From Flavobacteriaceae bacterium (GTDB lineage: Bacteria > Bacteroidota > Bacteroidia > Flavobacteriales > Flavobacteriaceae), in NCBI GenBank assembly GCA_002723075.1, contig PBNJ01000024.1, forward strand, positions 1 to 64,000: a DNA stretch of 64,000 nucleotides, read 5' to 3'. Positions 1 through 64,000 of this stretch are shown piece by piece. Position numbers and translations under genes: made by a program. The notes under the pieces were generated by a model that was given only the letters and a program-made list of their open reading frames with translations, was not told the DNA's origin and searched no databases. Position 1 is the stretch's first letter. Each line of letters starts with the position of its first letter.

Positions 1-303
1 AAACAAAACAAAGAAGAATAGGGCAGTCATTGGAAAATGGTATAAAATCAAGCTGAATAGTAAAACCGTAGCGATGTAAACCAAAAAACGTTGTGATTTT
101 GTACGCATGAAGCTTATGCTTTGCAATAAACTCAAATCGTTTGCTCCATGAAGAATTCCGAGAGTTAAAACACCAAAAATGGCCAAATAATCGATTGCTA
201 ACGAAGTTGTTATAAAACTGACAATCATGCAAGAAATCGTTACATATACTCTGATATCATTAAGTTTTTGAATGATTTTTTGCAGGGTGTTTATAATTAT
301 CAT
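1..303 (-). CDS. blh: Blh/Brp-type beta-carotene 15,15'-dioxygenase, N-terminal part (cut by window edge)
   Basis: The frame starts at ATG 303 and stays open to base 1, giving 101 residues. It is hydrophobic, with several predicted membrane helices. Residues near 68-75 read GILHGAND, matching the histidine motif (G-x-x-HGA-x-D) of the Brp/Blh family, membrane enzymes that split beta-carotene into two retinals. The neighbour is divergent proteorhodopsin, which needs retinal, and this pairing is common in marine flavobacteria. The call rests on one motif, hydrophobicity and context, because most of the protein lies outside the window. A near-consensus box (TATATTTA) lies just upstream of the start. 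Confidence 0.8.
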   Translation of the reverse strand, partial: MIIINTLQKIIQKLNDIRVYVTISCMIVSFITTSLAIDYLAIFGVLTLGILHGANDLSLLQSISFMRTKSQRFLVYIATVLLFSLILYHFPMTALFFFVLF

Positions 304-325
304 TAAAAAATTTATTTAAATATAG

Positions 326-353
326 TTGAATTGTTTAATTTTTTTTAGATTTG
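326..353 (+). promoter_or_regulatory. Bacteroidota-type promoter of proteorhodopsin
   Basis: TTG at 326-328, a 17-base spacer and TAGATTTG at 346-353 match the Bacteroidota primary sigma pattern TTG-N17-23-TAnnTTTG. The box ends 25 bases before the proteorhodopsin ATG, leaving a short leader. Any light-dependent operator is not recognisable by eye. Confidence 0.75.
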
Positions 354-378
354 TCTAAACAATAATTTTAAAAGAACT

Positions 379-1104
379 ATGACTAATTTATTTTATATTA
401 TAAACGATCATGGCGGAATGAGCCTTGAAGAATTCACTTTCTTTATTGGTACAATGGCCCTTATGGGTGCATCTGCATTCTTTTTCTTGTCTTTAAGTCA
501 ATTTGATAAGAAGTGGAGAAATTCAGTTTTAATTTCTGGTCTTATTACTTTCATCGCTGCTGTACACTACTATTACATGCGAGGAGAGCTAGGTCCGGAT
601 GGGTCGGCAGGAGATATTACATCAATTCGATATATTGATTGGATACTAACAGTTCCACTGATGTGTGTTGAATTCTATCTTCTCCTCAAAGTAGCAGGAG
701 CGACAACAAAGCACTTACGTGACTTAATTGTTTTGTCCCTGATCATGCTTATCACTGGTTATGTTGGTGAGGCTGGAATGGGTAATGCTGCTTTGTACGG
801 ATTCTTTAGTGGTGTAGCATATTTTGCAATTGTCTACATGATTAAATTTGGTGATCTTGCGAAACTTGCTAAATCTGCTGGAGGTTCAGTAGAAAAAGCT
901 CACAACACCTTATTCTGGTTTGTACTTGTAGGTTGGGCAATCTACCCATTAGGGTATATGATTGGAACTGCAGATGGCCAATGGTATTCGTTTATGGCTA
1001 ATGTTGGTCTTGACATGAATGTCGTGTACAACATTGGTGATGCGATTAATAAAATTGGATTTGGTTTAGTTGTTTATGCAGCTGCTGTTAAGGAGACAAA
1101 ATAA
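379..1104 (+). CDS. Proteorhodopsin, green-absorbing light-driven proton pump
   Basis: 241 residues, seven membrane helices, inner membrane. Helix C carries RYIDWILTVPLMCVEF: Arg84, proton acceptor Asp87, Thr91 and proton donor Glu98 form the D-T-E pattern of outward proton pumps (D97/T101/E108 in the SAR86 protein). The spectral tuning position, equivalent to residue 105, is Met95, as usual in flavobacteria and expected to give green absorption. Helix G has DAINKIGFG with Lys225 as the retinal Schiff base lysine. His63 corresponds to the histidine partner of the acceptor. It is divergent from blh and followed by a strong terminator, so it is probably transcribed alone. Confidence 0.97.
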   Translation: MTNLFYIINDHGGMSLEEFTFFIGTMALMGASAFFFLSLSQFDKKWRNSVLISGLITFIAAVHYYYMRGELGPDGSAGDITSIRYIDWILTVPLMCVEFYLLLKVAGATTKHLRDLIVLSLIMLITGYVGEAGMGNAALYGFFSGVAYFAIVYMIKFGDLAKLAKSAGGSVEKAHNTLFWFVLVGWAIYPLGYMIGTADGQWYSFMANVGLDMNVVYNIGDAINKIGFGLVVYAAAVKETK

Positions 1105-1130
1105 TCAATTAACTAACTATATTAAATTAG

Positions 1131-1157
1131 AAAAAACCACCTTCGGGTGGTTTTTTT
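1131..1157. terminator. Hairpin terminator shared by proteorhodopsin and argS
   Basis: AAAACCACC-TTCG-GGTGGTTTT forms a 9-bp stem with a UUCG tetraloop, flanked by A and T runs, so it can work in both directions. It lies between the convergent proteorhodopsin and argS genes, and the end of argS lies inside its T run. Confidence 0.85.
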
Positions 1158-2931
1158 ACATCTGCTTGGGACATTCAATCCCGAGAATTCCCATACCCGA
1201 TTGAATTACAATACCGACTTGGCTAGCTAGCCGCAATCGAAATTGACGTGTGTGTTCATCATCAGACAAAATCACAACTTTTTGATAATAGGAGTTAAAG
1301 CGTTTAACCAATTCATAAACATAATTTGCAATCAGCGCTGGGCTGTACTGCTCTGCAGCATTTTTAATGGTTTGAGGATATAACTCTAGCCACTTCAATA
1401 ACTCTTTCTCTTTTTGATCTAAAACTATTTCCATGGAAATATTACCCTTTAAATCATTCGATTGCTTTATGATTGATTGAATGCGGGCATAGGCATATTG
1501 AATAAAAGGACCTGTATTTCCGTTAAAATCAACTGATTCTTTTGGGTTGAAAAGAATGCGTTTGGTTGGGTCTACCTTTAAAATGTAGTATTTCAAGGCA
1601 CCGATACCAATCTGATGATATAGATCGATTTTCTCTTGTTCGTCCAATCCGTCGAGTTTTCCAAGAGAAGATGCAATGTTCTGCGCTGTATCGCGCATCT
1701 CTTGCATCAAACCATCTGCATCAACTACCGTACCCTCTCGACTCTTCATTTTACCAGAAGGCAAGTCAACCATTCCATAACTTAAGTGATGAAGTTGTGA
1801 AGCCCAATCGTAGCCCAATTTATTAAGAATCAAAAACAGAACCTTAAAATGATAATCCTGCTCGTTGCCAACTGTGTAAACCATCCCGTTCATATCAGGG
1901 TGATCTTTATATCGCAACAATGCAGTACCAAGATCCTGTGTGATATAAACAGATGTACCATCTGCACGAAGGACGAGTTTTTCATCTAATCCCTCATCGC
2001 TTAAATCACACCAAACGGAACCATCATCTTTTTGGAAGAAAATACCAGAAGACAATCCTTGATCAACGATATCTTTCCCTAATAAATAGGTGTCACTTTC
2101 GTAATAATATGAGTCGAAGGATACCCCAAGATCTTGATAAGTCTTGGCAAAGCCATCATAAACCCATCCATTCATTTTGGACCATAATGCACGAATATTT
2201 TCATCTCCTGATTCCCATCCTCGTAGCATTTCTTGTGCTTCTAATTGGATCGGAACTCGAGTTTTTGCTTCTTCCTCATGTATTCCAGAATCAATCAACT
2301 CGGCGAGCTGATTTTTGTACATTGTATCAAATGCAACATAATATCGCCCAACCAGCGCATCTCCTTTTTCACCTGTCATTTCAGGAGTTTCGCCATTACC
2401 AATGGCTTTCCATGCGACCATTGATTTACAAATATGGATACCCCGGTCGTTAATAATTTGCGTTTTGTGAACTTGGTATCCTGCAGAAGAGAGCAACTGG
2501 GATAAGGACGCTCCCAACAAATTATTTCGAATATGTCCGAGGTGTAAGGGTTTGTTGGTATTGGGAGAAGAGTACTCAACCAATATCTTTTTGCTATCGG
2601 CAGTTACTGGCTGAATTCCAAAGTTTTCTGGGTGTTGTATATCTGATAAAAACTGAAGGTAATAGAGGTCATCAATGATTAAATTTAAAAAACCTTGAAT
2701 CACGTGATAGGCCTTGATTTCCTCGATCCGGTTTTGTAAGTATGTTCCTAGCGAATTGGCCAAATCAGCGGGTTTTGATTTTATAAAGCGAAGAAGAGGA
2801 AAAACAACAACCGTTAAATCACCATCATGGTCTTTTTTTGTGGGCTGTATCTCCACAGCATCGATTCGCGTGCCGTGCTGATCTATTGCAAACTTTTGAA
2901 CATTTTGTTGGATTTTATCTACCAATCGCAT
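1156..2931 (-). CDS. argS: Arginyl-tRNA synthetase
   Basis: 591 residues, class I aminoacyl-tRNA synthetase that charges tRNA-Arg in the cytoplasm. After an N-terminal additional domain of about 110 residues there is the HIGH signature HLGHIRNN (His130-His133) preceded by SSPNTNKPL. A KMSKS-like loop, KMKSREG, is in the middle of the protein, and a helical DALR anticodon-binding domain ends the chain. Length is normal for the family. The ATG at 2931 follows a TATCTTTG promoter box by 16 bases. It is divergent from the small gene at 2993 and convergent with proteorhodopsin. Confidence 0.96.
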   Translation of the reverse strand: MRLVDKIQQNVQKFAIDQHGTRIDAVEIQPTKKDHDGDLTVVVFPLLRFIKSKPADLANSLGTYLQNRIEEIKAYHVIQGFLNLIIDDLYYLQFLSDIQHPENFGIQPVTADSKKILVEYSSPNTNKPLHLGHIRNNLLGASLSQLLSSAGYQVHKTQIINDRGIHICKSMVAWKAIGNGETPEMTGEKGDALVGRYYVAFDTMYKNQLAELIDSGIHEEEAKTRVPIQLEAQEMLRGWESGDENIRALWSKMNGWVYDGFAKTYQDLGVSFDSYYYESDTYLLGKDIVDQGLSSGIFFQKDDGSVWCDLSDEGLDEKLVLRADGTSVYITQDLGTALLRYKDHPDMNGMVYTVGNEQDYHFKVLFLILNKLGYDWASQLHHLSYGMVDLPSGKMKSREGTVVDADGLMQEMRDTAQNIASSLGKLDGLDEQEKIDLYHQIGIGALKYYILKVDPTKRILFNPKESVDFNGNTGPFIQYAYARIQSIIKQSNDLKGNISMEIVLDQKEKELLKWLELYPQTIKNAAEQYSPALIANYVYELVKRFNSYYQKVVILSDDEHTRQFRLRLASQVGIVIQSGMGILGIECPKQM

Positions 2932-2947
2932 GAGCTCTATTTGTTTG

Positions 2948-2955
2948 CAAAGATA
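2948..2955 (-). promoter_or_regulatory. -7 box of the argS promoter
   Basis: TATCTTTG on the minus strand is a perfect TAnnTTTG, 16 bases before the argS ATG. I see no well-spaced TTG upstream. It lies within 33 bases of the oppositely directed box at 2980, so the two promoters are compactly back to back. Confidence 0.55.
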
Positions 2956-2979
2956 AGTTCTTTTGATTTGAGTTTAGTT

Positions 2980-2987
2980 TACCTTTG
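2980..2987 (+). promoter_or_regulatory. -7 box, apparently leaderless promoter
   Basis: TACCTTTG matches TAnnTTTG and is separated from the ATG at 2993 by only CAATC. If transcription starts the usual few bases after the box, the mRNA begins at or next to the start codon. Confidence 0.55.
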
Positions 2988-2992
2988 CAATC

Positions 2993-3406
2993 ATGTTATT
3001 GAATGTTTCCTATAACGATCCCAATCAAGAGCAAACCATAACTAATTTGGTTGGCAAACCATTTAGCTTACGAGATCGGATTAAATTTTCGGGGGTTGGT
3101 TCTCCCAAGCTTCATATCGTTAGCAGCAGTCCCAAAATTGCGAACTTACTTTTACTTGATAACAACCTCGATGTTTGTAATATCGAAATCCGACCCAAAG
3201 GCATCATTCTTCGATTTCGAAGTCTACTCGAAACCTATGCACTGGTGATTCCTTTTTACAAACTCAGTGTGTTTAAAGGAGCATCTACCTCCTACACAAT
3301 TCACTCTGACGGACAAAAAATCGAGCTTCAAGCTAGTAGGGGCGCAACCAAGTTTTTTTCAAAGATTATGGGGCTTAAAGCCCGTTATATGGAAAACCCT
3401 ACGTAA
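2993..3406 (+). CDS. Small conserved-looking protein of unknown function
   Basis: 137 residues, no signal peptide and no membrane helix. I do not recognise a family. The sequence mixes beta-type stretches (for example GIILRFRSLLETYALVIPFY) with a basic, helical end rich in Lys and Arg, suggesting a small cytoplasmic domain. It has its own promoter box 5 bases upstream of the ATG, and its codon use resembles the neighbouring housekeeping genes, which supports it being real. Its last 8 bases overlap the end of ctlX on the other strand. Confidence 0.75.
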   Translation: MLLNVSYNDPNQEQTITNLVGKPFSLRDRIKFSGVGSPKLHIVSSSPKIANLLLLDNNLDVCNIEIRPKGIILRFRSLLETYALVIPFYKLSVFKGASTSYTIHSDGQKIELQASRGATKFFSKIMGLKARYMENPT

Positions 3407-4325
3407 ACAACTCTGCCATCATACAACGTGCACTACCACCGCCTAAGCGTTCGATTGTTGGTAAGGGAGAATGAAGCATTGTGAGATTAGATGAAAATTC
3501 CTCTTTTTGAGAATCCGTCAGCGCAAAATAGGCCGTAGAACTCATCGCAAGCAAACGATTACCACTTGCTGATTGCAGCTCCAAAACATTTCCTGCGAAT
3601 TGATGAATTTGGTCTTCCGTTAACTCTATGATTTTTTTTTCTGATTTTTCCAAACTACGAATCAGAACATTTCGCTCATTGGTATCATCAACAGAGTCTA
3701 AGCAGACCAAAGCAAAGTCAAGACCCACACTCATCATCACATTGGTGTGATAAATCGGTTTCCGTTGTCCATTGACTGACTGTAAAGATGAAAACACCAC
3801 GGCGGAGTATCCCATTTTTTGACAAAACATATCGATTAAAATCGGGTTGGTTCGCTCCGAACGTGCGCAATAAGCAATCTTGTTTACGCGATCCAATACC
3901 ATACTTCCTGTTCCTTCTAAAAATACATTTGATGAAATATGTGAAGTGAAATCTAGCTTTTTTGTAAAAAAAAGCCCCTTTGACTCCAAGAATTTGATTG
4001 GTGCATTGCTTATTTCCATTTGACGGTTGACAGCATACATTGGATAGGTAACCAATGTCAGTGGATTGTGAAAAGAAACCCAATTGTTTGGAAATAGAGC
4101 GTCTGGTGTCTGTGGCTCTTCAGGATCTTGCCAAACATAAACCTTAACTGCATGAGAGCGAAGTTCATCAACAAAATCATCAAACTCCTGCTGCGCCTTA
4201 GCAGTCGTGGAACGCTGACTTTCATCTGTTTGATTTTGAAAATAATTATTTCTAGCCGTTTGTTCATTGGTGTAGAAACAACTTGGTCGAATCATCAACA
4301 GCTGGTCAGTGGTTTGCATATTCAT
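3399..4325 (-). CDS. ctlX: Citrulline utilization hydrolase CtlX
   Basis: 308 residues of the guanidine-modifying (amidinotransferase, pentein) superfamily. The C-terminus GGGSARCMMAE holds the nucleophilic cysteine, LFPNNWVSFH is the substrate-binding acidic/Asn segment, and the catalytic His is probably in the YHTNVMM stretch. CtlX-type proteins of Bacteroidota are described as hydrolysing the ureido group of citrulline to give ornithine. The start ATG overlaps the stop of the upstream homologue by 4 bases (ATGA), so the two are translationally coupled. MNM leaves a second possible start two codons later. It is the last gene of the long ribosomal/metabolic block. Confidence 0.85.
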   Translation of the reverse strand: MNMQTTDQLLMIRPSCFYTNEQTARNNYFQNQTDESQRSTTAKAQQEFDDFVDELRSHAVKVYVWQDPEEPQTPDALFPNNWVSFHNPLTLVTYPMYAVNRQMEISNAPIKFLESKGLFFTKKLDFTSHISSNVFLEGTGSMVLDRVNKIAYCARSERTNPILIDMFCQKMGYSAVVFSSLQSVNGQRKPIYHTNVMMSVGLDFALVCLDSVDDTNERNVLIRSLEKSEKKIIELTEDQIHQFAGNVLELQSASGNRLLAMSSTAYFALTDSQKEEFSSNLTMLHSPLPTIERLGGGSARCMMAELFT

Positions 4326-5239
4326 GCTTTTCGAATTAGGGGAAGTGTTGAGCAGCGAAACAAGCCGCCTTGTTTAGATATTTGATCATATGGAACCCTT
4401 TCAACTTCGATTCCTTTCCTAGTCAGCCACTTGTTGATTGCTGTAAAGGAAGGGTCTGAAATGACCAGATCAGGACGAATACTCAAAAGGTTGGATTGCA
4501 TTTCAAACATACTTTGCCTATCGCTGACAAAAATGTTATCTGAACCAAAATGATTTTCGATCCACTTAACTTCTTCTTTATGCATAAACCCCTCAGGGCA
4601 TACAATAGCAAGGTCATTTCCAATGGGCTGAAAGCAACAATCGAGATGGAGAGTATTGGCATAAGGGTCGTCATTGGACTTAGTGAGCTCAAAGCCAATG
4701 ATAGTTTTTTGAGGAAACTGATTTGACAAATACGTCAACGCTTTCACATTAGTTCTTGCTGTTACATAGTCTGCGTAGTCTGGCTGATCGTAAAACCCGA
4801 CAAATAAGTATTCGTTATGAACAATTACATCACCACCTTCTACATGAACATCTTCAGGAATTTTATGGATATTTTCTTTAGGAATTTGTGCAAGAATATG
4901 TTGAATCGCATCGATTTCTTTATCACGAGCGGGCAGAATGTTTGATATGAATAAGCGATCCTCAACGATAAAAGCGATATCACGACTAAAAATCTGATTG
5001 CAATTATTGACAATTTCAGGGCGCAAGACCTCAACGCCATGTTTTTTTAAAACATTCTCCATAAAATCGAGTTGATCAATCAGATCTTGTTCTTCGGGGT
5101 ATGTTCCTTTTGCAATATGTAAGCGAGATTTTGGGTCGTAGGCCTCTTGATACTTGGGGATCGGTCCACTTTGGTCAGCTACACCTAGCAATACATATTG
5201 CAGCTGGTTTGTTTCGTTGCTGACTGATGGAACAAGCAT
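4322..5239 (-). CDS. Arginine deiminase / dimethylargininase-like amidinohydrolase
   Basis: 305 residues of the same pentein superfamily as ctlX but only distantly similar to it. Visible motifs are FSRDIAF, VEGGDVI, the catalytic His segment NTLHLDCCF and the nucleophilic Cys in GGLFRCSTLPL. Arginine deiminase and dimethylarginine dimethylaminohydrolase share this fold and residues, and I cannot tell them apart by eye. Both would yield citrulline, the substrate expected for the next gene. It follows gltA by 9 bases and overlaps ctlX by 4. Confidence 0.8.
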   Translation of the reverse strand: MLVPSVSNETNQLQYVLLGVADQSGPIPKYQEAYDPKSRLHIAKGTYPEEQDLIDQLDFMENVLKKHGVEVLRPEIVNNCNQIFSRDIAFIVEDRLFISNILPARDKEIDAIQHILAQIPKENIHKIPEDVHVEGGDVIVHNEYLFVGFYDQPDYADYVTARTNVKALTYLSNQFPQKTIIGFELTKSNDDPYANTLHLDCCFQPIGNDLAIVCPEGFMHKEEVKWIENHFGSDNIFVSDRQSMFEMQSNLLSIRPDLVISDPSFTAINKWLTRKGIEVERVPYDQISKQGGLFRCSTLPLIRKA

Positions 5240-5248
5240 ATCATATTT

Positions 5249-6532
5249 TTATCTATTATCAATTGGTACAAAAGGACGCAGCAGCTCTCCGGTATAAACT
5301 TGACGTGGGCGTCCAATCGGTTCTTTTTGCTTTCGCATTTCGCGCCATTGTGCAATCCATCCTGGTAAGCGCCCTAAAGCAAACATGACAGTGTACATTT
5401 CAACAGGAATACCCATAGCTCGATAAATGATACCAGAGTAAAAATCAACATTTGGGTAGAGCTTTCGACTCACAAAATAATCGTCTTCGAGAGCCGCTTG
5501 TTCAAGTTTTTTTGCGATATCCAATACAGGATCAACTACGCCTAAATCGTTGAGAACCTCGTCTGCTGTCTTTTTGATGATTCGAGCTCGTGGATCAAAG
5601 TTTTTGTACACGCGATGTCCAAATCCCATAAGGCGAAAAGCGTCTGACTTGTCCTTGGCCTTATCGATATACTTCTGAACATCCCCATCATCATTCTTGA
5701 TGTCCTCAAGCATTTCAACTACTGCTTGGTTTGCGCCACCATGAAGCGGCCCCCACAAGGCAGAAATCCCTGCTGCTACTGAAGCAAACAACCCAGCATG
5801 AGATGACCCAACAATTCGGACTGTTGAGGTTGAGCAGTTTTGCTCATGGTCTGCATGAAGTATGAGTAATTTAGTCAGGGCATTGTCAATAACTGGGTTA
5901 GCTACATATTCTTTATTGGGTTTGCGGAACATCATGCGGGCAATGTTTTCCACATAACCAAGTGCATAGTCCCCATATTTCAGAGGCAACCCCATTCGTT
6001 TGCGATACACCCAAGAGACAAGAATCGGAAGCTTACCCATGATTCGAACTATTGCATTGTAGATTTGATCATCTGCATCGACATCAACTGAGCTCGGATT
6101 AAAAGCAGTAAGTCCGCTGGTTAGTGATGATAGAACGCCCATAGGGTGGGCACTTTTTGGAAAGCTCTCCAATATTTTTTTAAGATCTTCATCGACATAT
6201 GACTCTTCTTTAATGTCGTGCAAGAACCGATCATGTTGTTCTTGAGTGGGTAATTCTCCAAAAATCAGAAGGTAAGCAACTTCTAAAAAGTTGGCTTTTT
6301 CAGCCAATTCATCAATTCCAAAGCCGCGGTAACGCAGTACGCCCTCCTCGCCATCTAAAAAAGTAATCTTACTCTCGCATGACCCTGTATTTTTAAATCC
6401 TGGATCAAGTGTGATTAATCCCAATTGTTGGCGTAAGGATTTCACGTCAATAGCGTATTCACCCTCACTTCCTTTTACAACAGGAAGTTCAATTTGTTTT
6501 CCATTAAATTCAATCTTGGCTTTTGAAGACAT
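5249..6532 (-). CDS. gltA: Citrate synthase
   Basis: 427 residues, the hexameric (type II) size. It condenses oxaloacetate and acetyl-CoA at the entry of the TCA cycle. The active-site His regions NCSTSTVRIVGSSHAGLF and LWGPLHGGANQA are present, and MGFGHRVYKNFDPRA supplies another catalytic His and the substrate-binding Arg. It has its own promoter box in the 67-base gap after eno, but also lies in the co-directional block, so both read-through and separate transcription are possible. Confidence 0.96.
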   Translation of the reverse strand: MSSKAKIEFNGKQIELPVVKGSEGEYAIDVKSLRQQLGLITLDPGFKNTGSCESKITFLDGEEGVLRYRGFGIDELAEKANFLEVAYLLIFGELPTQEQHDRFLHDIKEESYVDEDLKKILESFPKSAHPMGVLSSLTSGLTAFNPSSVDVDADDQIYNAIVRIMGKLPILVSWVYRKRMGLPLKYGDYALGYVENIARMMFRKPNKEYVANPVIDNALTKLLILHADHEQNCSTSTVRIVGSSHAGLFASVAAGISALWGPLHGGANQAVVEMLEDIKNDDGDVQKYIDKAKDKSDAFRLMGFGHRVYKNFDPRARIIKKTADEVLNDLGVVDPVLDIAKKLEQAALEDDYFVSRKLYPNVDFYSGIIYRAMGIPVEMYTVMFALGRLPGWIAQWREMRKQKEPIGRPRQVYTGELLRPFVPIDNR

Positions 6533-6549
6533 TTGCTAGCTTTGTCTTG

Positions 6550-6557
6550 CAAAAATA
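6550..6557 (-). promoter_or_regulatory. -7 box of a gltA promoter
   Basis: TATTTTTG on the minus strand fits TAnnTTTG and lies 17 bases before the gltA ATG, in the largest gap of the carA-eno-gltA stretch. A properly spaced TTG is not evident. Confidence 0.5.
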
Positions 6558-6599
6558 CAATAGGATTAGCAAAAAAGCGAAGAGTTGACTAAATATCCG

Positions 6600-9007
<2,408 letters not shown>

Positions 9008-9025
9008 CTTGATTTTTAGTTGGTA

Positions 9026-9057
9026 CAAAAATAGCACAAAAAAAAGGATAAACACAA
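9026..9057 (-). promoter_or_regulatory. Promoter of carA-eno
   Basis: On the minus strand, TTG (9055-9057), a 21-base spacer and TATTTTTG (9026-9033) match the Bacteroidota pattern. The box ends 18 bases before the carA ATG. Confidence 0.65.
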
Positions 9058-9083
9058 TGGTCTATCCCTATTAGTTATTAAGA

Positions 9084-9098
9084 AAATCTTGAAGATTT
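9084..9098 (-). terminator. Possible weak terminator after rplQ
   Basis: AAATCT-TCA-AGATTT on the minus strand is a 6-bp, AT-rich hairpin followed by TTCTT, 9 bases after the rplQ stop and before the carA promoter. It is weak by eye and may only attenuate. Confidence 0.3.
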
Positions 9099-9106
9099 AC
9101 ACAATA

Positions 9107-9772
9107 CTATTCTGACTTTTCTTCTTTTGAATCTTCTTGATTTTCATCAGCTTCAGAAACGGTTTCTGAGGGATCTTCAGTAACTTCTTCAGTTGCCGGC
9201 TCTGCGGCTTTCGTCTCCTCTTCTGATTCCTCTTGAGCTGGCGTCTCCTCCACTGCGACTTCTTCTGTTTCAGGTGCAGCGACTTCTTCAGTTACTTCTT
9301 CAACAACGTCTTCTGCTATATCAGCTTCAGAAGCAGCTGGTGCTGTTTCTACTTTTTTCTTACCGCCGCGTCGACGTGAGCGCTTTTTGGTGGGCTTTTC
9401 AGTAACATAGGTGTCATTAAAGTCAACAAGCTCGATCAAAGCCATTGAAGCGTTATCTCCAAGACGACTTCCTACTTTGATGATCCGCGTGTATCCACCG
9501 GGACGATCCGCCACCTTTTCAGCAATGCCGCGAAAAAGTTCGCTTACCGCATATTTGTTGCGCAAAGCCGAAAAAACAACTCTACGATTGTGGGTCGTGT
9601 CACTTTTGGCCTTAGTGATTAGTGGTTCGACAAACTTTTTAAGCGCTTTGGCTTTTGCAACAGTGGTGTTGATACGCTTGTGCTCGATCAAAGAGGATGC
9701 CATATTGGCCATCATCGCTTTTCGATGAGAGGCTGTTCTACCCAGATGTGCAATCTTTTTTCCGTGTCTCAT
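9107..9772 (-). CDS. rplQ: Ribosomal protein L17 with a long acidic C-terminal extension
   Basis: 221 residues, against roughly 120-130 for the common form. Residues 1-118 are a normal L17 core ([36 protein letters not shown]). Residues 126-140 form a basic hinge ([15 protein letters not shown]), followed by about 80 residues made almost entirely of Glu, Ala, Val, Thr, Ser and Asp. The tail has no recognisable domain and should be disordered. Longer L17 proteins of this sort occur in other Bacteroidota. It closes the alpha-operon part of the block, 21 bases after rpoA. Confidence 0.95.
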
Positions 9773-9793
9773 AATACGATTCTTTACAAGGGC

Positions 9794-10786
9794 TTAATCC
9801 TTGTCTAATTTGTATTTACTTAAGTCCATTCCGAAGTTAAGTCCCTTTGAAACAACCAGGTCTTCGAGTTCTGTTAATGACTTCTTTCCAAAGTTTCTAA
9901 ACTTCATCAAATCGGATTTGTTGAAAGAAACTAAATCTCCAAGGGTATCAACTTCAGCAGCTTTCAAACAATTTAACGCACGAACTGAAAGGTCCATATC
10001 AATAAGTTTTGTTTTCAATAACTGACGCATGTGTAGAGACTCCTCGTCATATACTTCAGCTTGCGCAATTTCATCTGCCTCTAAAGTGATACGTTCATCA
10101 GAGAAAAGCATAAAGTGGTGAATCAAAGTCTTGGCAGCTTCCGTTAAAGCATCCTTCGGGTGAATAGAACCGTCGGTAGCGATTTCGAAAACAAGTTTTT
10201 CATAATCTGTTTTCTGCTCAACTCGGAAGTTCTCAATACTGTATTTCACGTTTTTGATTGGTGTGTAAACAGAATCGATAGCAATGGTTCCAATGGGTGC
10301 TGTCGCTTTTTTATTTTCTTCAGCTGGCACATACCCTCTACCTTTATCGATTGTGAATTCAAAGTTGAGATTAACACTCTTGTCCATATTGCAAATCACC
10401 AGGTCTGGGTTGAGAACTTGAAAACCAGAGATAAACTTCTGTAAATCTCCAGCTGTTAGTTTTTCTTGATTGGAAAGTGCAACACTTACTGTCTCATCAT
10501 CTATTGCATCGATTTGCTGCTTTAAGCGGACTTGCTTAAAGTTTAAAATCATTTCGGTGACGTCTTCAACGATTCCAGGAAGAGTTGAAAATTCGTGATC
10601 AACTTGATTGATACGCAAAGAAGTAATGGCAAATCCCTCAAGAGAGGATAACATCACTCGGCGCAACGCGTTACCAATTGTTAATCCGTAACCGGGCTCA
10701 AGAGGTCGAAATTCGAAAATCCCCTCAAACTCTGTGGATTCAATCATTATTACTTTGTCGGGCTTTTGAAAATTAAATAATGCCAT
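9794..10786 (-). CDS. rpoA: RNA polymerase alpha subunit
   Basis: 330 residues. The N-terminal assembly domain is recognised by [20 protein letters not shown]. The C-terminal domain has the helix-hairpin-helix segment [19 protein letters not shown] and [14 protein letters not shown], which contacts DNA and activators. Length is normal. It lies 6 bases after rpsD and before rplQ, the classical alpha-operon order. Confidence 0.97.
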
Positions 10787-10792
10787 TCTAAA

Positions 10793-11398
10793 TTATTTTG
10801 AATAAAGTTCTACAATCAATTGTTCTTTTATGTTTTCTGTGATTTGCTCACGTGATGGTACAGAGACCAAGGTTCCCTCAAGAGTGGCTTCATTCCATGA
10901 AAGCCATTCCTGAACCGCACTAGATTGAGCAACTGAACGTTCCACAACCTCAAGTGATTTTGATTTTTCACGCACACCTACAACATCACCTTCTTTGATA
11001 TGAGTTGAAGGGATGTTATTCACAGAACCATTTAGGGTGATATGGCGATGGTTCACCAATTGGCGCGCTGCACTTCTAGTGGGCGCAATCCCCAATCGAT
11101 AAACAATATTATCTAAACGAGATTCACACAATTGAAGCAATACCTCACCTGTTACACCTTTGCTTCGGCTCGCACGATCAAATAGATTTCTAAATTGACG
11201 CTCCAAAATCCCATACGTGAATTTTGCTTTTTGTTTCTCCATAAGCTGAATTGCGTATTCAGACTTCTTGGGGCGACGGCGGTTGTTTCCGTGTTGCCCT
11301 GGTGGATAGTTTCTTTTTTCAAAAGCTTTGTCCTCGCCGAAAATCGCTTCACCAAACTTTCGGGCTATTTTTGTTTTTGGACCAGTATATCTTGCCAT
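10793..11398 (-). CDS. rpsD: Ribosomal protein S4
   Basis: 201 residues, 30S assembly protein. The S4 RNA-binding domain is visible as [20 protein letters not shown] followed by [14 protein letters not shown]. The N-terminal part ([10 protein letters not shown]) lacks the four-cysteine zinc site, so this is the zinc-free form. A 73-base gap, the largest within the ribosomal cluster, separates it from rpsK and can fold (see 11414-11462). Confidence 0.97.
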
Positions 11399-11413
11399 AG
11401 TTTTATTTTAGTT

Positions 11414-11462
11414 GAAGGGGAATGAGAATTAAGGTCTATCCTTCGTCAAACTAATTCCCTTC
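11414..11462 (-). promoter_or_regulatory. Nested hairpin in the rpsD leader
   Basis: GAAGGGAAT (minus strand, 11462-11454) can pair with ATTCCCCTTC (11423-11414), leaving one bulged C. Inside it, AAGG/CCTT can form a second small stem with a 5-base loop. It sits in the rpsK-rpsD gap just before the S4 start. Position and shape suggest an S4-binding autoregulatory leader, but this is inference. Confidence 0.35.
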
Positions 11463-11471
11463 TTTTAATTT

Positions 11472-11855
11472 TTACACTCTTCTTCTTTTCGGTGGTCTAC
11501 ATCCGTTGTGAGGAAGTGGGGTAACATCAACGATTTCCGTTACCTCAATCCCCAAATTATGAATGGTTCGAATGGCAGATTCTCGACCATTTCCGGGACC
11601 TTTCACAAATACTTTTACTTTACGCAAACCTGCTTCTAACGCAACTTTACCGGCATCCTCAGCAGCAAGTTGAGCAGCGTAAGGTGTGTTTTTCTTCGAA
11701 CCTCTAAAACCCATTTTACCAGCAGACGACCAAGAAATCACCTCTCCTTTGGTATTGGTTAGAGATATAATAATGTTGTTGAAGGAAGCCGTAACATGTG
11801 CTTCTCCAAATGATTCAACAACAACTTTTCGTTTTTTAGAACTCGTCTTCGCCAT
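11472..11855 (-). CDS. rpsK: Ribosomal protein S11
   Basis: 127 residues, 30S platform protein contacting the mRNA exit region. It shows [39 protein letters not shown] and the basic end [12 protein letters not shown] that identify the family. It is full length, follows rpsM by 10 bases, and precedes the folded rpsD leader. Confidence 0.97.
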
Positions 11856-11865
11856 AAATCAATGA

Positions 11866-12240
11866 TTATTTGGTTACTTTCTTTTTGTTTGCAACAGTTT
11901 TTCGTTTTCCTTTACGTGTTCTAGAGTTATTTTTAGTTCTCTGCCCACGGAGAGGAAGCCCAATTCGATGGCGAATGCCTCTGAATGAACCGATATCCAT
12001 CAATCGCTTGATGCTCATCTGAATTTCCGAACGAAGTTCTCCTTCAATCGTATATGCTGAAACCGCTTCACGAATTCTTCCGATTTCGTCGTCATTCCAA
12101 TCCGAAACTTTTTTGTCTACATCCACCCCAGCTTTTTCTAAAATCTGCTGTGCTCTACTTTTACCTACACCGAAAATGTAAGTCAAGGCGATTTCACCTC
12201 GTTTTTGTTTTGGAATATCTACTCCTGAAATTCTTGCCAT
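11866..12240 (-). CDS. rpsM: Ribosomal protein S13
   Basis: 124 residues, 30S head protein that bridges to the 50S and P-site tRNA. It begins [20 protein letters not shown], contains the helix-two-turns-helix segment FGVGKSRA, and ends in a typical basic tail with [20 protein letters not shown]. It lies directly after rpmJ. Confidence 0.97.
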
Positions 12241-12242
12241 AA

Positions 12243-12359
12243 TTACCCTTGCCTTTGTTTGAATCGTGGATTCTTTTTGTTAATGACATATAAGCGACCC
12301 TTTCGACGTACAATCTTACAGTCTGCGCTTCTTTGCTTTAATGATGCTCTAACTTTCAT
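12243..12359 (-). CDS. rpmJ: Ribosomal protein L36
   Basis: 38 residues from ATG 12359 to TAA 12243. The frame encodes [20 protein letters not shown] and ends NPRFKQRQG, the typical L36 pattern. Only one cysteine of the zinc ribbon (Cys14) remains and the other metal ligands are replaced, so this is the zinc-independent form. It sits between infA and rpsM, its normal place. Confidence 0.95.
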
Positions 12360-12362
12360 AAA

Positions 12363-12578
12363 CTAGTATCTATATGTAATCCGCGCCTTTGTCAAGTCGT
12401 ACGGACTCATTTCAAGTTTTACTTTATCTCCTGGCAACAACTTGATATAATGCATACGCATTTTACCAGAGATGTGTGCCGTAACAACGTGACCATTTTC
12501 TAGCTCCACCCGAAACATGGCATTGGATAAAGCCTCAATAATCTGTCCGTCTTGCTCTATAGCTGGTTGTTTCGCCAT
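12363..12578 (-). CDS. infA: Translation initiation factor IF-1
   Basis: 71 residues, an S1-like OB fold binding the 30S A site. It starts [20 protein letters not shown] and carries the conserved [19 protein letters not shown]. It lies between secY and rpmJ. The adk and map genes that often lie between secY and infA in other phyla are absent here; adk is at 46393. Confidence 0.97.
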
Positions 12579-12580
12579 GA

Positions 12581-13924
12581 TTATCCTTTTCTTTTCGTTC
12601 CCGTTGTCATCAATCCGTCATAATGACGGTTAAGCAAGTACGCATTGACTTGCTGAATCGTATCGATAGCAACTCCAACCATAATCAGTAATGAAGTTCC
12701 CCCGTAAAAGAGTGCCCATCCTTGCTGCAATCCCAACAATTGGTATGCAACAGCTGGCAATACAGCGATTGCTGCTAAAAACAACGACCCTGGAAAAGTG
12801 ATATGCGACATCACACGATCCAAAAAGTCAGCCGTTTCTCCACCAGGACGTATTCCAGGAACAAATCCTCCATTTCGTTTTAGATCATCAGCCATCTTAT
12901 TGGTAGGAACTGTAATCGCAGTGTAGAAATAAGTAAACACTATGATTAAAATTCCAAAGAGAACATTGTACCAAAGACCAAAGATGTCAGAGAAGGATGC
13001 CTGCATCCATTGACCGACAGCGTTGTTGCCAATTGCTTGTCCAAGGTATGCTGGTGCAAACATAATCGCTTGCGCAAAGATAATTGGCATAACGCCTGAT
13101 GCGTTGAGTTTTAATGGAATATATTGACGTGCACTTCCTTGATTTTTTGCATATCCTCCAGCTGCTGTACGACGAGCATATTGAACTGGAATTTGACGAA
13201 CTGCCAAAACCAAAAGCACACATAGGCCATTGACAATTATCCAAATCACCAACTCGACTAGTATCATGATCAGACCACCATTGTTTTCAGTTACTCTAGA
13301 AACAAATTCTTGCACAAAGGACAATGGCATTGTAGCGATAATACCAACGGTAATCAGTAAAGAAATTCCATTTCCAATTCCCTTATCAGTAATTTTTTCA
13401 CCCAGCCACATCGCGAATATGGTTCCTGTTACCAATATGATTACCGAGGTAATAATAAAGGTAGGTCCTTTACCAAGCAAGAAAGCAGAGTCTGGAACCC
13501 CAAGCGCACCCAATCCATAGAGATAAGCCGGTGCTTGAACAACACAAATCGCGATGGTCAACCAACGTGTTATCTGATTTATTGTTCTGCGGCCACTTTC
13601 GCCTTCTTTTTGTAATTTCTGAAGATAAGGAACGGCGATTCCCATCAATTGAACAACAATAGAAGCAGAAATATAGGGCATAATTCCCAAGGCAAATATA
13701 GAAGCATTGGCAAATGCACCTCCAGTAAAGGCATTTAAAATCCCCAAAAGCCCACCTCCATCAGTACGATTGGCGAGCTCGGAAAGTTGAACCGAATCAA
13801 TTCCCGGAAGAACAACCTGTGCACCCACACGATAGACAAGTAACAAGCCCAAAGTGAGGCCCACTCGGTTTCTCAACTCTTCAATTTTCCAAATATTCTT
13901 TATTGCTTCTAAAAATTGTCTCAT
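12581..13924 (-). CDS. secY: Protein translocase subunit SecY
   Basis: 447 residues from ATG 13924, ten membrane helices, central channel of the Sec translocon in the inner membrane. Recognisable segments are [20 protein letters not shown], the plug region [20 protein letters not shown], and [18 protein letters not shown] in the cytosolic loop before the last helices. A TTG two codons upstream was rejected because ATG is available and [10 protein letters not shown] fits family starts. It follows rplO in the spc order. Confidence 0.96.
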
Positions 13925-13930
13925 AATCAA

Positions 13931-14383
13931 TTAAGCATCTATCGCTTCTCCACCTGCCGCTTCTATAGCAGCTTTAGCGGAAGCTGTGAATTTATGTGCT
14001 GTTATTTTCAATGGTACTGACAGTGTACCGCGACCTAAAATTTTAACCAAATCGTTTTTTCCTGCCAGTCGCAATCCAACAAATTGAGCAAGAGAAATCT
14101 CTTTTTTAACTTTTTTAGCATCTACCAACTGCTGTAGGGTATCGAGGTTAATCCCTTGATACTCCTTTCGATTGATGTTGGTAAATCCAAACTTCGGAAC
14201 ACGACGTTGCAAAGGCATCTGACCTCCTTCAAATCCGATCTTTTTGGAATAACCAGAACGAGATTTGGCTCCCTTGTGACCACGAGTTGCTGTTCCACCA
14301 GACCCCGATCCTTGTCCACGACCCAGTCTTTTGTTTCCAGACTTTACAGCTCCCTTAGCGGGTTTTAAATTTCCTAATTCCAT
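13931..14383 (-). CDS. rplO: Ribosomal protein L15
   Basis: 150 residues. The glycine-rich basic N-terminus (KRLGRGQGSGSGGTATRGHK, then FEGGQMPLQRRVPKFGF) is diagnostic for L15, a 23S rRNA-binding assembly protein. It is full length, 3 bases after rpmD. Confidence 0.97.
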   Translation of the reverse strand: MELGNLKPAKGAVKSGNKRLGRGQGSGSGGTATRGHKGAKSRSGYSKKIGFEGGQMPLQRRVPKFGFTNINRKEYQGINLDTLQQLVDAKKVKKEISLAQFVGLRLAGKNDLVKILGRGTLSVPLKITAHKFTASAKAAIEAAGGEAIDA

Positions 14384-14386
14384 GAC

Positions 14387-14566
14387 TTACAGTTGTTCTA
14401 CAGAAACAAGGTGTTTCACTTTATCTATCATTCCAAGCACAGCAGCAGAATCATCGTGCTCAACAGAGTGACCAATGTTTTTCAATCCCAATGCCTTAAG
14501 CGTTCGCTTTTGGTTTTCAGGACGCTTGATGTAACTGCGTGTTTGTGTTACTTTAATTTTTCCCAT
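14387..14566 (-). CDS. rpmD: Ribosomal protein L30
   Basis: 59 residues from ATG 14566 (MGKIKVTQTRSYIKRPENQK). The ferredoxin-like L30 fold shows LKALGLKNIGHSVEHDDSAA. An ATG at 14578 would overlap the end of rpsE by 8 bases and add four residues; family starts resemble M-[AG]-KIKVTQ, so 14566 is preferred. Confidence 0.93.
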   Translation of the reverse strand: MGKIKVTQTRSYIKRPENQKRTLKALGLKNIGHSVEHDDSAAVLGMIDKVKHLVSVEQL

Positions 14567-14570
14567 GTCT

Positions 14571-15095
14571 TTATCCATTATAAACTTTATCAAGAGAAAT
14601 ACCACGTTGTTTGGCGATCAAGTTTGCGTTACGCAACTGTAGAAGCGCATCAAAGGTTGCCTTAACAACATTGTGAGGGTTGGATGATCCTTGAGACTTA
14701 GAGAGTACGTCATGTACCCCAACTGCCTCCAGTACTGCACGAACAGCACCACCAGCGATTACTCCCGTACCCGTAGATGCAGGTTGTAAATATACGCGAG
14801 CACCACCAAATTTTCCTTTTTGTTCGTGTGGAAGCGTTCCTTTGTGAATCGGAATGCGAACTAGATTTTTCTTTGCATCTTCAACCGCTTTTGCGATTGC
14901 TTCGCTAACCTCCTTAGATTTTCCCAGTCCATGTCCGACAACTCCGTTTTCATCGCCTACAACAACAATCGCAGAAAATCCAAAAGCACGACCACCCTTG
15001 GTTACTTTTGTCACACGCTGAACACCAACGAGGCGATCTTTAAGATCCAGACCACTTGGTTTGACAAATTCTATATTTTTATAGTTTTGATACAT
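14571..15095 (-). CDS. rpsE: Ribosomal protein S5
   Basis: 174 residues, 30S protein involved in decoding fidelity and mRNA unwinding. Motifs include [35 protein letters not shown] and the C-terminal domain with [19 protein letters not shown]. Normal length, between rplR and rpmD. Confidence 0.97.
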
Positions 15096-15102
15096 ACTTC
15101 AA

Positions 15103-15459
15103 TTAAAATTTTAATCCTCCCTCGCGAGCACCTTCTGCAAGCGATTTAACACGGCCGTGATACAGATATCCACCACGGTCAAATCGAATCGTAGTCACAC
15201 CAGCAGCCAACGCTTTCTCAGCAATCAGCTTTCCAACCAAACCAGCTTTTTCGGTTTTCGATGACCCTTTACCAGTCAAATCTTTATCCCGAGATGATGC
15301 AGCAGCCAGAGTTTCACCAGTTTCATCATTGATGATTTGTGCATAAATCTCCTTATTACTTCTAAAAACAGACATGCGTGGTTGATCAGACGAGCCAGAA
15401 ACGGTTGCCTTAAATCGACGTTTGATGCGAAATCTTCGTTGTGTTTTCGATTGTTTCAT
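15103..15459 (-). CDS. rplR: Ribosomal protein L18
   Basis: 118 residues, 5S rRNA-binding. It has the basic N-terminus [19 protein letters not shown] and the conserved [19 protein letters not shown], ending [20 protein letters not shown]. Full length, between rplF and rpsE. Confidence 0.97.
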
Positions 15460-15469
15460 ACCTTTTTAA

Positions 15470-16012
15470 TTACGCAGATTTACCTGCTTTTCTACGAATT
15501 TGTTCACCAACAAACTTGACTCCTTTACCTTTGTAAGGCTCTGGCTTGCGGAAAGAGCGAATCTTTGCAACCACAGCACCTAACAATTGCTTGTCATGTG
15601 AAGTCAACTTGACAATTGGATTTTTACCTTTCTCAGAAATCGTTTCCACTTTCACTTCGCTAGGAATCTCAAAAACAATATTGTGAGAAAACCCTAGAGC
15701 AAGATCTAATTTTTGTCCTTGATTCGAAGCACGATATCCAACCCCGACAAGTTCCAATTCTTTAGTAAAGCCTTTTGAAACCCCTTCTACCATATTATTG
15801 ACCAAAGCGCGATACAAGCCGTGTTTTGCTTTATGCGGCTTGGCTTCAGAGGGTCTGCTTACTGTCAGAACAGTATCTTCTTGTGTGAATGTAACTGTGT
15901 CATATGGCTGACTCAATTCACCAAATTTCCCTTTGACGGTAATTTGGTCAGTTTGAATATCAACGACCACACCATCTGGAATTGTTATCGGATTGTTTCC
16001 TACTCGTGACAT
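15470..16012 (-). CDS. rplF: Ribosomal protein L6
   Basis: 180 residues with two repeated L6 folds. It begins MSRVGNNPITIPDGVVV, has LVNNMVEGVSKGFTKELELVG in the middle, and ends with the signature KPEPYKGKGVKFVGEQIRRK. It binds 23S rRNA near the factor-binding site. Confidence 0.97.
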   Translation of the reverse strand: MSRVGNNPITIPDGVVVDIQTDQITVKGKFGELSQPYDTVTFTQEDTVLTVSRPSEAKPHKAKHGLYRALVNNMVEGVSKGFTKELELVGVGYRASNQGQKLDLALGFSHNIVFEIPSEVKVETISEKGKNPIVKLTSHDKQLLGAVVAKIRSFRKPEPYKGKGVKFVGEQIRRKAGKSA

Positions 16013-16033
16013 TTGTACTTATTTACTGTTCTT

Positions 16034-16432
16034 TTAATATACGTAGCAGAGTACTTCTCCCCCTACATTTTCTTTTTTTGCTTGTTTTCCAGTCATGACT
16101 CCATGTGATGTAGACATGATGGCAATACCAAGTCCATTGAGCACACGCGGAATATCGACAGAGCCAGTGTACTTACGAAGTCCCGGCGTGCTAGCGCGTT
16201 GTAGCTTTTTGATGACAGGATCTTTCGTGATTGAATCATATTTTAATGCAATCTTTATCGTCCCCTGAGCGCTTTCATTTTCATGCTTATAGCTAAGAAT
16301 GTAGCCCTGATCAAAAAGGATTTTGGTAATCTCTAATTTCAGCTTTGATGCGGGAACTTCAACAACACGATGTCCTGCGCTATTGGCATTTCTGATACGT
16401 GTTAAAAAATCTGCTATTGGATCTGTGTTCAT
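16034..16432 (-). CDS. rpsH: Ribosomal protein S8
   Basis: 132 residues, 16S rRNA-binding assembly protein. It starts MNTDPIADFLTRIRNANSAG and ends with GIAIMSTSHGVMTGKQAKKE, both typical. It lies between rpsN and rplF. In E. coli S8 represses the spc operon at the rplX-rplE boundary; here those genes overlap, so any such site would lie inside coding sequence. Confidence 0.97.
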   Translation of the reverse strand: MNTDPIADFLTRIRNANSAGHRVVEVPASKLKLEITKILFDQGYILSYKHENESAQGTIKIALKYDSITKDPVIKKLQRASTPGLRKYTGSVDIPRVLNGLGIAIMSTSHGVMTGKQAKKENVGGEVLCYVY

Positions 16433-16442
16433 ACTTATTTTT

Positions 16443-16712
16443 TTACCAACTGGCTTTTCTTACGCCAGGGATTAAACCTTTATTTGCCATTTCGCGAAAC
16501 ATCACTCGTGAAATTCCGAATTGACGCATATATCCTTTTGGACGTCCAGTCAATTTACAACGATTGTGCATACGCACAGGCGATGAGTTTTTCGGAAGTT
16601 TTTGCAAAGCTTCGTAATCCCCAGCTTCAAGCAATGCCTTTCGCTTGGCAGCATATTTCGCATTGAGTTTTGCACGTTTGACCTCGCGGGCCTTCATCGA
16701 TTCTTTAGCCAT
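16443..16712 (-). CDS. rpsN: Ribosomal protein S14 (long, zinc-free type)
   Basis: 89 residues. [20 protein letters not shown] and [20 protein letters not shown] identify S14. The CxxC zinc pairs of the short form are absent, so it is the long zinc-independent type. It lies 1 base after rplE. Confidence 0.97.
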
Positions 16713-16713
16713 A

Positions 16714-17259
16714 TTAATTGTTTTTGAAAGGCAAGCCCAAATGAGCTAATAGTGATTTTGCTTCTTTATCTGTTTCAGCAGACGTCACAAAAGTGATGTC
16801 CATTCCGGCAATTTTAGCGACTTTATCAATGTCGATTTCTGGGAAAATAATTTGCTCAGTAACCCCGAGATTGTAGTTTCCTCGTCCATCAAAACCACTG
16901 GCTTTGATTCCTTGAAAATCACGAACTCGTGGAAGTGCAGAAGTAACCAACCTGTCTAAAAATTCGTACATGCGGTCTCCGCGCAATGTCACGCGGGCAC
17001 CAATTGGCATCCCTTTTCGTAACTTAAAGTTGGAAACGTCTTTTTTGGAGAGTGTTGCAACTGCTTTTTGACCTGAAATTAAGGTCAATTCTTCAATCGC
17101 ATGCTCTACCAATTTTTTATCTGCAACAGCAGCTCCAACCCCTCGACTGATTACAATCTTTTGGAGTTTGGGAACTTCCATGAGGTTACGATAACTAAAT
17201 TCTTCAGTCATCGCACCAACAACTCGCTGTTTATATTCTTCTTTTAGTCTAGGTACCAT
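16714..17259 (-). CDS. rplE: Ribosomal protein L5
   Basis: 181 residues, binds 5S rRNA and contacts P-site tRNA. It shows [40 protein letters not shown] and [18 protein letters not shown]. Its ATG shares one base with the rplX stop (TAATG), suggesting coupled translation. Confidence 0.97.
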
Positions 17260-17570
17260 TAGATTACTTCTTTTGTTTTTCGTGAAATCCGCTCCTTAGT
17301 ATCTCCATTCATTTGGTATCCTACGCGTGTAGTTTCACCGTCAGTCGTCAGCAGCGATAGGTTAGAGATATGAATTGCTGCTTCTTTTTCTACAATTCCA
17401 CCTTGTGGGTTTTGTGCGTTGGGCTTGGTGTGACGTTTCACCAAATTGACACCTTCTACTATTGCCTTGTCTTTATCAGTGACAAACTTCAGAATCTTAC
17501 CTTCAGACCCTTTGTGGTCACCAGCAATGACTCGAACTGTATCTCCCGTTTTAATTTTTATTTTTTTCAT
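17259..17570 (-). CDS. rplX: Ribosomal protein L24
   Basis: 103 residues with a KOW motif ([20 protein letters not shown]) and [20 protein letters not shown]. It is an early 50S assembly initiator. One-base overlap with rplE and a 10-base gap after rplN. Confidence 0.97.
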
Positions 17571-17580
17571 ACCTATATAC

Positions 17581-17949
17581 TTATAAAACCTCAGGTGCTA
17601 AGGATATAATTTTCATAAATTTCTTATCTCGCAATTCACGAGCAACAGGCCCAAAAACACGAGTACCACGCATCTCACCACTCGGATCGAGCAGCACACA
17701 AGCATTCTCATCAAAACGAATGTATGATCCATCAGGACGACGAATTTCTTTTTTGGTTCGTACGACAACAGCAGTTGATACTTGCCCCTTTTTTACCGTA
17801 CCATTTGGGGTGGAGTCTTTAACTGTAACGACAATTTTATCTCCAATAGAAGCGTATCTGCGCTTGGTTCCTCCTAGAACACGGATTGTGAGTACCTCCT
17901 TGGCACCTGTGTTATCCGCAACTTTAAGTCTCGATTCTTGTTGTACCAT
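17581..17949 (-). CDS. rplN: Ribosomal protein L14
   Basis: 122 residues, an OB-like barrel at the subunit interface. It starts [19 protein letters not shown] and includes [20 protein letters not shown] and [20 protein letters not shown]. The start shares one base with the rpsQ stop. Confidence 0.97.
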
Positions 17950-18206
17950 TATTTTGCTCTTTCAATAATTTCCACCAGTCTCCAACATTTAGAGGCACTG
18001 AGTGGGCGGGTTTCCATTATACGAACCGTATCACCAATGTTACAGTCGTTTTTCTCGTCATGAGCTACGTACTTTTTTGTTTTCAAAACAAACTTCCCAT
18101 ACATCGGGTGTTTTACACGCTTGACCTCGCTAACAACAATTGACTTTTGCATTTTGTTGCTGGTCACCACACCAATTCGCTCTTTTCTTAAATTTCTTGT
18201 CTCCAT
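17949..18206 (-). CDS. rpsQ: Ribosomal protein S17
   Basis: 85 residues from ATG 18206 ([20 protein letters not shown]). The OB-fold signature is [24 protein letters not shown] two codons upstream is rejected in favour of the ATG. It lies between rpmC and rplN. Confidence 0.95.
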
Positions 18207-18212
18207 AATCAA

Positions 18213-18410
18213 TTAGGCCTCTTGCGTTTTACGTCGATTTAATTCTGTTTGCAATCTTGCGATGATTCTTCGCTGCGAACGCAATTGCAAGGGATTCTCC
18301 AAATTAGAAAGTGCATGCGTAAACTTTGCTTCTTTATAGCTTTTCTGCAGTTGAGCCAACTTGTCTTGCAGCTCATCCAATGTCATGGTATTGACTTCTT
18401 TTTGCTTCAT
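18213..18410 (-). CDS. rpmC: Ribosomal protein L29
   Basis: 65 residues from ATG 18410 (MKQKEVNTMTLDELQDKLAQ), a helical hairpin near the peptide exit tunnel with the signature NPLQLRSQRRIIARLQTELN. An adjacent ATG at 18413 would add one Met. Longer frames would run into rplP and do not look like L29. Confidence 0.93.
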   Translation of the reverse strand: MKQKEVNTMTLDELQDKLAQLQKSYKEAKFTHALSNLENPLQLRSQRRIIARLQTELNRRKTQEA

Positions 18411-18420
18411 CATTCTACTA

Positions 18421-18840
18421 TTAAGCGTCGTAATCACGCGCAATTACAAATTTCGTTTTCACAGGTAATTTTTGAGATGCCAAACGCAATGCTTCCTTAG
18501 CAACATCGATTGGCACTCCTGAAATCTCAAATAATATACGTCCAGGCTTTACCACAGCAACATAGTGATCCAAAGCACCTTTTCCCTTACCCATTCGGAC
18601 CTCTAAGGGTTTTTTGGTGATGGGCTTATCTGGGAAAATCTTGATCCATAGCTGCCCTTCTCTCTTCATATAACGAGTTGCTGCGATACGTGCAGCTTCG
18701 ATCTGTCGGGAGGTGACGAACACAGAGTCCAGCGCTTTAACGCCAAACATTCCGTTTGACAGTCGGTGTCCGCGCTGTGAGAGGCCTTTCATGCGGCCTT
18801 TCTGCATTTTTCTATATTTAGTTTTTTTAGGTGATAACAT
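18421..18840 (-). CDS. rplP: Ribosomal protein L16
   Basis: 139 residues. It begins [20 protein letters not shown] and contains [20 protein letters not shown] and [20 protein letters not shown], which place it firmly in L16, organiser of the A-site region. It lies 6 bases after rpsC. Confidence 0.97.
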
Positions 18841-18846
18841 AATGCT

Positions 18847-19566
18847 TTACTTTCTTCTTCGACCTCCTCGGCCAGAACGTTTATCATTCTTACCTTTAGA
18901 AGCGTTTAAACTCATACCAACAAGTGGAGATAGCTCTCGCTTTCCGTATACTTCGCCTTTCATGATCCATACCTTGATTCCTATTCGACCATAGGTAGTT
19001 CGTGCTTCAACCAAAGCATAATCGATATCAGCGCGAAAGGTAGATAATGGAATTCGTCCATCTTTATAGCTTTCGGAACGAGCCATCTCGGCGCCGTTCA
19101 ACCGACCTGAGATTTGAACTTTTATTCCCTCTGCATTCATGCGCATGGAAGCAGCAATGGCCATCTTAATGGCACGGCGATAAGAAATTCGACTTTCTAT
19201 TTGACGTGCAATACTCGCGGCAACAAGCTGGGCTTCGAGTTCAGGGCGTTTGATCTCAAAAATATTCAATTGAACTTCTTTCCCTGTGATTTTCTTTAGC
19301 TCCTCTTTTAAACGGTCAACCTCAGACCCACCTTTACCGATGATAATCCCAGGACGAGCCGTTGTAATTGTTACAGTAACAAGCTTAAGTGTTCTTTCAA
19401 TAAAAATTCGAGAAACACTTGCCTTAGCAAGGCGAGCATGTACATAGCGACGGATTTTATCGTCTTCAGACAACTTGTCACCATAGTCTCTACCACCATA
19501 CCAGTTGGACTCCCATCCGCGGATGATTCCTATTCGATTCCCAATTGGATTTGTTTTTTGTCCCAT
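18847..19566 (-). CDS. rpsC: Ribosomal protein S3
   Basis: 239 residues with a type II KH domain ([20 protein letters not shown]). The N-terminus [20 protein letters not shown] and the C-terminal [20 protein letters not shown] are typical. It lines the mRNA entry channel. The last about 20 residues form a basic tail. Confidence 0.97.
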
Positions 19567-19575
19567 AGTCCTTAA

Positions 19576-19983
19576 TTAGCTTTGAGCGTTATCTTGAGCT
19601 CCTAACACCAGTGTAACATGGTTTGAGCGTTTACGAATTCGATGCGCACGACCCTGAGGAGCCGGACGTAATCTTTTAAGCATACGTGCACTATCCACAC
19701 GAATTTCTTTCACAAACAAGCCGGCTTTTTCTACATCACCGTCTTCATTTTTAGCTTGCCAGTTGGCTACTGCTGATAACAACAGCTTTTCCAATCGAAC
19801 TGATGATTCTTTTGGGCTGAATCGGAGAACCGATAGGGCCTTATCAACACCTTCACCACGAATCAAGTCTGCCATGAGACGCATCTTACGTGGAGATGTT
19901 GGGCAGTTGTTAAGCTTAGCAAATGCAACGTGTTTGCGTGCTTCTTTCAACTCTTCTGCGGATTTGCGTTTACGAACTCCCAT
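19576..19983 (-). CDS. rplV: Ribosomal protein L22
   Basis: 135 residues, lining the peptide exit tunnel. [20 protein letters not shown] near the start and the tunnel loop followed by [20 protein letters not shown] identify it. It lies between rpsS and rpsC. Confidence 0.97.
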
Positions 19984-19985
19984 AG

Positions 19986-20264
19986 TTATTTCTTACCTTT
20001 ATTTTTTGCACCTGCATGGCCTCTAAAATTACGCGTGGGTGAAAATTCACCCAGTTTGTGACCAACCATGTTTTCTGTGATATACACAGGAATAAATTGC
20101 TTACCATTGTGAACAGCTATTGTTTGACCAACAAAATCTGGTGTAATCATCGATGCACGTGACCATGTTTTAATGACGTTCTTTTTACCAGAATCAAGGT
20201 TTGCTTGTAGCTTTTTTATCAAGCTATAGTGTACGTAAGGTCCTTTTTTTAGTGATCTAGCCAT
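19986..20264 (-). CDS. rpsS: Ribosomal protein S19
   Basis: 92 residues. It begins [19 protein letters not shown] and has [20 protein letters not shown] near the end, both diagnostic. It binds the 30S head with S13. It lies 2 bases after rplB. Confidence 0.97.
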
Positions 20265-20266
20265 GC

Positions 20267-21091
20267 TTATTTTCTTCTACGTTCAACAATATACCGGTTG
20301 GATGCTTTTGTTTTATTTCTTGTACGGTACCCTTTAGCAGGAATTCCGTTTTTAGATCTAGGATGTCCTCCAGAAGCACGGCCTTCACCACCACCCATTG
20401 GGTGATCGACAGGGTTCATAGCAACTGGACGGGTACGTGGGCGTCTACCTAGCCAACGTGTCCGACCTGCTTTACCTGAAACAAGTAACTGATGATCGGA
20501 GTTAGAAACTGCTCCAATTGTAGCCATACAAGTTGTGAGAATCAAGCGGGTTTCACCAGATGGAAGTTTGATCGTTGCAAACTTTCCTTCACGAGCCATT
20601 AGCTGTGCAAATGATCCAGCGCTTCTCGCGATTGCAGCACCTTTTCCTGGATGAAGCTCAATACAGGAGATAATTGTACCAAGTGGAATATTGGCGAGTG
20701 CCATTGCATTTCCAATTTCTGGAGCAACTTTCTCACCTGAAACGACCTTTTGGCCTACTTGCAATCCGTTTTGCGCAATCATGTATCTCTTTTCACCGTC
20801 TTTAAACTGAGTCAAGGCGATAAAAGCAGATCGATTCGGATCGTACTCTATGCTCAATACCTCTGCAGGGCTATCAAAACGATTACGCTTGAAGTCAATG
20901 ATACGGTAGCGTCTTTTGTGACCTCCACCACGATAGCGAACAGTCATTCGACCGCTATTGTTACGACCACCTGAACGTTTTTTCGGAGCAAGCAAGCTTT
21001 TCTCCGGCTTATCAGTGGTGATGGCGTCGTATCCATTGACCACTCTACCGCGCTGTCCAGGAGTTATAGGTTTAAGTTTTCTAACTGACAT
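20267..21091 (-). CDS. rplB: Ribosomal protein L2
   Basis: 274 residues, central to the peptidyl transferase centre. [20 protein letters not shown], the domain around [20 protein letters not shown], and [20 protein letters not shown] with the conserved histidine are all present. Full length. Confidence 0.98.
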
Positions 21092-21100
21092 CCTATTTGA

Positions 21101-21391
21101 TTATAAATTACTATAAAAATCGATTTGATCCCCTTCCGCAACCTGTACTATCGCACGTTTGGTTGCATTGGTTTTCCCGTGCTGAATCCCGGTTTTTGTA
21201 TAGCGTGTTCTGCGCTCTGGACCGTAAATCAACGTTCGTACTTTGTCAACAGTCACACCATAAGTGGCCTCAACTGCTTTTTTGATCTCTACTTTATTGG
21301 CTTTTGGATCTACCAAAAACGTGTAGCGATTTCTCAACTCGCTTTCGCTGGTTGTTTTTTCTGTTACGACAGGTTTTATCAATACACTCAT
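21101..21391 (-). CDS. rplW: Ribosomal protein L23
   Basis: 96 residues, docking site for trigger factor and SRP at the exit tunnel. VLIKPVVTEKTTSESELRNR and FLVDPKANKVEIKKAVEATY are typical, followed by YGVTVDKVRTLIYGPERRTR. It lies 7 bases after rplD. Confidence 0.96.
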   Translation of the reverse strand: MSVLIKPVVTEKTTSESELRNRYTFLVDPKANKVEIKKAVEATYGVTVDKVRTLIYGPERRTRYTKTGIQHGKTNATKRAIVQVAEGDQIDFYSNL

Positions 21392-21398
21392 GAGTTCT

Positions 21399-22031
21399 TT
21401 ATTTTGTATTCAGATTAGAATTGATAGAATTCACAGCGCTTTCTGCCAAAATCAAATGCTGCGCATTGACAATTTTATAGGTACTGAGCTCTGCATCTGT
21501 AACAACCTCAGCACGTTGTAAATTACGAGCTGACATATATACGTTTTTGGATGCTGATCCTAGCACCAACAAAGACTTCTTATCAGAGACCCCAAGAGCA
21601 TCCAGTACTGCTGTAAACGACTTTGTCTTTGGCGTATCAAAATCAAAATCCTCAACAACAGTTAAAGATTTGTTTTTGGCTTTCAAACTCAGAGCAGACT
21701 TACGCGCCAATCGCTTGACATTCTTGTTTACTTTCTGATCGTATGAACGAACTCGTGGACCAAACACGCGTCCACCACTACGAAACAATGGATTTTTTAA
21801 ACTTCCCGCTCGGGCAGTACCAGTCCCTTTTTGCTTTTTGATTTTACGGGTGCTCCCCTTAATCTCGGCTCGTTCTTTAGTTTTGTGTGTTCCCTGTCGC
21901 TGATGTGCTAGATATTGTTTCACATCCAAATACAGAGCATGCTCGTTTGGATCGACTCCAAATACATCTTTAGACAAGTCAACTTGTCTCCCTGTATCTT
22001 TTCCTTTTTGATCTACTACTGATACTTTCAT
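21399..22031 (-). CDS. rplD: Ribosomal protein L4
   Basis: 210 residues from ATG 22031 ([20 protein letters not shown]). It includes KKQKGTGTARAGSLKNPLFR and GGRVFGPRVRSYDQKVNKNV, the extended loop reaching the exit tunnel. A longer reading 15 codons upstream would lie inside rplC. The chosen ATG shares one base with the rplC stop (TGATG), so translation is probably coupled. In E. coli L4 represses the S10 operon; I cannot show this here. Confidence 0.96.
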   Translation of the reverse strand: MKVSVVDQKGKDTGRQVDLSKDVFGVDPNEHALYLDVKQYLAHQRQGTHKTKERAEIKGSTRKIKKQKGTGTARAGSLKNPLFRSGGRVFGPRVRSYDQKVNKNVKRLARKSALSLKAKNKSLTVVEDFDFDTPKTKSFTAVLDALGVSDKKSLLVLGSASKNVYMSARNLQRAEVVTDAELSTYKIVNAQHLILAESAVNSINSNLNTK

Positions 22032-22648
22032 CACTTCGAGATTAGGATATAACTGTTTTTGTGTCCGGGAACGCATCCCTTGACAACTAATAAATTTTTC
22101 TCAGGCACAACCTTCAAAACACGAAGGTTTTGAACGGTTACTCTTTCGTTGCCCATACGACCTGCCATTCGCATTCCTTTGAATACACGAGCTGGGTATG
22201 ATGCCGCACCAATTGATCCAGGGGCACGCAAACGATTGTGCTGACCGTGAGTGGCTTGACCAACACCACTAAAGCCGTGGCGCTTGACAACTCCCTGAAA
22301 ACCTTTCCCCTTAGAGGTTCCAGTAATGTCAACAAACTCGCCTTCAGCAAATAGATCTACTCCTATTGTGTCTCCGAGTTTGTGGTCAGATTCAAAGCCT
22401 TTAAACTCAACCAGTTTTCGCTTGGTCGAGGTATTCGCTTTTTTGAAATGTCCTTCTGCGGCTTTGTTACTGTTTTTGGCTGATTTTTCATCGAATCCAA
22501 GTTGTAATGCATCATAACCATCCGAATCTTGTGTACGTACTTGCGTAACAACACATGGTCCAGCTTGGATGACCGTACATGGCAAGTTTTTGCCATTCTC
22601 GTCAAAGATGCTCGTCATGCCGATTTTTTTTCCAATTAACCCTGACAT
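22031..22648 (-). CDS. rplC: Ribosomal protein L3
   Basis: 205 residues. It begins [19 protein letters not shown] and has the signature [20 protein letters not shown] and [20 protein letters not shown]. It starts 50S assembly. A 38-base gap with a hairpin separates it from rpsJ. Confidence 0.97.
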
Positions 22649-22665
22649 ATTGGTTTATTTAGTTT

Positions 22666-22681
22666 TTCTCATAAATGAGAA
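22666..22681 (-). promoter_or_regulatory. Small hairpin in the rpsJ-rplC gap
   Basis: TTCTCA-TTTA-TGAGAA on the minus strand forms a 6-bp stem with a tetraloop, 17 bases before the rplC start. It could be a processing or autoregulatory site, or a chance palindrome in AT-rich sequence. Confidence 0.25.
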
Positions 22682-22686
22682 TCTCA

Positions 22687-22992
22687 TTATACTTTAATTT
22701 CAACTTCTACTCCACTCGGTAGCTCTAATTTCATCAACGCATCAATCGTTTTAGAAGACGAACTGTAGATATCCAACAACCGCTTGTATGAGCTCAACTG
22801 GAACTGTTCGCGAGACTTCTTGTTCACGTGAGGTGAACGCAACACAGTAAATATCTTTTTGTGTGTTGGAAGTGGGATGGGTCCTGTGACCACAGCTCCT
22901 GTTGTCTTTACGGTCTTTACGATCTTGTCAGCCGACTTATCGACTAGATTATAATCGTAGGATTTGAGCTTAATTCTAATTTTCTGACTCAT
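22687..22992 (-). CDS. rpsJ: Ribosomal protein S10
   Basis: 101 residues, 30S head protein and NusE transcription factor. It shows [20 protein letters not shown] and [20 protein letters not shown]. It follows fusA by 13 bases, joining the str and S10 operons without a tuf gene in between. Confidence 0.97.
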
Positions 22993-23005
22993 CGTTTCTA
23001 ATTCT

Positions 23006-25123
23006 TTATCCGACTGTTGCGGAAATTACTTCTTCTGAAATATTTTTTGGTGTCTCTGCATAGTGAGAAAACTCCATCGTTGATGTTGCACGACCAGATG
23101 ACAATGTTCGCAATGAGGTAACATACCCAAACATTTCTGAAAGCGGCACGATTGCCTTAACGACTTTTGATCCTGCTCGATCATCCATACTATTAACTTG
23201 TCCTCGGCGGCGATTGAGATCCCCAACAATGTCACCCATGTTTTCTTCAGGGGTCAATACCTCAAGTTTCATCATTGGTTCCATAATGACTGCGCCAGCT
23301 GCCCTGGCGGCTTCTTTATAGCCAATCTTGGCAGCCAACTCAAATGATAAAGAATCAGAATCAACGGGGTGAAAGGAACCATCTTTCAAAGTTACTTTCA
23401 TCGCATCGACCTCAAATCCCGCCAATGGACCATTTTGCATGGCGTCCTTAAATCCTTTTTCTACAGATGGAATATATTCTCTTGGAACGTTACCACCTTT
23501 GATTTCATTGACAAATTCGAGTCCTTGCTTTCCTTCTTCTGCAGGTTCTAAAGTAAATACGATATCGGCAAACTTTCCACGTCCACCTGTTTGCTTTTTG
23601 TAAACCTCTCGGTGATCGGCTAGCTGGGTAATTGCTTCTTTATACTCAACCTGTGGCTGACCTTGGTTGACGTCAACTTTGAATTCGCGACGTAAACGGT
23701 CAACAATGATATCTAGGTGGAGCTCACCCATACCACTAATAATGGTTTGGCCTGATGCCTCGTCAGTTTTTACTTGGAAGGTTGGGTCTTCCTCAGCAAG
23801 CTTACCAAGTGCCATACCCAATTTGTCGACATCAGACTTGGTTTTTGGCTCAACCGCGATACCAATTACTGGATCAGGAAAGTCCATACTTTCCAAAATG
23901 ATTGGATGTTTTTCAGCACATAGGGTATCTCCTGTTTTGATATCCTTAAATCCGACTGCAGCACCAATGTCTCCAGCTTCGATAAACTCAATTGCATTTT
24001 GCTTATTGGCATGCATTTGATAAATACGCGAAATTCGTTCTTTATTTCCAGATCGCGTATTCAATACGTAAGAGCCCGCATCTAAACGACCAGAATAAGC
24101 TCTAAAAAATGCCAATCGGCCAACATAAGGATCTGTTGCAATTTTAAATGCCAAAGCTGAAAATGGATCAGAAACCATTGGCTTTCTCGAAATGATCTCA
24201 TCCGAATCAGGGTTAGTACCCTCAATGGCCTCTTTGTCTTCAGGAGAAGGCAAATAACGACAAACCGCATCGAGCAGAAACTGAACGCCTTTGTTTTTAA
24301 AGGCAGATCCACAAATCATTGGGATAATACTCATGTCCTGCGTAGCTGCTCGAAGTGCATTGTGTACCTCATCTTCGGAAATACTATCAGGATCTTCGAA
24401 ATATTTTTCTAGAAGGTTTTCGTCATATTCAGCAACGGCTTCAATCAGCTCGCCACGAAATTTTTCAACTTCATCCTTCATGTCTTCAGGGATATCAACC
24501 ACATCAAAAGTGGCACCCATGTTTTCTTCATGCCAAATGATAGCGCGGTTTTTTACCAAATCGACACAACCTTTAAAATTATCTTCATCGCCAATTGGCA
24601 ATACAATGGGTACAGCATTGGATTTGAGCATTTCACGTACTTGCGTACAAACATTTAAGAAGTTTGCACCCTGTCGATCCATCTTATTGACAAATCCCAT
24701 TCTTGGAACCTTGTAATTGTCGGCCAAACGCCAGTTTGTTTCAGACTGTGGCTCAACGCCGTCTACGGCTGAAAATAAAAACACGAGTCCATCCAGAACT
24801 CGTAGTGATCGGTTAACTTCAACGGTAAAGTCTACGTGTCCAGGCGTGTCAATAATATTGAAGTGATAGCCTCTTGCTCCATCGATTGGCTTCCCTTGTT
24901 CGGTAGGAAAAGTCCACTCACATGTGGTTGCAGCAGAGGTGATGGTAATTCCACGCTCTTGTTCTTGCTCCATCCAGTCCATGGTAGCAGCTCCGTCGTG
25001 TACTTCACCAATTTTGTGACTCACACCAGTGTAATAGAGAATTCGCTCTGTCGTTGTTGTTTTACCAGCATCGATGTGAGCAGCAATTCCAATGTTTCGT
25101 GTGTATTTAAGATCTCTTGACAT
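23006..25123 (-). CDS. fusA: Elongation factor G
   Basis: 705 residues, the translocation GTPase. The G domain has [15 protein letters not shown] (P-loop near residue 17), the switch 2 segment [12 protein letters not shown] and NKMDRQGA. The C-terminal domains contain the usual [14 protein letters not shown] and [20 protein letters not shown]. Length is full. It lies between rpsG and rpsJ; tuf, often next, is missing here, as is normal in Bacteroidota. Confidence 0.97.
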
Positions 25124-25134
25124 TATAATATATG

Positions 25135-25611
25135 TTAAAACCTAAAGTGAGAGAATGCTTTGTTGGCTTCAGCCATTTTGTGTGTGTCAACACGTTTTTT
25201 GACAGCTGCACCTTCTTCTTTTGAAGCGGCGAGAATTTCGGCAGCGAGTTTTTGAGCCATTGATTTTTCATTGCGTTTTCGTGCAAATGAAATCAACCAC
25301 TTCATCGCTGTAGATATTTTACGGTCTGGACGGATGGGATTTGGGATTTGAAATGTTGCCCCACCAATTCGACGACTTCGTACCTCGACGTGTGGCATCA
25401 CATTGGTCAAAGCTTCTTTCCAAACTTCGAGCGCTGACTTTTCATCGTCTTGTTTCTTTTCGTTGACGATGTCAATAGCGTCATAAAAGATTTTAAATGC
25501 AATTGATTTTTTACCGCTCCACATTAGATTATTTACAAATCTCGTGACCAGTTGGTCATTGAAGCGCGGGTCTGGTAACAATGGGCGTTTTTTCGCCGAT
25601 CTCTTTCTCAT
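25135..25611 (-). CDS. rpsG: Ribosomal protein S7
   Basis: 158 residues, nucleator of the 30S head. [20 protein letters not shown] at the start and [20 protein letters not shown] in the middle identify it. In E. coli S7 represses translation by binding the rpsL-rpsG gap; here that gap is 56 bases and holds a clear hairpin (25628-25645). Confidence 0.97.
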
Positions 25612-25627
25612 GTCTCTAAATTGAGTG

Positions 25628-25645
25628 GTTCAAGCAAGCTTGAAC
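25628..25645 (-). promoter_or_regulatory. Hairpin between rpsL and rpsG, possible S7 control site
   Basis: GTTCAAG and CTTGAAC form a perfect 7-bp stem closing a 4-base loop, 16 bases before the rpsG start. In E. coli the corresponding gap is the S7 autoregulatory target. The stem is seen in the sequence; the role is inferred from position. No T run follows, so it does not look like a terminator. Confidence 0.45.
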
Positions 25646-25667
25646 GTCATTGTTTAACTAAAACTTT

Positions 25668-26042
25668 TTATTTTTTGGGTCGCTTGGCACCGTATTTCGA
25701 ACGTCGTTGTAGGCGCCCCTCAACGCCTGCAGTGTCTAGAGCTCCACGAACAATGTGGTAGCGAACACCAGGTAAATCTTTAACACGACCACCACGAACA
25801 AGAACAATTGAGTGTTCTTGTAAGTTATGTCCCTCACCAGGAATGTAGGCGTTCACTTCATTTCCATTGGTCAAGCGAACACGAGCTACTTTGCGCATCG
25901 CTGAGTTCGGCTTTTTCGGAGTGGTTGTGTAGACCCGAGTACATACCCCGCGTCTTTGTGGGCATGAATCAAGAGCTGCAGATTTACTCTTTTTTGAGAG
26001 ATCTGTTCTTCCTTTACGAACAAGTTGCGAAATTGTTGGCAT
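25668..26042 (-). CDS. rpsL: Ribosomal protein S12
   Basis: 124 residues, decoding-centre protein and first gene of the block. It starts [20 protein letters not shown] and contains [20 protein letters not shown] and [20 protein letters not shown]. The lysine in TTPKKPNSA equivalent to E. coli Lys42/43 is intact, so no streptomycin-resistance change is visible there. Confidence 0.97.
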
Positions 26043-26078
26043 ACTTTAAATTAATTTCTTCCCTTATTTTTAGGGCTG

Positions 26079-26108
26079 CAAATGTAGTGTTAAATTTTTT
26101 ACATCCAA
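26079..26108 (-). promoter_or_regulatory. Promoter of the str-S10-spc-alpha block
   Basis: On the minus strand, TTG (26106-26108), a 19-base spacer and TACATTTG (26079-26086) match the Bacteroidota consensus exactly. The box ends 36 bases before the rpsL ATG, leaving a leader of about 30 bases. It is the best-formed promoter before this very long gene block. Confidence 0.8.
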
Positions 26109-26144
26109 AAAAAACAAGCTAAATTGCGCCCAATTTTAAGTTTT

Positions 26145-26870
26145 ATGAAAAAAAAATCAATATATAATAGATCTATGGGCGTAAAAATCTGGAAAAGAAA
26201 TACCATTCTATCAGTTTCATTAATTATTATTTTTATAAACATATCAGCTCCAATTTTTGGACAGGTTGAATCATTTAATTTGTCACTGATGAATGATACA
26301 GATTTACAACAGATGTTAAGTAAAATTAATTCATCTGAAAAGATTGATGATTATGATGGATCGCCTTATTTATTTAAAAATGAAAAAAAGGGCAGTATAG
26401 TTATTGGAGAAATGAAAAGTGTATCTGTTAATGCAACATTTAACCTTAATTTTCTTAATATGAAGTTTTTTATATATGAAGAAGGTGATGTTTATTTGCT
26501 TGATTCAAGTGAAGTCACATCGTTTGATGTAGGTGATTTTACATACATAAGAAATGATGATAATCAATTTGTCAAAATTATTTTCAAAGACGAAAATATT
26601 ACTCTTTTTGAAAAATACTATTTAGAAATTAAAGACCAACCTTATGTTGTTGGTTATGAAAAACCAAGCAACAATTTAATAAATATAAAAAAATCTGTAT
26701 TAATTAACATTAATGGAAATTCAATCCCTTTTAAACCAAAATTGAAATTTTTGCAATCAATATTCGATTCGAACATTAGCGATTTAAAAAAATTCATAAA
26801 GCAGAATTCTTTGAAGCTTAGAAATCACCAAGATTTGAAATTAATTTTTGGGCAATTCAAAATTAATTGA
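26145..26870 (+). CDS. Secreted protein of an uncharacterised Bacteroidota family
   Basis: 241 residues from ATG 26145; an ATG at 26175 is also possible and gives a neater signal peptide (MGVKIWKRNTILSVSLIIIF, then a cut after GQ). The mature part has GSPYLFKNEKKGSIVIGE, a beta-rich centre, and a helical end (SDLKKFIKQNSLKLRNHQDL). I recall this layout, an N-terminal GSPYL region and a helical tail with FIKKNKL-like sequence, from many unannotated exported Bacteroidota proteins, but know no function. Very AT-rich. It lies upstream of and co-directional with susC, divergent from rpsL. Confidence 0.75.
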   Translation: MKKKSIYNRSMGVKIWKRNTILSVSLIIIFINISAPIFGQVESFNLSLMNDTDLQQMLSKINSSEKIDDYDGSPYLFKNEKKGSIVIGEMKSVSVNATFNLNFLNMKFFIYEEGDVYLLDSSEVTSFDVGDFTYIRNDDNQFVKIIFKDENITLFEKYYLEIKDQPYVVGYEKPSNNLINIKKSVLININGNSIPFKPKLKFLQSIFDSNISDLKKFIKQNSLKLRNHQDLKLIFGQFKIN

Positions 26871-26879
26871 AACGTATTT

Positions 26880-26910
26880 TTGTTTTATTAACAATTTTTT
26901 AACACATTTG
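26880..26910 (+). promoter_or_regulatory. Likely promoter of the susC-susD operon
   Basis: TTG (26880-26882), a 20-base spacer and CACATTTG (26903-26910) fit the pattern with one mismatch, 24 bases before the susC ATG. A perfect TATTTTTG at 26875-26882 is an alternative but lacks a well-spaced TTG. Confidence 0.45.
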
Positions 26911-26934
26911 TACTTACACAAATATTAAATAACA

Positions 26935-29900
26935 ATGAAAATAACTAATTATACTATATTATTGGTGACGTTTTTACTATCATCAACAGTACTTATAGCG
27001 CAAAATAATGTAAGTGGTTTGGTTACATCTGAGGAAGGTATTCCTCTTTCAGGAGCAACTATTCTAAATACATCTACAAACGACGCAGTTGTTGCTGATT
27101 TTGATGGTAACTACACTATAAGTGCCTCATCTGGTGATGTTGTATCTTACAGCTATGTTGGATATGAATCACAGGAGGTAAAAATTGGATCTAATTTTTC
27201 AATCGATATCCAACTTGTATCTTCAACTGAGTTGGACGAAGTAGTTGTTTTAGGTTTTGAAAAGAAAACTCGATCTGAGATTACTGCTGCAGTATCCACA
27301 ATCAACACACAAGAATTAACAAATCTAAACACATCAACCTCCATTTCTAATATGCTACAAGGTAAAGCAGCAGGTGTACAGGTAGTTGCTACTAACGGTA
27401 AACCGGGTTCTGGTGCTTATGTTCGCATCCGTGGAATTGGTTCAATAACAGCTGGTAGTGCACCTCTATTCATAATTGATGGTGTGCAAGCCCCTGGGAC
27501 CCAAAATCTAAACCCTTTTGATATTGAGTCTGTTTCAGTACTTAAAGATGCTGCATCCTCTGCAATTTATGGTTCGAGAGCTGCTAATGGTGTTATTATT
27601 ATAACAACAAAACGTGGTAAAAAGAATAAAAGAGCTACTGTGGAGTTTACTTCAAGATTTGGTTACACATCACAGACTGAAGAACACGGCTTTAGGATGA
27701 TGACTAGTTCTGAAAAGCTTCAATATGAGAGAGAGTTAGGTTTACTTGGATATGTACCCGCACAAGCTCAATTAGGATACACTTCTAGTTTAAATGAGTA
27801 CAACAGACTAGCTGCAATCAACTTTAACTGGAAAGATGCTCTTCTTAGAGACGGCGAGGTTGTCACTAACCAAATTTCTGTTACTGGTGGAGAAGAAAAC
27901 TTTCAGTACTATCTAAGTGTAAGTGAAGATAGAAATGAAGGAATTATTGATCAGGTTACTGGATTTCAACGTCAATCGGCTAGGTTAAATGTAGATTATC
28001 AAGCTAAGGATTGGTTAAACATTGGTGTTAATGTATCTGTTGCCGACACAAAATCTGATGAGCCAAGAGATAGATATAATCTGCAAAGCCCTATATACGC
28101 TGCATACACCACCTTACCATACGAAACTGAGTATGTTAGAGACAACAACGGTGATCTTGTTTTAGACGAAAATGGTCAAAAGCAGTATAATTTCGTTGGA
28201 TTTGGTTGGAGTATTACTGAGGCGCTTGCCAATAACCCAGAATTTGAGGGTAACACAACGTTGTTAGCAAATATAAACTTAGAATCTACGATTACAGACA
28301 AATTGACTAATACCACTAACTTTGGTATTAACAACCAAAAATTTAGAAGAGAATATTATTACAAACCTGGTTCTAGATTAGATGATTTCGTAGGTGATGC
28401 TAATGCACCTGGTGGAAAAACTGACAATGGTTCTTTTTTCACAGACTACAATATTAGTAATGTATTGAAATACAAAAACAGTATCGGAGATCATAATTTT
28501 TCGGTTTCTGGTTTATTTGAGTTCAATAAAATTAGCTCAAGGACGTATAGTTTGGAGAGTATTGGTTTTGCATCTGGTGACCTTTCAGTACAAAGTGTAG
28601 CTGCTGAAGCAACAGACGCAAGCACAGACCTGTTTGAGAGAACTCTTTTATCCTATGGAGGTTTCTTGGATTATAACTTTGATGGTAAATATTTATTTAC
28701 AAGTTCATTGAGATATGACCAAGCTTCAGTATTTGGAAAAGAAAATAGAGGTGGAACCTTTTGGTCTACAAGTGCTGCATGGAACATTGCAAGAGAAGAC
28801 TTTATGCAAGGCCTTCCTTTTGACGATTTAAAGTTAAGAGCTTCAGCTGGTGTAAGTGGTAACCAAGCAGGTATCGGTTACTATGAGTCTTTAGCTGTTA
28901 TCGGGTTTGGTAGTTTTAATTCTCAATCAACTGCTGCACCAACTGATAATGGTAATCCAAAATTAAAATTTGAGGAAAATTACACTTATGATATTGGTCT
29001 TGAGTTTACGATGTTCAATGATAGACTTAGAGGTGCAATTGATTACTACAAAAAAGTGACTTCTGACTTACTACTTGACAGACCTCTTCTATCTTTGGGT
29101 GGTGAGCCAGACGGTAGTATACTAAGTAACGTTGGTGAAATGGTAAATAAAGGAGTTGAAATTGAGTTAGATTATGATGTACTCAGATCTGACGACCTAT
29201 ATGTAAATGTATCAGCTACATTTGGAACTGTTGACAACGAAGTAACTAAATTAGTACCTTCTGCCTCTTATCCTGAAGGCGCTGAAATTGACTGGGGAAG
29301 TGGTGTATACATTAAACCAGGCGAAGAGTATGCTACATTTAAACTTGTACGTTGGGCTGGAGTTAATCCCGCTAATGGTCAACCCCTTTGGTACGATAAA
29401 GATGGTAATATAACCGCAACTTATTCAACTGATGATGAGGTTTATCTTTCAGGAAAGTCACCTTTAGCCGACATGGATGGTGGTTTAAATCTATTTGCAA
29501 GCTATAAAGGATTTGATTTATCAGCAGATTTCTATGGCAAAGCAGGTGGGTATAGTATTTCGTATAACACCAGAGATATTCTTGATCCAGCTAACATAAG
29601 TGATAACATGGCTGTTGAAGCATTTAATTACTGGAAAAGACCTGGTGATGTTAATGTTCAACCATCAGCACAATACACTGATGCTTCTGAAACTTCTACT
29701 AGATATTTGTACAAAACTGATTACATCAGATTACGTAACCTTAACTTTGGATACACAATTCCAAGTTCAATAGTAGAATCTTCTGGTTTAGAAAATGTTA
29801 GAGTTTATTTGACTGGACAAAATTTATGGACATATGCCCCTCATTATGTTGGGCTAGATCCAGAAGTAGGTGTCGGAGTTGGAGAATCTAGCGACGGTGA

Positions 29901-29973
29901 ATTTGGTACTTTTTCAATTTTTGGTATTCCAATTTTGAAAAGTTTACAATTTGGAATAGATATTAAATTTTAA
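26935..29973 (+). CDS. SusC/RagA-family TonB-dependent outer-membrane transporter
   Basis: 1012 residues. Signal peptide 1-22 (cut before QNNVSG); residues 25-95 are a carboxypeptidase-regulatory-like domain (VSGLVTSEEGIPLSGATIL); DEVVVLGF (101-108) is the TonB-box-like segment that SusC proteins carry. The plug follows (KAAGVQVV; GSGAYVRIRG; VLKDAASSAIYG), then a 22-strand beta-barrel ending FGIDIKF. SusC proteins import oligomers through the outer membrane with a SusD lid. The substrate is not encoded in motifs. With no glycan enzymes and two exported peptidases nearby, peptides are the likeliest cargo (inference). Confidence 0.95.
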   Translation: MKITNYTILLVTFLLSSTVLIAQNNVSGLVTSEEGIPLSGATILNTSTNDAVVADFDGNYTISASSGDVVSYSYVGYESQEVKIGSNFSIDIQLVSSTELDEVVVLGFEKKTRSEITAAVSTINTQELTNLNTSTSISNMLQGKAAGVQVVATNGKPGSGAYVRIRGIGSITAGSAPLFIIDGVQAPGTQNLNPFDIESVSVLKDAASSAIYGSRAANGVIIITTKRGKKNKRATVEFTSRFGYTSQTEEHGFRMMTSSEKLQYERELGLLGYVPAQAQLGYTSSLNEYNRLAAINFNWKDALLRDGEVVTNQISVTGGEENFQYYLSVSEDRNEGIIDQVTGFQRQSARLNVDYQAKDWLNIGVNVSVADTKSDEPRDRYNLQSPIYAAYTTLPYETEYVRDNNGDLVLDENGQKQYNFVGFGWSITEALANNPEFEGNTTLLANINLESTITDKLTNTTNFGINNQKFRREYYYKPGSRLDDFVGDANAPGGKTDNGSFFTDYNISNVLKYKNSIGDHNFSVSGLFEFNKISSRTYSLESIGFASGDLSVQSVAAEATDASTDLFERTLLSYGGFLDYNFDGKYLFTSSLRYDQASVFGKENRGGTFWSTSAAWNIAREDFMQGLPFDDLKLRASAGVSGNQAGIGYYESLAVIGFGSFNSQSTAAPTDNGNPKLKFEENYTYDIGLEFTMFNDRLRGAIDYYKKVTSDLLLDRPLLSLGGEPDGSILSNVGEMVNKGVEIELDYDVLRSDDLYVNVSATFGTVDNEVTKLVPSASYPEGAEIDWGSGVYIKPGEEYATFKLVRWAGVNPANGQPLWYDKDGNITATYSTDDEVYLSGKSPLADMDGGLNLFASYKGFDLSADFYGKAGGYSISYNTRDILDPANISDNMAVEAFNYWKRPGDVNVQPSAQYTDASETSTRYLYKTDYIRLRNLNFGYTIPSSIVESSGLENVRVYLTGQNLWTYAPHYVGLDPEVGVGVGESSDGEFGTFSIFGIPILKSLQFGIDIKF

Positions 29974-29984
29974 TTAGACAAAAA

Positions 29985-31400
29985 ATGAAAAAATCAATTT
30001 ATTTATTTGGAATCTTATTTTCGATAGCATTCAGCTTCACTTCTTGTGAGGATGAACTCGATCAGTTACCTAACAATGCTTTTGCACCTGAAAGTTTTTA
30101 CAAAACAAGTCAAGACTTTGAATTTGCAACTCGTGCATTATATTCCGGATTATTTTCTGGATCATACTATGGTGGCTCGTTTTTGAGCAGACCAGATATT
30201 GTGACTGACAATGTTATTGTAGCTCAAGAGGGAAGAAAATCAAATTTATCTTTCTATGAATGGAGATACAAGGCAAACTCTGCATGGAACATGATGGGAT
30301 CTGCTTATGTAGTCATTAACAGAGCAAACCAGATTATTGATAAAGCTGGAAATCTCCCTGATGGCGATGCAAAGAACAACTTTTTAGGTGAAGCGCATGC
30401 AGTCAGAGCCTTGGCTCACTTTGACCTATTGAGAGTGTACTCTAAAGTTTCAGATGGATCATCACTAGGAATGCCATATGTTACTGTTTTAGATCCAACG
30501 TATGAGGCCCCTCGCCCTACTGTTGCCGAAACTCTATCGAGTATTATTTCAGATTTAAATGATGCAGAACCTTTAATTGGTAGTGGAGATACAAAATCTA
30601 GGTTTACCAAAGATGGTGTTAACGCGTTACTCTCAAGGGTTCATCTTTACAACAAAGATTATGCTGCTGCTATTGCTGCCGCAAATAAAGTTACAACTGA
30701 AATTGCGTCACGTGCAACTTTTCCACAAGTTTGGACTGACTCATCTGCTGATGGTGTAATTCTTAAACTCGACCAGAATGCGTCTATCGATGATATTGGT
30801 GTAGGGATTGAATGGAGTCAGTCATCATCTTCTGGAATTATACCAGAATATGTTTGGTCTTATGAATTTGCTTCTTCTTTGTCTGCAAGCGATATAAGAC
30901 TTACAGCATACAATGACAACATACCTGACTCTAAAGGGAATTTATACAATGCGATTATCAAAATGTATGGTGAAGCTGGCCAACAAAATGGATCAGTTGA
31001 TGCTAAAGTTCTAAGAGCAGCGGAAGTTGCTTTGAACAAGGCTGAAGCAATGTATTTTACTGGTGATGAGGCAGGTGCTCTTGCTGAATTGGATAAGCTT
31101 CGTGTCAAAAGATACGACCCATTTACATCTGGAGGTGAAACTGGACAAGCTCTTATAGAAGCTATTCAATATGAGAGAAGAGTAGAGTTAGCAGCTGAAG
31201 GTCACAGGCTTTTTGATCTAAGAAGGTGGGGATTGGGAGTATCCAGGTCTGAAACAGAAGGTGAATTTTTTGATGGTACAGGTACCCCAGCAATTCAAAC
31301 TGCAAGATCTCTATCAGCTGGTGATTACAGAATGGTGTTTCCTATTCCTCAAAGCGAGATTAATATATACACTTCCTTTCAACAAAACCCTGATTACTAA
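29985..31400 (+). CDS. SusD/RagB-family surface lipoprotein
   Basis: 471 residues. Lipoprotein signal with Cys21 (FSFTSC followed by acidic EDELD, typical of surface-exposed Bacteroidota lipoproteins). The TPR-like SusD core is recognisable in AWNMMGSAYVVINRANQIID, GEAHAVRALAHFDLLRVYS and the C-terminal YERRVELAAEGHRLFDLRRW. It forms the substrate-binding lid on SusC. It follows susC by 11 bases, so they are co-transcribed. Confidence 0.95.
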   Translation: MKKSIYLFGILFSIAFSFTSCEDELDQLPNNAFAPESFYKTSQDFEFATRALYSGLFSGSYYGGSFLSRPDIVTDNVIVAQEGRKSNLSFYEWRYKANSAWNMMGSAYVVINRANQIIDKAGNLPDGDAKNNFLGEAHAVRALAHFDLLRVYSKVSDGSSLGMPYVTVLDPTYEAPRPTVAETLSSIISDLNDAEPLIGSGDTKSRFTKDGVNALLSRVHLYNKDYAAAIAAANKVTTEIASRATFPQVWTDSSADGVILKLDQNASIDDIGVGIEWSQSSSSGIIPEYVWSYEFASSLSASDIRLTAYNDNIPDSKGNLYNAIIKMYGEAGQQNGSVDAKVLRAAEVALNKAEAMYFTGDEAGALAELDKLRVKRYDPFTSGGETGQALIEAIQYERRVELAAEGHRLFDLRRWGLGVSRSETEGEFFDGTGTPAIQTARSLSAGDYRMVFPIPQSEINIYTSFQQNPDY

Positions 31401-31414
31401 TAACAATAATAATT

Positions 31415-32236
31415 ATGAACAACATAAAATTAATTTTAGCTCTTTTCATTACAACTGCCTTGGTGGTTAGTTGCGATGAAGAAGACTATAGAGATGCTTA
31501 CACTGGAGGCGAAGTAATATATTTTGAAAACTCTACTGCCAATTTCTTTGTAAAAAGCAATACATCAACTGTTGATATTAAAGTAATTTCAACCTTTAAA
31601 TCTTCAAATGATCGAACTTTTGAAGTTGAAATTGACTCTGAAAATTCAACTTCAAGTGGAGATGCGTCACTTGCTAATAATTCATTTACTATTCCTGCGA
31701 ATAGCTATGAAGGTACGATTACCCTTAATGGTAATTTCGATAACGCAGTTGAAGATGGTACTGAACTGGTTTTAAAACTAAAAACTGGTGCTAGTGCTGT
31801 TGACAATATGTCACCAACTGGAACTACAATTACCGTTAATGTTTACAAACTTTGTGAATCAAACCTCGCTGGTGAATACGTAATGACTACCGTTTTTGGA
31901 TATCATGACTTTTTACCAGATTTTAATCCAAGCATAATTTCTGTTGAGCTTGTAGCTCTTACAGAAAATACCTATGAGATCGTTGGGGATTTTACAGGTG
32001 GATTATGGGGTGATTTATATGCAAGTGCATATGGTACTTCGGCAAGATCTGTTTCAATTTCAGACATATGCAACAATATCTCCTGGGATCAGGAAGCTTC
32101 AGACCAATTTGGAGGAAACATTGTATATGGAGATTCTGCGAGTTATTATGACCCTGCAACAGGAAACATAATTATTTCATGGACTTGTACTGGATATGGA
32201 GAAACTGGAGTTTCTACTTACACACCTAAAAATTAA
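31415..32236 (+). CDS. Surface lipoprotein with Calx-beta-like domain, probable SusCD accessory binding protein (first copy)
   Basis: 273 residues. Lipobox Cys20 (ALVVSC) followed by DEED. Residues about 30-145 resemble a Calx-beta/immunoglobulin-like fold (SNDRTFEVEIDSENSTS; GTELVLKLKTG) and end at a Cys. The C-terminal half is rich in aromatic and Gly residues (DFTGGLWGDLYASAYG) with paired cysteines in DICNNIS and SWTCTG. It has the same layout as the next gene. By position after susD it could be a surface substrate-binding lipoprotein; no enzyme motif is visible. Confidence 0.85.
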   Translation: MNNIKLILALFITTALVVSCDEEDYRDAYTGGEVIYFENSTANFFVKSNTSTVDIKVISTFKSSNDRTFEVEIDSENSTSSGDASLANNSFTIPANSYEGTITLNGNFDNAVEDGTELVLKLKTGASAVDNMSPTGTTITVNVYKLCESNLAGEYVMTTVFGYHDFLPDFNPSIISVELVALTENTYEIVGDFTGGLWGDLYASAYGTSARSVSISDICNNISWDQEASDQFGGNIVYGDSASYYDPATGNIIISWTCTGYGETGVSTYTPKN

Positions 32237-32241
32237 TATAA

Positions 32242-33060
32242 ATGAAAAATTTATTTTACACTATTATATCGGCTCTTTTCATTTTCAGTTTTGCAAGTTG
32301 TGAGCCTGACACTGGAGATGAGTCATACATGGAAAACCGTGAAACGATTGCTGGGTTTACAGCTTCATCAGCAACTATTTTTGCCACTGCTGAAGGCACA
32401 AACAGCTACAGCCTTTCTGTTGCAATATCAAAACAATCATCTTCAGATGTAAGTTTTGATATTAGTATGTCTGATAGTTCAACTGCTGCCGCAGATGACT
32501 ATACTATGTCAGCAAGTTCTGTAACAGTAAAAGCTGGTGAACTATCTGGTTCAGTAGATATAGTTGCAAATTTTGATAATGCATCTTTTGATGGTAAAAC
32601 TTTAGTGCTTGATTTAGCAGCATCTGCTGGCGTATTTGTAGGTACCGTAGGTACAATATCAATCGATATTATTAAATCTTGTCCAATCCCAGATGCATTG
32701 CCTGCATCATTTTCAGCTCAAGCTGGATCCGCGGATCTCGGAATTGATATGGGTGCTTTACCTGACTTTACAGTAACACTTACTGAAACTGCAGCTGATG
32801 ATGGATTGACATATGATTTGGATACTGCATGGGGTACAACTATGGTTTCAGCTTTGACAGGAGACAGTGGTTATGACGGTTTGTATGTTTATCCAGCAAC
32901 AATGACTGTCAACGATGATGGTACTGTTACGGTTGTAGGAGAAAGTTTCTACTCAGGTGGAACTGGAATATATGATGCATGTACAGGTGTAATTACACTT
33001 AAATTAAGTCAAGCTTTATTTAGCTCACCATTTACGGTTGATGTAGTATATACACCATAA
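32242..33060 (+). CDS. Surface lipoprotein with Calx-beta-like domain, probable SusCD accessory binding protein (second copy)
   Basis: 272 residues, paralogous in layout to the preceding gene. Lipobox Cys20 (FSFASC) followed by EPDTGDE, a Calx-beta-like domain (AADDYTMSASSVTVKAGEL; VANFDNASFDGKTLVLDL), a Cys at the domain junction (IIKSCPIPDA), then a Gly/Tyr-rich C-terminal domain ending FTVDVVYTP. Only 5 bases separate it from the first copy. A strong terminator follows, so it is the last gene of the susC operon. Confidence 0.85.
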   Translation: MKNLFYTIISALFIFSFASCEPDTGDESYMENRETIAGFTASSATIFATAEGTNSYSLSVAISKQSSSDVSFDISMSDSSTAAADDYTMSASSVTVKAGELSGSVDIVANFDNASFDGKTLVLDLAASAGVFVGTVGTISIDIIKSCPIPDALPASFSAQAGSADLGIDMGALPDFTVTLTETAADDGLTYDLDTAWGTTMVSALTGDSGYDGLYVYPATMTVNDDGTVTVVGESFYSGGTGIYDACTGVITLKLSQALFSSPFTVDVVYTP

Positions 33061-33090
33061 ATTATTTCGTAGTTTTTAGCTACGTTTTAA

Positions 33091-33125
33091 AGGCTCGAAA
33101 AATAATTTTCGAGCCTTTTTTTTTG
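33091..33125 (+). terminator. Strong terminator of the susC-susD operon
   Basis: GGCTCGAAAA-TAA-TTTTCGAGCC followed by a run of nine T is a 10-bp intrinsic terminator hairpin. A second, shorter hairpin (CGTAG...CTACG, 33068-33084) precedes it. Confidence 0.9.
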
Positions 33126-33137
33126 TATAATTGCATT

Positions 33138-35066
33138 ATGAAAAAGAAAATCACAAATTCTATATTTTGTGTTACAATAATATTCTTTTCCTTTAATGTG
33201 TATTCTCAAACGTTAAGGGAACGTCAAGAGATTTCAAAATCATATATCAACTCTGGGAATTCTGACGAAATTACATCTGTAATACAAGACTATATGGGCA
33301 AACAAAGAAAAGCTGTTGATAGTTTAGTATCAATTGGGTTGAAAAAAAGTTTTAAGATAGGGAGAGTAAAATACGAGCTTTTAAGAGTAAGCCCAAAAGG
33401 TGAACCCATCTACTATTCGACTGATAATGTTTCTGCAGCAAATAGCACACAAACTCAATATTTACATAATGATGGTGGGCTTGGAATTAATGTAGAAGGA
33501 CAAAACATGATCATTGGGATTTGGGATGCTGGAGTTGCCCATGGCGGTCACCAAGAGTTCATTGATGAGAATGGGAACTCTGTTGTGACAGCAGAGAGCT
33601 CATATTTATCATCAAATGATGACCATGCAACTCATGTTTTAGGCACTATGATTTCTAGAGGAGTACGTAGTAACGCTAAGGGCATGGCTCCAATGGCATC
33701 GGCAGTTAGTTATGACTGGGGTGATGATTTAAATGAGGTCAACCTTGAGGCTTCAAACGGATTACTTATTTCAAACCATTCATATGGAACCCCTATTTTC
33801 ATAAATGGATCAACAAATGTGCCCCCGAGCGGCATAGGAACTTATAATTCCGAGGCAAAAGCATGGGATGGTATTCATTACGCATATCCATATTATCTTC
33901 AAGTTGCATCAGCAGGCAATGATGGATCAGAAGAAAATATCAACCCAACGCAAAATGGTTTTGACCAAATTATTGGAGAAAAAGTATCAAAAAATAATTT
34001 AGTTGTTGCAAACGCTAATGATGTAATATATTACTCTAATGGGTTTGTCTACACTACAATAAACTCATCTAGTAGTAAAGGTCCGTCGGATGATGGAAGA
34101 ATAAAGCCGGATATTACTGGCAACGGTACTGGTGTGTATTCGACTGATTCTGATCCAAATGACCCATCAAAAACAAGTTTATACAGATCAGCTACAGGAA
34201 CATCCATGGCTTCACCAAATATAGCAGGGTCATTGCTGTTGCTACAGCAGTATTACAATGAGCTAAACTCTAAATTCATGCGTTCAGCGACCCTTAAAGG
34301 TTTAGTATGTCATACAGCAACTGATAAGGGAAATCCTGGTCCAGATCCAATTTTTGGTTGGGGAATATTAAATTCAAAAAAAGCAGCTGAACTAATTGCA
34401 ACTGATAAATCCAAAGCTAGTATGTCAGAAATGACAATCAATAATGGTGAAAACTTGCAATACGACTTCGTTATTCCAGCAAATACCCCCGAGTTTGCTG
34501 TAACAGTTTGTTGGACTGATCCATCGGGGCCAATTATTAGTTCCACTAATTCGCAAACGCCAGTTTTAGTGAACGATATTGATATTACCATTACAAAAGG
34601 GCAAGATATATATTACCCCTACAGGTTAAATTACAACAGTAATGATAAATTGTGGAGCTGGGCATCAACAGACGGAGATAATAGTGTTGACAACATAGAG
34701 CAGATTAGAATTGCTAACCCAGTTGCTGGCAATTATTCGGTTAATGTTACGCACAAAGGAAATCTAACGAACAATAAACAGGATTTTTCGATAATTATTA
34801 CAGGTCATGAAAGCTCAACTTCTTTAAATTTTGAGGATAATTTATTTTCTGATATCGTGATTTATCCTAATCCTGTTAGTGGAAATTCAATTTATATAAC
34901 AGGTCTGAATGAAGATTTTCAGGCTTCGCTGTATGATATTAACGGAAAAAAAATAATTCAAGTTTCAAATGGTGAGAATAACATTTCAATGATAAGCCCG
35001 GGTGTATATTTTTTAAAGATGAAAAATTCTCGGAAAAGCTTAGCAAAGAGAATTATAATTCAATAA
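33138..35066 (+). CDS. Secreted subtilisin-like serine peptidase (S8) with T9SS sorting domain
   Basis: 642 residues from ATG 33138. Signal peptide ends near VYSQ. The S8 triad is Asp130 (IIGIWDAGVAHGG), His163 (DDHATHVLGT) and Ser356 (GTSMASPNIAG), with oxyanion Asn261 (ASAGNDG). A beta-sandwich (PPC-like) follows, then a C-terminal T9SS sorting domain of about 75 residues (IVIYPNPVSGN; GVYFLKMKN; end KRIIIQ). It should be exported through PorU/PorV and digest protein outside the cell. A TATAATTG box, one mismatch from TAnnTTTG, lies 5 bases before the ATG. It is separated from the susC operon by a terminator but is co-directional. Confidence 0.93.
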   Translation: MKKKITNSIFCVTIIFFSFNVYSQTLRERQEISKSYINSGNSDEITSVIQDYMGKQRKAVDSLVSIGLKKSFKIGRVKYELLRVSPKGEPIYYSTDNVSAANSTQTQYLHNDGGLGINVEGQNMIIGIWDAGVAHGGHQEFIDENGNSVVTAESSYLSSNDDHATHVLGTMISRGVRSNAKGMAPMASAVSYDWGDDLNEVNLEASNGLLISNHSYGTPIFINGSTNVPPSGIGTYNSEAKAWDGIHYAYPYYLQVASAGNDGSEENINPTQNGFDQIIGEKVSKNNLVVANANDVIYYSNGFVYTTINSSSSKGPSDDGRIKPDITGNGTGVYSTDSDPNDPSKTSLYRSATGTSMASPNIAGSLLLLQQYYNELNSKFMRSATLKGLVCHTATDKGNPGPDPIFGWGILNSKKAAELIATDKSKASMSEMTINNGENLQYDFVIPANTPEFAVTVCWTDPSGPIISSTNSQTPVLVNDIDITITKGQDIYYPYRLNYNSNDKLWSWASTDGDNSVDNIEQIRIANPVAGNYSVNVTHKGNLTNNKQDFSIIITGHESSTSLNFEDNLFSDIVIYPNPVSGNSIYITGLNEDFQASLYDINGKKIIQVSNGENNISMISPGVYFLKMKNSRKSLAKRIIIQ

Positions 35067-35071
35067 TATTC

Positions 35072-35785
35072 TCAATTTGTTCTAAACGTATAGACTTGAG
35101 ATGATGATTTATTGCCATTTGAATCTTCAGAAATTACTCTCCAAAAATATTCTGAATTTTCTTCAAGAATAACAAATTTTGAAGTATTTGATAAATTTTT
35201 TAGCTCATCTACTGTGGGCTGAAATCCATCAGTTTTGTCAACAAATAAATCGTATCTTAAAACATCTCCATCAGGGTCTGAACCATCCCATTCTAAAGTA
35301 AATGAATTATTTGATAGAGAAATTGTTTCTCCTGAGGATGGTGAAATTAAAGATGCAGGAAAAGGAGGGCTATTTGTTTGATCATCACTAGGAAGGTAAA
35401 AACGCCAAGTTTGACTTTGTGCAGATTCTTCTGGATAATCTTCAGAAATAGAAGTTACGTTCCACTCATATGGGAAGCCCGGCTTCAAATAAACAGACGA
35501 TGAATTTATTACCAATGAATTTCTATTAACAGTTTGTGATGTAATTATATTTTTGATAAAAAGATTATAGGAAGTTACATGTTTCGCATCACTCCAAGAA
35601 AATTCAACTTCTTTTTGATTCGAATTAATAACCTTACCATATTGACAATTCTCTCCATTGATAGGCACAAAAAGCTCAGCTTGTTCGGGTAGCTTTGGAC
35701 CATCATCTTTTGAACAATTTAAAAATAACGACAGAATCAACAAAATAGATAAGTTCTTACTAAAAGATTTTAAAACTATACTCAT
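35072..35785 (-). CDS. Lipoprotein with two fibronectin-type III-like folds
   Basis: 237 residues. Lipobox Cys24 (LSLFLNC) followed by SKDDG. Two beta-sandwich repeats are suggested by paired FSWSDAKHVTSYNLFI / FPYEWNVTSIS and LEWDGSDPDGDVLRYDLFVD / EYFWRVISEDSNG, patterns typical of fibronectin III domains that bind surfaces or partners. The ATG overlaps the stop of the metallopeptidase gene by 4 bases, so the two are an operon. It converges with the S8 peptidase gene with a 5-base gap. Confidence 0.85.
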   Translation of the reverse strand: MSIVLKSFSKNLSILLILSLFLNCSKDDGPKLPEQAELFVPINGENCQYGKVINSNQKEVEFSWSDAKHVTSYNLFIKNIITSQTVNRNSLVINSSSVYLKPGFPYEWNVTSISEDYPEESAQSQTWRFYLPSDDQTNSPPFPASLISPSSGETISLSNNSFTLEWDGSDPDGDVLRYDLFVDKTDGFQPTVDELKNLSNTSKFVILEENSEYFWRVISEDSNGNKSSSQVYTFRTN

Positions 35786-38424
35786 CGCTTCAGTATTTTA
35801 ATTGTTTTATCAATTGTTTTAGAGCTAAACTTGAAAAAGTAGACTCCTTTATCAAAATTTTTCAAATTGTAATTATATTCTCTATTATTTAGCAGAGTCA
35901 AAACAGAACTCCCTAACTGAACTCCACGAATATCATGTATACTTAGATTAATTCTGTCATCTGATCCGCCAAAAGAAAAAACAACATCATTATGAGTGGC
36001 AGAGGTATAATGAAAAACATCATGGCTAATGAAAAAATAAGATTCATAAATTCCTTGGCAATTCAAATCAGTATTTATTTTAACAATATTTATACCTTTT
36101 TCTAAGGACAACTCATACATGTTTCCATTGACAGAGGTCTTATTATTGTTGTGAGTAATTACAAAATTTGAAGTACCTGAAATGAAAAAAGTTACATTTT
36201 CATTGTTTTTTACAGAATGGACTTCAAGTGGTGAAGGTTCAGTGATCTTTACAGAATAGCATTGACTATAATTGTCAATACCAACTACATAAAAACAAAT
36301 ATCATATTCGCCTGTTCCTAAATCACCTAAATTTGCTCTAAAATTATTTGATTGATTTAGAAATACAATTTCAGAATTTATGTGAACTTCATAGTTATAG
36401 TCTTGGTCTAACGCAGATAAAATTATCGAACCCTCACTGGAACCAATACAACTTCTAGACGTTACATTTATTTCAAAATTATCGAAGGGTAGCTGGAATA
36501 TTTCACAGCCATTTATATCAACACTTTTACCAGCTATTGTATCTTCACATAAATCTAAATCATCGGAAATTCCATCTTCATCAGAGTCTTTTTGGTAATC
36601 AGCACATCCGTTAACATCTACTTGGAAACCGGAAAGTGTTCCTGGGCATTGGTCGAGATTCTCATTTACTCCGTCACTATCAATATCAGCACACCCAAAC
36701 TCATCAACATCAGCATTTGAGGGCGTATTTTCACAAATATCAATATCATCTGTTATTCCGTCACTATCTGAATCTAGTTCTGAGAGTGCACATCCATTAC
36801 TGTCTACAACAAGTCCAGAAGGAGTGTTTTCGCAATCATCAAAAATATCATTAACTCCATCACCATCTGTATCAGTGTTAGGATCAATGGAGCTACAGTC
36901 AGAGACCTGGTGTGGGTCTAAATAATCACACAATGAAGTTGAAATATTTCTAGCTAAAATTATTTCAGACCCTGATAAATATTGATCAATAGAAACGGTG
37001 CCAGGCCCTGTACCGCTAGCATAGTGCATCAAAGATTGACTATCGATATTGTGACCAAATCCTAATGCGTGACCAAGCTCATGCTTGGCAGTCGAATTGA
37101 AGTCATACTGAGCGTTTGTTACATTTTCATATCCCCAATTCACAGCATTGTTAAAAATAATATCGATTTCTCTCCATGCAATTTGAAGCTCATTCCCATT
37201 CACAATACAGCCGTCGTAGTAAGAATAAGTTACTCCCAACGCACTGGTTGACGCAAAAGTTATTACATTCGTGTTATCGTCAGAAGCAGTTGAAATATCA
37301 GTAACATCATCAGTGATCTCAAAATTTTGTCCTGTAGTGCAAACCCAATCTGTTAGTAGATCCTTAAATGATTCTCTGGCAAATTCATTTTCATAAAAGT
37401 CTTCATTCAACGTAAATAGGTATGCACCATCAACGATATTATCTTGCAAAGATGCATTTGGGTTTTGTAAATTTCCAGTCATACTTCCTGTATGGTAAAT
37501 TGGGTATTCAGTGTTATCATCCGAATCTCCACTAAGAGAATATACAAATGTGTTTATGCTATATGGAATTATGATCTGCTGCGAAGACTGAAAAGTTTGA
37601 TTATCAGCAGTTGTCACTCGGATTGCTCCAGAACCACTATCAGACGGTACTTCTACTTTTATTTCGGTATCAGTCCATGAAACAATTTGTGATTTTAAAC
37701 AAGATTGCCATTGTGAGCCTCCAGAATCAGCATTTTTAAATGAAACATAGCCATTATTGTTTCCAGATATAAAATCACCAAAACCATTACCAGTGATTGT
37801 AAGAACCTCTTTATTTCCAGCAATAATTGTGGAAGGGGATATATCAAATACTTGAGATTGTTCAGAAATACCGATAGCCCTAAATATTTTTTTATCCAGT
37901 TCGTGGTCTACATATACTGATTTTTTTTTTGAATATTGCTCAAGGTTATTCTCAAACACCTGTTTTTCTAACTTGAAATTGTTGCTAGACATTACGCTGT
38001 CAGAAATTGAGTCATAATCATAATATCCTGTTTGATGATCAAATAATTCCATCAATTTATCATTATGCTCAAAGCCGTCAAGTCTTACATTACGAGAATT
38101 TTTAAGCATTAAATATCCAACCGAATACAATCTTATATTTACAGTTGGTTTTACTACAACTCCTTTTAGCCCGATTGCCCCACCCTCTGTTAACAAATAT
38201 TGATATTCATTATTTTTTCCTTTAAAAGATTTGGAAACCTTAATTTTATGCACAGTGTATATCATTTGTCGATCAACATCCCAATAAGATTGTTTCTCAA
38301 CAATTTGACCACTGACGACAATTGAAGCAGATGCAAATGTTTCTTCTAAGTTAGCTGACTTTTCAATGATTTGAGCAAAAACAGTGCTTGTAAACAAAAA
38401 TAGGATAAAAACTAGTCTTTTCAT
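35782..38424 (-). CDS. Large secreted matrixin-type zinc metallopeptidase with IPT, thrombospondin-3 repeats and T9SS tail
   Basis: 880 residues from ATG 38424 (signal peptide MKRLVFILFLFTSTVFAQ); longer readings would overlap rlmB and lack a signal. An IPT/TIG-like domain (IFDISPSTIIAG-type, near residues 190-270) precedes the catalytic domain with the zinc motif HELGHALGFGH (448-458) and a Met-turn in SLMHYASG. Residues about 516-640 hold four to five calcium-binding thrombospondin type 3 repeats (DTDGDGVND...NGC). A beta domain and a T9SS C-terminal signal (KGVYFFKFSSK, end KILKR) follow. It should be an extracellular or surface endopeptidase. Likely partner of the lipoprotein downstream. 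Confidence 0.9.
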   Translation of the reverse strand: MKRLVFILFLFTSTVFAQIIEKSANLEETFASASIVVSGQIVEKQSYWDVDRQMIYTVHKIKVSKSFKGKNNEYQYLLTEGGAIGLKGVVVKPTVNIRLYSVGYLMLKNSRNVRLDGFEHNDKLMELFDHQTGYYDYDSISDSVMSSNNFKLEKQVFENNLEQYSKKKSVYVDHELDKKIFRAIGISEQSQVFDISPSTIIAGNKEVLTITGNGFGDFISGNNNGYVSFKNADSGGSQWQSCLKSQIVSWTDTEIKVEVPSDSGSGAIRVTTADNQTFQSSQQIIIPYSINTFVYSLSGDSDDNTEYPIYHTGSMTGNLQNPNASLQDNIVDGAYLFTLNEDFYENEFARESFKDLLTDWVCTTGQNFEITDDVTDISTASDDNTNVITFASTSALGVTYSYYDGCIVNGNELQIAWREIDIIFNNAVNWGYENVTNAQYDFNSTAKHELGHALGFGHNIDSQSLMHYASGTGPGTVSIDQYLSGSEIILARNISTSLCDYLDPHQVSDCSSIDPNTDTDGDGVNDIFDDCENTPSGLVVDSNGCALSELDSDSDGITDDIDICENTPSNADVDEFGCADIDSDGVNENLDQCPGTLSGFQVDVNGCADYQKDSDEDGISDDLDLCEDTIAGKSVDINGCEIFQLPFDNFEINVTSRSCIGSSEGSIILSALDQDYNYEVHINSEIVFLNQSNNFRANLGDLGTGEYDICFYVVGIDNYSQCYSVKITEPSPLEVHSVKNNENVTFFISGTSNFVITHNNNKTSVNGNMYELSLEKGINIVKINTDLNCQGIYESYFFISHDVFHYTSATHNDVVFSFGGSDDRINLSIHDIRGVQLGSSVLTLLNNREYNYNLKNFDKGVYFFKFSSKTIDKTIKILKR
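36497..36880 (-). repeat. Thrombospondin type 3 repeat array inside the metallopeptidase gene
   Basis: Four to five units of about 27-35 codons, each with an acidic DxDxDG calcium loop and a closing NGC or FGC. They are protein repeats; the DNA copies have diverged. Confidence 0.8.
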
Positions 38425-38462
38425 ATGTTCTATTGATTTCGAATATAAAAAATTAATTTTAA

Positions 38463-38470
38463 TACTTTTG
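38463..38470 (+). promoter_or_regulatory. -7 box of rlmB, apparently leaderless
   Basis: TACTTTTG is a perfect TAnnTTTG with only AAT between it and the rlmB ATG at 38474, so the mRNA should begin at the start codon. This also decides the start over longer upstream readings. Confidence 0.6.
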
Positions 38471-38473
38471 AAT

Positions 38474-39205
38474 ATGAAAAACAGCAAACTAATTTTTGGC
38501 CGCCAAGCGGTCATTGAAGCTGTCGAAGCATCAAAAACCATTTCAAAGGTTTTTATTCAAAGAGGCCTAAATAAGAGCAGTGCCGAACGGCTCATCAGTA
38601 CATTGGAAAATTCAAAAGTCCCCTATTCCTATGTTCCCATTCAAAAACTCAACAAGCTCACTCCTCATAACCATCAAGGTGTAGTTGCTCATCTAAGTGA
38701 AATTTCATTTCACTCACTAGAAGATCTTGTAGAAACTCATCAAAACAATGGACTCTTCGTTCTTTTAGATGGGATTACGGACACCCGAAATATAGGAGCG
38801 ATCATTCGCTCGGCGGCAGCTACCAAAGCCTCTGCCGTCGTGATTCCAACCAGTGGATCGGCGCAAATCACTGGAAAAACTATTAAAACCTCCGCAGGTG
38901 GGGTATTTCAGGTTCCCATTTGTCGAGTCAGTCACCTCAAAGACGCACTCTACCTATTGCAGTCCTACGATATCCAATCGATCGTAGCCGATGAAAAGGC
39001 AGAGCAAAGTCTTTTTGACTTCGACTTAACAAGCTCTATCGCAATCGTTATGGGATCTGAAGATAAAGGGGTTTCACAAGGGGTTAGAAGACTCTGTTCA
39101 CATACAGCAAAACTTCCCATTCTTGGAAACATGAATTCCTATAATGTTTCGGTAGCTGCCGGAATGTTTCTCTATGAAACCATGAGACAGCGGCTGAAGT
39201 CCTAA
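38474..39205 (+). CDS. rlmB: 23S rRNA (guanosine-2'-O)-methyltransferase RlmB (TrmH/SpoU family)
   Basis: 243 residues from ATG 38474 (MKNSKLIFGRQAVIEAVEA). An N-terminal RNA-binding domain is followed by the SPOUT knot: DGITDTRNIGAIIRSA (motif 1), MGSEDKGVSQGVRR (motif 2) and LPILGNMNSYNVSVAAGMF (motif 3). RlmB methylates G2251 in the P loop of 23S rRNA with S-adenosylmethionine. A TrmH-type paralogue with another RNA target cannot be excluded by eye. Confidence 0.9.
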   Translation: MKNSKLIFGRQAVIEAVEASKTISKVFIQRGLNKSSAERLISTLENSKVPYSYVPIQKLNKLTPHNHQGVVAHLSEISFHSLEDLVETHQNNGLFVLLDGITDTRNIGAIIRSAAATKASAVVIPTSGSAQITGKTIKTSAGGVFQVPICRVSHLKDALYLLQSYDIQSIVADEKAEQSLFDFDLTSSIAIVMGSEDKGVSQGVRRLCSHTAKLPILGNMNSYNVSVAAGMFLYETMRQRLKS

Positions 39206-39222
39206 ATCCTTATCTTTAGTAC

Positions 39223-40497
39223 ATGAATTCTCCTCTTGCAGAACGCATGCGCCCGCAAACACTCGATGATTTTATAGGTCAAGAGCATTTGGTCGGTCCA
39301 AAGGGAGTTTTGGCATCGTATAAAGATCAAAATCTGATTCCTTCCCTCCTCTTTTGGGGGCCACCAGGCGTGGGTAAAACGACCTTAGCTCAACTCATCG
39401 CTAAAGATCGTCCTTTTAAGCAGCTCAGCGCAATTGAATCAGGAGTTAAAGAGGTGCGGGCAGTCATCCAGCAGGCCAAGCGTCAAGATAGTTTGTTTTC
39501 AGCTGAAAAACGTACAGTTTTATTTATCGATGAAATTCATCGCTTTAGCAAGTCGCAACAAGACGCTTTGCTTGGAGCCGTTGAGAAAGGGTGGGTTACA
39601 CTTATCGGAGCAACGACCGAAAATCCGAGTTTTGAGGTTATTCCAGCACTACGTTCACGATGCCAGTTATACATCCTCGAACCACTGACCAAAAAACACC
39701 TCATTTCGATTCTAAACCAAGCGATTTCTAAAGACGAGCAATTGCAACAGAAATCGATTGCACTTAAAGAAACAGATGCTCTTCTTCGATATTCAGGTGG
39801 TGATGCACGACGATTGCTCAACCTTTTTGAACTGTGTGTGCTAGCCAGTAGAACTAAAAAAGTAATACTAAAAAATACGTTTGTTGCCCAAATCGCCCAA
39901 CAAAATACAGCCCAATACGACAAAGGCGGGGAGAAACATTACGATATCATTTCTGCCTTTATCAAATCTATACGTGGGAGTGACCCAAATGCGGCAGTGT
40001 ATTGGCTTGCTCGGATGCTTGAAGGAGGAGAAGAAATCAAGTTTATTGCCCGTCGTTTGGTGATTCTGGCCAGTGAAGACATTGGAAATGCCAACCCAAC
40101 AGCTCTTGTCTTGGCACAAAGTTGCTTTGAGGCAGTACACACAATCGGAATGCCAGAGGCTCGAATCCTATTGAGTCAATGTGCCATTTATCTTGCAAGC
40201 TCTCCAAAAAGCAATAGCAGTTATGAAGCGATATTAAAAGCCCAAAAACTTGTTTCTGAGACAGGAGATTTGACAGTTCCCCTACCCTTGCGAAATGCAC
40301 CCACAGAACTGATGAAAGAACTCGACTATGGCAAAGACTATAATTATGCTCATCATTATGATGGGAATTTTGTCGATATGGAATTTATGCCAGAACAGCT
40401 CTTAGGCCATAAATTGTATATTCCAGGAAACAATCCGAGAGAAAACGAGATGAAATCTTTTCTTGAATCGCGCTGGAAAGACAAGTATAAATCCTAA
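39223..40497 (+). CDS. rarA: Replication-associated recombination AAA+ ATPase RarA/MgsA
   Basis: 424 residues. Walker [10 protein letters not shown] (46-54), Walker [15 protein letters not shown], sensor 1 [11 protein letters not shown] and the sensor 2 region [10 protein letters not shown]. The C-terminal MgsA tetramerisation domain shows [19 protein letters not shown] and [14 protein letters not shown]. It acts at stalled replication forks. It starts 17 bases after rlmB, and a TATCTTTA box 4 bases before the ATG may give it its own leaderless transcript. Its stop overlaps that of yjjG on the other strand (CTAA). Confidence 0.95.
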
Positions 40498-41186
40498 AGG
40501 ATCTCTAGTAATCTCTCTAAATCATCAATCATTACACAATCATTGTGTGGGGTTTCCCCTGCTACTGCAAAATGAATGGCATGCATTCCGACTTGCAGCG
40601 CACCAAGTATATCTGCCTCATAGCTGTCCCCGATCATAACAGCTCTAGATGGTTCACAGTTTGCATCACGCAGTGCCTTTTCAAAAATTAATGGGTTGGG
40701 TTTTTTGACACCAACAGACTCTGAATCTGTCACAGTACTAAAGTATGGCGTAAGATCCGCATTTCTCATCTTGAAGTGTTGTACCTCGCGAAATCCATTG
40801 GTAATGATATGTAACGAATACCGTTCTTTGAGTTTATCCAACACTTCGATAGCACCAGGAAAAAGATGGTTGTGTTCAGGAAGATTTTGAATATAGGCAT
40901 CTGCTAAAGTGAAAACCATGTCGTCATCAATAGAAATTTCCAATTGATCGAAAGTGTCTTTTATTCGTCGATATCGAAGGGTTTCTTTGTCCATTCGTTG
41001 TTCTCTAAAAGCTTTCCAATACTCTAAATTTAATGGCACATAAACCTTTAAAAAATCGTCTAATCTGACAGGGATTTGATAGTCGATTAATAGCTGATCA
41101 AAAGTGAGTGCAGAGTTTTTTTCAAAATCCCAGAGGGTGTGGTCTAAATCAAAAAAAAGATCGGTAATGGTTTCTTTATTGATCAT
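40494..41186 (-). CDS. HAD-family noncanonical pyrimidine nucleotidase, YjjG type
   Basis: 230 residues. HAD motif 1 is FFDLDHTLWDFEKNS (nucleophile Asp13, acid Asp15), whose DHTLWDF wording is typical of the YjjG subfamily; motif 2 is HIITNGFREVQ, the lysine is in VGVKKPNP and motif 4 is MIGDSYEADILGA. It probably dephosphorylates nucleoside monophosphates, including damaged pyrimidines. It overlaps the upstream deacetylase-like gene by 11 bases. Confidence 0.88.
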   Translation of the reverse strand: MINKETITDLFFDLDHTLWDFEKNSALTFDQLLIDYQIPVRLDDFLKVYVPLNLEYWKAFREQRMDKETLRYRRIKDTFDQLEISIDDDMVFTLADAYIQNLPEHNHLFPGAIEVLDKLKERYSLHIITNGFREVQHFKMRNADLTPYFSTVTDSESVGVKKPNPLIFEKALRDANCEPSRAVMIGDSYEADILGALQVGMHAIHFAVAGETPHNDCVMIDDLERLLEIL

Positions 41187-42474
41187 AGCTTTCCAAAAAT
41201 TCGGTAAACATTCTCTTCCACGCCTTATTTTTCATCCGTTCATCCATAATCGTATTAGTCAGCACTAGGGTCAATGGTGTGCCATACTCGCTATTGTAGG
41301 TTTTACACTGTTCCAGTAGTCGTCTCGCTTTACGTGGAGAACGATTTGCTCGAAGTATAGCCTCATGAGCGACAACAGGATGGATGAATAAGTTTGACCG
41401 CTGCTCTTTACTGAGGTTATAAAACTGAAAAGGAAAGCCAGTTCCCGCTCGATAGCCGAGATAATCTACAAACTGTAAGGAGTAGTCATTGGCAAATCCC
41501 AATTTCGCAAATTGGTCATAAGTTGTTGGAAAGCGAAGGCGTACCAAATATTGTCGGATATCTTTTAGAGGATGATGTATGATTTCGCTCAATCGGTTGA
41601 CTTCAATCTGAAGCAGTTGGGGTTGATCAGTGGATTGATAGGAGGCCAAAAGAGATGTGGATACATAGTCCGCAACATCTTTAATCTTTTCTAGAAATCG
41701 ATGTTTGAAAATCGAGATATTTCGATCATGTGCACTTGGCTGAGCAAACATAAACATCACTTTAGTTGGTATATTTGTTTTTTGATGTAAGGCAATCCAA
41801 GATTTATAAATATCATAGGGGTCTGGCCGAAACGATAGGCGTACAGCAAAACGTTCAAAAAGTTTAACAAAGCGAAGGTTAAAAAAATCAAACCCACTTT
41901 CAACTAAAGTTCGAAGCATGCTTTTTGATTTATAAGCAAAAGCCTCTGGAACCTCGAGAATGGTTTGAAGTCTTCGTGTTGGGGGTTTGACAAGAATTTC
42001 TGGAAAAAATTCTGTAAAGCAATCCAAAAATTGTCGTGCCCATATATCAACTACAGGTTTATTTGCGAACTTATGTTTGCCCGCTAGAGAACCACTGGTA
42101 TAAAACCGATTCATATCATCTTTCAAGTGCGGGATATGTTCTTCGTAGCGAGCTAACAAATAGAAAGTAGCTGCAAAAATATCATAGGGTATCGAACTTT
42201 CTTTATCACATGAAAAAAAGACAGGCGTTGTTTGCCAACGACTGATTTTGATGTCTTGTTCCTTTACTCCCTGCTCAAACAATAAAGCGTTTGCTTGAAC
42301 AAAAAATTCGTTACCAAGCTTTTGATTCGTGTATGAAAACTTAGGTCCATTATGTGCAATAAATGTTTCCAGCACATTCGTAATTTGAATAGAATTGTTC
42401 GTGTAAGTTTCAAAAAAATGTGTAAACACATAGCGTATACGAGCATTCAATTGATGGGTATAGATCAGTATCAT
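41176..42474 (-). CDS. Polysaccharide deacetylase-like protein (DUF7033 family), catalytic residues apparently degenerate
   Basis: 432 residues, cytoplasmic by sequence (no signal peptide). The N-terminal DUF7033-like domain (MILIYTHQLNARIRYVFTHF; YDIFAATFYLLARYEEH) and the NodB-like barrel with SFRPDPYDIYKS, SAHDRNIS, FAKLGFANDYSLQF and GYRAGTGFPFQFYNL match the flavobacterial family. Family members I recall have DVD near the start of the barrel, a GIHPSY histidine and RQHYL; here the places read ILEVPEAFAYK, SLLASYQS and IRQYLVRL. The metal ligands therefore look lost. It directly follows radC and overlaps yjjG. Confidence 0.75.
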   Translation of the reverse strand: MILIYTHQLNARIRYVFTHFFETYTNNSIQITNVLETFIAHNGPKFSYTNQKLGNEFFVQANALLFEQGVKEQDIKISRWQTTPVFFSCDKESSIPYDIFAATFYLLARYEEHIPHLKDDMNRFYTSGSLAGKHKFANKPVVDIWARQFLDCFTEFFPEILVKPPTRRLQTILEVPEAFAYKSKSMLRTLVESGFDFFNLRFVKLFERFAVRLSFRPDPYDIYKSWIALHQKTNIPTKVMFMFAQPSAHDRNISIFKHRFLEKIKDVADYVSTSLLASYQSTDQPQLLQIEVNRLSEIIHHPLKDIRQYLVRLRFPTTYDQFAKLGFANDYSLQFVDYLGYRAGTGFPFQFYNLSKEQRSNLFIHPVVAHEAILRANRSPRKARRLLEQCKTYNSEYGTPLTLVLTNTIMDERMKNKAWKRMFTEFLESYDQ

Positions 42475-43160
42475 TTACAGCTGTCCTTCATCGGCAAAGC
42501 TAAAATACGTGTTTTCTGTAATGATAAGGTGATCAAGGAGGCGGATGTCAAGATTTTTTCCAGCTTTTTCAAATTTTTTGGTCAATGAGTGGTCCGACTG
42601 GCTTGGTCTTGGATGCCCCGAGGGATGGTTATGCGCAAGTATCATGGCAACGGCCTGAAGTGCAAGTGCCCGCTTAAAGGCAAGTCGCATATCAACTGAA
42701 GTTTGCGTTATGCCGCCACGACTGAGTTGCTCATGGCTAAGTACTGCATGTTGTTGGTTGAGGTAGATTACCCAAAATTCTTCATGCTGAAGATTTCCAA
42801 GATGAGGTTGAAGAAAATCAAAAACCGACTGGCTGCTGCTGAGATGAATGCGGTTGAGGGGGGTTGCTTATGGCGGCGTACCAATTCATAAGCCGCTGCG
42901 AGACGAGTGGCCTTGGCGAGTCCAACTCCGTGAAATTCGCACAACTCTTCTAAACTACATTGTGCCAACTGATCAAGATGATTATCGTACTGAGCCAACA
43001 TGCGTTGGGCAAGCATAACCGCGGACTCATTGGGCGTACAAGAACCGAGCAAAATTGCGAGGAGTTCAGAACTAGTAAGACTTTTATGACCAAATTTGAC
43101 CAACTTTTCTCTTGGTCGATCATCGGTGGCCCACCGGCTGATGGGAAAACGTGTTTTCAT
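42475..43160 (-). pseudogene. radC: RadC/JAB-domain protein, frameshifted in a homopolymer
   Basis: Start ATG 43160 (MKTRFPISRWATDDRPREKL). The first part is normal RadC with a helix-hairpin-helix (EELCEFHGVGLAKATRLAAA) up to ELVRRHKQPP. Then the frame runs off and stops at 42768. In another frame the protein continues with FDFLQPHLGNLQHEEFWVIY, SRGGITQTSVDMRLAFKRAL and the JAMM motif HNHPSGHPRPSQSD, ending FADEGQL at 42475. The shift lies in a run of six G (42858-42863 on the plus strand); a seventh base restores one open frame. Either a real mutation, phase variation, or a sequencing error. RadC function is itself poorly defined. Confidence 0.88.
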
Positions 43161-43198
43161 TGGGGACTTACTTTGCTTAAAGATAGAAAAATCCGCTG

Positions 43199-44539
43199 TC
43201 AATCAACCAAACTGTGAAAATCAAGACCTCCAAAATGCCCAGAACTCATCATCAATACGATTGATGCGGGTTGTTGTTGAAGCCAGTTTAATAGGGTTTT
43301 TTTATTGTAGAAAACATATAGTGATCGGTGGGAAAAGGCATTGCGGATTGTCTCCTCATCAAGCGGATCCTTCCCCTTGGCTTTTCGAGACTCGTCATCG
43401 ATAAAAACAACTGCAATATCTGTATGGACAAGGCAATTGGCGTAGGTATGGATAAAACTGGAATCCAAACTACTAAATGTATGAAGCTCCAAACAAGCTA
43501 AAAAAAGGTCATTTGGGAATTGTTCACGCACAGCTTTCGTCGTTGCTTGAACCTTACTGGGAGCATGTGCAAAATCACGATATATGCGCTTTCCAGGACG
43601 ATCAGCAAAAAGCTCCAATCGTTTTGAAGCACCAGAAAAGGAAGGGATAGACTCATAAAACATAACTGGCTCAATCCCCAATTGGGTGCAGACAAGAAGT
43701 GCTCCAGAGAGATTACTCATATTGTGTTGGCCGAAAATTTGCAATGGTATCGGTCCTTCATCTGACTCCAGTTGGGTTTGTCCATTGTCCACAGTGGATG
43801 GGTGCGTTTGATAAGGAATCTTTCGAATCGGATGTTTGGAAGTGGCAACTAACTCTTCAAGGATTTCATCTTCCTGGTTATAAATCAAAATTCCTCCAGC
43901 TGTCATGGTCTCGATAAACAGCTTAAACTGCTCTACGTACTCTGCCTTGGTGGGAAATACATTGACATGATCCCAAGCAATTCCGCTTATTAATGCAATA
44001 TTGGGTTTATAAAGATGAAATTTCGGTCGACGATCAATGGAAGAGGAGAGATATTCATCTCCTTCTAAAACAACAAATTCGTTATCCTCCGTGAGATGCG
44101 TCATGATATCAAATCCCTCTAGCTGGGCTCCCACCATATAGTCCACAGACAAATCCCAATAATCCAGCACATGAAGGATCATGGCGGTAATGCTGGTTTT
44201 ACCATGACTGCCTCCAATAACAACTCTTGTTTTCTCTTTGGTCGCTTCGTAAAGGTACTCTGGATAGGAGTAGACAGGAAGAGACAATGCCTTAGCTGCC
44301 AGAAGTTCGGGGTTATCTGCTTTGGCGTGCATCCCTAAAATTATGACATCAATACTCTCGTCAATCCGACTAGCATCCCAACCGAAAGAATGCGGAAGCA
44401 AGCCCTCTTTTTCAAGACGTGAACGAGAAGGTTCATAAATCGCATCATCGCTTCCCGTCACTCGATTTCCTTTTCGATGTAATGCAATGGCCAAATTGTG
44501 CATGGCACTACCACCGATCGCAATAAAATGTATCCGCAT
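43199..44539 (-). CDS. mpl: Mur ligase family protein, Mpl type (UDP-MurNAc : murein tripeptide ligase)
   Basis: 446 residues. It starts [20 protein letters not shown], the Mpl variant of the MurC beginning. The ATP site is VIGGSHGKTSITAMI, followed by FVVLEGDEYLSSSIDRRPKF, ISGIAWDHVNVFPT and the C-terminal YRDFAHAPSKVQATTKAV. Mpl recycles the peptide of old peptidoglycan by linking it to UDP-MurNAc. The ATG shares one base with the stop of the TPR gene upstream. Confidence 0.9.
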   Translation of the reverse strand: MRIHFIAIGGSAMHNLAIALHRKGNRVTGSDDAIYEPSRSRLEKEGLLPHSFGWDASRIDESIDVIILGMHAKADNPELLAAKALSLPVYSYPEYLYEATKEKTRVVIGGSHGKTSITAMILHVLDYWDLSVDYMVGAQLEGFDIMTHLTEDNEFVVLEGDEYLSSSIDRRPKFHLYKPNIALISGIAWDHVNVFPTKAEYVEQFKLFIETMTAGGILIYNQEDEILEELVATSKHPIRKIPYQTHPSTVDNGQTQLESDEGPIPLQIFGQHNMSNLSGALLVCTQLGIEPVMFYESIPSFSGASKRLELFADRPGKRIYRDFAHAPSKVQATTKAVREQFPNDLFLACLELHTFSSLDSSFIHTYANCLVHTDIAVVFIDDESRKAKGKDPLDEETIRNAFSHRSLYVFYNKKTLLNWLQQQPASIVLMMSSGHFGGLDFHSLVD

Positions 44540-45414
44540 TAGTTTGGCTTTATATTACGAATATAGGAAGATAAAGGGTCATAGGTTTCTAGAAAAGTAT
44601 CGATTTCAGCGACTTCTTCAATTATGGGATTTAGCAGCAGTGGGTTGTCATTGTTAAACTTAGCCAGACGATAGCGGGCAAATACAGGTGGATATTGATC
44701 TCCAGGGTTGGCGTTGGCCAGAAAATCATTCAATAATTTTTTCGCACGTTTGTTGTCATCAAAGTAATGACCGGAAATCATCGCAAGCTCGTACCGACTG
44801 TCATTGACTTCAAATTGATGTTTGGAATCATGAAAGGCCATTTGAGCTTGTTGATCGAAAACAGATTGATCGTTGGTCTTTATGGCATAGATTACCCCTG
44901 CTAAAGCACCCTCGAGTGGATTGATCAACTGAATGGCTTTTAACTGTTGCATTGCTTTGGCTTTGCTTCCCCCTAACAAACGAGGGAGTCCAAGATAGAT
45001 GTTGAGCAATGCGCGTCGAGCGTCAATAGCATTTGGCTGCAGTCGAACAGCTGCTTCGAAGCTCGTTCGGAGTTGTACGACATAACGCAAAGAACGAAAA
45101 CTTGGTGTGCCAGATAACAAAAACCCAGCAGAGGCACCCCGTCCAAATTGATAGTCGAATCGGTTTGGATTTCGATCACAGAGTTCGTCATAAAAAGAAA
45201 GTGCTTCAGAATATCTGCGATCCTGAAGATAGATATTGGCTAAAGTCAGTTTTTCTGCATCAGAAAGTGTAGAAACAGAGCGATTGGAAAGCTTGTCCAT
45301 GACCATTTGCTGCTCCTGATTTAACGGAGTTAGCGGAAACAGTTCATTTGGTGGTCGCTGCGCACAAAGCACCATAGTCCACAATAGAAATCCTATGTAT
45401 TGAGAGCGTCCCAT
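44539..45414 (-). CDS. Exported tetratricopeptide-repeat protein
   Basis: 291 residues. Signal peptide [19 protein letters not shown], no lipobox position that fits well. TPR-like helices run through [20 protein letters not shown] and [20 protein letters not shown]. No catalytic motif is visible; periplasmic or outer-membrane scaffold is the usual guess. Its first 22 bases overlap the end of obg, and it shares one base with mpl. Confidence 0.82.
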
Positions 45415-46391
45415 AAGCGGTCTTTGAGTTGTGTTAACCCCTTTTGAGCGATTGATGAAATGAATAAAATGTCATCATTGGGAAATGTTTTTTCGACAAG
45501 GGTTTTCATTTCCTGTTGAAGCTCATCATCTAAAAGATCGCTTTTCGAAATCCCAATGACATAATTTTTATCAAGTAACTCTGGATTATAGGTTTTGAGC
45601 TCTCCTCGAAGTATGGAAAACTGCTCGAGCAGGTCATCAGCATCAGCGGGTATAAGGTATAGTAAAACGGCATTTCGTTCGATATGTCGTAAAAAATAGT
45701 GCCCAAGACCTTTGCCTTCAGAAGCCCCTTCAATGATTCCAGGGATATCAGCCATCACAAAAGAACTGTAATTGCGTTGTCTCACGATCCCCAAGTTGGG
45801 TTTGAGTGTGGTAAACTCATAATCTGCAATTTTTGGTTTGGCTGCAGTGAGTGCTGTCAAAAGTGTGGATTTCCCTGCATTGGGAAAGCCAACAAGCCCC
45901 ACGTCAGCCAAAACCTTAAGTTCTAACGTAAAATTGCCCTCTTTTCCAGGCAATCCCGATTGGGCATAGCGAGGGGTTTGATTGGTTGGGCTCTTAAAAT
46001 GCCAATTTCCACGTCCACCTTTACCGCCTCGAATTGCTACAAACTCATCTTCGTCTATGATTTCGGTCAACTTTTCTCCACTATCGTTATCGATAATTAC
46101 GGTTCCTAAGGGAACGCGGATCACGCAATCTTGCCCATCAGCTCCTGTACTTCTATTTTTACTGCCATCTTTTCCGTGTTCGGCCTTAAAATGACGATTG
46201 AATTTAAAATCCAAAAGTGTCCACAAGTTTGGATCCCCTTTGAAAATAACATGACCACCTCGCCCGCCATCTCCTCCGTCAGGCCCACCTTTTGTGATAT
46301 ATTTTTCTCTGTGTAGGTGTGTCGACCCCTTTCCACCCTTGCCAGAGGAAGCATGAATTTTAACATAATCGACAAAATTACCCTCTGTCAT
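45393..46391 (-). CDS. obg: Obg/CgtA GTPase
   Basis: 332 residues. The glycine-rich Obg fold fills the first about 155 residues ([35 protein letters not shown]), then the G domain with GFPNAGKST (P-loop), [20 protein letters not shown] (G3) and GISKSDLLD (G4). It acts in 50S assembly and stringent-response control. It lacks the optional C-terminal OCT domain. It follows adk with a 1-base gap. Confidence 0.96.
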
Positions 46392-46392
46392 T

Positions 46393-46965
46393 TTATAGTG
46401 AGTCTAGCAAGGCAATGAGTTGTTCAGAAATTTCTGTCACGGTTCCTACACCTGTAATGCTGTGAAATTTATTTTGTGCTTTGTAGTAGTTGATCAGAGG
46501 GGCTGTTTTATTATTGTATTCCTCAAACCGATTGCGAATCTTTTCCTCATCTTGATCATCTGCACGACCACTATCTTTTCCCCTATTCAAAAGTCGTTTA
46601 ATCAGAACTTCCTCATCTACTTCGAGACCAATTGTTGCGTGAACGTTCATGTCTTTACAATGCAAAAACTCATCGAGTGCCTCCGCTTGCTTGGCAGTGC
46701 GAGGGAAGCCATCAAATATAAAACCCCCTGCATCTGGATTCGCATCAACTTCTGCTTCCAACATCTTAATTGTTACCTCATCCGGGACAAGATCACCTTG
46801 ATCCATATAGGATTTGGCCAAGGCACCCAAAGAGGTATTATTTCCAATGTTGTAACGAAACAAATCACCTGTTGATATATGAACCAATTGAAAAGCATCA
46901 CGCAACAAAACGGCTTGTGTTCCTTTTCCAGCACCGGGTTTTCCGAAAAGTATTATATTTTTCAT
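46393..46965 (-). CDS. adk: Adenylate kinase
   Basis: 190 residues from ATG 46965; an adjacent ATG at 46968 would add one Met. P-loop [21 protein letters not shown], the [17 protein letters not shown] segment and the LID start [15 protein letters not shown]. The LID is the short, zinc-free kind. It balances AMP, ADP and ATP. It is displaced from the secY-infA position it has in many bacteria. Confidence 0.96.
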
Positions 46966-46981
46966 CATCAGTTTAGACAAG

Positions 46982-46989
46982 CAAAGATA
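46982..46989 (-). promoter_or_regulatory. -7 box of the adk-obg promoter
   Basis: TATCTTTG on the minus strand, 16 bases before the adk ATG at 46965. It would start the adk-obg-TPR-mpl series, which has gaps or overlaps of only a few bases. Confidence 0.55.
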
Positions 46990-47067
46990 CCATAATATCA
47001 ATTTGATAAGATATAAAATCGCCTAAATATGATCGAACAGAAGGGTTTAGCATATTGTGAAAAACCC

Positions 47068-47075
47068 TACTTTTG
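47068..47075 (+). promoter_or_regulatory. -7 box of purK, apparently leaderless
   Basis: TACTTTTG followed by CACGC and then the ATG at 47081. It lies inside a longer reading that would begin at GTG 47057, which is why the ATG is preferred. Confidence 0.6.
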
Positions 47076-47080
47076 CACGC

Positions 47081-48229
47081 ATGAGGAACGCTGTTTTTTC
47101 GTCCAAGCAAACGCTAGCCATATTGGGTGGTGGTCAACTGGGCAAAATGATGCTCGTCAAATGTCGGCAATGGGATTTGTTTACTAAGGTTCTCGACCCG
47201 AGTCCAACAGCCCCTGCACGCCTTTTAGCAGACGATTTTATCGTTGGAGACTTGATGGATTATCAAACTGTCGTTGACTTTGGACAACAAGCAGATGTTG
47301 TCACCATCGAAATTGAAAATGTCAATGTCGAGGCCTTGTATTCCCTTGAAAGACAAGGAAAAAAAGTTTATCCAAAACCTGCTACACTCGAAATCATACA
47401 AAGTAAAGCCCGACAAAAGCAATTTTATGTCGACAACCAGTTCCCGAGCTCGCCATTTAAAATGTTTGCACATAAACCTGACTGGAAGGACATTGAAACC
47501 CCATGTATCTGGAAAGCCAGCCGGTTTGGTTATGACGGTTTTGGTGTAAAAAAAATTGAAACCCAATCAGAATGGGAATCCATTCCAGATGTACCTTGTA
47601 TTTTAGAAGACTGTGTCTCCATAGCAAGAGAGATTGCGGTCATCGTTGCACGAAACGATAAAGGAGAATGTGTGAGTTATCGTCCTGTAGAAATGCAATT
47701 CCATTCAGAAGCGAACCAGGTAGAATTTGTGTTTACTCCCTCTAGCTTGAATGAGAAGCAATTGGTGGATTCGCAGAAATTAGCTGAGCAAGTCGCTCAC
47801 GGTCTTGAGCATGTTGGACTTTTGGCTGTTGAACTCTTTCTTAACGAAAAAGGTGCTTTGCTGATCAACGAAGTTGCTCCTCGCCCACACAACAGTGGTC
47901 ACCTCACGATTGAAGCTGCTATGACTTCCCAATTTGAACAGCATCTCCGAACCATACTCGGCTTGCCTTTTGGTGACTGCCATTTTTTCCATGATGCGAT
48001 TATGATAAATTTAGTAGGCGAAAAAGGTTTTCATGGTCCTGTTATTTATCAGGGCATGGATGATTTGATGAACGTTTTTGGACTTCATGTTCATTTGTAT
48101 GGCAAAGCGGAAACAAGACCAATGCGAAAGATGGGACATATTACTTTGGTCGGATCTAACATTAAAATACTTCGTGAAACTGCAAAAAATGTCAAACAGC
48201 GGGTAAACGTCCGATCTAAGAAGTCATAA
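47081..48229 (+). CDS. purK: 5-(carboxyamino)imidazole ribonucleotide synthase
   Basis: 382 residues from ATG 47081. The Rossmann-like start LAILGGGQLGKMMLVKCRQW, the ATP-grasp segments CIWKASRFGYDGFGVKKI and SIAREIAVIVARND, and the C-terminal LINEVAPRPHNSGHLTIEA are typical PurK. It carboxylates AIR with ATP and bicarbonate. The next gene, purE, encodes the following mutase; the pair has a 42-base gap with a second promoter box. Confidence 0.95.
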   Translation: MRNAVFSSKQTLAILGGGQLGKMMLVKCRQWDLFTKVLDPSPTAPARLLADDFIVGDLMDYQTVVDFGQQADVVTIEIENVNVEALYSLERQGKKVYPKPATLEIIQSKARQKQFYVDNQFPSSPFKMFAHKPDWKDIETPCIWKASRFGYDGFGVKKIETQSEWESIPDVPCILEDCVSIAREIAVIVARNDKGECVSYRPVEMQFHSEANQVEFVFTPSSLNEKQLVDSQKLAEQVAHGLEHVGLLAVELFLNEKGALLINEVAPRPHNSGHLTIEAAMTSQFEQHLRTILGLPFGDCHFFHDAIMINLVGEKGFHGPVIYQGMDDLMNVFGLHVHLYGKAETRPMRKMGHITLVGSNIKILRETAKNVKQRVNVRSKKS

Positions 48230-48250
48230 AGAGATAATCCCCCTTTTCGT

Positions 48251-48258
48251 TATCTTTG
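48251..48258 (+). promoter_or_regulatory. -7 box of a purE promoter
   Basis: TATCTTTG, 13 bases before the purE ATG, in the short purK-purE gap. It may give purE transcription independent of purK. Confidence 0.5.
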
Positions 48259-48271
48259 TAAAAAGAAACTT

Positions 48272-48754
48272 ATGAAAGTAGCCATTATCATGGGAAGTGC
48301 CTCCGACATGCCTGTTATGGAAGGCGCCATCAAAATCTTACAGGGGTTTGGTGTAGAAACCCAAGTGGATATCGTTTCTGCTCATCGAACACCTTCCTAT
48401 ATGATGCGCTTTGCGACCTCAGCCCACCAAAACGGAATCGGCGTTGTTATCGCTGGCGCTGGTGGTGCTGCACACCTTCCTGGTATGGTTGCTGCTACAA
48501 GTCCTCTTCCTGTAATTGGGGTGCCTGTCAAATCGAGAAATTCGATTGATGGTTGGGACTCTGTACTTTCGATTTTGCAAATGCCTAGTGGTGTTCCCGT
48601 GGCGACTGTGGCGTTGAATGGTGCAGAAAATGCGGGGATTCTTGCTGCTCAGATTCTTGCTACTTCTAACAAAGAACTCCAAAATAAGATCGTTGCATAT
48701 AAAGATGGTCTTGCTCAAAAAGTAGAGGCATCACGAAAAGAGATTAATTCTTAG
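48272..48754 (+). CDS. purE: N5-carboxyaminoimidazole ribonucleotide mutase
   Basis: 160 residues, class I PurE. It shows IIMGSASDMPVMEGAIKIL, the catalytic VSAHRTPSYM, IAGAGGAAHLPGMVAATSPL and PVKSRNSIDGWDSVLSILQM. It rearranges N5-CAIR to CAIR in purine synthesis. The stop TAG overlaps the stop of the convergent UbiA-like gene (TTAG). Confidence 0.96.
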   Translation: MKVAIIMGSASDMPVMEGAIKILQGFGVETQVDIVSAHRTPSYMMRFATSAHQNGIGVVIAGAGGAAHLPGMVAATSPLPVIGVPVKSRNSIDGWDSVLSILQMPSGVPVATVALNGAENAGILAAQILATSNKELQNKIVAYKDGLAQKVEASRKEINS

Positions 48755-49563
48755 ATCCTTTTCCAAATCACAACCATCAACAACCAGACCATGGGAAGTG
48801 CCTCCACCCAAAACGATGCATAATAAGTGCTTTGTTGAATGGTTGACTTCCATAAACAGACGAGTGCCAATCCACAAGCGATTAAAGTTGGAATCATATC
48901 ATAGCGATTTAGCGACAAACAATATGACAGGATAACTACCCCAAACAACATTAAGGTGCCAATCATTTTAGAACCTCGAACACCAAATACATGAGGAATC
49001 GTTTTCATGCTTTTGCTATCCTTGTGGGCATCACGGATTTCAAAAGGAATTATAGTGGAGAAAGTCCACAAAGCCATTTGAAACCACAGAAGCCAAATCA
49101 CTCTATCAAATTCGATTTGATGATTGAGCAAGGGCAACAAAACAACCACTGAAGCCCAGCATGCTGCTACGACAAATGACTTGAGGTAAGGCAAGTAGCG
49201 TAATCCCCCAAAAAAACGATTGCTAGGAAGTACATAGGTCAAACACATCATTCCCAAAAGCAAGGCAACGAGGAGCGTTTGAGAAGTGAGTTTTGTTGCT
49301 GATAAGCCCATGCCCAAGGCGGAGATGAGCGAAAAGACAAGAATCGGCGTATTGAAACTTGACCTTGTGTCTGGAGAAGCATAATAACGAATAAAGTTAT
49401 AAGTCCCTACAGTCGCACAAAAGATAAAGGCAAACAGATTGGTTTGCCAAGATAGCTCAAAATGCAAATGGGTTAAATACAGTAGTGAAAGTAGGGCAAA
49501 TGCAACATGAGTACTCGACAGAACATAAAAGCGAAAAAGTTTAGTAATCAATGAGACAAGCAT
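48751..49563 (-). CDS. UbiA-like integral membrane protein with one degenerate motif
   Basis: 270 residues from ATG 49563, about eight membrane helices. RDAHKDSKSMKTIPHVFG matches the second aspartate-rich motif of the UbiA prenyltransferases, preceded by FSTIIPFEI. The first motif (NxxxDxxxD) is not present; the matching place reads TYNFIRYYASPD. It may be an inactive or divergent family member found in flavobacteria; the function is unknown. A TATATTTG box 6 bases upstream supports the ATG over a TTG at 49572. Confidence 0.75.
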   Translation of the reverse strand: MLVSLITKLFRFYVLSSTHVAFALLSLLYLTHLHFELSWQTNLFAFIFCATVGTYNFIRYYASPDTRSSFNTPILVFSLISALGMGLSATKLTSQTLLVALLLGMMCLTYVLPSNRFFGGLRYLPYLKSFVVAACWASVVVLLPLLNHQIEFDRVIWLLWFQMALWTFSTIIPFEIRDAHKDSKSMKTIPHVFGVRGSKMIGTLMLFGVVILSYCLSLNRYDMIPTLIACGLALVCLWKSTIQQSTYYASFWVEALPMVWLLMVVIWKRI

Positions 49564-49569
49564 TATTGA

Positions 49570-49577
49570 CAAATATA
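49570..49577 (-). promoter_or_regulatory. -7 box of the UbiA-like gene
   Basis: TATATTTG on the minus strand, then TCAATA, then the ATG at 49563. It is another very short or absent leader. Confidence 0.55.
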
Positions 49578-49645
49578 GGCATACGATAGTTAAAAACTTT
49601 GTGAATATCCAACTTAGAAAAACACAAAAGCTGTGTAGTTAACAT

Positions 49646-49653
49646 TAAATTTG
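49646..49653 (+). promoter_or_regulatory. -7 box of gcvP
   Basis: TAAATTTG, 19 bases before the TTG start of gcvP. No well-spaced TTG is seen upstream, and no glycine riboswitch can be recognised in the 109-base gap. Confidence 0.5.
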
Positions 49654-49672
49654 TAGTGTTAAGAATTTTGCA

Positions 49673-52519
49673 TTGAAAACGGAAAACTTCGCTTACCGTC
49701 ATATTGGGCCTAGGGTAGATGAGGTAGAAGACATGCTCAAAACCATCAAAGCAAACTCATTGGACGAGCTTTGTGCAGAAACGATACCTGCAAATATTCG
49801 ACTGCAAGATCAAATGAACCTTCCCGATGCAATGAGTGAGGCCAATTGTATCCAACACATTGCTGCATTGGGTTCAAAAAACAAAGTACACAAAAGCTAT
49901 ATTGGTATGGGGTATCATCCCACCCATCTTCCTGCTGCGATACAGAGAAATATACTTGAGAACCCCGGATGGTACACCGCCTATACACCCTATCAAGCCG
50001 AAATCGCACAAGGACGGCTTGAGGCCGTTCTCAACTTTCAAACTATGGTTTGTGAATTGACAGCTATGCCCCTTGCAAATGCCTCCCTGTTGGATGAGAG
50101 TACAGCGGCAGCTGAGGCGATGAGCATGCTGTATAGTCTCCGAACATCTACCCAAAAAAAAACGGAAGCAAATCAGTTTTTTGTTGACAACAATATTTTA
50201 CCGCAAACCCTTGCTGTCTTACAAAGTCGAGCGACCCCTATCGGTATCGAGTTGGTTCAAGGAGACGTTGATGATTGGCAACCAACATCTGATTGTTTTG
50301 GTGCAATCTTTCAATACCCCGGCAAATATGGACAACTCATTGACTTGCGAGCTGCAGTCGACAAAGCAAAAAGTCTGGATATTAAAACCACAGTAGCCGC
50401 TGATATTTTGAGCTTAGCACTTCTTGAAGCACCGGGCACTTATGGTGCAGATGTGGTTGTTGGAAGCACCCAACGCTTTGGTATCCCGATGGGTTTTGGT
50501 GGTCCACATGCTGGTTATTTTGCAACTAAAACAGAATATAAACGAAGTGTTCCAGGTCGTATTATTGGCGTTACCCAAGACAAGCAGGGAAATCGTGCCT
50601 TGCGAATGGCATTGCAAACTCGTGAGCAACATATTAAACGAGATCGTGCGACTTCCAACATCTGTACCGCACAAGTCCTTTTAGCTGTTATGGCTGGGAT
50701 GTATGCCGTTCATCATGGACCTGAAGGTCTTAGTCAACTCGCCAGACGTATACACAATCACACCATTGCACTCTATAATGGTTTGGTTAAGCTGGGTATT
50801 GATGTATGCAACACTACCTTTTTTGATACTTTGCAGATCAGTTGTTCGACTGGAGTCGTTCAAAAGGAAGCGCTCAGTCGTGGAGTAAATCTGAATATCA
50901 TTGACGATCATCGCATGAGCATATCGATTAGTGAGCTTACAACCGATTCTGACATTGATGAGTTAATTCAGATTATCAGCAGTAGTAAAACAACTTCTCC
51001 CAAAGTTCCCTTGGAACCAGTTGGAATCCCAACTTCCATGCAGCGTTCTACCCCCTACCTCACACAAGACGTATTTTATAATTATCAGTCCGAGTCTGCT
51101 TTGATGCGCTATATCAAACAACTCGAGAGAAAAGATCTATCGCTTACCCACAGTATGATCGCTTTGGGTTCTTGTACGATGAAACTAAATGCAGCCGCAG
51201 AATTGCTCCCAATCAGTAGGCCTGAATGGGGGAATATTCATCCTTTTGCTCCCACGGATCAGGTACAGGGTTATCAGCATATTTTGAGGGAGCTCGAAAA
51301 CGATTTGTCTGAAATTACTGGCTTTGCAGCTACTTCACTCCAGCCCAACTCAGGTGCTCAAGGGGAGTTTAGCGGTTTGATGGTTATTCGGTCCTATCAC
51401 GAGGCGCGTGGTGATCGGCATCGAAATATTTGTTTGATTCCCTCGTCGGCTCATGGAACCAATCCAGCCTCGGCAGTCATGGCGGGTATGCGTGTTGTAG
51501 TTGTAGGTACTGACAAACACGGAAATATCAATGAAGATGAGTTACGCGAAAAGGCCATGGCACATGCCGAAAATCTAGCTGCTTTGATGATTACTTACCC
51601 CTCAACTCATGGGGTGTTTGAATCTTCCATCCAGCGAATAACCAAAGTGATCCACGACTGTGGCGGACAGGTCTACATGGACGGTGCAAATATGAATGCG
51701 CAAGTGGGTCTTACAAACCCTGCGTTGATTGGAGCGGACGTATGCCATCTCAACTTACACAAGACCTTTGCCATTCCGCACGGCGGTGGTGGTCCTGGGG
51801 TTGGGCCAATTTGTGTGGCAAAGCACTTAGCGTCATTTTTACCTTCACATCCTTTCCTTTCAAAAGATAAACAATCTGTCACTATTTCTGGAGCTCCTTG
51901 GGGCTCGGCCATGATTTGTCTCATCTCTTATGCCTATATTCGAATGCTTGGTGCAAAAGGTTTGAAAAGAGCGACAGAAATTGCGATTCTCAATGCAAAC
52001 TACATCAAAGCAAGATTGGATAAACACTATGAGATTTTGTACAAAGGAGAGTCTGGACGTGCCGCACATGAGTTTATCATTGACTGCAGACCATTTAAGG
52101 AAAAAGGTATCGAAGTCGTAGATATCGCAAAACGATTAATGGACTACGGATTCCATTCTCCAACAGTTTCGTTTCCAGTAGTTGGTACGATGATGATAGA
52201 GCCAACTGAAAGCGAAGATAAGTCCGAATTAGATCGATTCTGCGATGCAATGATTTCAATTCGTTTCGAAATTGAAGGAAGTGATGCATACCAAAAAGAT
52301 AATATTTTACACAATGCTCCCCACACTCTAGCACTACTAACAGCTGATGAATGGGAACTTCCCTACAGTCGGAGTGAGGCCGCATATCCGCTTGATTTTG
52401 TGAGACAAAATAAATTTTGGCCGAGTGTAAGACGAACCGATGAGGCCTTTGGGGATCGTAATTTGATCTGTACATGTGCCCCCATTGAAGAATATCAGAC
52501 AACGGAAGATAAAATTTAA
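49673..52519 (+). CDS. gcvP: Glycine dehydrogenase (decarboxylating), P protein of the glycine cleavage system
   Basis: 948 residues, the fused single-chain form. The start is TTG: no ATG or GTG lies near, and (M)KTENFAYRHIGPR is the family N-terminus. The PLP lysine is Lys697 in HLNLHKTFAIPHGGGGPG, and HMEP-type segments such as GSCTMKLNAAAELLP are present. It decarboxylates glycine and passes the aminomethyl group to the lipoyl H protein. gcvT and gcvH are not in the window. Confidence 0.95.
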   Translation: MKTENFAYRHIGPRVDEVEDMLKTIKANSLDELCAETIPANIRLQDQMNLPDAMSEANCIQHIAALGSKNKVHKSYIGMGYHPTHLPAAIQRNILENPGWYTAYTPYQAEIAQGRLEAVLNFQTMVCELTAMPLANASLLDESTAAAEAMSMLYSLRTSTQKKTEANQFFVDNNILPQTLAVLQSRATPIGIELVQGDVDDWQPTSDCFGAIFQYPGKYGQLIDLRAAVDKAKSLDIKTTVAADILSLALLEAPGTYGADVVVGSTQRFGIPMGFGGPHAGYFATKTEYKRSVPGRIIGVTQDKQGNRALRMALQTREQHIKRDRATSNICTAQVLLAVMAGMYAVHHGPEGLSQLARRIHNHTIALYNGLVKLGIDVCNTTFFDTLQISCSTGVVQKEALSRGVNLNIIDDHRMSISISELTTDSDIDELIQIISSSKTTSPKVPLEPVGIPTSMQRSTPYLTQDVFYNYQSESALMRYIKQLERKDLSLTHSMIALGSCTMKLNAAAELLPISRPEWGNIHPFAPTDQVQGYQHILRELENDLSEITGFAATSLQPNSGAQGEFSGLMVIRSYHEARGDRHRNICLIPSSAHGTNPASAVMAGMRVVVVGTDKHGNINEDELREKAMAHAENLAALMITYPSTHGVFESSIQRITKVIHDCGGQVYMDGANMNAQVGLTNPALIGADVCHLNLHKTFAIPHGGGGPGVGPICVAKHLASFLPSHPFLSKDKQSVTISGAPWGSAMICLISYAYIRMLGAKGLKRATEIAILNANYIKARLDKHYEILYKGESGRAAHEFIIDCRPFKEKGIEVVDIAKRLMDYGFHSPTVSFPVVGTMMIEPTESEDKSELDRFCDAMISIRFEIEGSDAYQKDNILHNAPHTLALLTADEWELPYSRSEAAYPLDFVRQNKFWPSVRRTDEAFGDRNLICTCAPIEEYQTTEDKI

Positions 52520-52563
52520 ATAACTCATTTTAAGTTATTTATAAATTAAATTTCAGCTATCCA

Positions 52564-52594
52564 TTGCTCCCTTCGAATTCTTATGTTATTTTTG
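52564..52594 (+). promoter_or_regulatory. Promoter of the FabH-like gene
   Basis: TTG (52564-52566), a 20-base spacer and TATTTTTG (52587-52594) match the consensus well. It leaves a leader of roughly 65-70 bases before the ATG at 52668, the longest in this part of the window. Confidence 0.65.
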
Positions 52595-52667
52595 GGTGTC
52601 GTAGTATTTTTATTATTATTTGGTGTGGTCATTAGAATGTATTTAGCTTTGAATAAAACCATGAATC

Positions 52668-53726
52668 ATGGCCATTAAAATTACAGGCACAGGGTGTTAT
52701 ATTCCCGAAAATGTTACTTCGAATCGGGACTTTCTTAAACATGAGTTTTTTCAAGCAGATGGCTCGCTCTTTACGGTTACCAATGAGACGATTATCGAGA
52801 AATTCCAATCGATTACTGGGATATCTGAGCGGAAGTACGCAAAAAATCATCACAACGCGAGTGACCTCGCAACTTTTGCTGCCGAACGAGCAATTGATGA
52901 TGCCAGTATCGATCCAGAGCAATTAGACTATATCATCGTTGGCCATAATTTTGGGGACGTTACTCACGGCCAAAACCAATCAGATATGTTACCAGCTCTT
53001 GCCGCTCGAGTCAAGCATCAACTCGGGATAAAGAGTCCAAGTTGTGTTGCTTATGATTTGATTTTTGGTTGCCCGGGCTGGGTCGAAGGGCTTATCCAAG
53101 CACAAGCTTTTATCAAAGCTGGCATGGCGAAACGTTGTCTTGTTATCGGAGCAGAGACCTTATCACGGGTGGTGGATCGCAACGATCGGGATTCCATGAT
53201 TTTTGCAGACGGAGCAGGCGCAACAATTATCGAAGAAATAAAAGGAGATGGGGGATTATTATCCCACAATACTGCGACCTATACAACTGATGAAACCTAT
53301 TACATTTATGCAGGTGGTTCATACTGCAATCCCAAAAATGACAACACCCAATACATCAAAATGGAAGGTCGAAAGGTATATGAGTTTGCGTTAAACCATG
53401 TTCCCCAAGCAATGAAAGACTGTTTTGATGCTTCTGGACAGCAAATTGAAGACCTCAAAAAAGTATTTATCCACCAAGCCAACGAAAAAATGGATGAAGC
53501 GATTCTGAAACGTTTCTATCGATTATACCGAACCCAAATGCCAGAAGATATTTTACCGATGAACATTCAAACCTATGGAAACAGTTCAGTAGCTACGGTA
53601 CCGACTCTATTCGACTTGGTGCGTAAAGGTCAACTTAAAGATCACAAGCTCAACAAAGGTGACGTGATCTTGTTTGCTAGTGTTGGTGCTGGAATGAATA
53701 TCAATGCAATTACTTATCAGCTTTAA
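52668..53726 (+). CDS. 3-oxoacyl-ACP synthase III (FabH-like) family protein
   Basis: 352 residues, thiolase fold. The catalytic triad is complete: Cys135 in IFGCPGW, His269 in FIHQAN and Asn305 in TYGNSSV. The start MAIKITGTGCYIPENVTSN is typical. A stand-alone synthase outside a fab cluster could start fatty-acid chains or make a specialised acyl product; the substrate is not readable from the sequence. Its end overlaps the convergent phosphatase gene by 17 bases. Confidence 0.9.
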   Translation: MAIKITGTGCYIPENVTSNRDFLKHEFFQADGSLFTVTNETIIEKFQSITGISERKYAKNHHNASDLATFAAERAIDDASIDPEQLDYIIVGHNFGDVTHGQNQSDMLPALAARVKHQLGIKSPSCVAYDLIFGCPGWVEGLIQAQAFIKAGMAKRCLVIGAETLSRVVDRNDRDSMIFADGAGATIIEEIKGDGGLLSHNTATYTTDETYYIYAGGSYCNPKNDNTQYIKMEGRKVYEFALNHVPQAMKDCFDASGQQIEDLKKVFIHQANEKMDEAILKRFYRLYRTQMPEDILPMNIQTYGNSSVATVPTLFDLVRKGQLKDHKLNKGDVILFASVGAGMNINAITYQL

Positions 53727-55359
53727 GCAAAGCTTTCGAAATTACATTTCCTGTCATCCCATTTGGAAAAGCGGTACCCAATAAAGCGCACATTGTTGGA
53801 GCTATATCCGTAATCGATGTTTCTTCGAAAGTGTGGCCTGCTTTGATACCACGACCCATCATCAGCAGTGGAGCATGGGTGTCATAGGAAAAGCCAGTGC
53901 CATGAGTTGTTCCCGTATGGCCATAATCGATATGACCCGGTTTGGGTATCATATAAACATCCCCCGCTCTTTTGATATGATTTCCACGAAGCAAGAGGTT
54001 ATGCAGTTTTTCAGATGGACTCAATTGGGGGACATCGACAGTTTTAAATGCTTTTTCAATGGTAGAAAAGCGGAGAATCACGCGGATTGCTTCTTCTGCC
54101 AATTCATCAAGGTGAAGTCTATTTTTTTCAATTTGTTCATGATCCAAATACATCTGATCATTGCCAATATGCAACACCAAATTATCGATACCTGTTTTCG
54201 AAAACAAGACTTGATTGACTTGGTCTTTTATCCCCTTACTTTTATCATGCCCGCCGGGAAAATTATGGTCATTGAGGTATTTGGGAACATGAACTGCACC
54301 GTGATCTGAGGTCAGAAATAGGGTAACATCATCCATTCCAACCATTTGATCGATTTCAGAAAATAATCGTTCCAATTCCAAATCCAAACGAAGGTAAGTG
54401 TCTTGGGTTTCGATTGCTGTCAATCCAAATTGATGTCCAACATGGTCAGTTGAAGAATAGCTGATCATCAATACATCGGTTTGATCATCTTTCCCAAGGT
54501 CCTCGTGCGCAAGAGCAAGAAGAGCCATATCAGTTACAAGGGTATTTCCAAAAGGAGTGTTGCGAACGATGTCCAAGCCCTTGTCTTTGTAATAGTCTGG
54601 CGATAGGGTTGAAAGATCATAGGGAAATGTTGGTCGGTCTGCTCCCTTGTAAATCCCTTCATAGGGTGTATCGTCAGGCCCACTCGCGGTATACGTTTCT
54701 ATTGGCCGTAAGGTGTTCCATACCGATGATGCGTATTGGTGAGGGTATTTCTTAGCGTTGTATTCAGACACCCAGTTGGCCAGAGAGTCCATATAGTATG
54801 TGCTTGTGGTAAAAACGCCTTCATCACCTCCTGCAAACCAGTATGCCGCATTGGCAGAATGTCCTGTTGATAAAATAGCAGAACGATCCTTTAGGGAAAT
54901 TCCAATCACTTTGTTTCGAAACTGTGTGTGCAGTCGAAATTGATCTGCAAAAGTGGTTGTAATAAGATGTTTCGGAGATTTTCTTCCTTTGGTCGCAGAC
55001 CCCAATCCTTCCACATCATTATCACCAACACAGTATACCTCTTTTTTTGATTTGCGGTCATACCACTCATTTCCGATAATTCCATGGACAGAAGGTGTCG
55101 TTCCAGTTGAAATGGAAGCATGTCCTGGACCCGTTAGAGTTTGATAATAATTAAAATGGTGGTTGTGAGCCACAAAACCCTCCTTATAAAAGCGTTTAAA
55201 GCCATTCGGACTGAGGTCATCCCAATAACGAGTAATGTAATCGTATCGCATTTGGTCAACCACGATTCCGATTACAAGCTTAGGCGGCTTTTCTAGATTT
55301 GTAGGGGAACAAGCCAAAACACTGAGTAAGATAATGTAAACAGGTAGAATTTTTTTCAT
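53710..55359 (-). CDS. PafA-type alkaline phosphatase, lipoprotein
   Basis: 549 residues. Lipobox Cys17 (SVLAC) after MKKILPVYIILL. The alkaline phosphatase superfamily core has metal Asp35 (VVDQMRYDY), nucleophile Thr76 (TGPGH), Asn97 (IGNEWY) and the pair Lys157/Arg159 (SLKDRS), which match Thr79, Asn100, Lys162 and Arg164 of the phosphate-insensitive PafA enzyme. More metal ligands are in YSSTDHVGH, TSDHG and HGTGF. It should release phosphate from organic monoesters at the cell envelope, even when phosphate is present. No pho-box could be judged by eye. Confidence 0.88.
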   Translation of the reverse strand: MKKILPVYIILLSVLACSPTNLEKPPKLVIGIVVDQMRYDYITRYWDDLSPNGFKRFYKEGFVAHNHHFNYYQTLTGPGHASISTGTTPSVHGIIGNEWYDRKSKKEVYCVGDNDVEGLGSATKGRKSPKHLITTTFADQFRLHTQFRNKVIGISLKDRSAILSTGHSANAAYWFAGGDEGVFTTSTYYMDSLANWVSEYNAKKYPHQYASSVWNTLRPIETYTASGPDDTPYEGIYKGADRPTFPYDLSTLSPDYYKDKGLDIVRNTPFGNTLVTDMALLALAHEDLGKDDQTDVLMISYSSTDHVGHQFGLTAIETQDTYLRLDLELERLFSEIDQMVGMDDVTLFLTSDHGAVHVPKYLNDHNFPGGHDKSKGIKDQVNQVLFSKTGIDNLVLHIGNDQMYLDHEQIEKNRLHLDELAEEAIRVILRFSTIEKAFKTVDVPQLSPSEKLHNLLLRGNHIKRAGDVYMIPKPGHIDYGHTGTTHGTGFSYDTHAPLLMMGRGIKAGHTFEETSITDIAPTMCALLGTAFPNGMTGNVISKALLKADK

Positions 55360-55378
55360 GTGTATCGATTGAAAATTT

Positions 55379-55386
55379 CAAATATA
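55379..55386 (-). promoter_or_regulatory. -7 box of the PafA-like phosphatase gene
   Basis: TATATTTG on the minus strand, 19 bases before the ATG at 55359. A TTG 14 bases upstream is a little too close. Confidence 0.5.
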
Positions 55387-55428
55387 ATTTTTTTGAGAGA
55401 CAACCTCTGTAAGCAAACATTATTTTTT

Positions 55429-55436
55429 TACTTTCG
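55429..55436 (+). promoter_or_regulatory. Near-consensus -7 box of mlaE
   Basis: TACTTTCG (one mismatch from TAnnTTTG), then TCAA, then the GTG at 55441. The spacing repeats the leaderless arrangement seen at rlmB and purK and supports the GTG start. Confidence 0.45.
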
Positions 55437-55440
55437 TCAA

Positions 55441-56178
55441 GTGAATATACTCAAACACGTTGGTGCCTATTTTTTGATGATTCGGTTGGTGTTTATCAAA
55501 CCTACCAAACGATCGATTATGTATGGACTCGTTATGAAAGAAATTCAGGATTTGATACTAGGTTCACTTGGCATAGTATGTTTTCTTTCTTTTTTTGTGG
55601 GCGGAGTTGTCTCCATTCAAACAGCTTTGAATATCGACAGCACTTTTATCCCAGAAAATCTGGTTGGTTTTGCAACGCGACAATCCATTATTCTTGAGTT
55701 TGCACCCACGTTTATGGCGATTATTTTAGCTGGAAAAGTCGGGTCCTATATCACATCAAGTATTGGGACCATGCGCGTAACCGAACAAATCGATGCCTTG
55801 GAAGTTATGGGTATTAATTCGGTAAACTTTTTGGTTTTCCCCAAACTTTTGGCCATGACCTTATTGCCAATCGTCATTATCTTTTCTATGTTTTTAGGCA
55901 TTTTTGGTGGCTGGGCTGCCACCATATATGGGGGCTTTTCGAGTAGCGCCTCATTCATCGAGGGCATTCAATTGGAGTTTAATTCATTTCATGTCTTTTA
56001 TGCTTTTGTAAAAACTTTTTTATTCGCGATCATTTTAGCTACAATCCCCTCCTACCACGGCTATTATATGAAAGGGGGAGCACTTGATGTTGGTCGTGCC
56101 AGCACGGTTTCCTTTGTTTGGTGCTCTGTTGTCATTATTGTTGTAAACTATTTTATTACCCAACTCTTTTTCTCCTAG
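55441..56178 (+). CDS. MlaE/YrbE-family ABC permease (lipid transport)
   Basis: 245 residues from GTG 55441 (reading MNILKHVGAYFLMIRLVF), five or six membrane helices. The MlaE signature is clear: SIQTALNID, GFATRQSIILEFAPTFMA and GKVGSYITSSIGTMRVTEQI followed by DALEVMGI. A longer reading from GTG 55360 adds 27 residues without family character. With the next gene it forms the inner-membrane part of an Mla-type transporter keeping phospholipid asymmetry of the outer membrane. The MlaD substrate-binding partner is not in the window. Confidence 0.9.
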   Translation: MNILKHVGAYFLMIRLVFIKPTKRSIMYGLVMKEIQDLILGSLGIVCFLSFFVGGVVSIQTALNIDSTFIPENLVGFATRQSIILEFAPTFMAIILAGKVGSYITSSIGTMRVTEQIDALEVMGINSVNFLVFPKLLAMTLLPIVIIFSMFLGIFGGWAATIYGGFSSSASFIEGIQLEFNSFHVFYAFVKTFLFAIILATIPSYHGYYMKGGALDVGRASTVSFVWCSVVIIVVNYFITQLFFS

Positions 56179-56179
56179 A

Positions 56180-56941
56180 ATGATTCAGATAAAAGACATA
56201 CATAAAGAGTTTGATAATACGCCAATTTTAAAAGGGATTACAACTGAATTCAAAAGAGGAAAAACAAACTTGGTGATTGGACAAAGTGGGTCTGGAAAAA
56301 CCGTTTTACTCAAAATTCTTCTTGGTTTATTTACTCCCAATAAAGGCGAAATCTATTTTGACGGAATTCCTTTTTCTTCAATGACAGACGACGAACACAG
56401 AACCCTACGCAGGGAAATCGGAATGGTCTTTCAAGGGAGTGCATTATTTGATTCGATGAGTGTGATTGAAAATGTATTGTTTCCCATGCGCATGCTAACC
56501 AAATTGTCAGAAGCCGAAAGGATAGAGCAAGCAGAGACCGTCATTGAGCGTGTCAACCTCATCGACGCGAAAAACAAGCTTCCCAATGAAATTTCAGGTG
56601 GGATGCAAAAGCGAGTTGCGATTGCACGAGCAGTTGTGATGCGACCCAAATATCTTTTTTGTGACGAACCAAACTCTGGATTGGATCCAAAAACAGCTAT
56701 TGTGATTGACAACCTGATTCAGGAATTAACTAAAGAGTACAATATCACTACCGTCATCAACTCCCATGACATGAACTCGGTCATGGAAATCGGAGAAACC
56801 ATTGTCTTTTTAAAGAATGGTACTAAAGAATGGGAGGGGTCAAACCAAAATATATTTAAAACCGATAACGAAGCCGTTACAGACTTTGTTTATTCCTCAA
56901 ACTTGTTCAAAAAAGTGAGAAAATTATACCTAGAGGATTAA
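56180..56941 (+). CDS. MlaF-type ABC transporter ATP-binding protein
   Basis: 253 residues. Walker A GQSGSGKTVLLK, signature ISGGMQKRVAIARA, Walker B YLFCDEPNSGLD and switch His in INSHDMNSV. The GGM-QK-RV signature wording is typical of MlaF. It starts 1 base after mlaE. The stop overlaps that of the DUF389 gene on the other strand (TTAA). Confidence 0.92.
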   Translation: MIQIKDIHKEFDNTPILKGITTEFKRGKTNLVIGQSGSGKTVLLKILLGLFTPNKGEIYFDGIPFSSMTDDEHRTLRREIGMVFQGSALFDSMSVIENVLFPMRMLTKLSEAERIEQAETVIERVNLIDAKNKLPNEISGGMQKRVAIARAVVMRPKYLFCDEPNSGLDPKTAIVIDNLIQELTKEYNITTVINSHDMNSVMEIGETIVFLKNGTKEWEGSNQNIFKTDNEAVTDFVYSSNLFKKVRKLYLED

Positions 56942-58374
56942 TCGCTTTCGAGGACAAAGGCACGATTAGGAAGTTGAATTACCAACCAATTTCGCAAACG
57001 TTTTTCTTCGGATGCAATGGCTAAAGAGTCCAAAGAAGAGTCCCACTGTATACGAAAGACCGCTATTGTATCTATCGTTTCGAAGTTTGAAATATAGGTT
57101 TGTGCATAGCGAACTTCTCGAGCAAAAGGACTAATTACCCTCATTTCGGAGAGTATTTCATCAAATGAGATTTGGGATGTTGATCGATTGTTAAGTTCGC
57201 CAATACGTGTTTGTAATGCTTGAATTTCAGCTTGTTGACGAAGAAGTTCCAGTGAGTCACGTTTTCGTAATTCAATCAGAAAACGCTGTTGATCAAAACG
57301 CTTGGTTTCTTGTTCCAATTGGTTTACAATAAGTGCTGTATTTTCAAGAGATTCATAGGAAGCAATTCGCTCCCTTAACAAGCGCTCAACAGCTGGTTCT
57401 AAAGGGGCCACGCCAAAGTTATTGATAATCACTTTTGGTTGTGAATCATCAAAAACGATGCTTGCTGTTTGGCGCAAGTAATCGGCATTATCAATCCCTT
57501 GAAGCTCACTGTCCAAAAACAATTGTGCAGCCGCTTGAAAACGACTCTTTTGTAATACGTCAACAAAAGTAAATCCAGCGGGGATCGCCATGAGTAAGGC
57601 CAATAGTGTTGCCAGACGCGAAATACGACGGCGGCTCTTGGGATTGGCATACTCTGTCATAGGGAACCGCAAAAGTTTAACAACCAGATACGCAGCAAGG
57701 GCAATAAAACTGGCATTAATCGCAAATAAATACAACGCTCCAAGCGCATAGGAAATATTTGAATGTGCCAGTGCATAACCAACTGTACAAAGAGGTGGCA
57801 TAAGGGCAGTGGCAATGGCAACCCCAAAAATCACTGAGGCTATGGTTCCCTTTTTGGTTCGAGCAATAATCAAAGCCAAACCACCAAAAAAAGCAATCAA
57901 CACATCTCGAATATCAGGGCTGACACGAGCCAAAAGCTCACTGGACTCTTCGCGAAGCGGAAAAAGAGCAAAGAAAAGAAATGCCGTAAGTACACTGAGC
58001 AATACCATGACACCAAAATTGACCAAGGAACGGCGTAATGTGGCTAGATCGTTAATCGCCAAAGAAACCCCAACACCAAGAACAGGGCCCATTAAAGGCG
58101 CTATCAACATCGCACCTATGACCACAGCAGTCGAGTTGGCATTCAATCCAATTGAGGCAAGGAAAATTGAACAAATCAATACCCAAGCGGTGGCGCCACG
58201 AAAGGAAATATCGTCTTGTATGGCCTGAATTGTTGCCCGATAATCAGTGTCTTTACGGATGGACAGCAGGGTTGATACAAACCCAAACAGACTTTTTAAA
58301 AACCCTTTCGCTCCCTGTTGAACCTCTGCTTTAGCAGCATTGGTTTCTTCTACAAAGTCAAATTTAGATTCCAT
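56938..58374 (-). CDS. DUF389 family membrane protein
   Basis: 478 residues from ATG 58374; a longer reading would lie inside the SprT gene. About six membrane helices in residues 60-290 with the DUF389 pattern STAVVIGAMLIAPLMGPVLG and IIARTKKGTIASVIFGVAIA plus ALMPPLCTVG. The soluble C-terminal part includes a predicted coiled coil around LEQETKRFDQQRFLIELRKR to LRQQAEIQALQTRIGEL. The family is uncharacterised. It follows sprT by 19 bases. Confidence 0.88.
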   Translation of the reverse strand: MESKFDFVEETNAAKAEVQQGAKGFLKSLFGFVSTLLSIRKDTDYRATIQAIQDDISFRGATAWVLICSIFLASIGLNANSTAVVIGAMLIAPLMGPVLGVGVSLAINDLATLRRSLVNFGVMVLLSVLTAFLFFALFPLREESSELLARVSPDIRDVLIAFFGGLALIIARTKKGTIASVIFGVAIATALMPPLCTVGYALAHSNISYALGALYLFAINASFIALAAYLVVKLLRFPMTEYANPKSRRRISRLATLLALLMAIPAGFTFVDVLQKSRFQAAAQLFLDSELQGIDNADYLRQTASIVFDDSQPKVIINNFGVAPLEPAVERLLRERIASYESLENTALIVNQLEQETKRFDQQRFLIELRKRDSLELLRQQAEIQALQTRIGELNNRSTSQISFDEILSEMRVISPFAREVRYAQTYISNFETIDTIAVFRIQWDSSLDSLAIASEEKRLRNWLVIQLPNRAFVLESD

Positions 58375-58393
58375 TACGCAGACATCTTTAATT

Positions 58394-58984
58394 TTAAACC
58401 CTTTGAACTTCACTGTGCGCAGCGAAGAGATAGGTTCTTTTTGTGGCAAGCTCAACACAAGCATAGCATGTTCTACGCAATTGTCCCAATTCGTAGATTT
58501 TGCCATTTTCTGCTCGAAAGCGAGTGCCGGTTTCTAACTCAAAAATAAAAGATTTATCGTTAGCAGGGTCATAGCGCTTGAGCGCAAGAGCCAATGGAGG
58601 GTCTGCATCAAGAGTTGATTTTGGGTTTTTCAAGTGTTTTGCCAACAAGCCGAGTACATCATTAGGAAAAATTTGATCTTGAAGAAAAGGAAGCATTTGT
58701 TCCTTAAACGTTTGCTTCCATAGAGCACCATGTGGTTGGGTTCTATACGGCTGTGTTTGAGTAACCAACCAATGCGCCCACTCATGAATAAATGTAATTA
58801 AAAATCGATAGGGATTTTCCATTTTATTTAAGGTAATCTGAAATCGTCCATCTGGAAACTTTCGAAAATCTCCGTGTTTTGTACGCCTTGGGCTGACAAC
58901 CCGAATGGTAACTGGTTGATTCTGAACCAAATCGAGACATTGAGAACGCGCATTAACAGGCAAATACGTCGCAAAAGCACTCAT
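58394..58984 (-). CDS. SprT-like zinc-dependent domain protein
   Basis: 196 residues. The HExxH motif is HEWAH (67-71) with a likely third ligand at His85 (PHGALWK). The C-terminal part keeps a CYAC pair but not a full zinc ribbon. SprT/Spartan domains cleave DNA-protein crosslinks in eukaryotes; the bacterial role is unclear. Its ATG overlaps the SDR stop by 4 bases. Confidence 0.85.
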   Translation of the reverse strand: MSAFATYLPVNARSQCLDLVQNQPVTIRVVSPRRTKHGDFRKFPDGRFQITLNKMENPYRFLITFIHEWAHWLVTQTQPYRTQPHGALWKQTFKEQMLPFLQDQIFPNDVLGLLAKHLKNPKSTLDADPPLALALKRYDPANDKSFIFELETGTRFRAENGKIYELGQLRRTCYACVELATKRTYLFAAHSEVQRV

Positions 58985-59658
58985 GGTGTGGATTGACTAA
59001 TCGGTAGAATTTTGCCGTTGTACAAGCGGTGGCCATTGAGCGAGAAATCTGCGATATAAGATGCCATTTCTGTGGCAGAAACAGGAGCTTTATAGTCCGG
59101 GAAAGCTTCGGCAAGCATTTCCGTTTGAACCGCACCTAAGGCCAAGGCATTACAACGTGGGCCATTGTCTTTAAACTCCTCCGCTAATAGTTCGGTCAAA
59201 ATTCCAAGAGCTCCTTTGCTACTGCTATAAGCTGCAAGCCCTGGAAATTTGGCAGACCCATTTATACCGCCCATACTACTGATGTTGAGAATGTGACTGC
59301 TTGTAGATAGCAATGGGAGTAAATGACGTATTAATTGAGCAGAACCAAAAACATTGACACGGTAGACCGCTTCAAAATCCTCAGAAGTGGTGACAGAAAA
59401 TGGTTTATTGATAAGCATACCAGCGTTGTTGATTAATACATCGAAATGATCAACTCCACACGATCCAACCCAATCTGATATTTGTTGCTCATCGGATAAA
59501 TCAATAGAAACCACATGAATCCCCATTATGTGTTTGAGTTCATCTATGTTTCGAGATAAAGCCCAAACCTCATGTCCTAAATTTTGAAAGGCATCAACCA
59601 AAGCACGTCCAATCCCACGACTGGCACCCGTTACGATAACACGTTTTGGTGAGTGCAT
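58981..59658 (-). CDS. Short-chain dehydrogenase/reductase
   Basis: 225 residues. NAD(P) site VTGASRGIGRAL, NNAGM, Ser in ILNISSMGG and catalytic YSSSKG, all in SDR order. Substrate unknown. Coupled with sprT by a 4-base overlap and 4 bases after pdhC. Confidence 0.9.
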   Translation of the reverse strand: MHSPKRVIVTGASRGIGRALVDAFQNLGHEVWALSRNIDELKHIMGIHVVSIDLSDEQQISDWVGSCGVDHFDVLINNAGMLINKPFSVTTSEDFEAVYRVNVFGSAQLIRHLLPLLSTSSHILNISSMGGINGSAKFPGLAAYSSSKGALGILTELLAEEFKDNGPRCNALALGAVQTEMLAEAFPDYKAPVSATEMASYIADFSLNGHRLYNGKILPISQSTP

Positions 59659-59662
59659 GATC

Positions 59663-61276
59663 TTAAATTACCAAGCGCAAGGGTTGTTCGATATATTCCC
59701 GTAATGTTTGAAGGAATTGCGCACCAGTAGCTCCATCAATCGTACGATGATCACAGGCAAGTGTAAGCTTCATTGTACTACCAACTGCTATTTCTCCATC
59801 TTTTACCACTGGTTTTTGTACAATTGCACCGACCGATAGAATAGCAGAGTTGGGTTGGTTGATAATGGATGTAAATTCATCGATTCCAAACATCCCAAGA
59901 TTGGAGATGGTAAACGTACTTCCTTCCATTTCGTCTGGCGCAAGTTTTTTATCACGAGCTCGAGCTGCATAGTCTTTGACTTGCGAACCGATTTGAGGTA
60001 AATCCATTTCATCAGCAAATCGGACAACAGGAACAACCAATCCATCAGGAACAGCCACCGCGACTCCAATATGTACATGGTGATTGAGCTGCATACGATC
60101 GTCAAACCAACGCGAGTTGACTTGAGGATGTTTTTTAAGCGCCAAAGCTGTTGCTTTTACGACGATATCATTAAATGATATTTTGGTGTTGGGCAGCTCG
60201 TTGTATTGTTTACGGAATGCAATAGCTGCATCCATATCAAATTCTACAGATAAATAGTAATGAGGAGCACTAAACTTGGACTCGGCAAGTCGTTTGGCGA
60301 TCACTTTTCGCATTTGTGAGTTTGGAATATCTTCTGATGATTCCTGTCCCTTCGGAACAAAAGCTTGTGTGCTCGCAGCAGCTGAACCCGGAACAAACTG
60401 TTCGATATCACGCTTTACGATCCTTCCATGCTCCCCTGTTCCTTGAACTTGAAGAAGGTCAATCCCCTTTTCAGCAGCCATCTTTTTGGCTAGAGGGGAT
60501 GCCATGATTCTTTCGTTTATATTGGCAGAAGATACGACCGGACTTGCAGTTGTCTGAACGGCAGTTTCCGCAGTTGCAGCGGGTGGGGTATCAACTGGCG
60601 CTGCTTCTTTCTCGATTGCTGGGGAACTGCCTGAGTTCGCATTTGACGATGCAGCCAAAACAGAGGCGACATCAGTACCACTTGGCCCAATGACTGCAAG
60701 TAAGCTGTCGACAGCAGCTGATTCACCGACTTGAACCCCGATATGCAATAATTCCCCTGCATAAAAAGATTCAAATTCCATCGTAGCTTTATCTGTTTCG
60801 ATTTCAGCTAGAATTTCACCTTCCTCAACAGCATCTCCAACATTTTTTAGCCATGAGGCGACAGTTCCTTCTTCCATGGTGTCGCTCAAGCGTGGCATTT
60901 TGACCACCTCCACGCCATCAGGTATAGCGGAGATTTGAGTTTTTGTTATGGATTCTGACTGACTTTCTTCTGATTCAGAGGTATTTTCTGGAGCAGATGT
61001 GGTTGTATCCCCATTAACTAGAGCACTGATATCTTCCCCTTCATCCCCAATAATGGCAAGTAAACTGTCAACAGCAGCGCTTTCACCCTCTGCAATTCCG
61101 ATATGAAGTAGAAAGCCCTCATTGAAAGACTCAAACTCCATAGTGGCTTTATCTGTTTCAATTTCGGCTAATATATCGCCCTCCTCAACTTTATCTCCAA
61201 CTTTCTTGAGCCATGAGGAGACTGTTCCCTCTTCCATAGTATCGCTCAATCGCGGCATATTTACTACAATCGCCAT
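59663..61276 (-). CDS. pdhC: Dihydrolipoyl acetyltransferase E2 of pyruvate dehydrogenase
   Basis: 537 residues. Two N-terminal lipoyl domains with the lipoylated lysines Lys43 and Lys163, both in IETDKATMEFESF and exactly 120 residues apart; an E3/E1-binding domain (MASPLAKKMAAEKGIDLLQV, then GTGEHGRIVKRDI); and a catalytic domain with ACDHRTIDG (His510, Asp514). Ala/Pro/Ser/Glu-rich linkers separate the domains. It carries acetyl groups from E1 to CoA. It follows pdhA by 1 base. Confidence 0.95.
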   Translation of the reverse strand: MAIVVNMPRLSDTMEEGTVSSWLKKVGDKVEEGDILAEIETDKATMEFESFNEGFLLHIGIAEGESAAVDSLLAIIGDEGEDISALVNGDTTTSAPENTSESEESQSESITKTQISAIPDGVEVVKMPRLSDTMEEGTVASWLKNVGDAVEEGEILAEIETDKATMEFESFYAGELLHIGVQVGESAAVDSLLAVIGPSGTDVASVLAASSNANSGSSPAIEKEAAPVDTPPAATAETAVQTTASPVVSSANINERIMASPLAKKMAAEKGIDLLQVQGTGEHGRIVKRDIEQFVPGSAAASTQAFVPKGQESSEDIPNSQMRKVIAKRLAESKFSAPHYYLSVEFDMDAAIAFRKQYNELPNTKISFNDIVVKATALALKKHPQVNSRWFDDRMQLNHHVHIGVAVAVPDGLVVPVVRFADEMDLPQIGSQVKDYAARARDKKLAPDEMEGSTFTISNLGMFGIDEFTSIINQPNSAILSVGAIVQKPVVKDGEIAVGSTMKLTLACDHRTIDGATGAQFLQTLREYIEQPLRLVI

Positions 61277-61277
61277 A

Positions 61278-62276
61278 TTATAATTTATGTGCTAAAAATG
61301 GATAATCGCTTTGTTCGTAAACAGCATCATACATCACAGATTTTTCAGGATAGGGCGAAGACTCTGCATAATCTGCGCATTCTTGAACCCGAACTTTCAC
61401 ATCTGCATCGATACTTCCGAGTTCATCTTCGGAAGCAAATTCGTTTTTCAGAATGTGCTCGCGAACTTGGGTGATTGGATCAATTTTACGGTATTCATTG
61501 ACTTCATCTTTGGTTCGGTAATGTTGTGCGTCTGACATCGAATGTCCACGATATCTGTATGTTTTTGCTTCCAAGAAGGTAGGGCCTTCCCCTTTTCTTG
61601 CTCTTTTAATCGCTTCAGAAATCCCCTCTGCCACCTTCACAGGATCCATTCCGTCAATGGGTCCACATGGCATTTCATAGCCAAGACCTAGTTTCCAGAT
61701 GTCCGTATGATTGGCTGTGCGCTCAACAGAAGTTCCCATGGCATAGCCATTGTTCTCCACGATAAACACAACTGGAAGTTTCCATAACATGGCGAGATTG
61801 AGTGTTTCGTGAAGTGAGCCCTGACGAACAGCTCCATCACCCATATAACAGAGTGTTACAGCGTCGCTTCCATGGTATTTATCTCCAAATGCCATTCCAG
61901 CTCCTAAAGGAATTTGACCCCCGACAATTCCGTGCCCCCCATGAAAGCGGTGTTCTTTAGAAAAAATATGCATTGAGCCCCCAAGACCTTGGGAAGTTCC
62001 CGTTGCTTTACCGTACAATTCGGCCATCACACGTTTGGGGTCAACACCCATCCCAATGGGCTGAACGTGGTTGCGATAGGCTGTGATCATCCTGTCTTTG
62101 GTGAGGTCCATCGCATGAAGGGAACCAGCCAGAACTGCTTCTTGCCCATTGTATAGATGTAAAAATCCTCGTACTTTTTGTTGAATGTAAACAGCGGCAA
62201 GCTTGTCTTCAAACTTTCGCCAGAAGAGCATATTCTCATACCAGCTCAAATAAGTTTCTTTGGTTACTTCTTTCAT
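61278..62276 (-). CDS. pdhA: Pyruvate dehydrogenase E1 component, alpha subunit
   Basis: 332 residues from ATG 62276 (MKEVTKETYLSWYENMLFWR); longer readings cross the promoter box at 62314. The thiamine diphosphate motif is YMGDGAVRQGSLHETLNLA to VENNGYAMGT, and the phosphorylation-loop-like YRGHSMSDAQHYRTKDEV is present. It decarboxylates pyruvate together with the beta subunit, which is not in this window. Confidence 0.95.
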   Translation of the reverse strand: MKEVTKETYLSWYENMLFWRKFEDKLAAVYIQQKVRGFLHLYNGQEAVLAGSLHAMDLTKDRMITAYRNHVQPIGMGVDPKRVMAELYGKATGTSQGLGGSMHIFSKEHRFHGGHGIVGGQIPLGAGMAFGDKYHGSDAVTLCYMGDGAVRQGSLHETLNLAMLWKLPVVFIVENNGYAMGTSVERTANHTDIWKLGLGYEMPCGPIDGMDPVKVAEGISEAIKRARKGEGPTFLEAKTYRYRGHSMSDAQHYRTKDEVNEYRKIDPITQVREHILKNEFASEDELGSIDADVKVRVQECADYAESSPYPEKSVMYDAVYEQSDYPFLAHKL

Positions 62277-62313
62277 AGAATCAATATCTTTTGTTTCCAA
62301 TGATATCTGACTG

Positions 62314-62321
62314 CAAAGGTA
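62314..62321 (-). promoter_or_regulatory. -7 box of the pdhA-pdhC operon
   Basis: TACCTTTG on the minus strand, 37 bases before the pdhA ATG. It lies in the 105-base gap after porV and would drive pdhA-pdhC-SDR-sprT-DUF389. Confidence 0.5.
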
Positions 62322-62381
62322 ATGCTTTCCCACTTTTTGTAAAAACGGGAAATGGGATTATTCAAACAATAATGGCAATTG

Positions 62382-63533
62382 CTAGTTCTCTAAAGAATCG
62401 CCAAAATTAAATGTAAGTGAAAATCTGAGGGTGTTTTCGAGAGGATTAATCAATTTTGTTGCTGAAATTAAATACGAGAGATCGATGTCCACGACATTGT
62501 ACTTAAAACCTGCACCAAGGGTAATAAATTTTCGAGCACCCTTGTCTTCGTGTTCATTGAAATATCCTGCACGTAAGGCGAAGGCATTGTTGTAATTGAA
62601 TTCGGCACCTAACGCCCAAGTAAATTCTTGCAATTCTTCACTAAACCCATCTGGTGCATCTCCAAATGACTTAAAAATTCCACTGAGAAAACTCACGTCT
62701 GGTTGGATATACCCAGTGATGATTTCTTCCCCTTCTACATTGGTTGATTTGATGGGCTGACTTGGCGTAGGAACGAGTAGCTTGTTGATTTCTAAGCCCA
62801 AACTGAGAATGTTGTAGCTGTCTAATACAAAGTCAAAGCCACCACCGACTTTTAAGTTCGTTGGCAAATAATCTGCAAAACCGTCATCTTCGTAAGTGAG
62901 TTTTGGACCAAGGTTGCTGATGTTAAATCCGCCACGCCACTTGCCTTCAAAATTGCTAAAGTCACGTTGCGCAGACTGATAGTAACCCGAAACCCCAAAA
63001 GCGACTGTACTCGCAGCTGAGGCATCATCAGTTGCAGAGCCAAGCTTGAGATCAGAATTGATAAAAGCACCTGTTACTCCTAAAGAAAACGATTCATTGA
63101 GTTTTAACGCATAGGAAAAGTCTAAAACAAACTCATTTGGTCGTTCGATGAGTGGATTGATAAAGTCAGCTGGTGTTTGACCAATCTCTATTTCACCCAA
63201 GCTAAAATATTTTAAGCTTGTCGCCCAAGCTGCTCGTTCCGAAACAACCTTATAATAAGACACATTCGCTAGGAAGATATCATTGACCAATTGACTTAGA
63301 TAGGGCGTATAGCTTACACCGATTCCTGACTCGCTTGGAGCAAAACTATACTTCGATGGATTCCAATTTTGGGAAAAGGCGTCTGGCGTAGTTGCAACCC
63401 CTTGTTCACCCATACCAGCTGATCTCGCATCAGAGGTGATCAAAAGAAATGGAACACCAGTGGTGATCACTCGGTTTTGTCCGTTTAATGCGATTGCTAT
63501 AAATACGAATACAAATGAAAAAAAACTTCTCAT
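62382..63533 (-). CDS. porV: Type IX secretion outer-membrane shuttle protein PorV
   Basis: 383 residues. Signal peptide ends at NGQ. The start of the mature protein, VPFLLITSDARSAGMGEQGV, is the hallmark of PorV/LptO, and the rest is an outer-membrane beta-barrel ending LRFSLTFNFGDSLEN. PorV takes T9SS cargo from the translocon and passes it to PorU. It lies 6 bases after porU. The window's two peptidases with T9SS tails would be its clients. Confidence 0.95.
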   Translation of the reverse strand: MRSFFSFVFVFIAIALNGQNRVITTGVPFLLITSDARSAGMGEQGVATTPDAFSQNWNPSKYSFAPSESGIGVSYTPYLSQLVNDIFLANVSYYKVVSERAAWATSLKYFSLGEIEIGQTPADFINPLIERPNEFVLDFSYALKLNESFSLGVTGAFINSDLKLGSATDDASAASTVAFGVSGYYQSAQRDFSNFEGKWRGGFNISNLGPKLTYEDDGFADYLPTNLKVGGGFDFVLDSYNILSLGLEINKLLVPTPSQPIKSTNVEGEEIITGYIQPDVSFLSGIFKSFGDAPDGFSEELQEFTWALGAEFNYNNAFALRAGYFNEHEDKGARKFITLGAGFKYNVVDIDLSYLISATKLINPLENTLRFSLTFNFGDSLEN

Positions 63534-63539
63534 ACTTTA

Positions 63540-64000
63540 TTAATTCCTTATTATTCTATGTGTCTCAGTGTGTGTTGTATTGGATAACGTAGAATTTAAC
63601 GTAATCGTGCACAAATATACTCCCTTATTTACTAATGTGCCGTCATTCGACTGACCATTCCACACAATCTCACTATTTGTGTTTGTGCCAGAGTACAATG
63701 TTTTATTTTGCTCCCATACTTTTTTCCCGTTGATGTCGTGAATGGTGATGTTTGCCTGAATAAGCTCACGGGGTTTGTTGTGACTGATCCAAAATGTAGT
63801 TTGGGTTTCAAAAGGATTGGGCACGTTGTAGATCGCATTGATTAAAATGTTATTTTCGCTTGAAACCACAAAATCAATAGTTTGTGTAGAAGGGTTGTTA
63901 TGGGTGTCCCAAGCTGTCACAGAGAGAGTGTGAGGCCCTGGAGAAAGATTGTTGAACAAGTAGTTCAGAGAGCCCGACTGGTAGTCTCCAAGGTTTGTGC
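63540..64000 (-). CDS. porU: Type IX secretion sortase PorU, C-terminal part (cut by window edge)
   Basis: The frame is open to base 64000, giving the last 152 residues. They read LGDYQSGSLNYLFNNLSPG near the edge, then beta-sandwich segments (PGPHTLSVTAWDTHNNPS) and a T9SS-type C-terminal domain with YNVPNPFETQTTF, NGKKVWEQNK and KGVYLCTITLN. This matches the tail of the gingipain-like sortase PorU that cleaves cargo signals and anchors cargo. The call relies on this tail and on porV next to it. Confidence 0.85.
   Translation of the reverse strand, partial: TNLGDYQSGSLNYLFNNLSPGPHTLSVTAWDTHNNPSTQTIDFVVSSENNILINAIYNVPNPFETQTTFWISHNKPRELIQANITIHDINGKKVWEQNKTLYSGTNTNSEIVWNGQSNDGTLVNKGVYLCTITLNSTLSNTTHTETHRIIRN

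Follow-up and report, generated by a model that had tools for sequence, protein, structure and literature searches.

Probable recent inactivation of radC in a genus of small-genome marine Flavobacteriaceae, alongside loss of comEC and dprA

The radC gene in a 64,000-nucleotide stretch of a Flavobacteriaceae genome (the window; genome G000) is split between two reading frames, and radC is broken in six of the ten loci scored in the genus. We consider it probable that the G000 gene is freshly inactivated, is one of at least five radC losses in a genus of small-genome marine Flavobacteriaceae, and is decaying alongside natural transformation. A single radC frameshift is ordinary, but the pattern in the genus is not. 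A conserved radC, with intact flanks, appears to be decaying there in at least five separate stages, and comEC and dprA are being lost from the same lineages.

radC is located on the minus strand of the window at positions 42475–43160, from a family-like ATG (43160) to a family-like stop codon (42475–42477). Reading from the ATG gives 130 amino acids, the closing stretch of which is out of frame, up to a TAA stop (42768–42770). This truncated N-terminal half (42768–43160, minus strand) contains the UPF0758_N, or helix-hairpin-helix, part; the match to PF20582 (E 3.4e-26) was obtained with the wider open reading frame at 42768–43202 (minus strand). The C-terminal half lies in a different frame, is free of stops, and matches the RadC JAMM domain (PF04002; 42484–42840, minus strand; E 9.3e-45). 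It retains the HNHPSG motif, which agrees with HxHPSG and is followed by the expected Asp. The two matches bear out the assignment to radC in the original prediction, and the conserved halves do meet, as described there, at exactly six G (42858–42863; CCCCCC on the coding strand). As read from the DNA, one family protein divided between two frames where its relatives are continuous is beyond chance.

The radC stretch of G000 is 716 bases in length, as compared with 717 in the congeners G008 and G012 (88% nucleotide identity), where radC is a single open frame. These are the closest full-length relatives of the G000 copy, and the comparison upholds the proposed one-base split. Full-length close relatives together with an inactivating lesion in G000 are what is expected of a recent pseudogene. 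Both halves of G000 radC have a dN/dS of ~0.05–0.10 against close congeners, which is like that of the flanking genes; a raised dN/dS in G000 radC, as a mark of older decay, was sought and not found. The lesion, if real, must therefore be young, as had been argued from the intact downstream half. Loss of one base in the linker between the helix-hairpin-helix and JAMM parts would shift translation, which would end at the TAA codon, and the predicted product is a 130-amino acid N-terminal fragment without the metal site.

The genus was sampled with 13 genomes, the congeners of G000 being annotated mostly as Flavobacteriaceae. In the window, radC lies between an upstream Mur ligase gene (MurC/Mpl type, under NCBIfam cut-offs; 43199–44539, minus strand) and a downstream DUF7033 gene with a weak VimE-deacetylase match (41176–42474, minus strand), whose ATG directly follows the radC stop (TAAATG). 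Orthologues of these two genes are side by side in ten of the 13 genomes, and the radC locus was scored in these ten. G001, G006, and G010 have only distant relatives of the Mur ligase; their radC locus was unseen and falls outside the ten. None of the ten loci has a broken flanking gene (the DUF7033 gene of G005 is cut by the contig end). radC is full-length in G008, G012, G011, and G009, and in G008 it scores above both NCBIfam cut-offs for RadC. It is broken in G000, G003, G005, G004, G002, and G007.

The lesions differ from each other. In addition to the one-base frameshift in G000, G003 has a 130-nt deletion between CCCAATGAGT repeats, which removes the start and the N-terminal part (interval of 599 as compared with ~729 nt). 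In G005, the JAMM part is interrupted after LSR by a 998-bp insertion. In G004, two TAA codons occur, the start ATG has become ATT, and the first His of HNHPSG has become Asp (HNH to DNH). G002 and G007 have near-complete deletions, with 242 and 206 nt remaining, respectively. A tree of the two flanking genes supports a clade of six (97–99) and the pairing of G004 with G007 (100), but leaves the branching within the six unsupported (26–74). As sisters, G004 and G007 may share a first lesion. Since the lesions differ, the copies in G000, G003, and G005 are otherwise well preserved, and G004 and G007 are sisters, we infer that radC was inactivated at least five times separately in the genus.

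The end of radC (window positions 42475–42530; TATTTTAGCTTTG ... TAAATG) is nearly unchanged in nine congeners, even in G002 and G007, in which the rest of the gene is gone. The DUF7033 gene may have its promoter or ribosome site in this segment. The segment includes TAGCTTTG, which agrees with TAnnTTTG, the Bacteroidota -7 consensus.

Breakage is far rarer in the surroundings of radC. Among 36 neighboring gene families scored on the contigs around radC, three of 169 copies were broken, as compared with six of ten for radC (Fisher p = 4e-7), and radC was the only one broken among the 33 gene families scored on the G000 contig. A RarA-like gene in G004 (contig C35; homologue of window 39223–40497) and a 1248-amino acid gene in G005 (contig C94; homologue of window 63540–67286) each carry a single in-frame stop and are clearly short. 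In G008, the frame of the homologue of window 48751–49572 (contig C11, 17100–17960, L064) is broken within an N-rich stretch, probably through a flaw of assembly; the G008 assembly is in part of low quality. That copy was intact by the length rule but was entered as broken for strictness.

Two competence genes are also being lost in the genus. The comEC locus is flanked by a thioredoxin-like gene on one side and an NlpC-like gene on the other. comEC is whole in G012, G011, G009, and G006, and is deleted between intact neighbors in seven genomes (G000, G008, G004, G010, G007, G001, and G002). Remnants correspond to residues 1–61 and 628–660 in G000 (contig C10, L120), 1–21 and 609–660 in G008, and 1–12 and 623–659 in G004; one short piece is left in each of G010, G007, and G001, and nothing in G002. 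A search for a comEC match in G003 gave none, and the G005 contig ends at the locus. The dprA locus, between trpS and a SPOR-like gene, could be followed through a marker gene found in seven of the 13 genomes. dprA is whole in G012, G003, and G005. It is gone in G000 (contig C14, L093/L101) and G002, where the matched neighbors are separated by ~60 and ~255 nt, respectively, and the G008 contig ends at the locus. In G010 (contig C39, L096), dprA is internally deleted (residues ~58–295 missing) between intact neighbors, a competence gene in decay.

All three genes are whole in G012, and in G000 comEC and dprA are lost and radC is broken. In the eight genomes with readable radC and comEC loci, radC is full-length in three of three with comEC and in one of five without, an association that is suggestive in a sample too small to test. 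Tight coupling of radC with comEC or dprA was sought within the genus and not found, as their states are mismatched: G008 has kept radC and lost comEC, and G003 and G005 have a broken radC and have kept dprA.

The same genes are absent together across the family. We drew 249 Flavobacteriaceae genomes evenly, counting radC as present on a profile match and dprA over its cut-off. The genomes were sorted by hand, with two radC-negative and five comEC-negative genomes identified as those missing from the tables. Matches were found to radC in 227, to dprA in 227, and to comEC in 224. Both radC and comEC were absent in 15 genomes, radC only in seven, comEC only in ten (among them G000 and G004, both with a broken radC), and neither in 217. 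For radC and dprA the corresponding counts were 14, 8, 8, and 219; for comEC and dprA they were 19, 6 (comEC only), 3 (dprA only), and 221. The joint absence of radC with comEC (p = 1e-12) and with dprA (p = 3e-12) shows co-loss and not its cause, since these p-values ignore shared ancestry and the comparison is without a neutral control gene. Shared ancestry may indeed lie behind the co-absence. Among the 209 genomes that are at least 90% complete, radC and comEC were both absent in six, radC only in four, comEC only in three, and neither in 196 (p = 2e-7).

The co-loss in the genus and in the family supports, and does not demonstrate, the idea that radC decays due to the loss of transformation. 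radC would have become dispensable in the genus as natural transformation is being lost. One form of this idea, which we put forward tentatively as a real possibility, is that RadC in Flavobacteriaceae works in, or matters only for, ComEC- and DprA-dependent DNA uptake, such that the loss of comEC and dprA lifts selection on radC and frees it to decay through frameshift, deletion, insertion, and nonsense changes. Here the order of the losses is inferred along with the functional tie.

It is also possible that radC is simply one of many dispensable genes lost through genome streamlining, with no functional tie to transformation. Consistent with this, 19 of the 22 family genomes without radC are at most 2.1 Mb in size, the seven that lack only radC of the pair have comEC, and the states of the three genes are mismatched in G008, G003, and G005. 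However, the association persists among small genomes. Of the 34 genomes of at most 2.1 Mb (a limit set after the table was seen, and applied to rounded assembly sizes), 21 have radC absent or broken, and comEC is absent in 16 of these and dprA likewise in 16; neither comEC nor dprA is absent in any of the 13 with a radC match (p = 1e-5). With this genus removed, comEC is missing from 14 of the 19 small genomes whose radC is absent or broken, and from 0 of the 13 that match radC (p = 3e-5).

An error in the reads or assembly, with a true sequence one base longer and an intact radC in G000, is unlikely. The lesion is a single base, both halves show purifying selection, G008 and G012 have one base more, and the assembly (1.69 Mb) is a 28-contig draft that is 85% complete, all of which would suit an error. 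Against it, radC alone is broken among the families scored on the G000 contig, and five other congeneric loci, which come from differently named assemblies, also have a broken radC. The congeneric assemblies are of different projects, including those of the isolates AG-349-I20 and AH-326-E05, as well as TMED81, UBA5950, SI037_bin2, and MOX_bin68. If radC was inactivated at least five times, as we read the genus, then a recent loss that is real has the better odds over a read error. In addition, G000 RadC has a private change in its N-terminal part, a Gly to Cys substitution where all 11 reference RadCs have Gly, which is not explained by a homopolymer read error. The four intact congeners have no private changes at fully invariant RadC sites except at column 171 (G008 and G012), at a fragment end, which we read as an alignment artefact; G003 has one such change, and G004 several, including a metal ligand. 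We regard a real, recent inactivation of radC in G000 as the likeliest reading by far. A null mutation, which the original prediction had listed as one option among several, has thereby become likelier than it had looked, with six of ten congeneric loci broken.

We give very little weight to the notion that radC is broken as a preferred insertion site of mobile elements, as it is for Tn554-like transposons in Firmicutes (PMC3788773, where a conserved radC site is described as preferred by these elements). This literature could be relevant to the G005 insertion alone, and insertion accounts for at most one of the six broken loci, the other five lesions contradicting it. The G005 element (contig C94, 1068–2065; L069) interrupts the JAMM part, has inverted ends (TTTTCCAACCCCAA), and carries a DUF1572 gene (PF07609, E 8.5e-71) and an 89-amino acid reading frame without a Pfam match. 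No transposase or tnpABC was recognized in it. It is possibly a small mobile gene cassette.

Homopolymers can slip, but phase-variable tracts are usually longer than six bases. A run of this length is nothing unusual here: the window contains two G/C runs of six or more bases, as compared with 6.8 expected from independent draws; the second (61935–61940) is inside an open reading frame (61278–62333) that has the same length as in relatives. A comparison of run length with close relatives, as had been proposed, found no six-base run at the radC junction in the five congeners compared there (G008, G012, G003, G005, and G004). The alignment across the run contained G004 in the opposite orientation and was used only for the similarly oriented rows. 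From these sequences, the tract arose in the G000 lineage and is private to G000, and the missing base therefore cannot be assigned to the run. Of the single-base shift in a six-G run that had been proposed, the one-base difference stands and its placement in the run is not supported. With the run absent in five congeners, the chief argument for phase variation or programmed slippage also falls away.

It is accordingly most improbable that phase variation or homopolymer slippage switches or rescues RadC, as had been suggested from the meeting of the frames at a six-base G/C run: the run is private, the other such run of the window is in a frame of normal length, other congeners lose radC via deletion, insertion, and nonsense changes that slippage cannot rescue, and four have a single open frame. 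A programmed -1 frameshift was ruled out, since RadC is read from one frame in four congeners.

What RadC does has long been an open question. It is reported as one of the competence proteins in Flavobacteriaceae and Pasteurellaceae (PMC7965970, PMC10269479), and in B. subtilis radC is described as part of an operon with ComK sites and as being of unknown function (PMC4474612). A V. cholerae study notes that radC is competence-induced in other bacteria, and reports that V. cholerae, S. pneumoniae, and H. influenzae can do without it in transformation (PMC6237807). E. coli radC mutants are reported to have normal DNA-damage sensitivity (PMC11981726). A literature search on radC, comEC, dprA, and gene loss, with preprints and most subscription journals outside its scope, gave one Rickettsia paper that joins these subjects and, among the papers listed, none on the present pattern. 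Co-loss in the family approaches the question from another side and opens it to testing. If true, it would speak independently for a role of RadC, which is competence-induced in several bacteria without a clear transformation phenotype.

Compared with the RadC family (TIGR00608/NF000642; PF20582 and PF04002), the G000 gene has both recognizable domains, but these are in different frames, and ordinary reading gives no full-length protein. It resembles phase-variable (contingency) genes in having its frame break at a short G/C run, and differs from them in that this short run is not shared by relatives. The G005 radC is split by an insertion, as are radC genes that carry Tn554-like elements such as Tn6188 of Listeria, from which the G005 insert differs in its 998-bp length, inverted ends, DUF1572 gene, and lack of a recognized tnpABC. 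The erosion of competence genes after the loss of transformation offers another parallel, as comEC and dprA are likewise deleted at their own loci in G000 and radC is broken. What differs in this case is that radC, a gene reported to be dispensable for transformation (PMC6237807), has been lost together with comEC and dprA, by many separate lesions in one genus.
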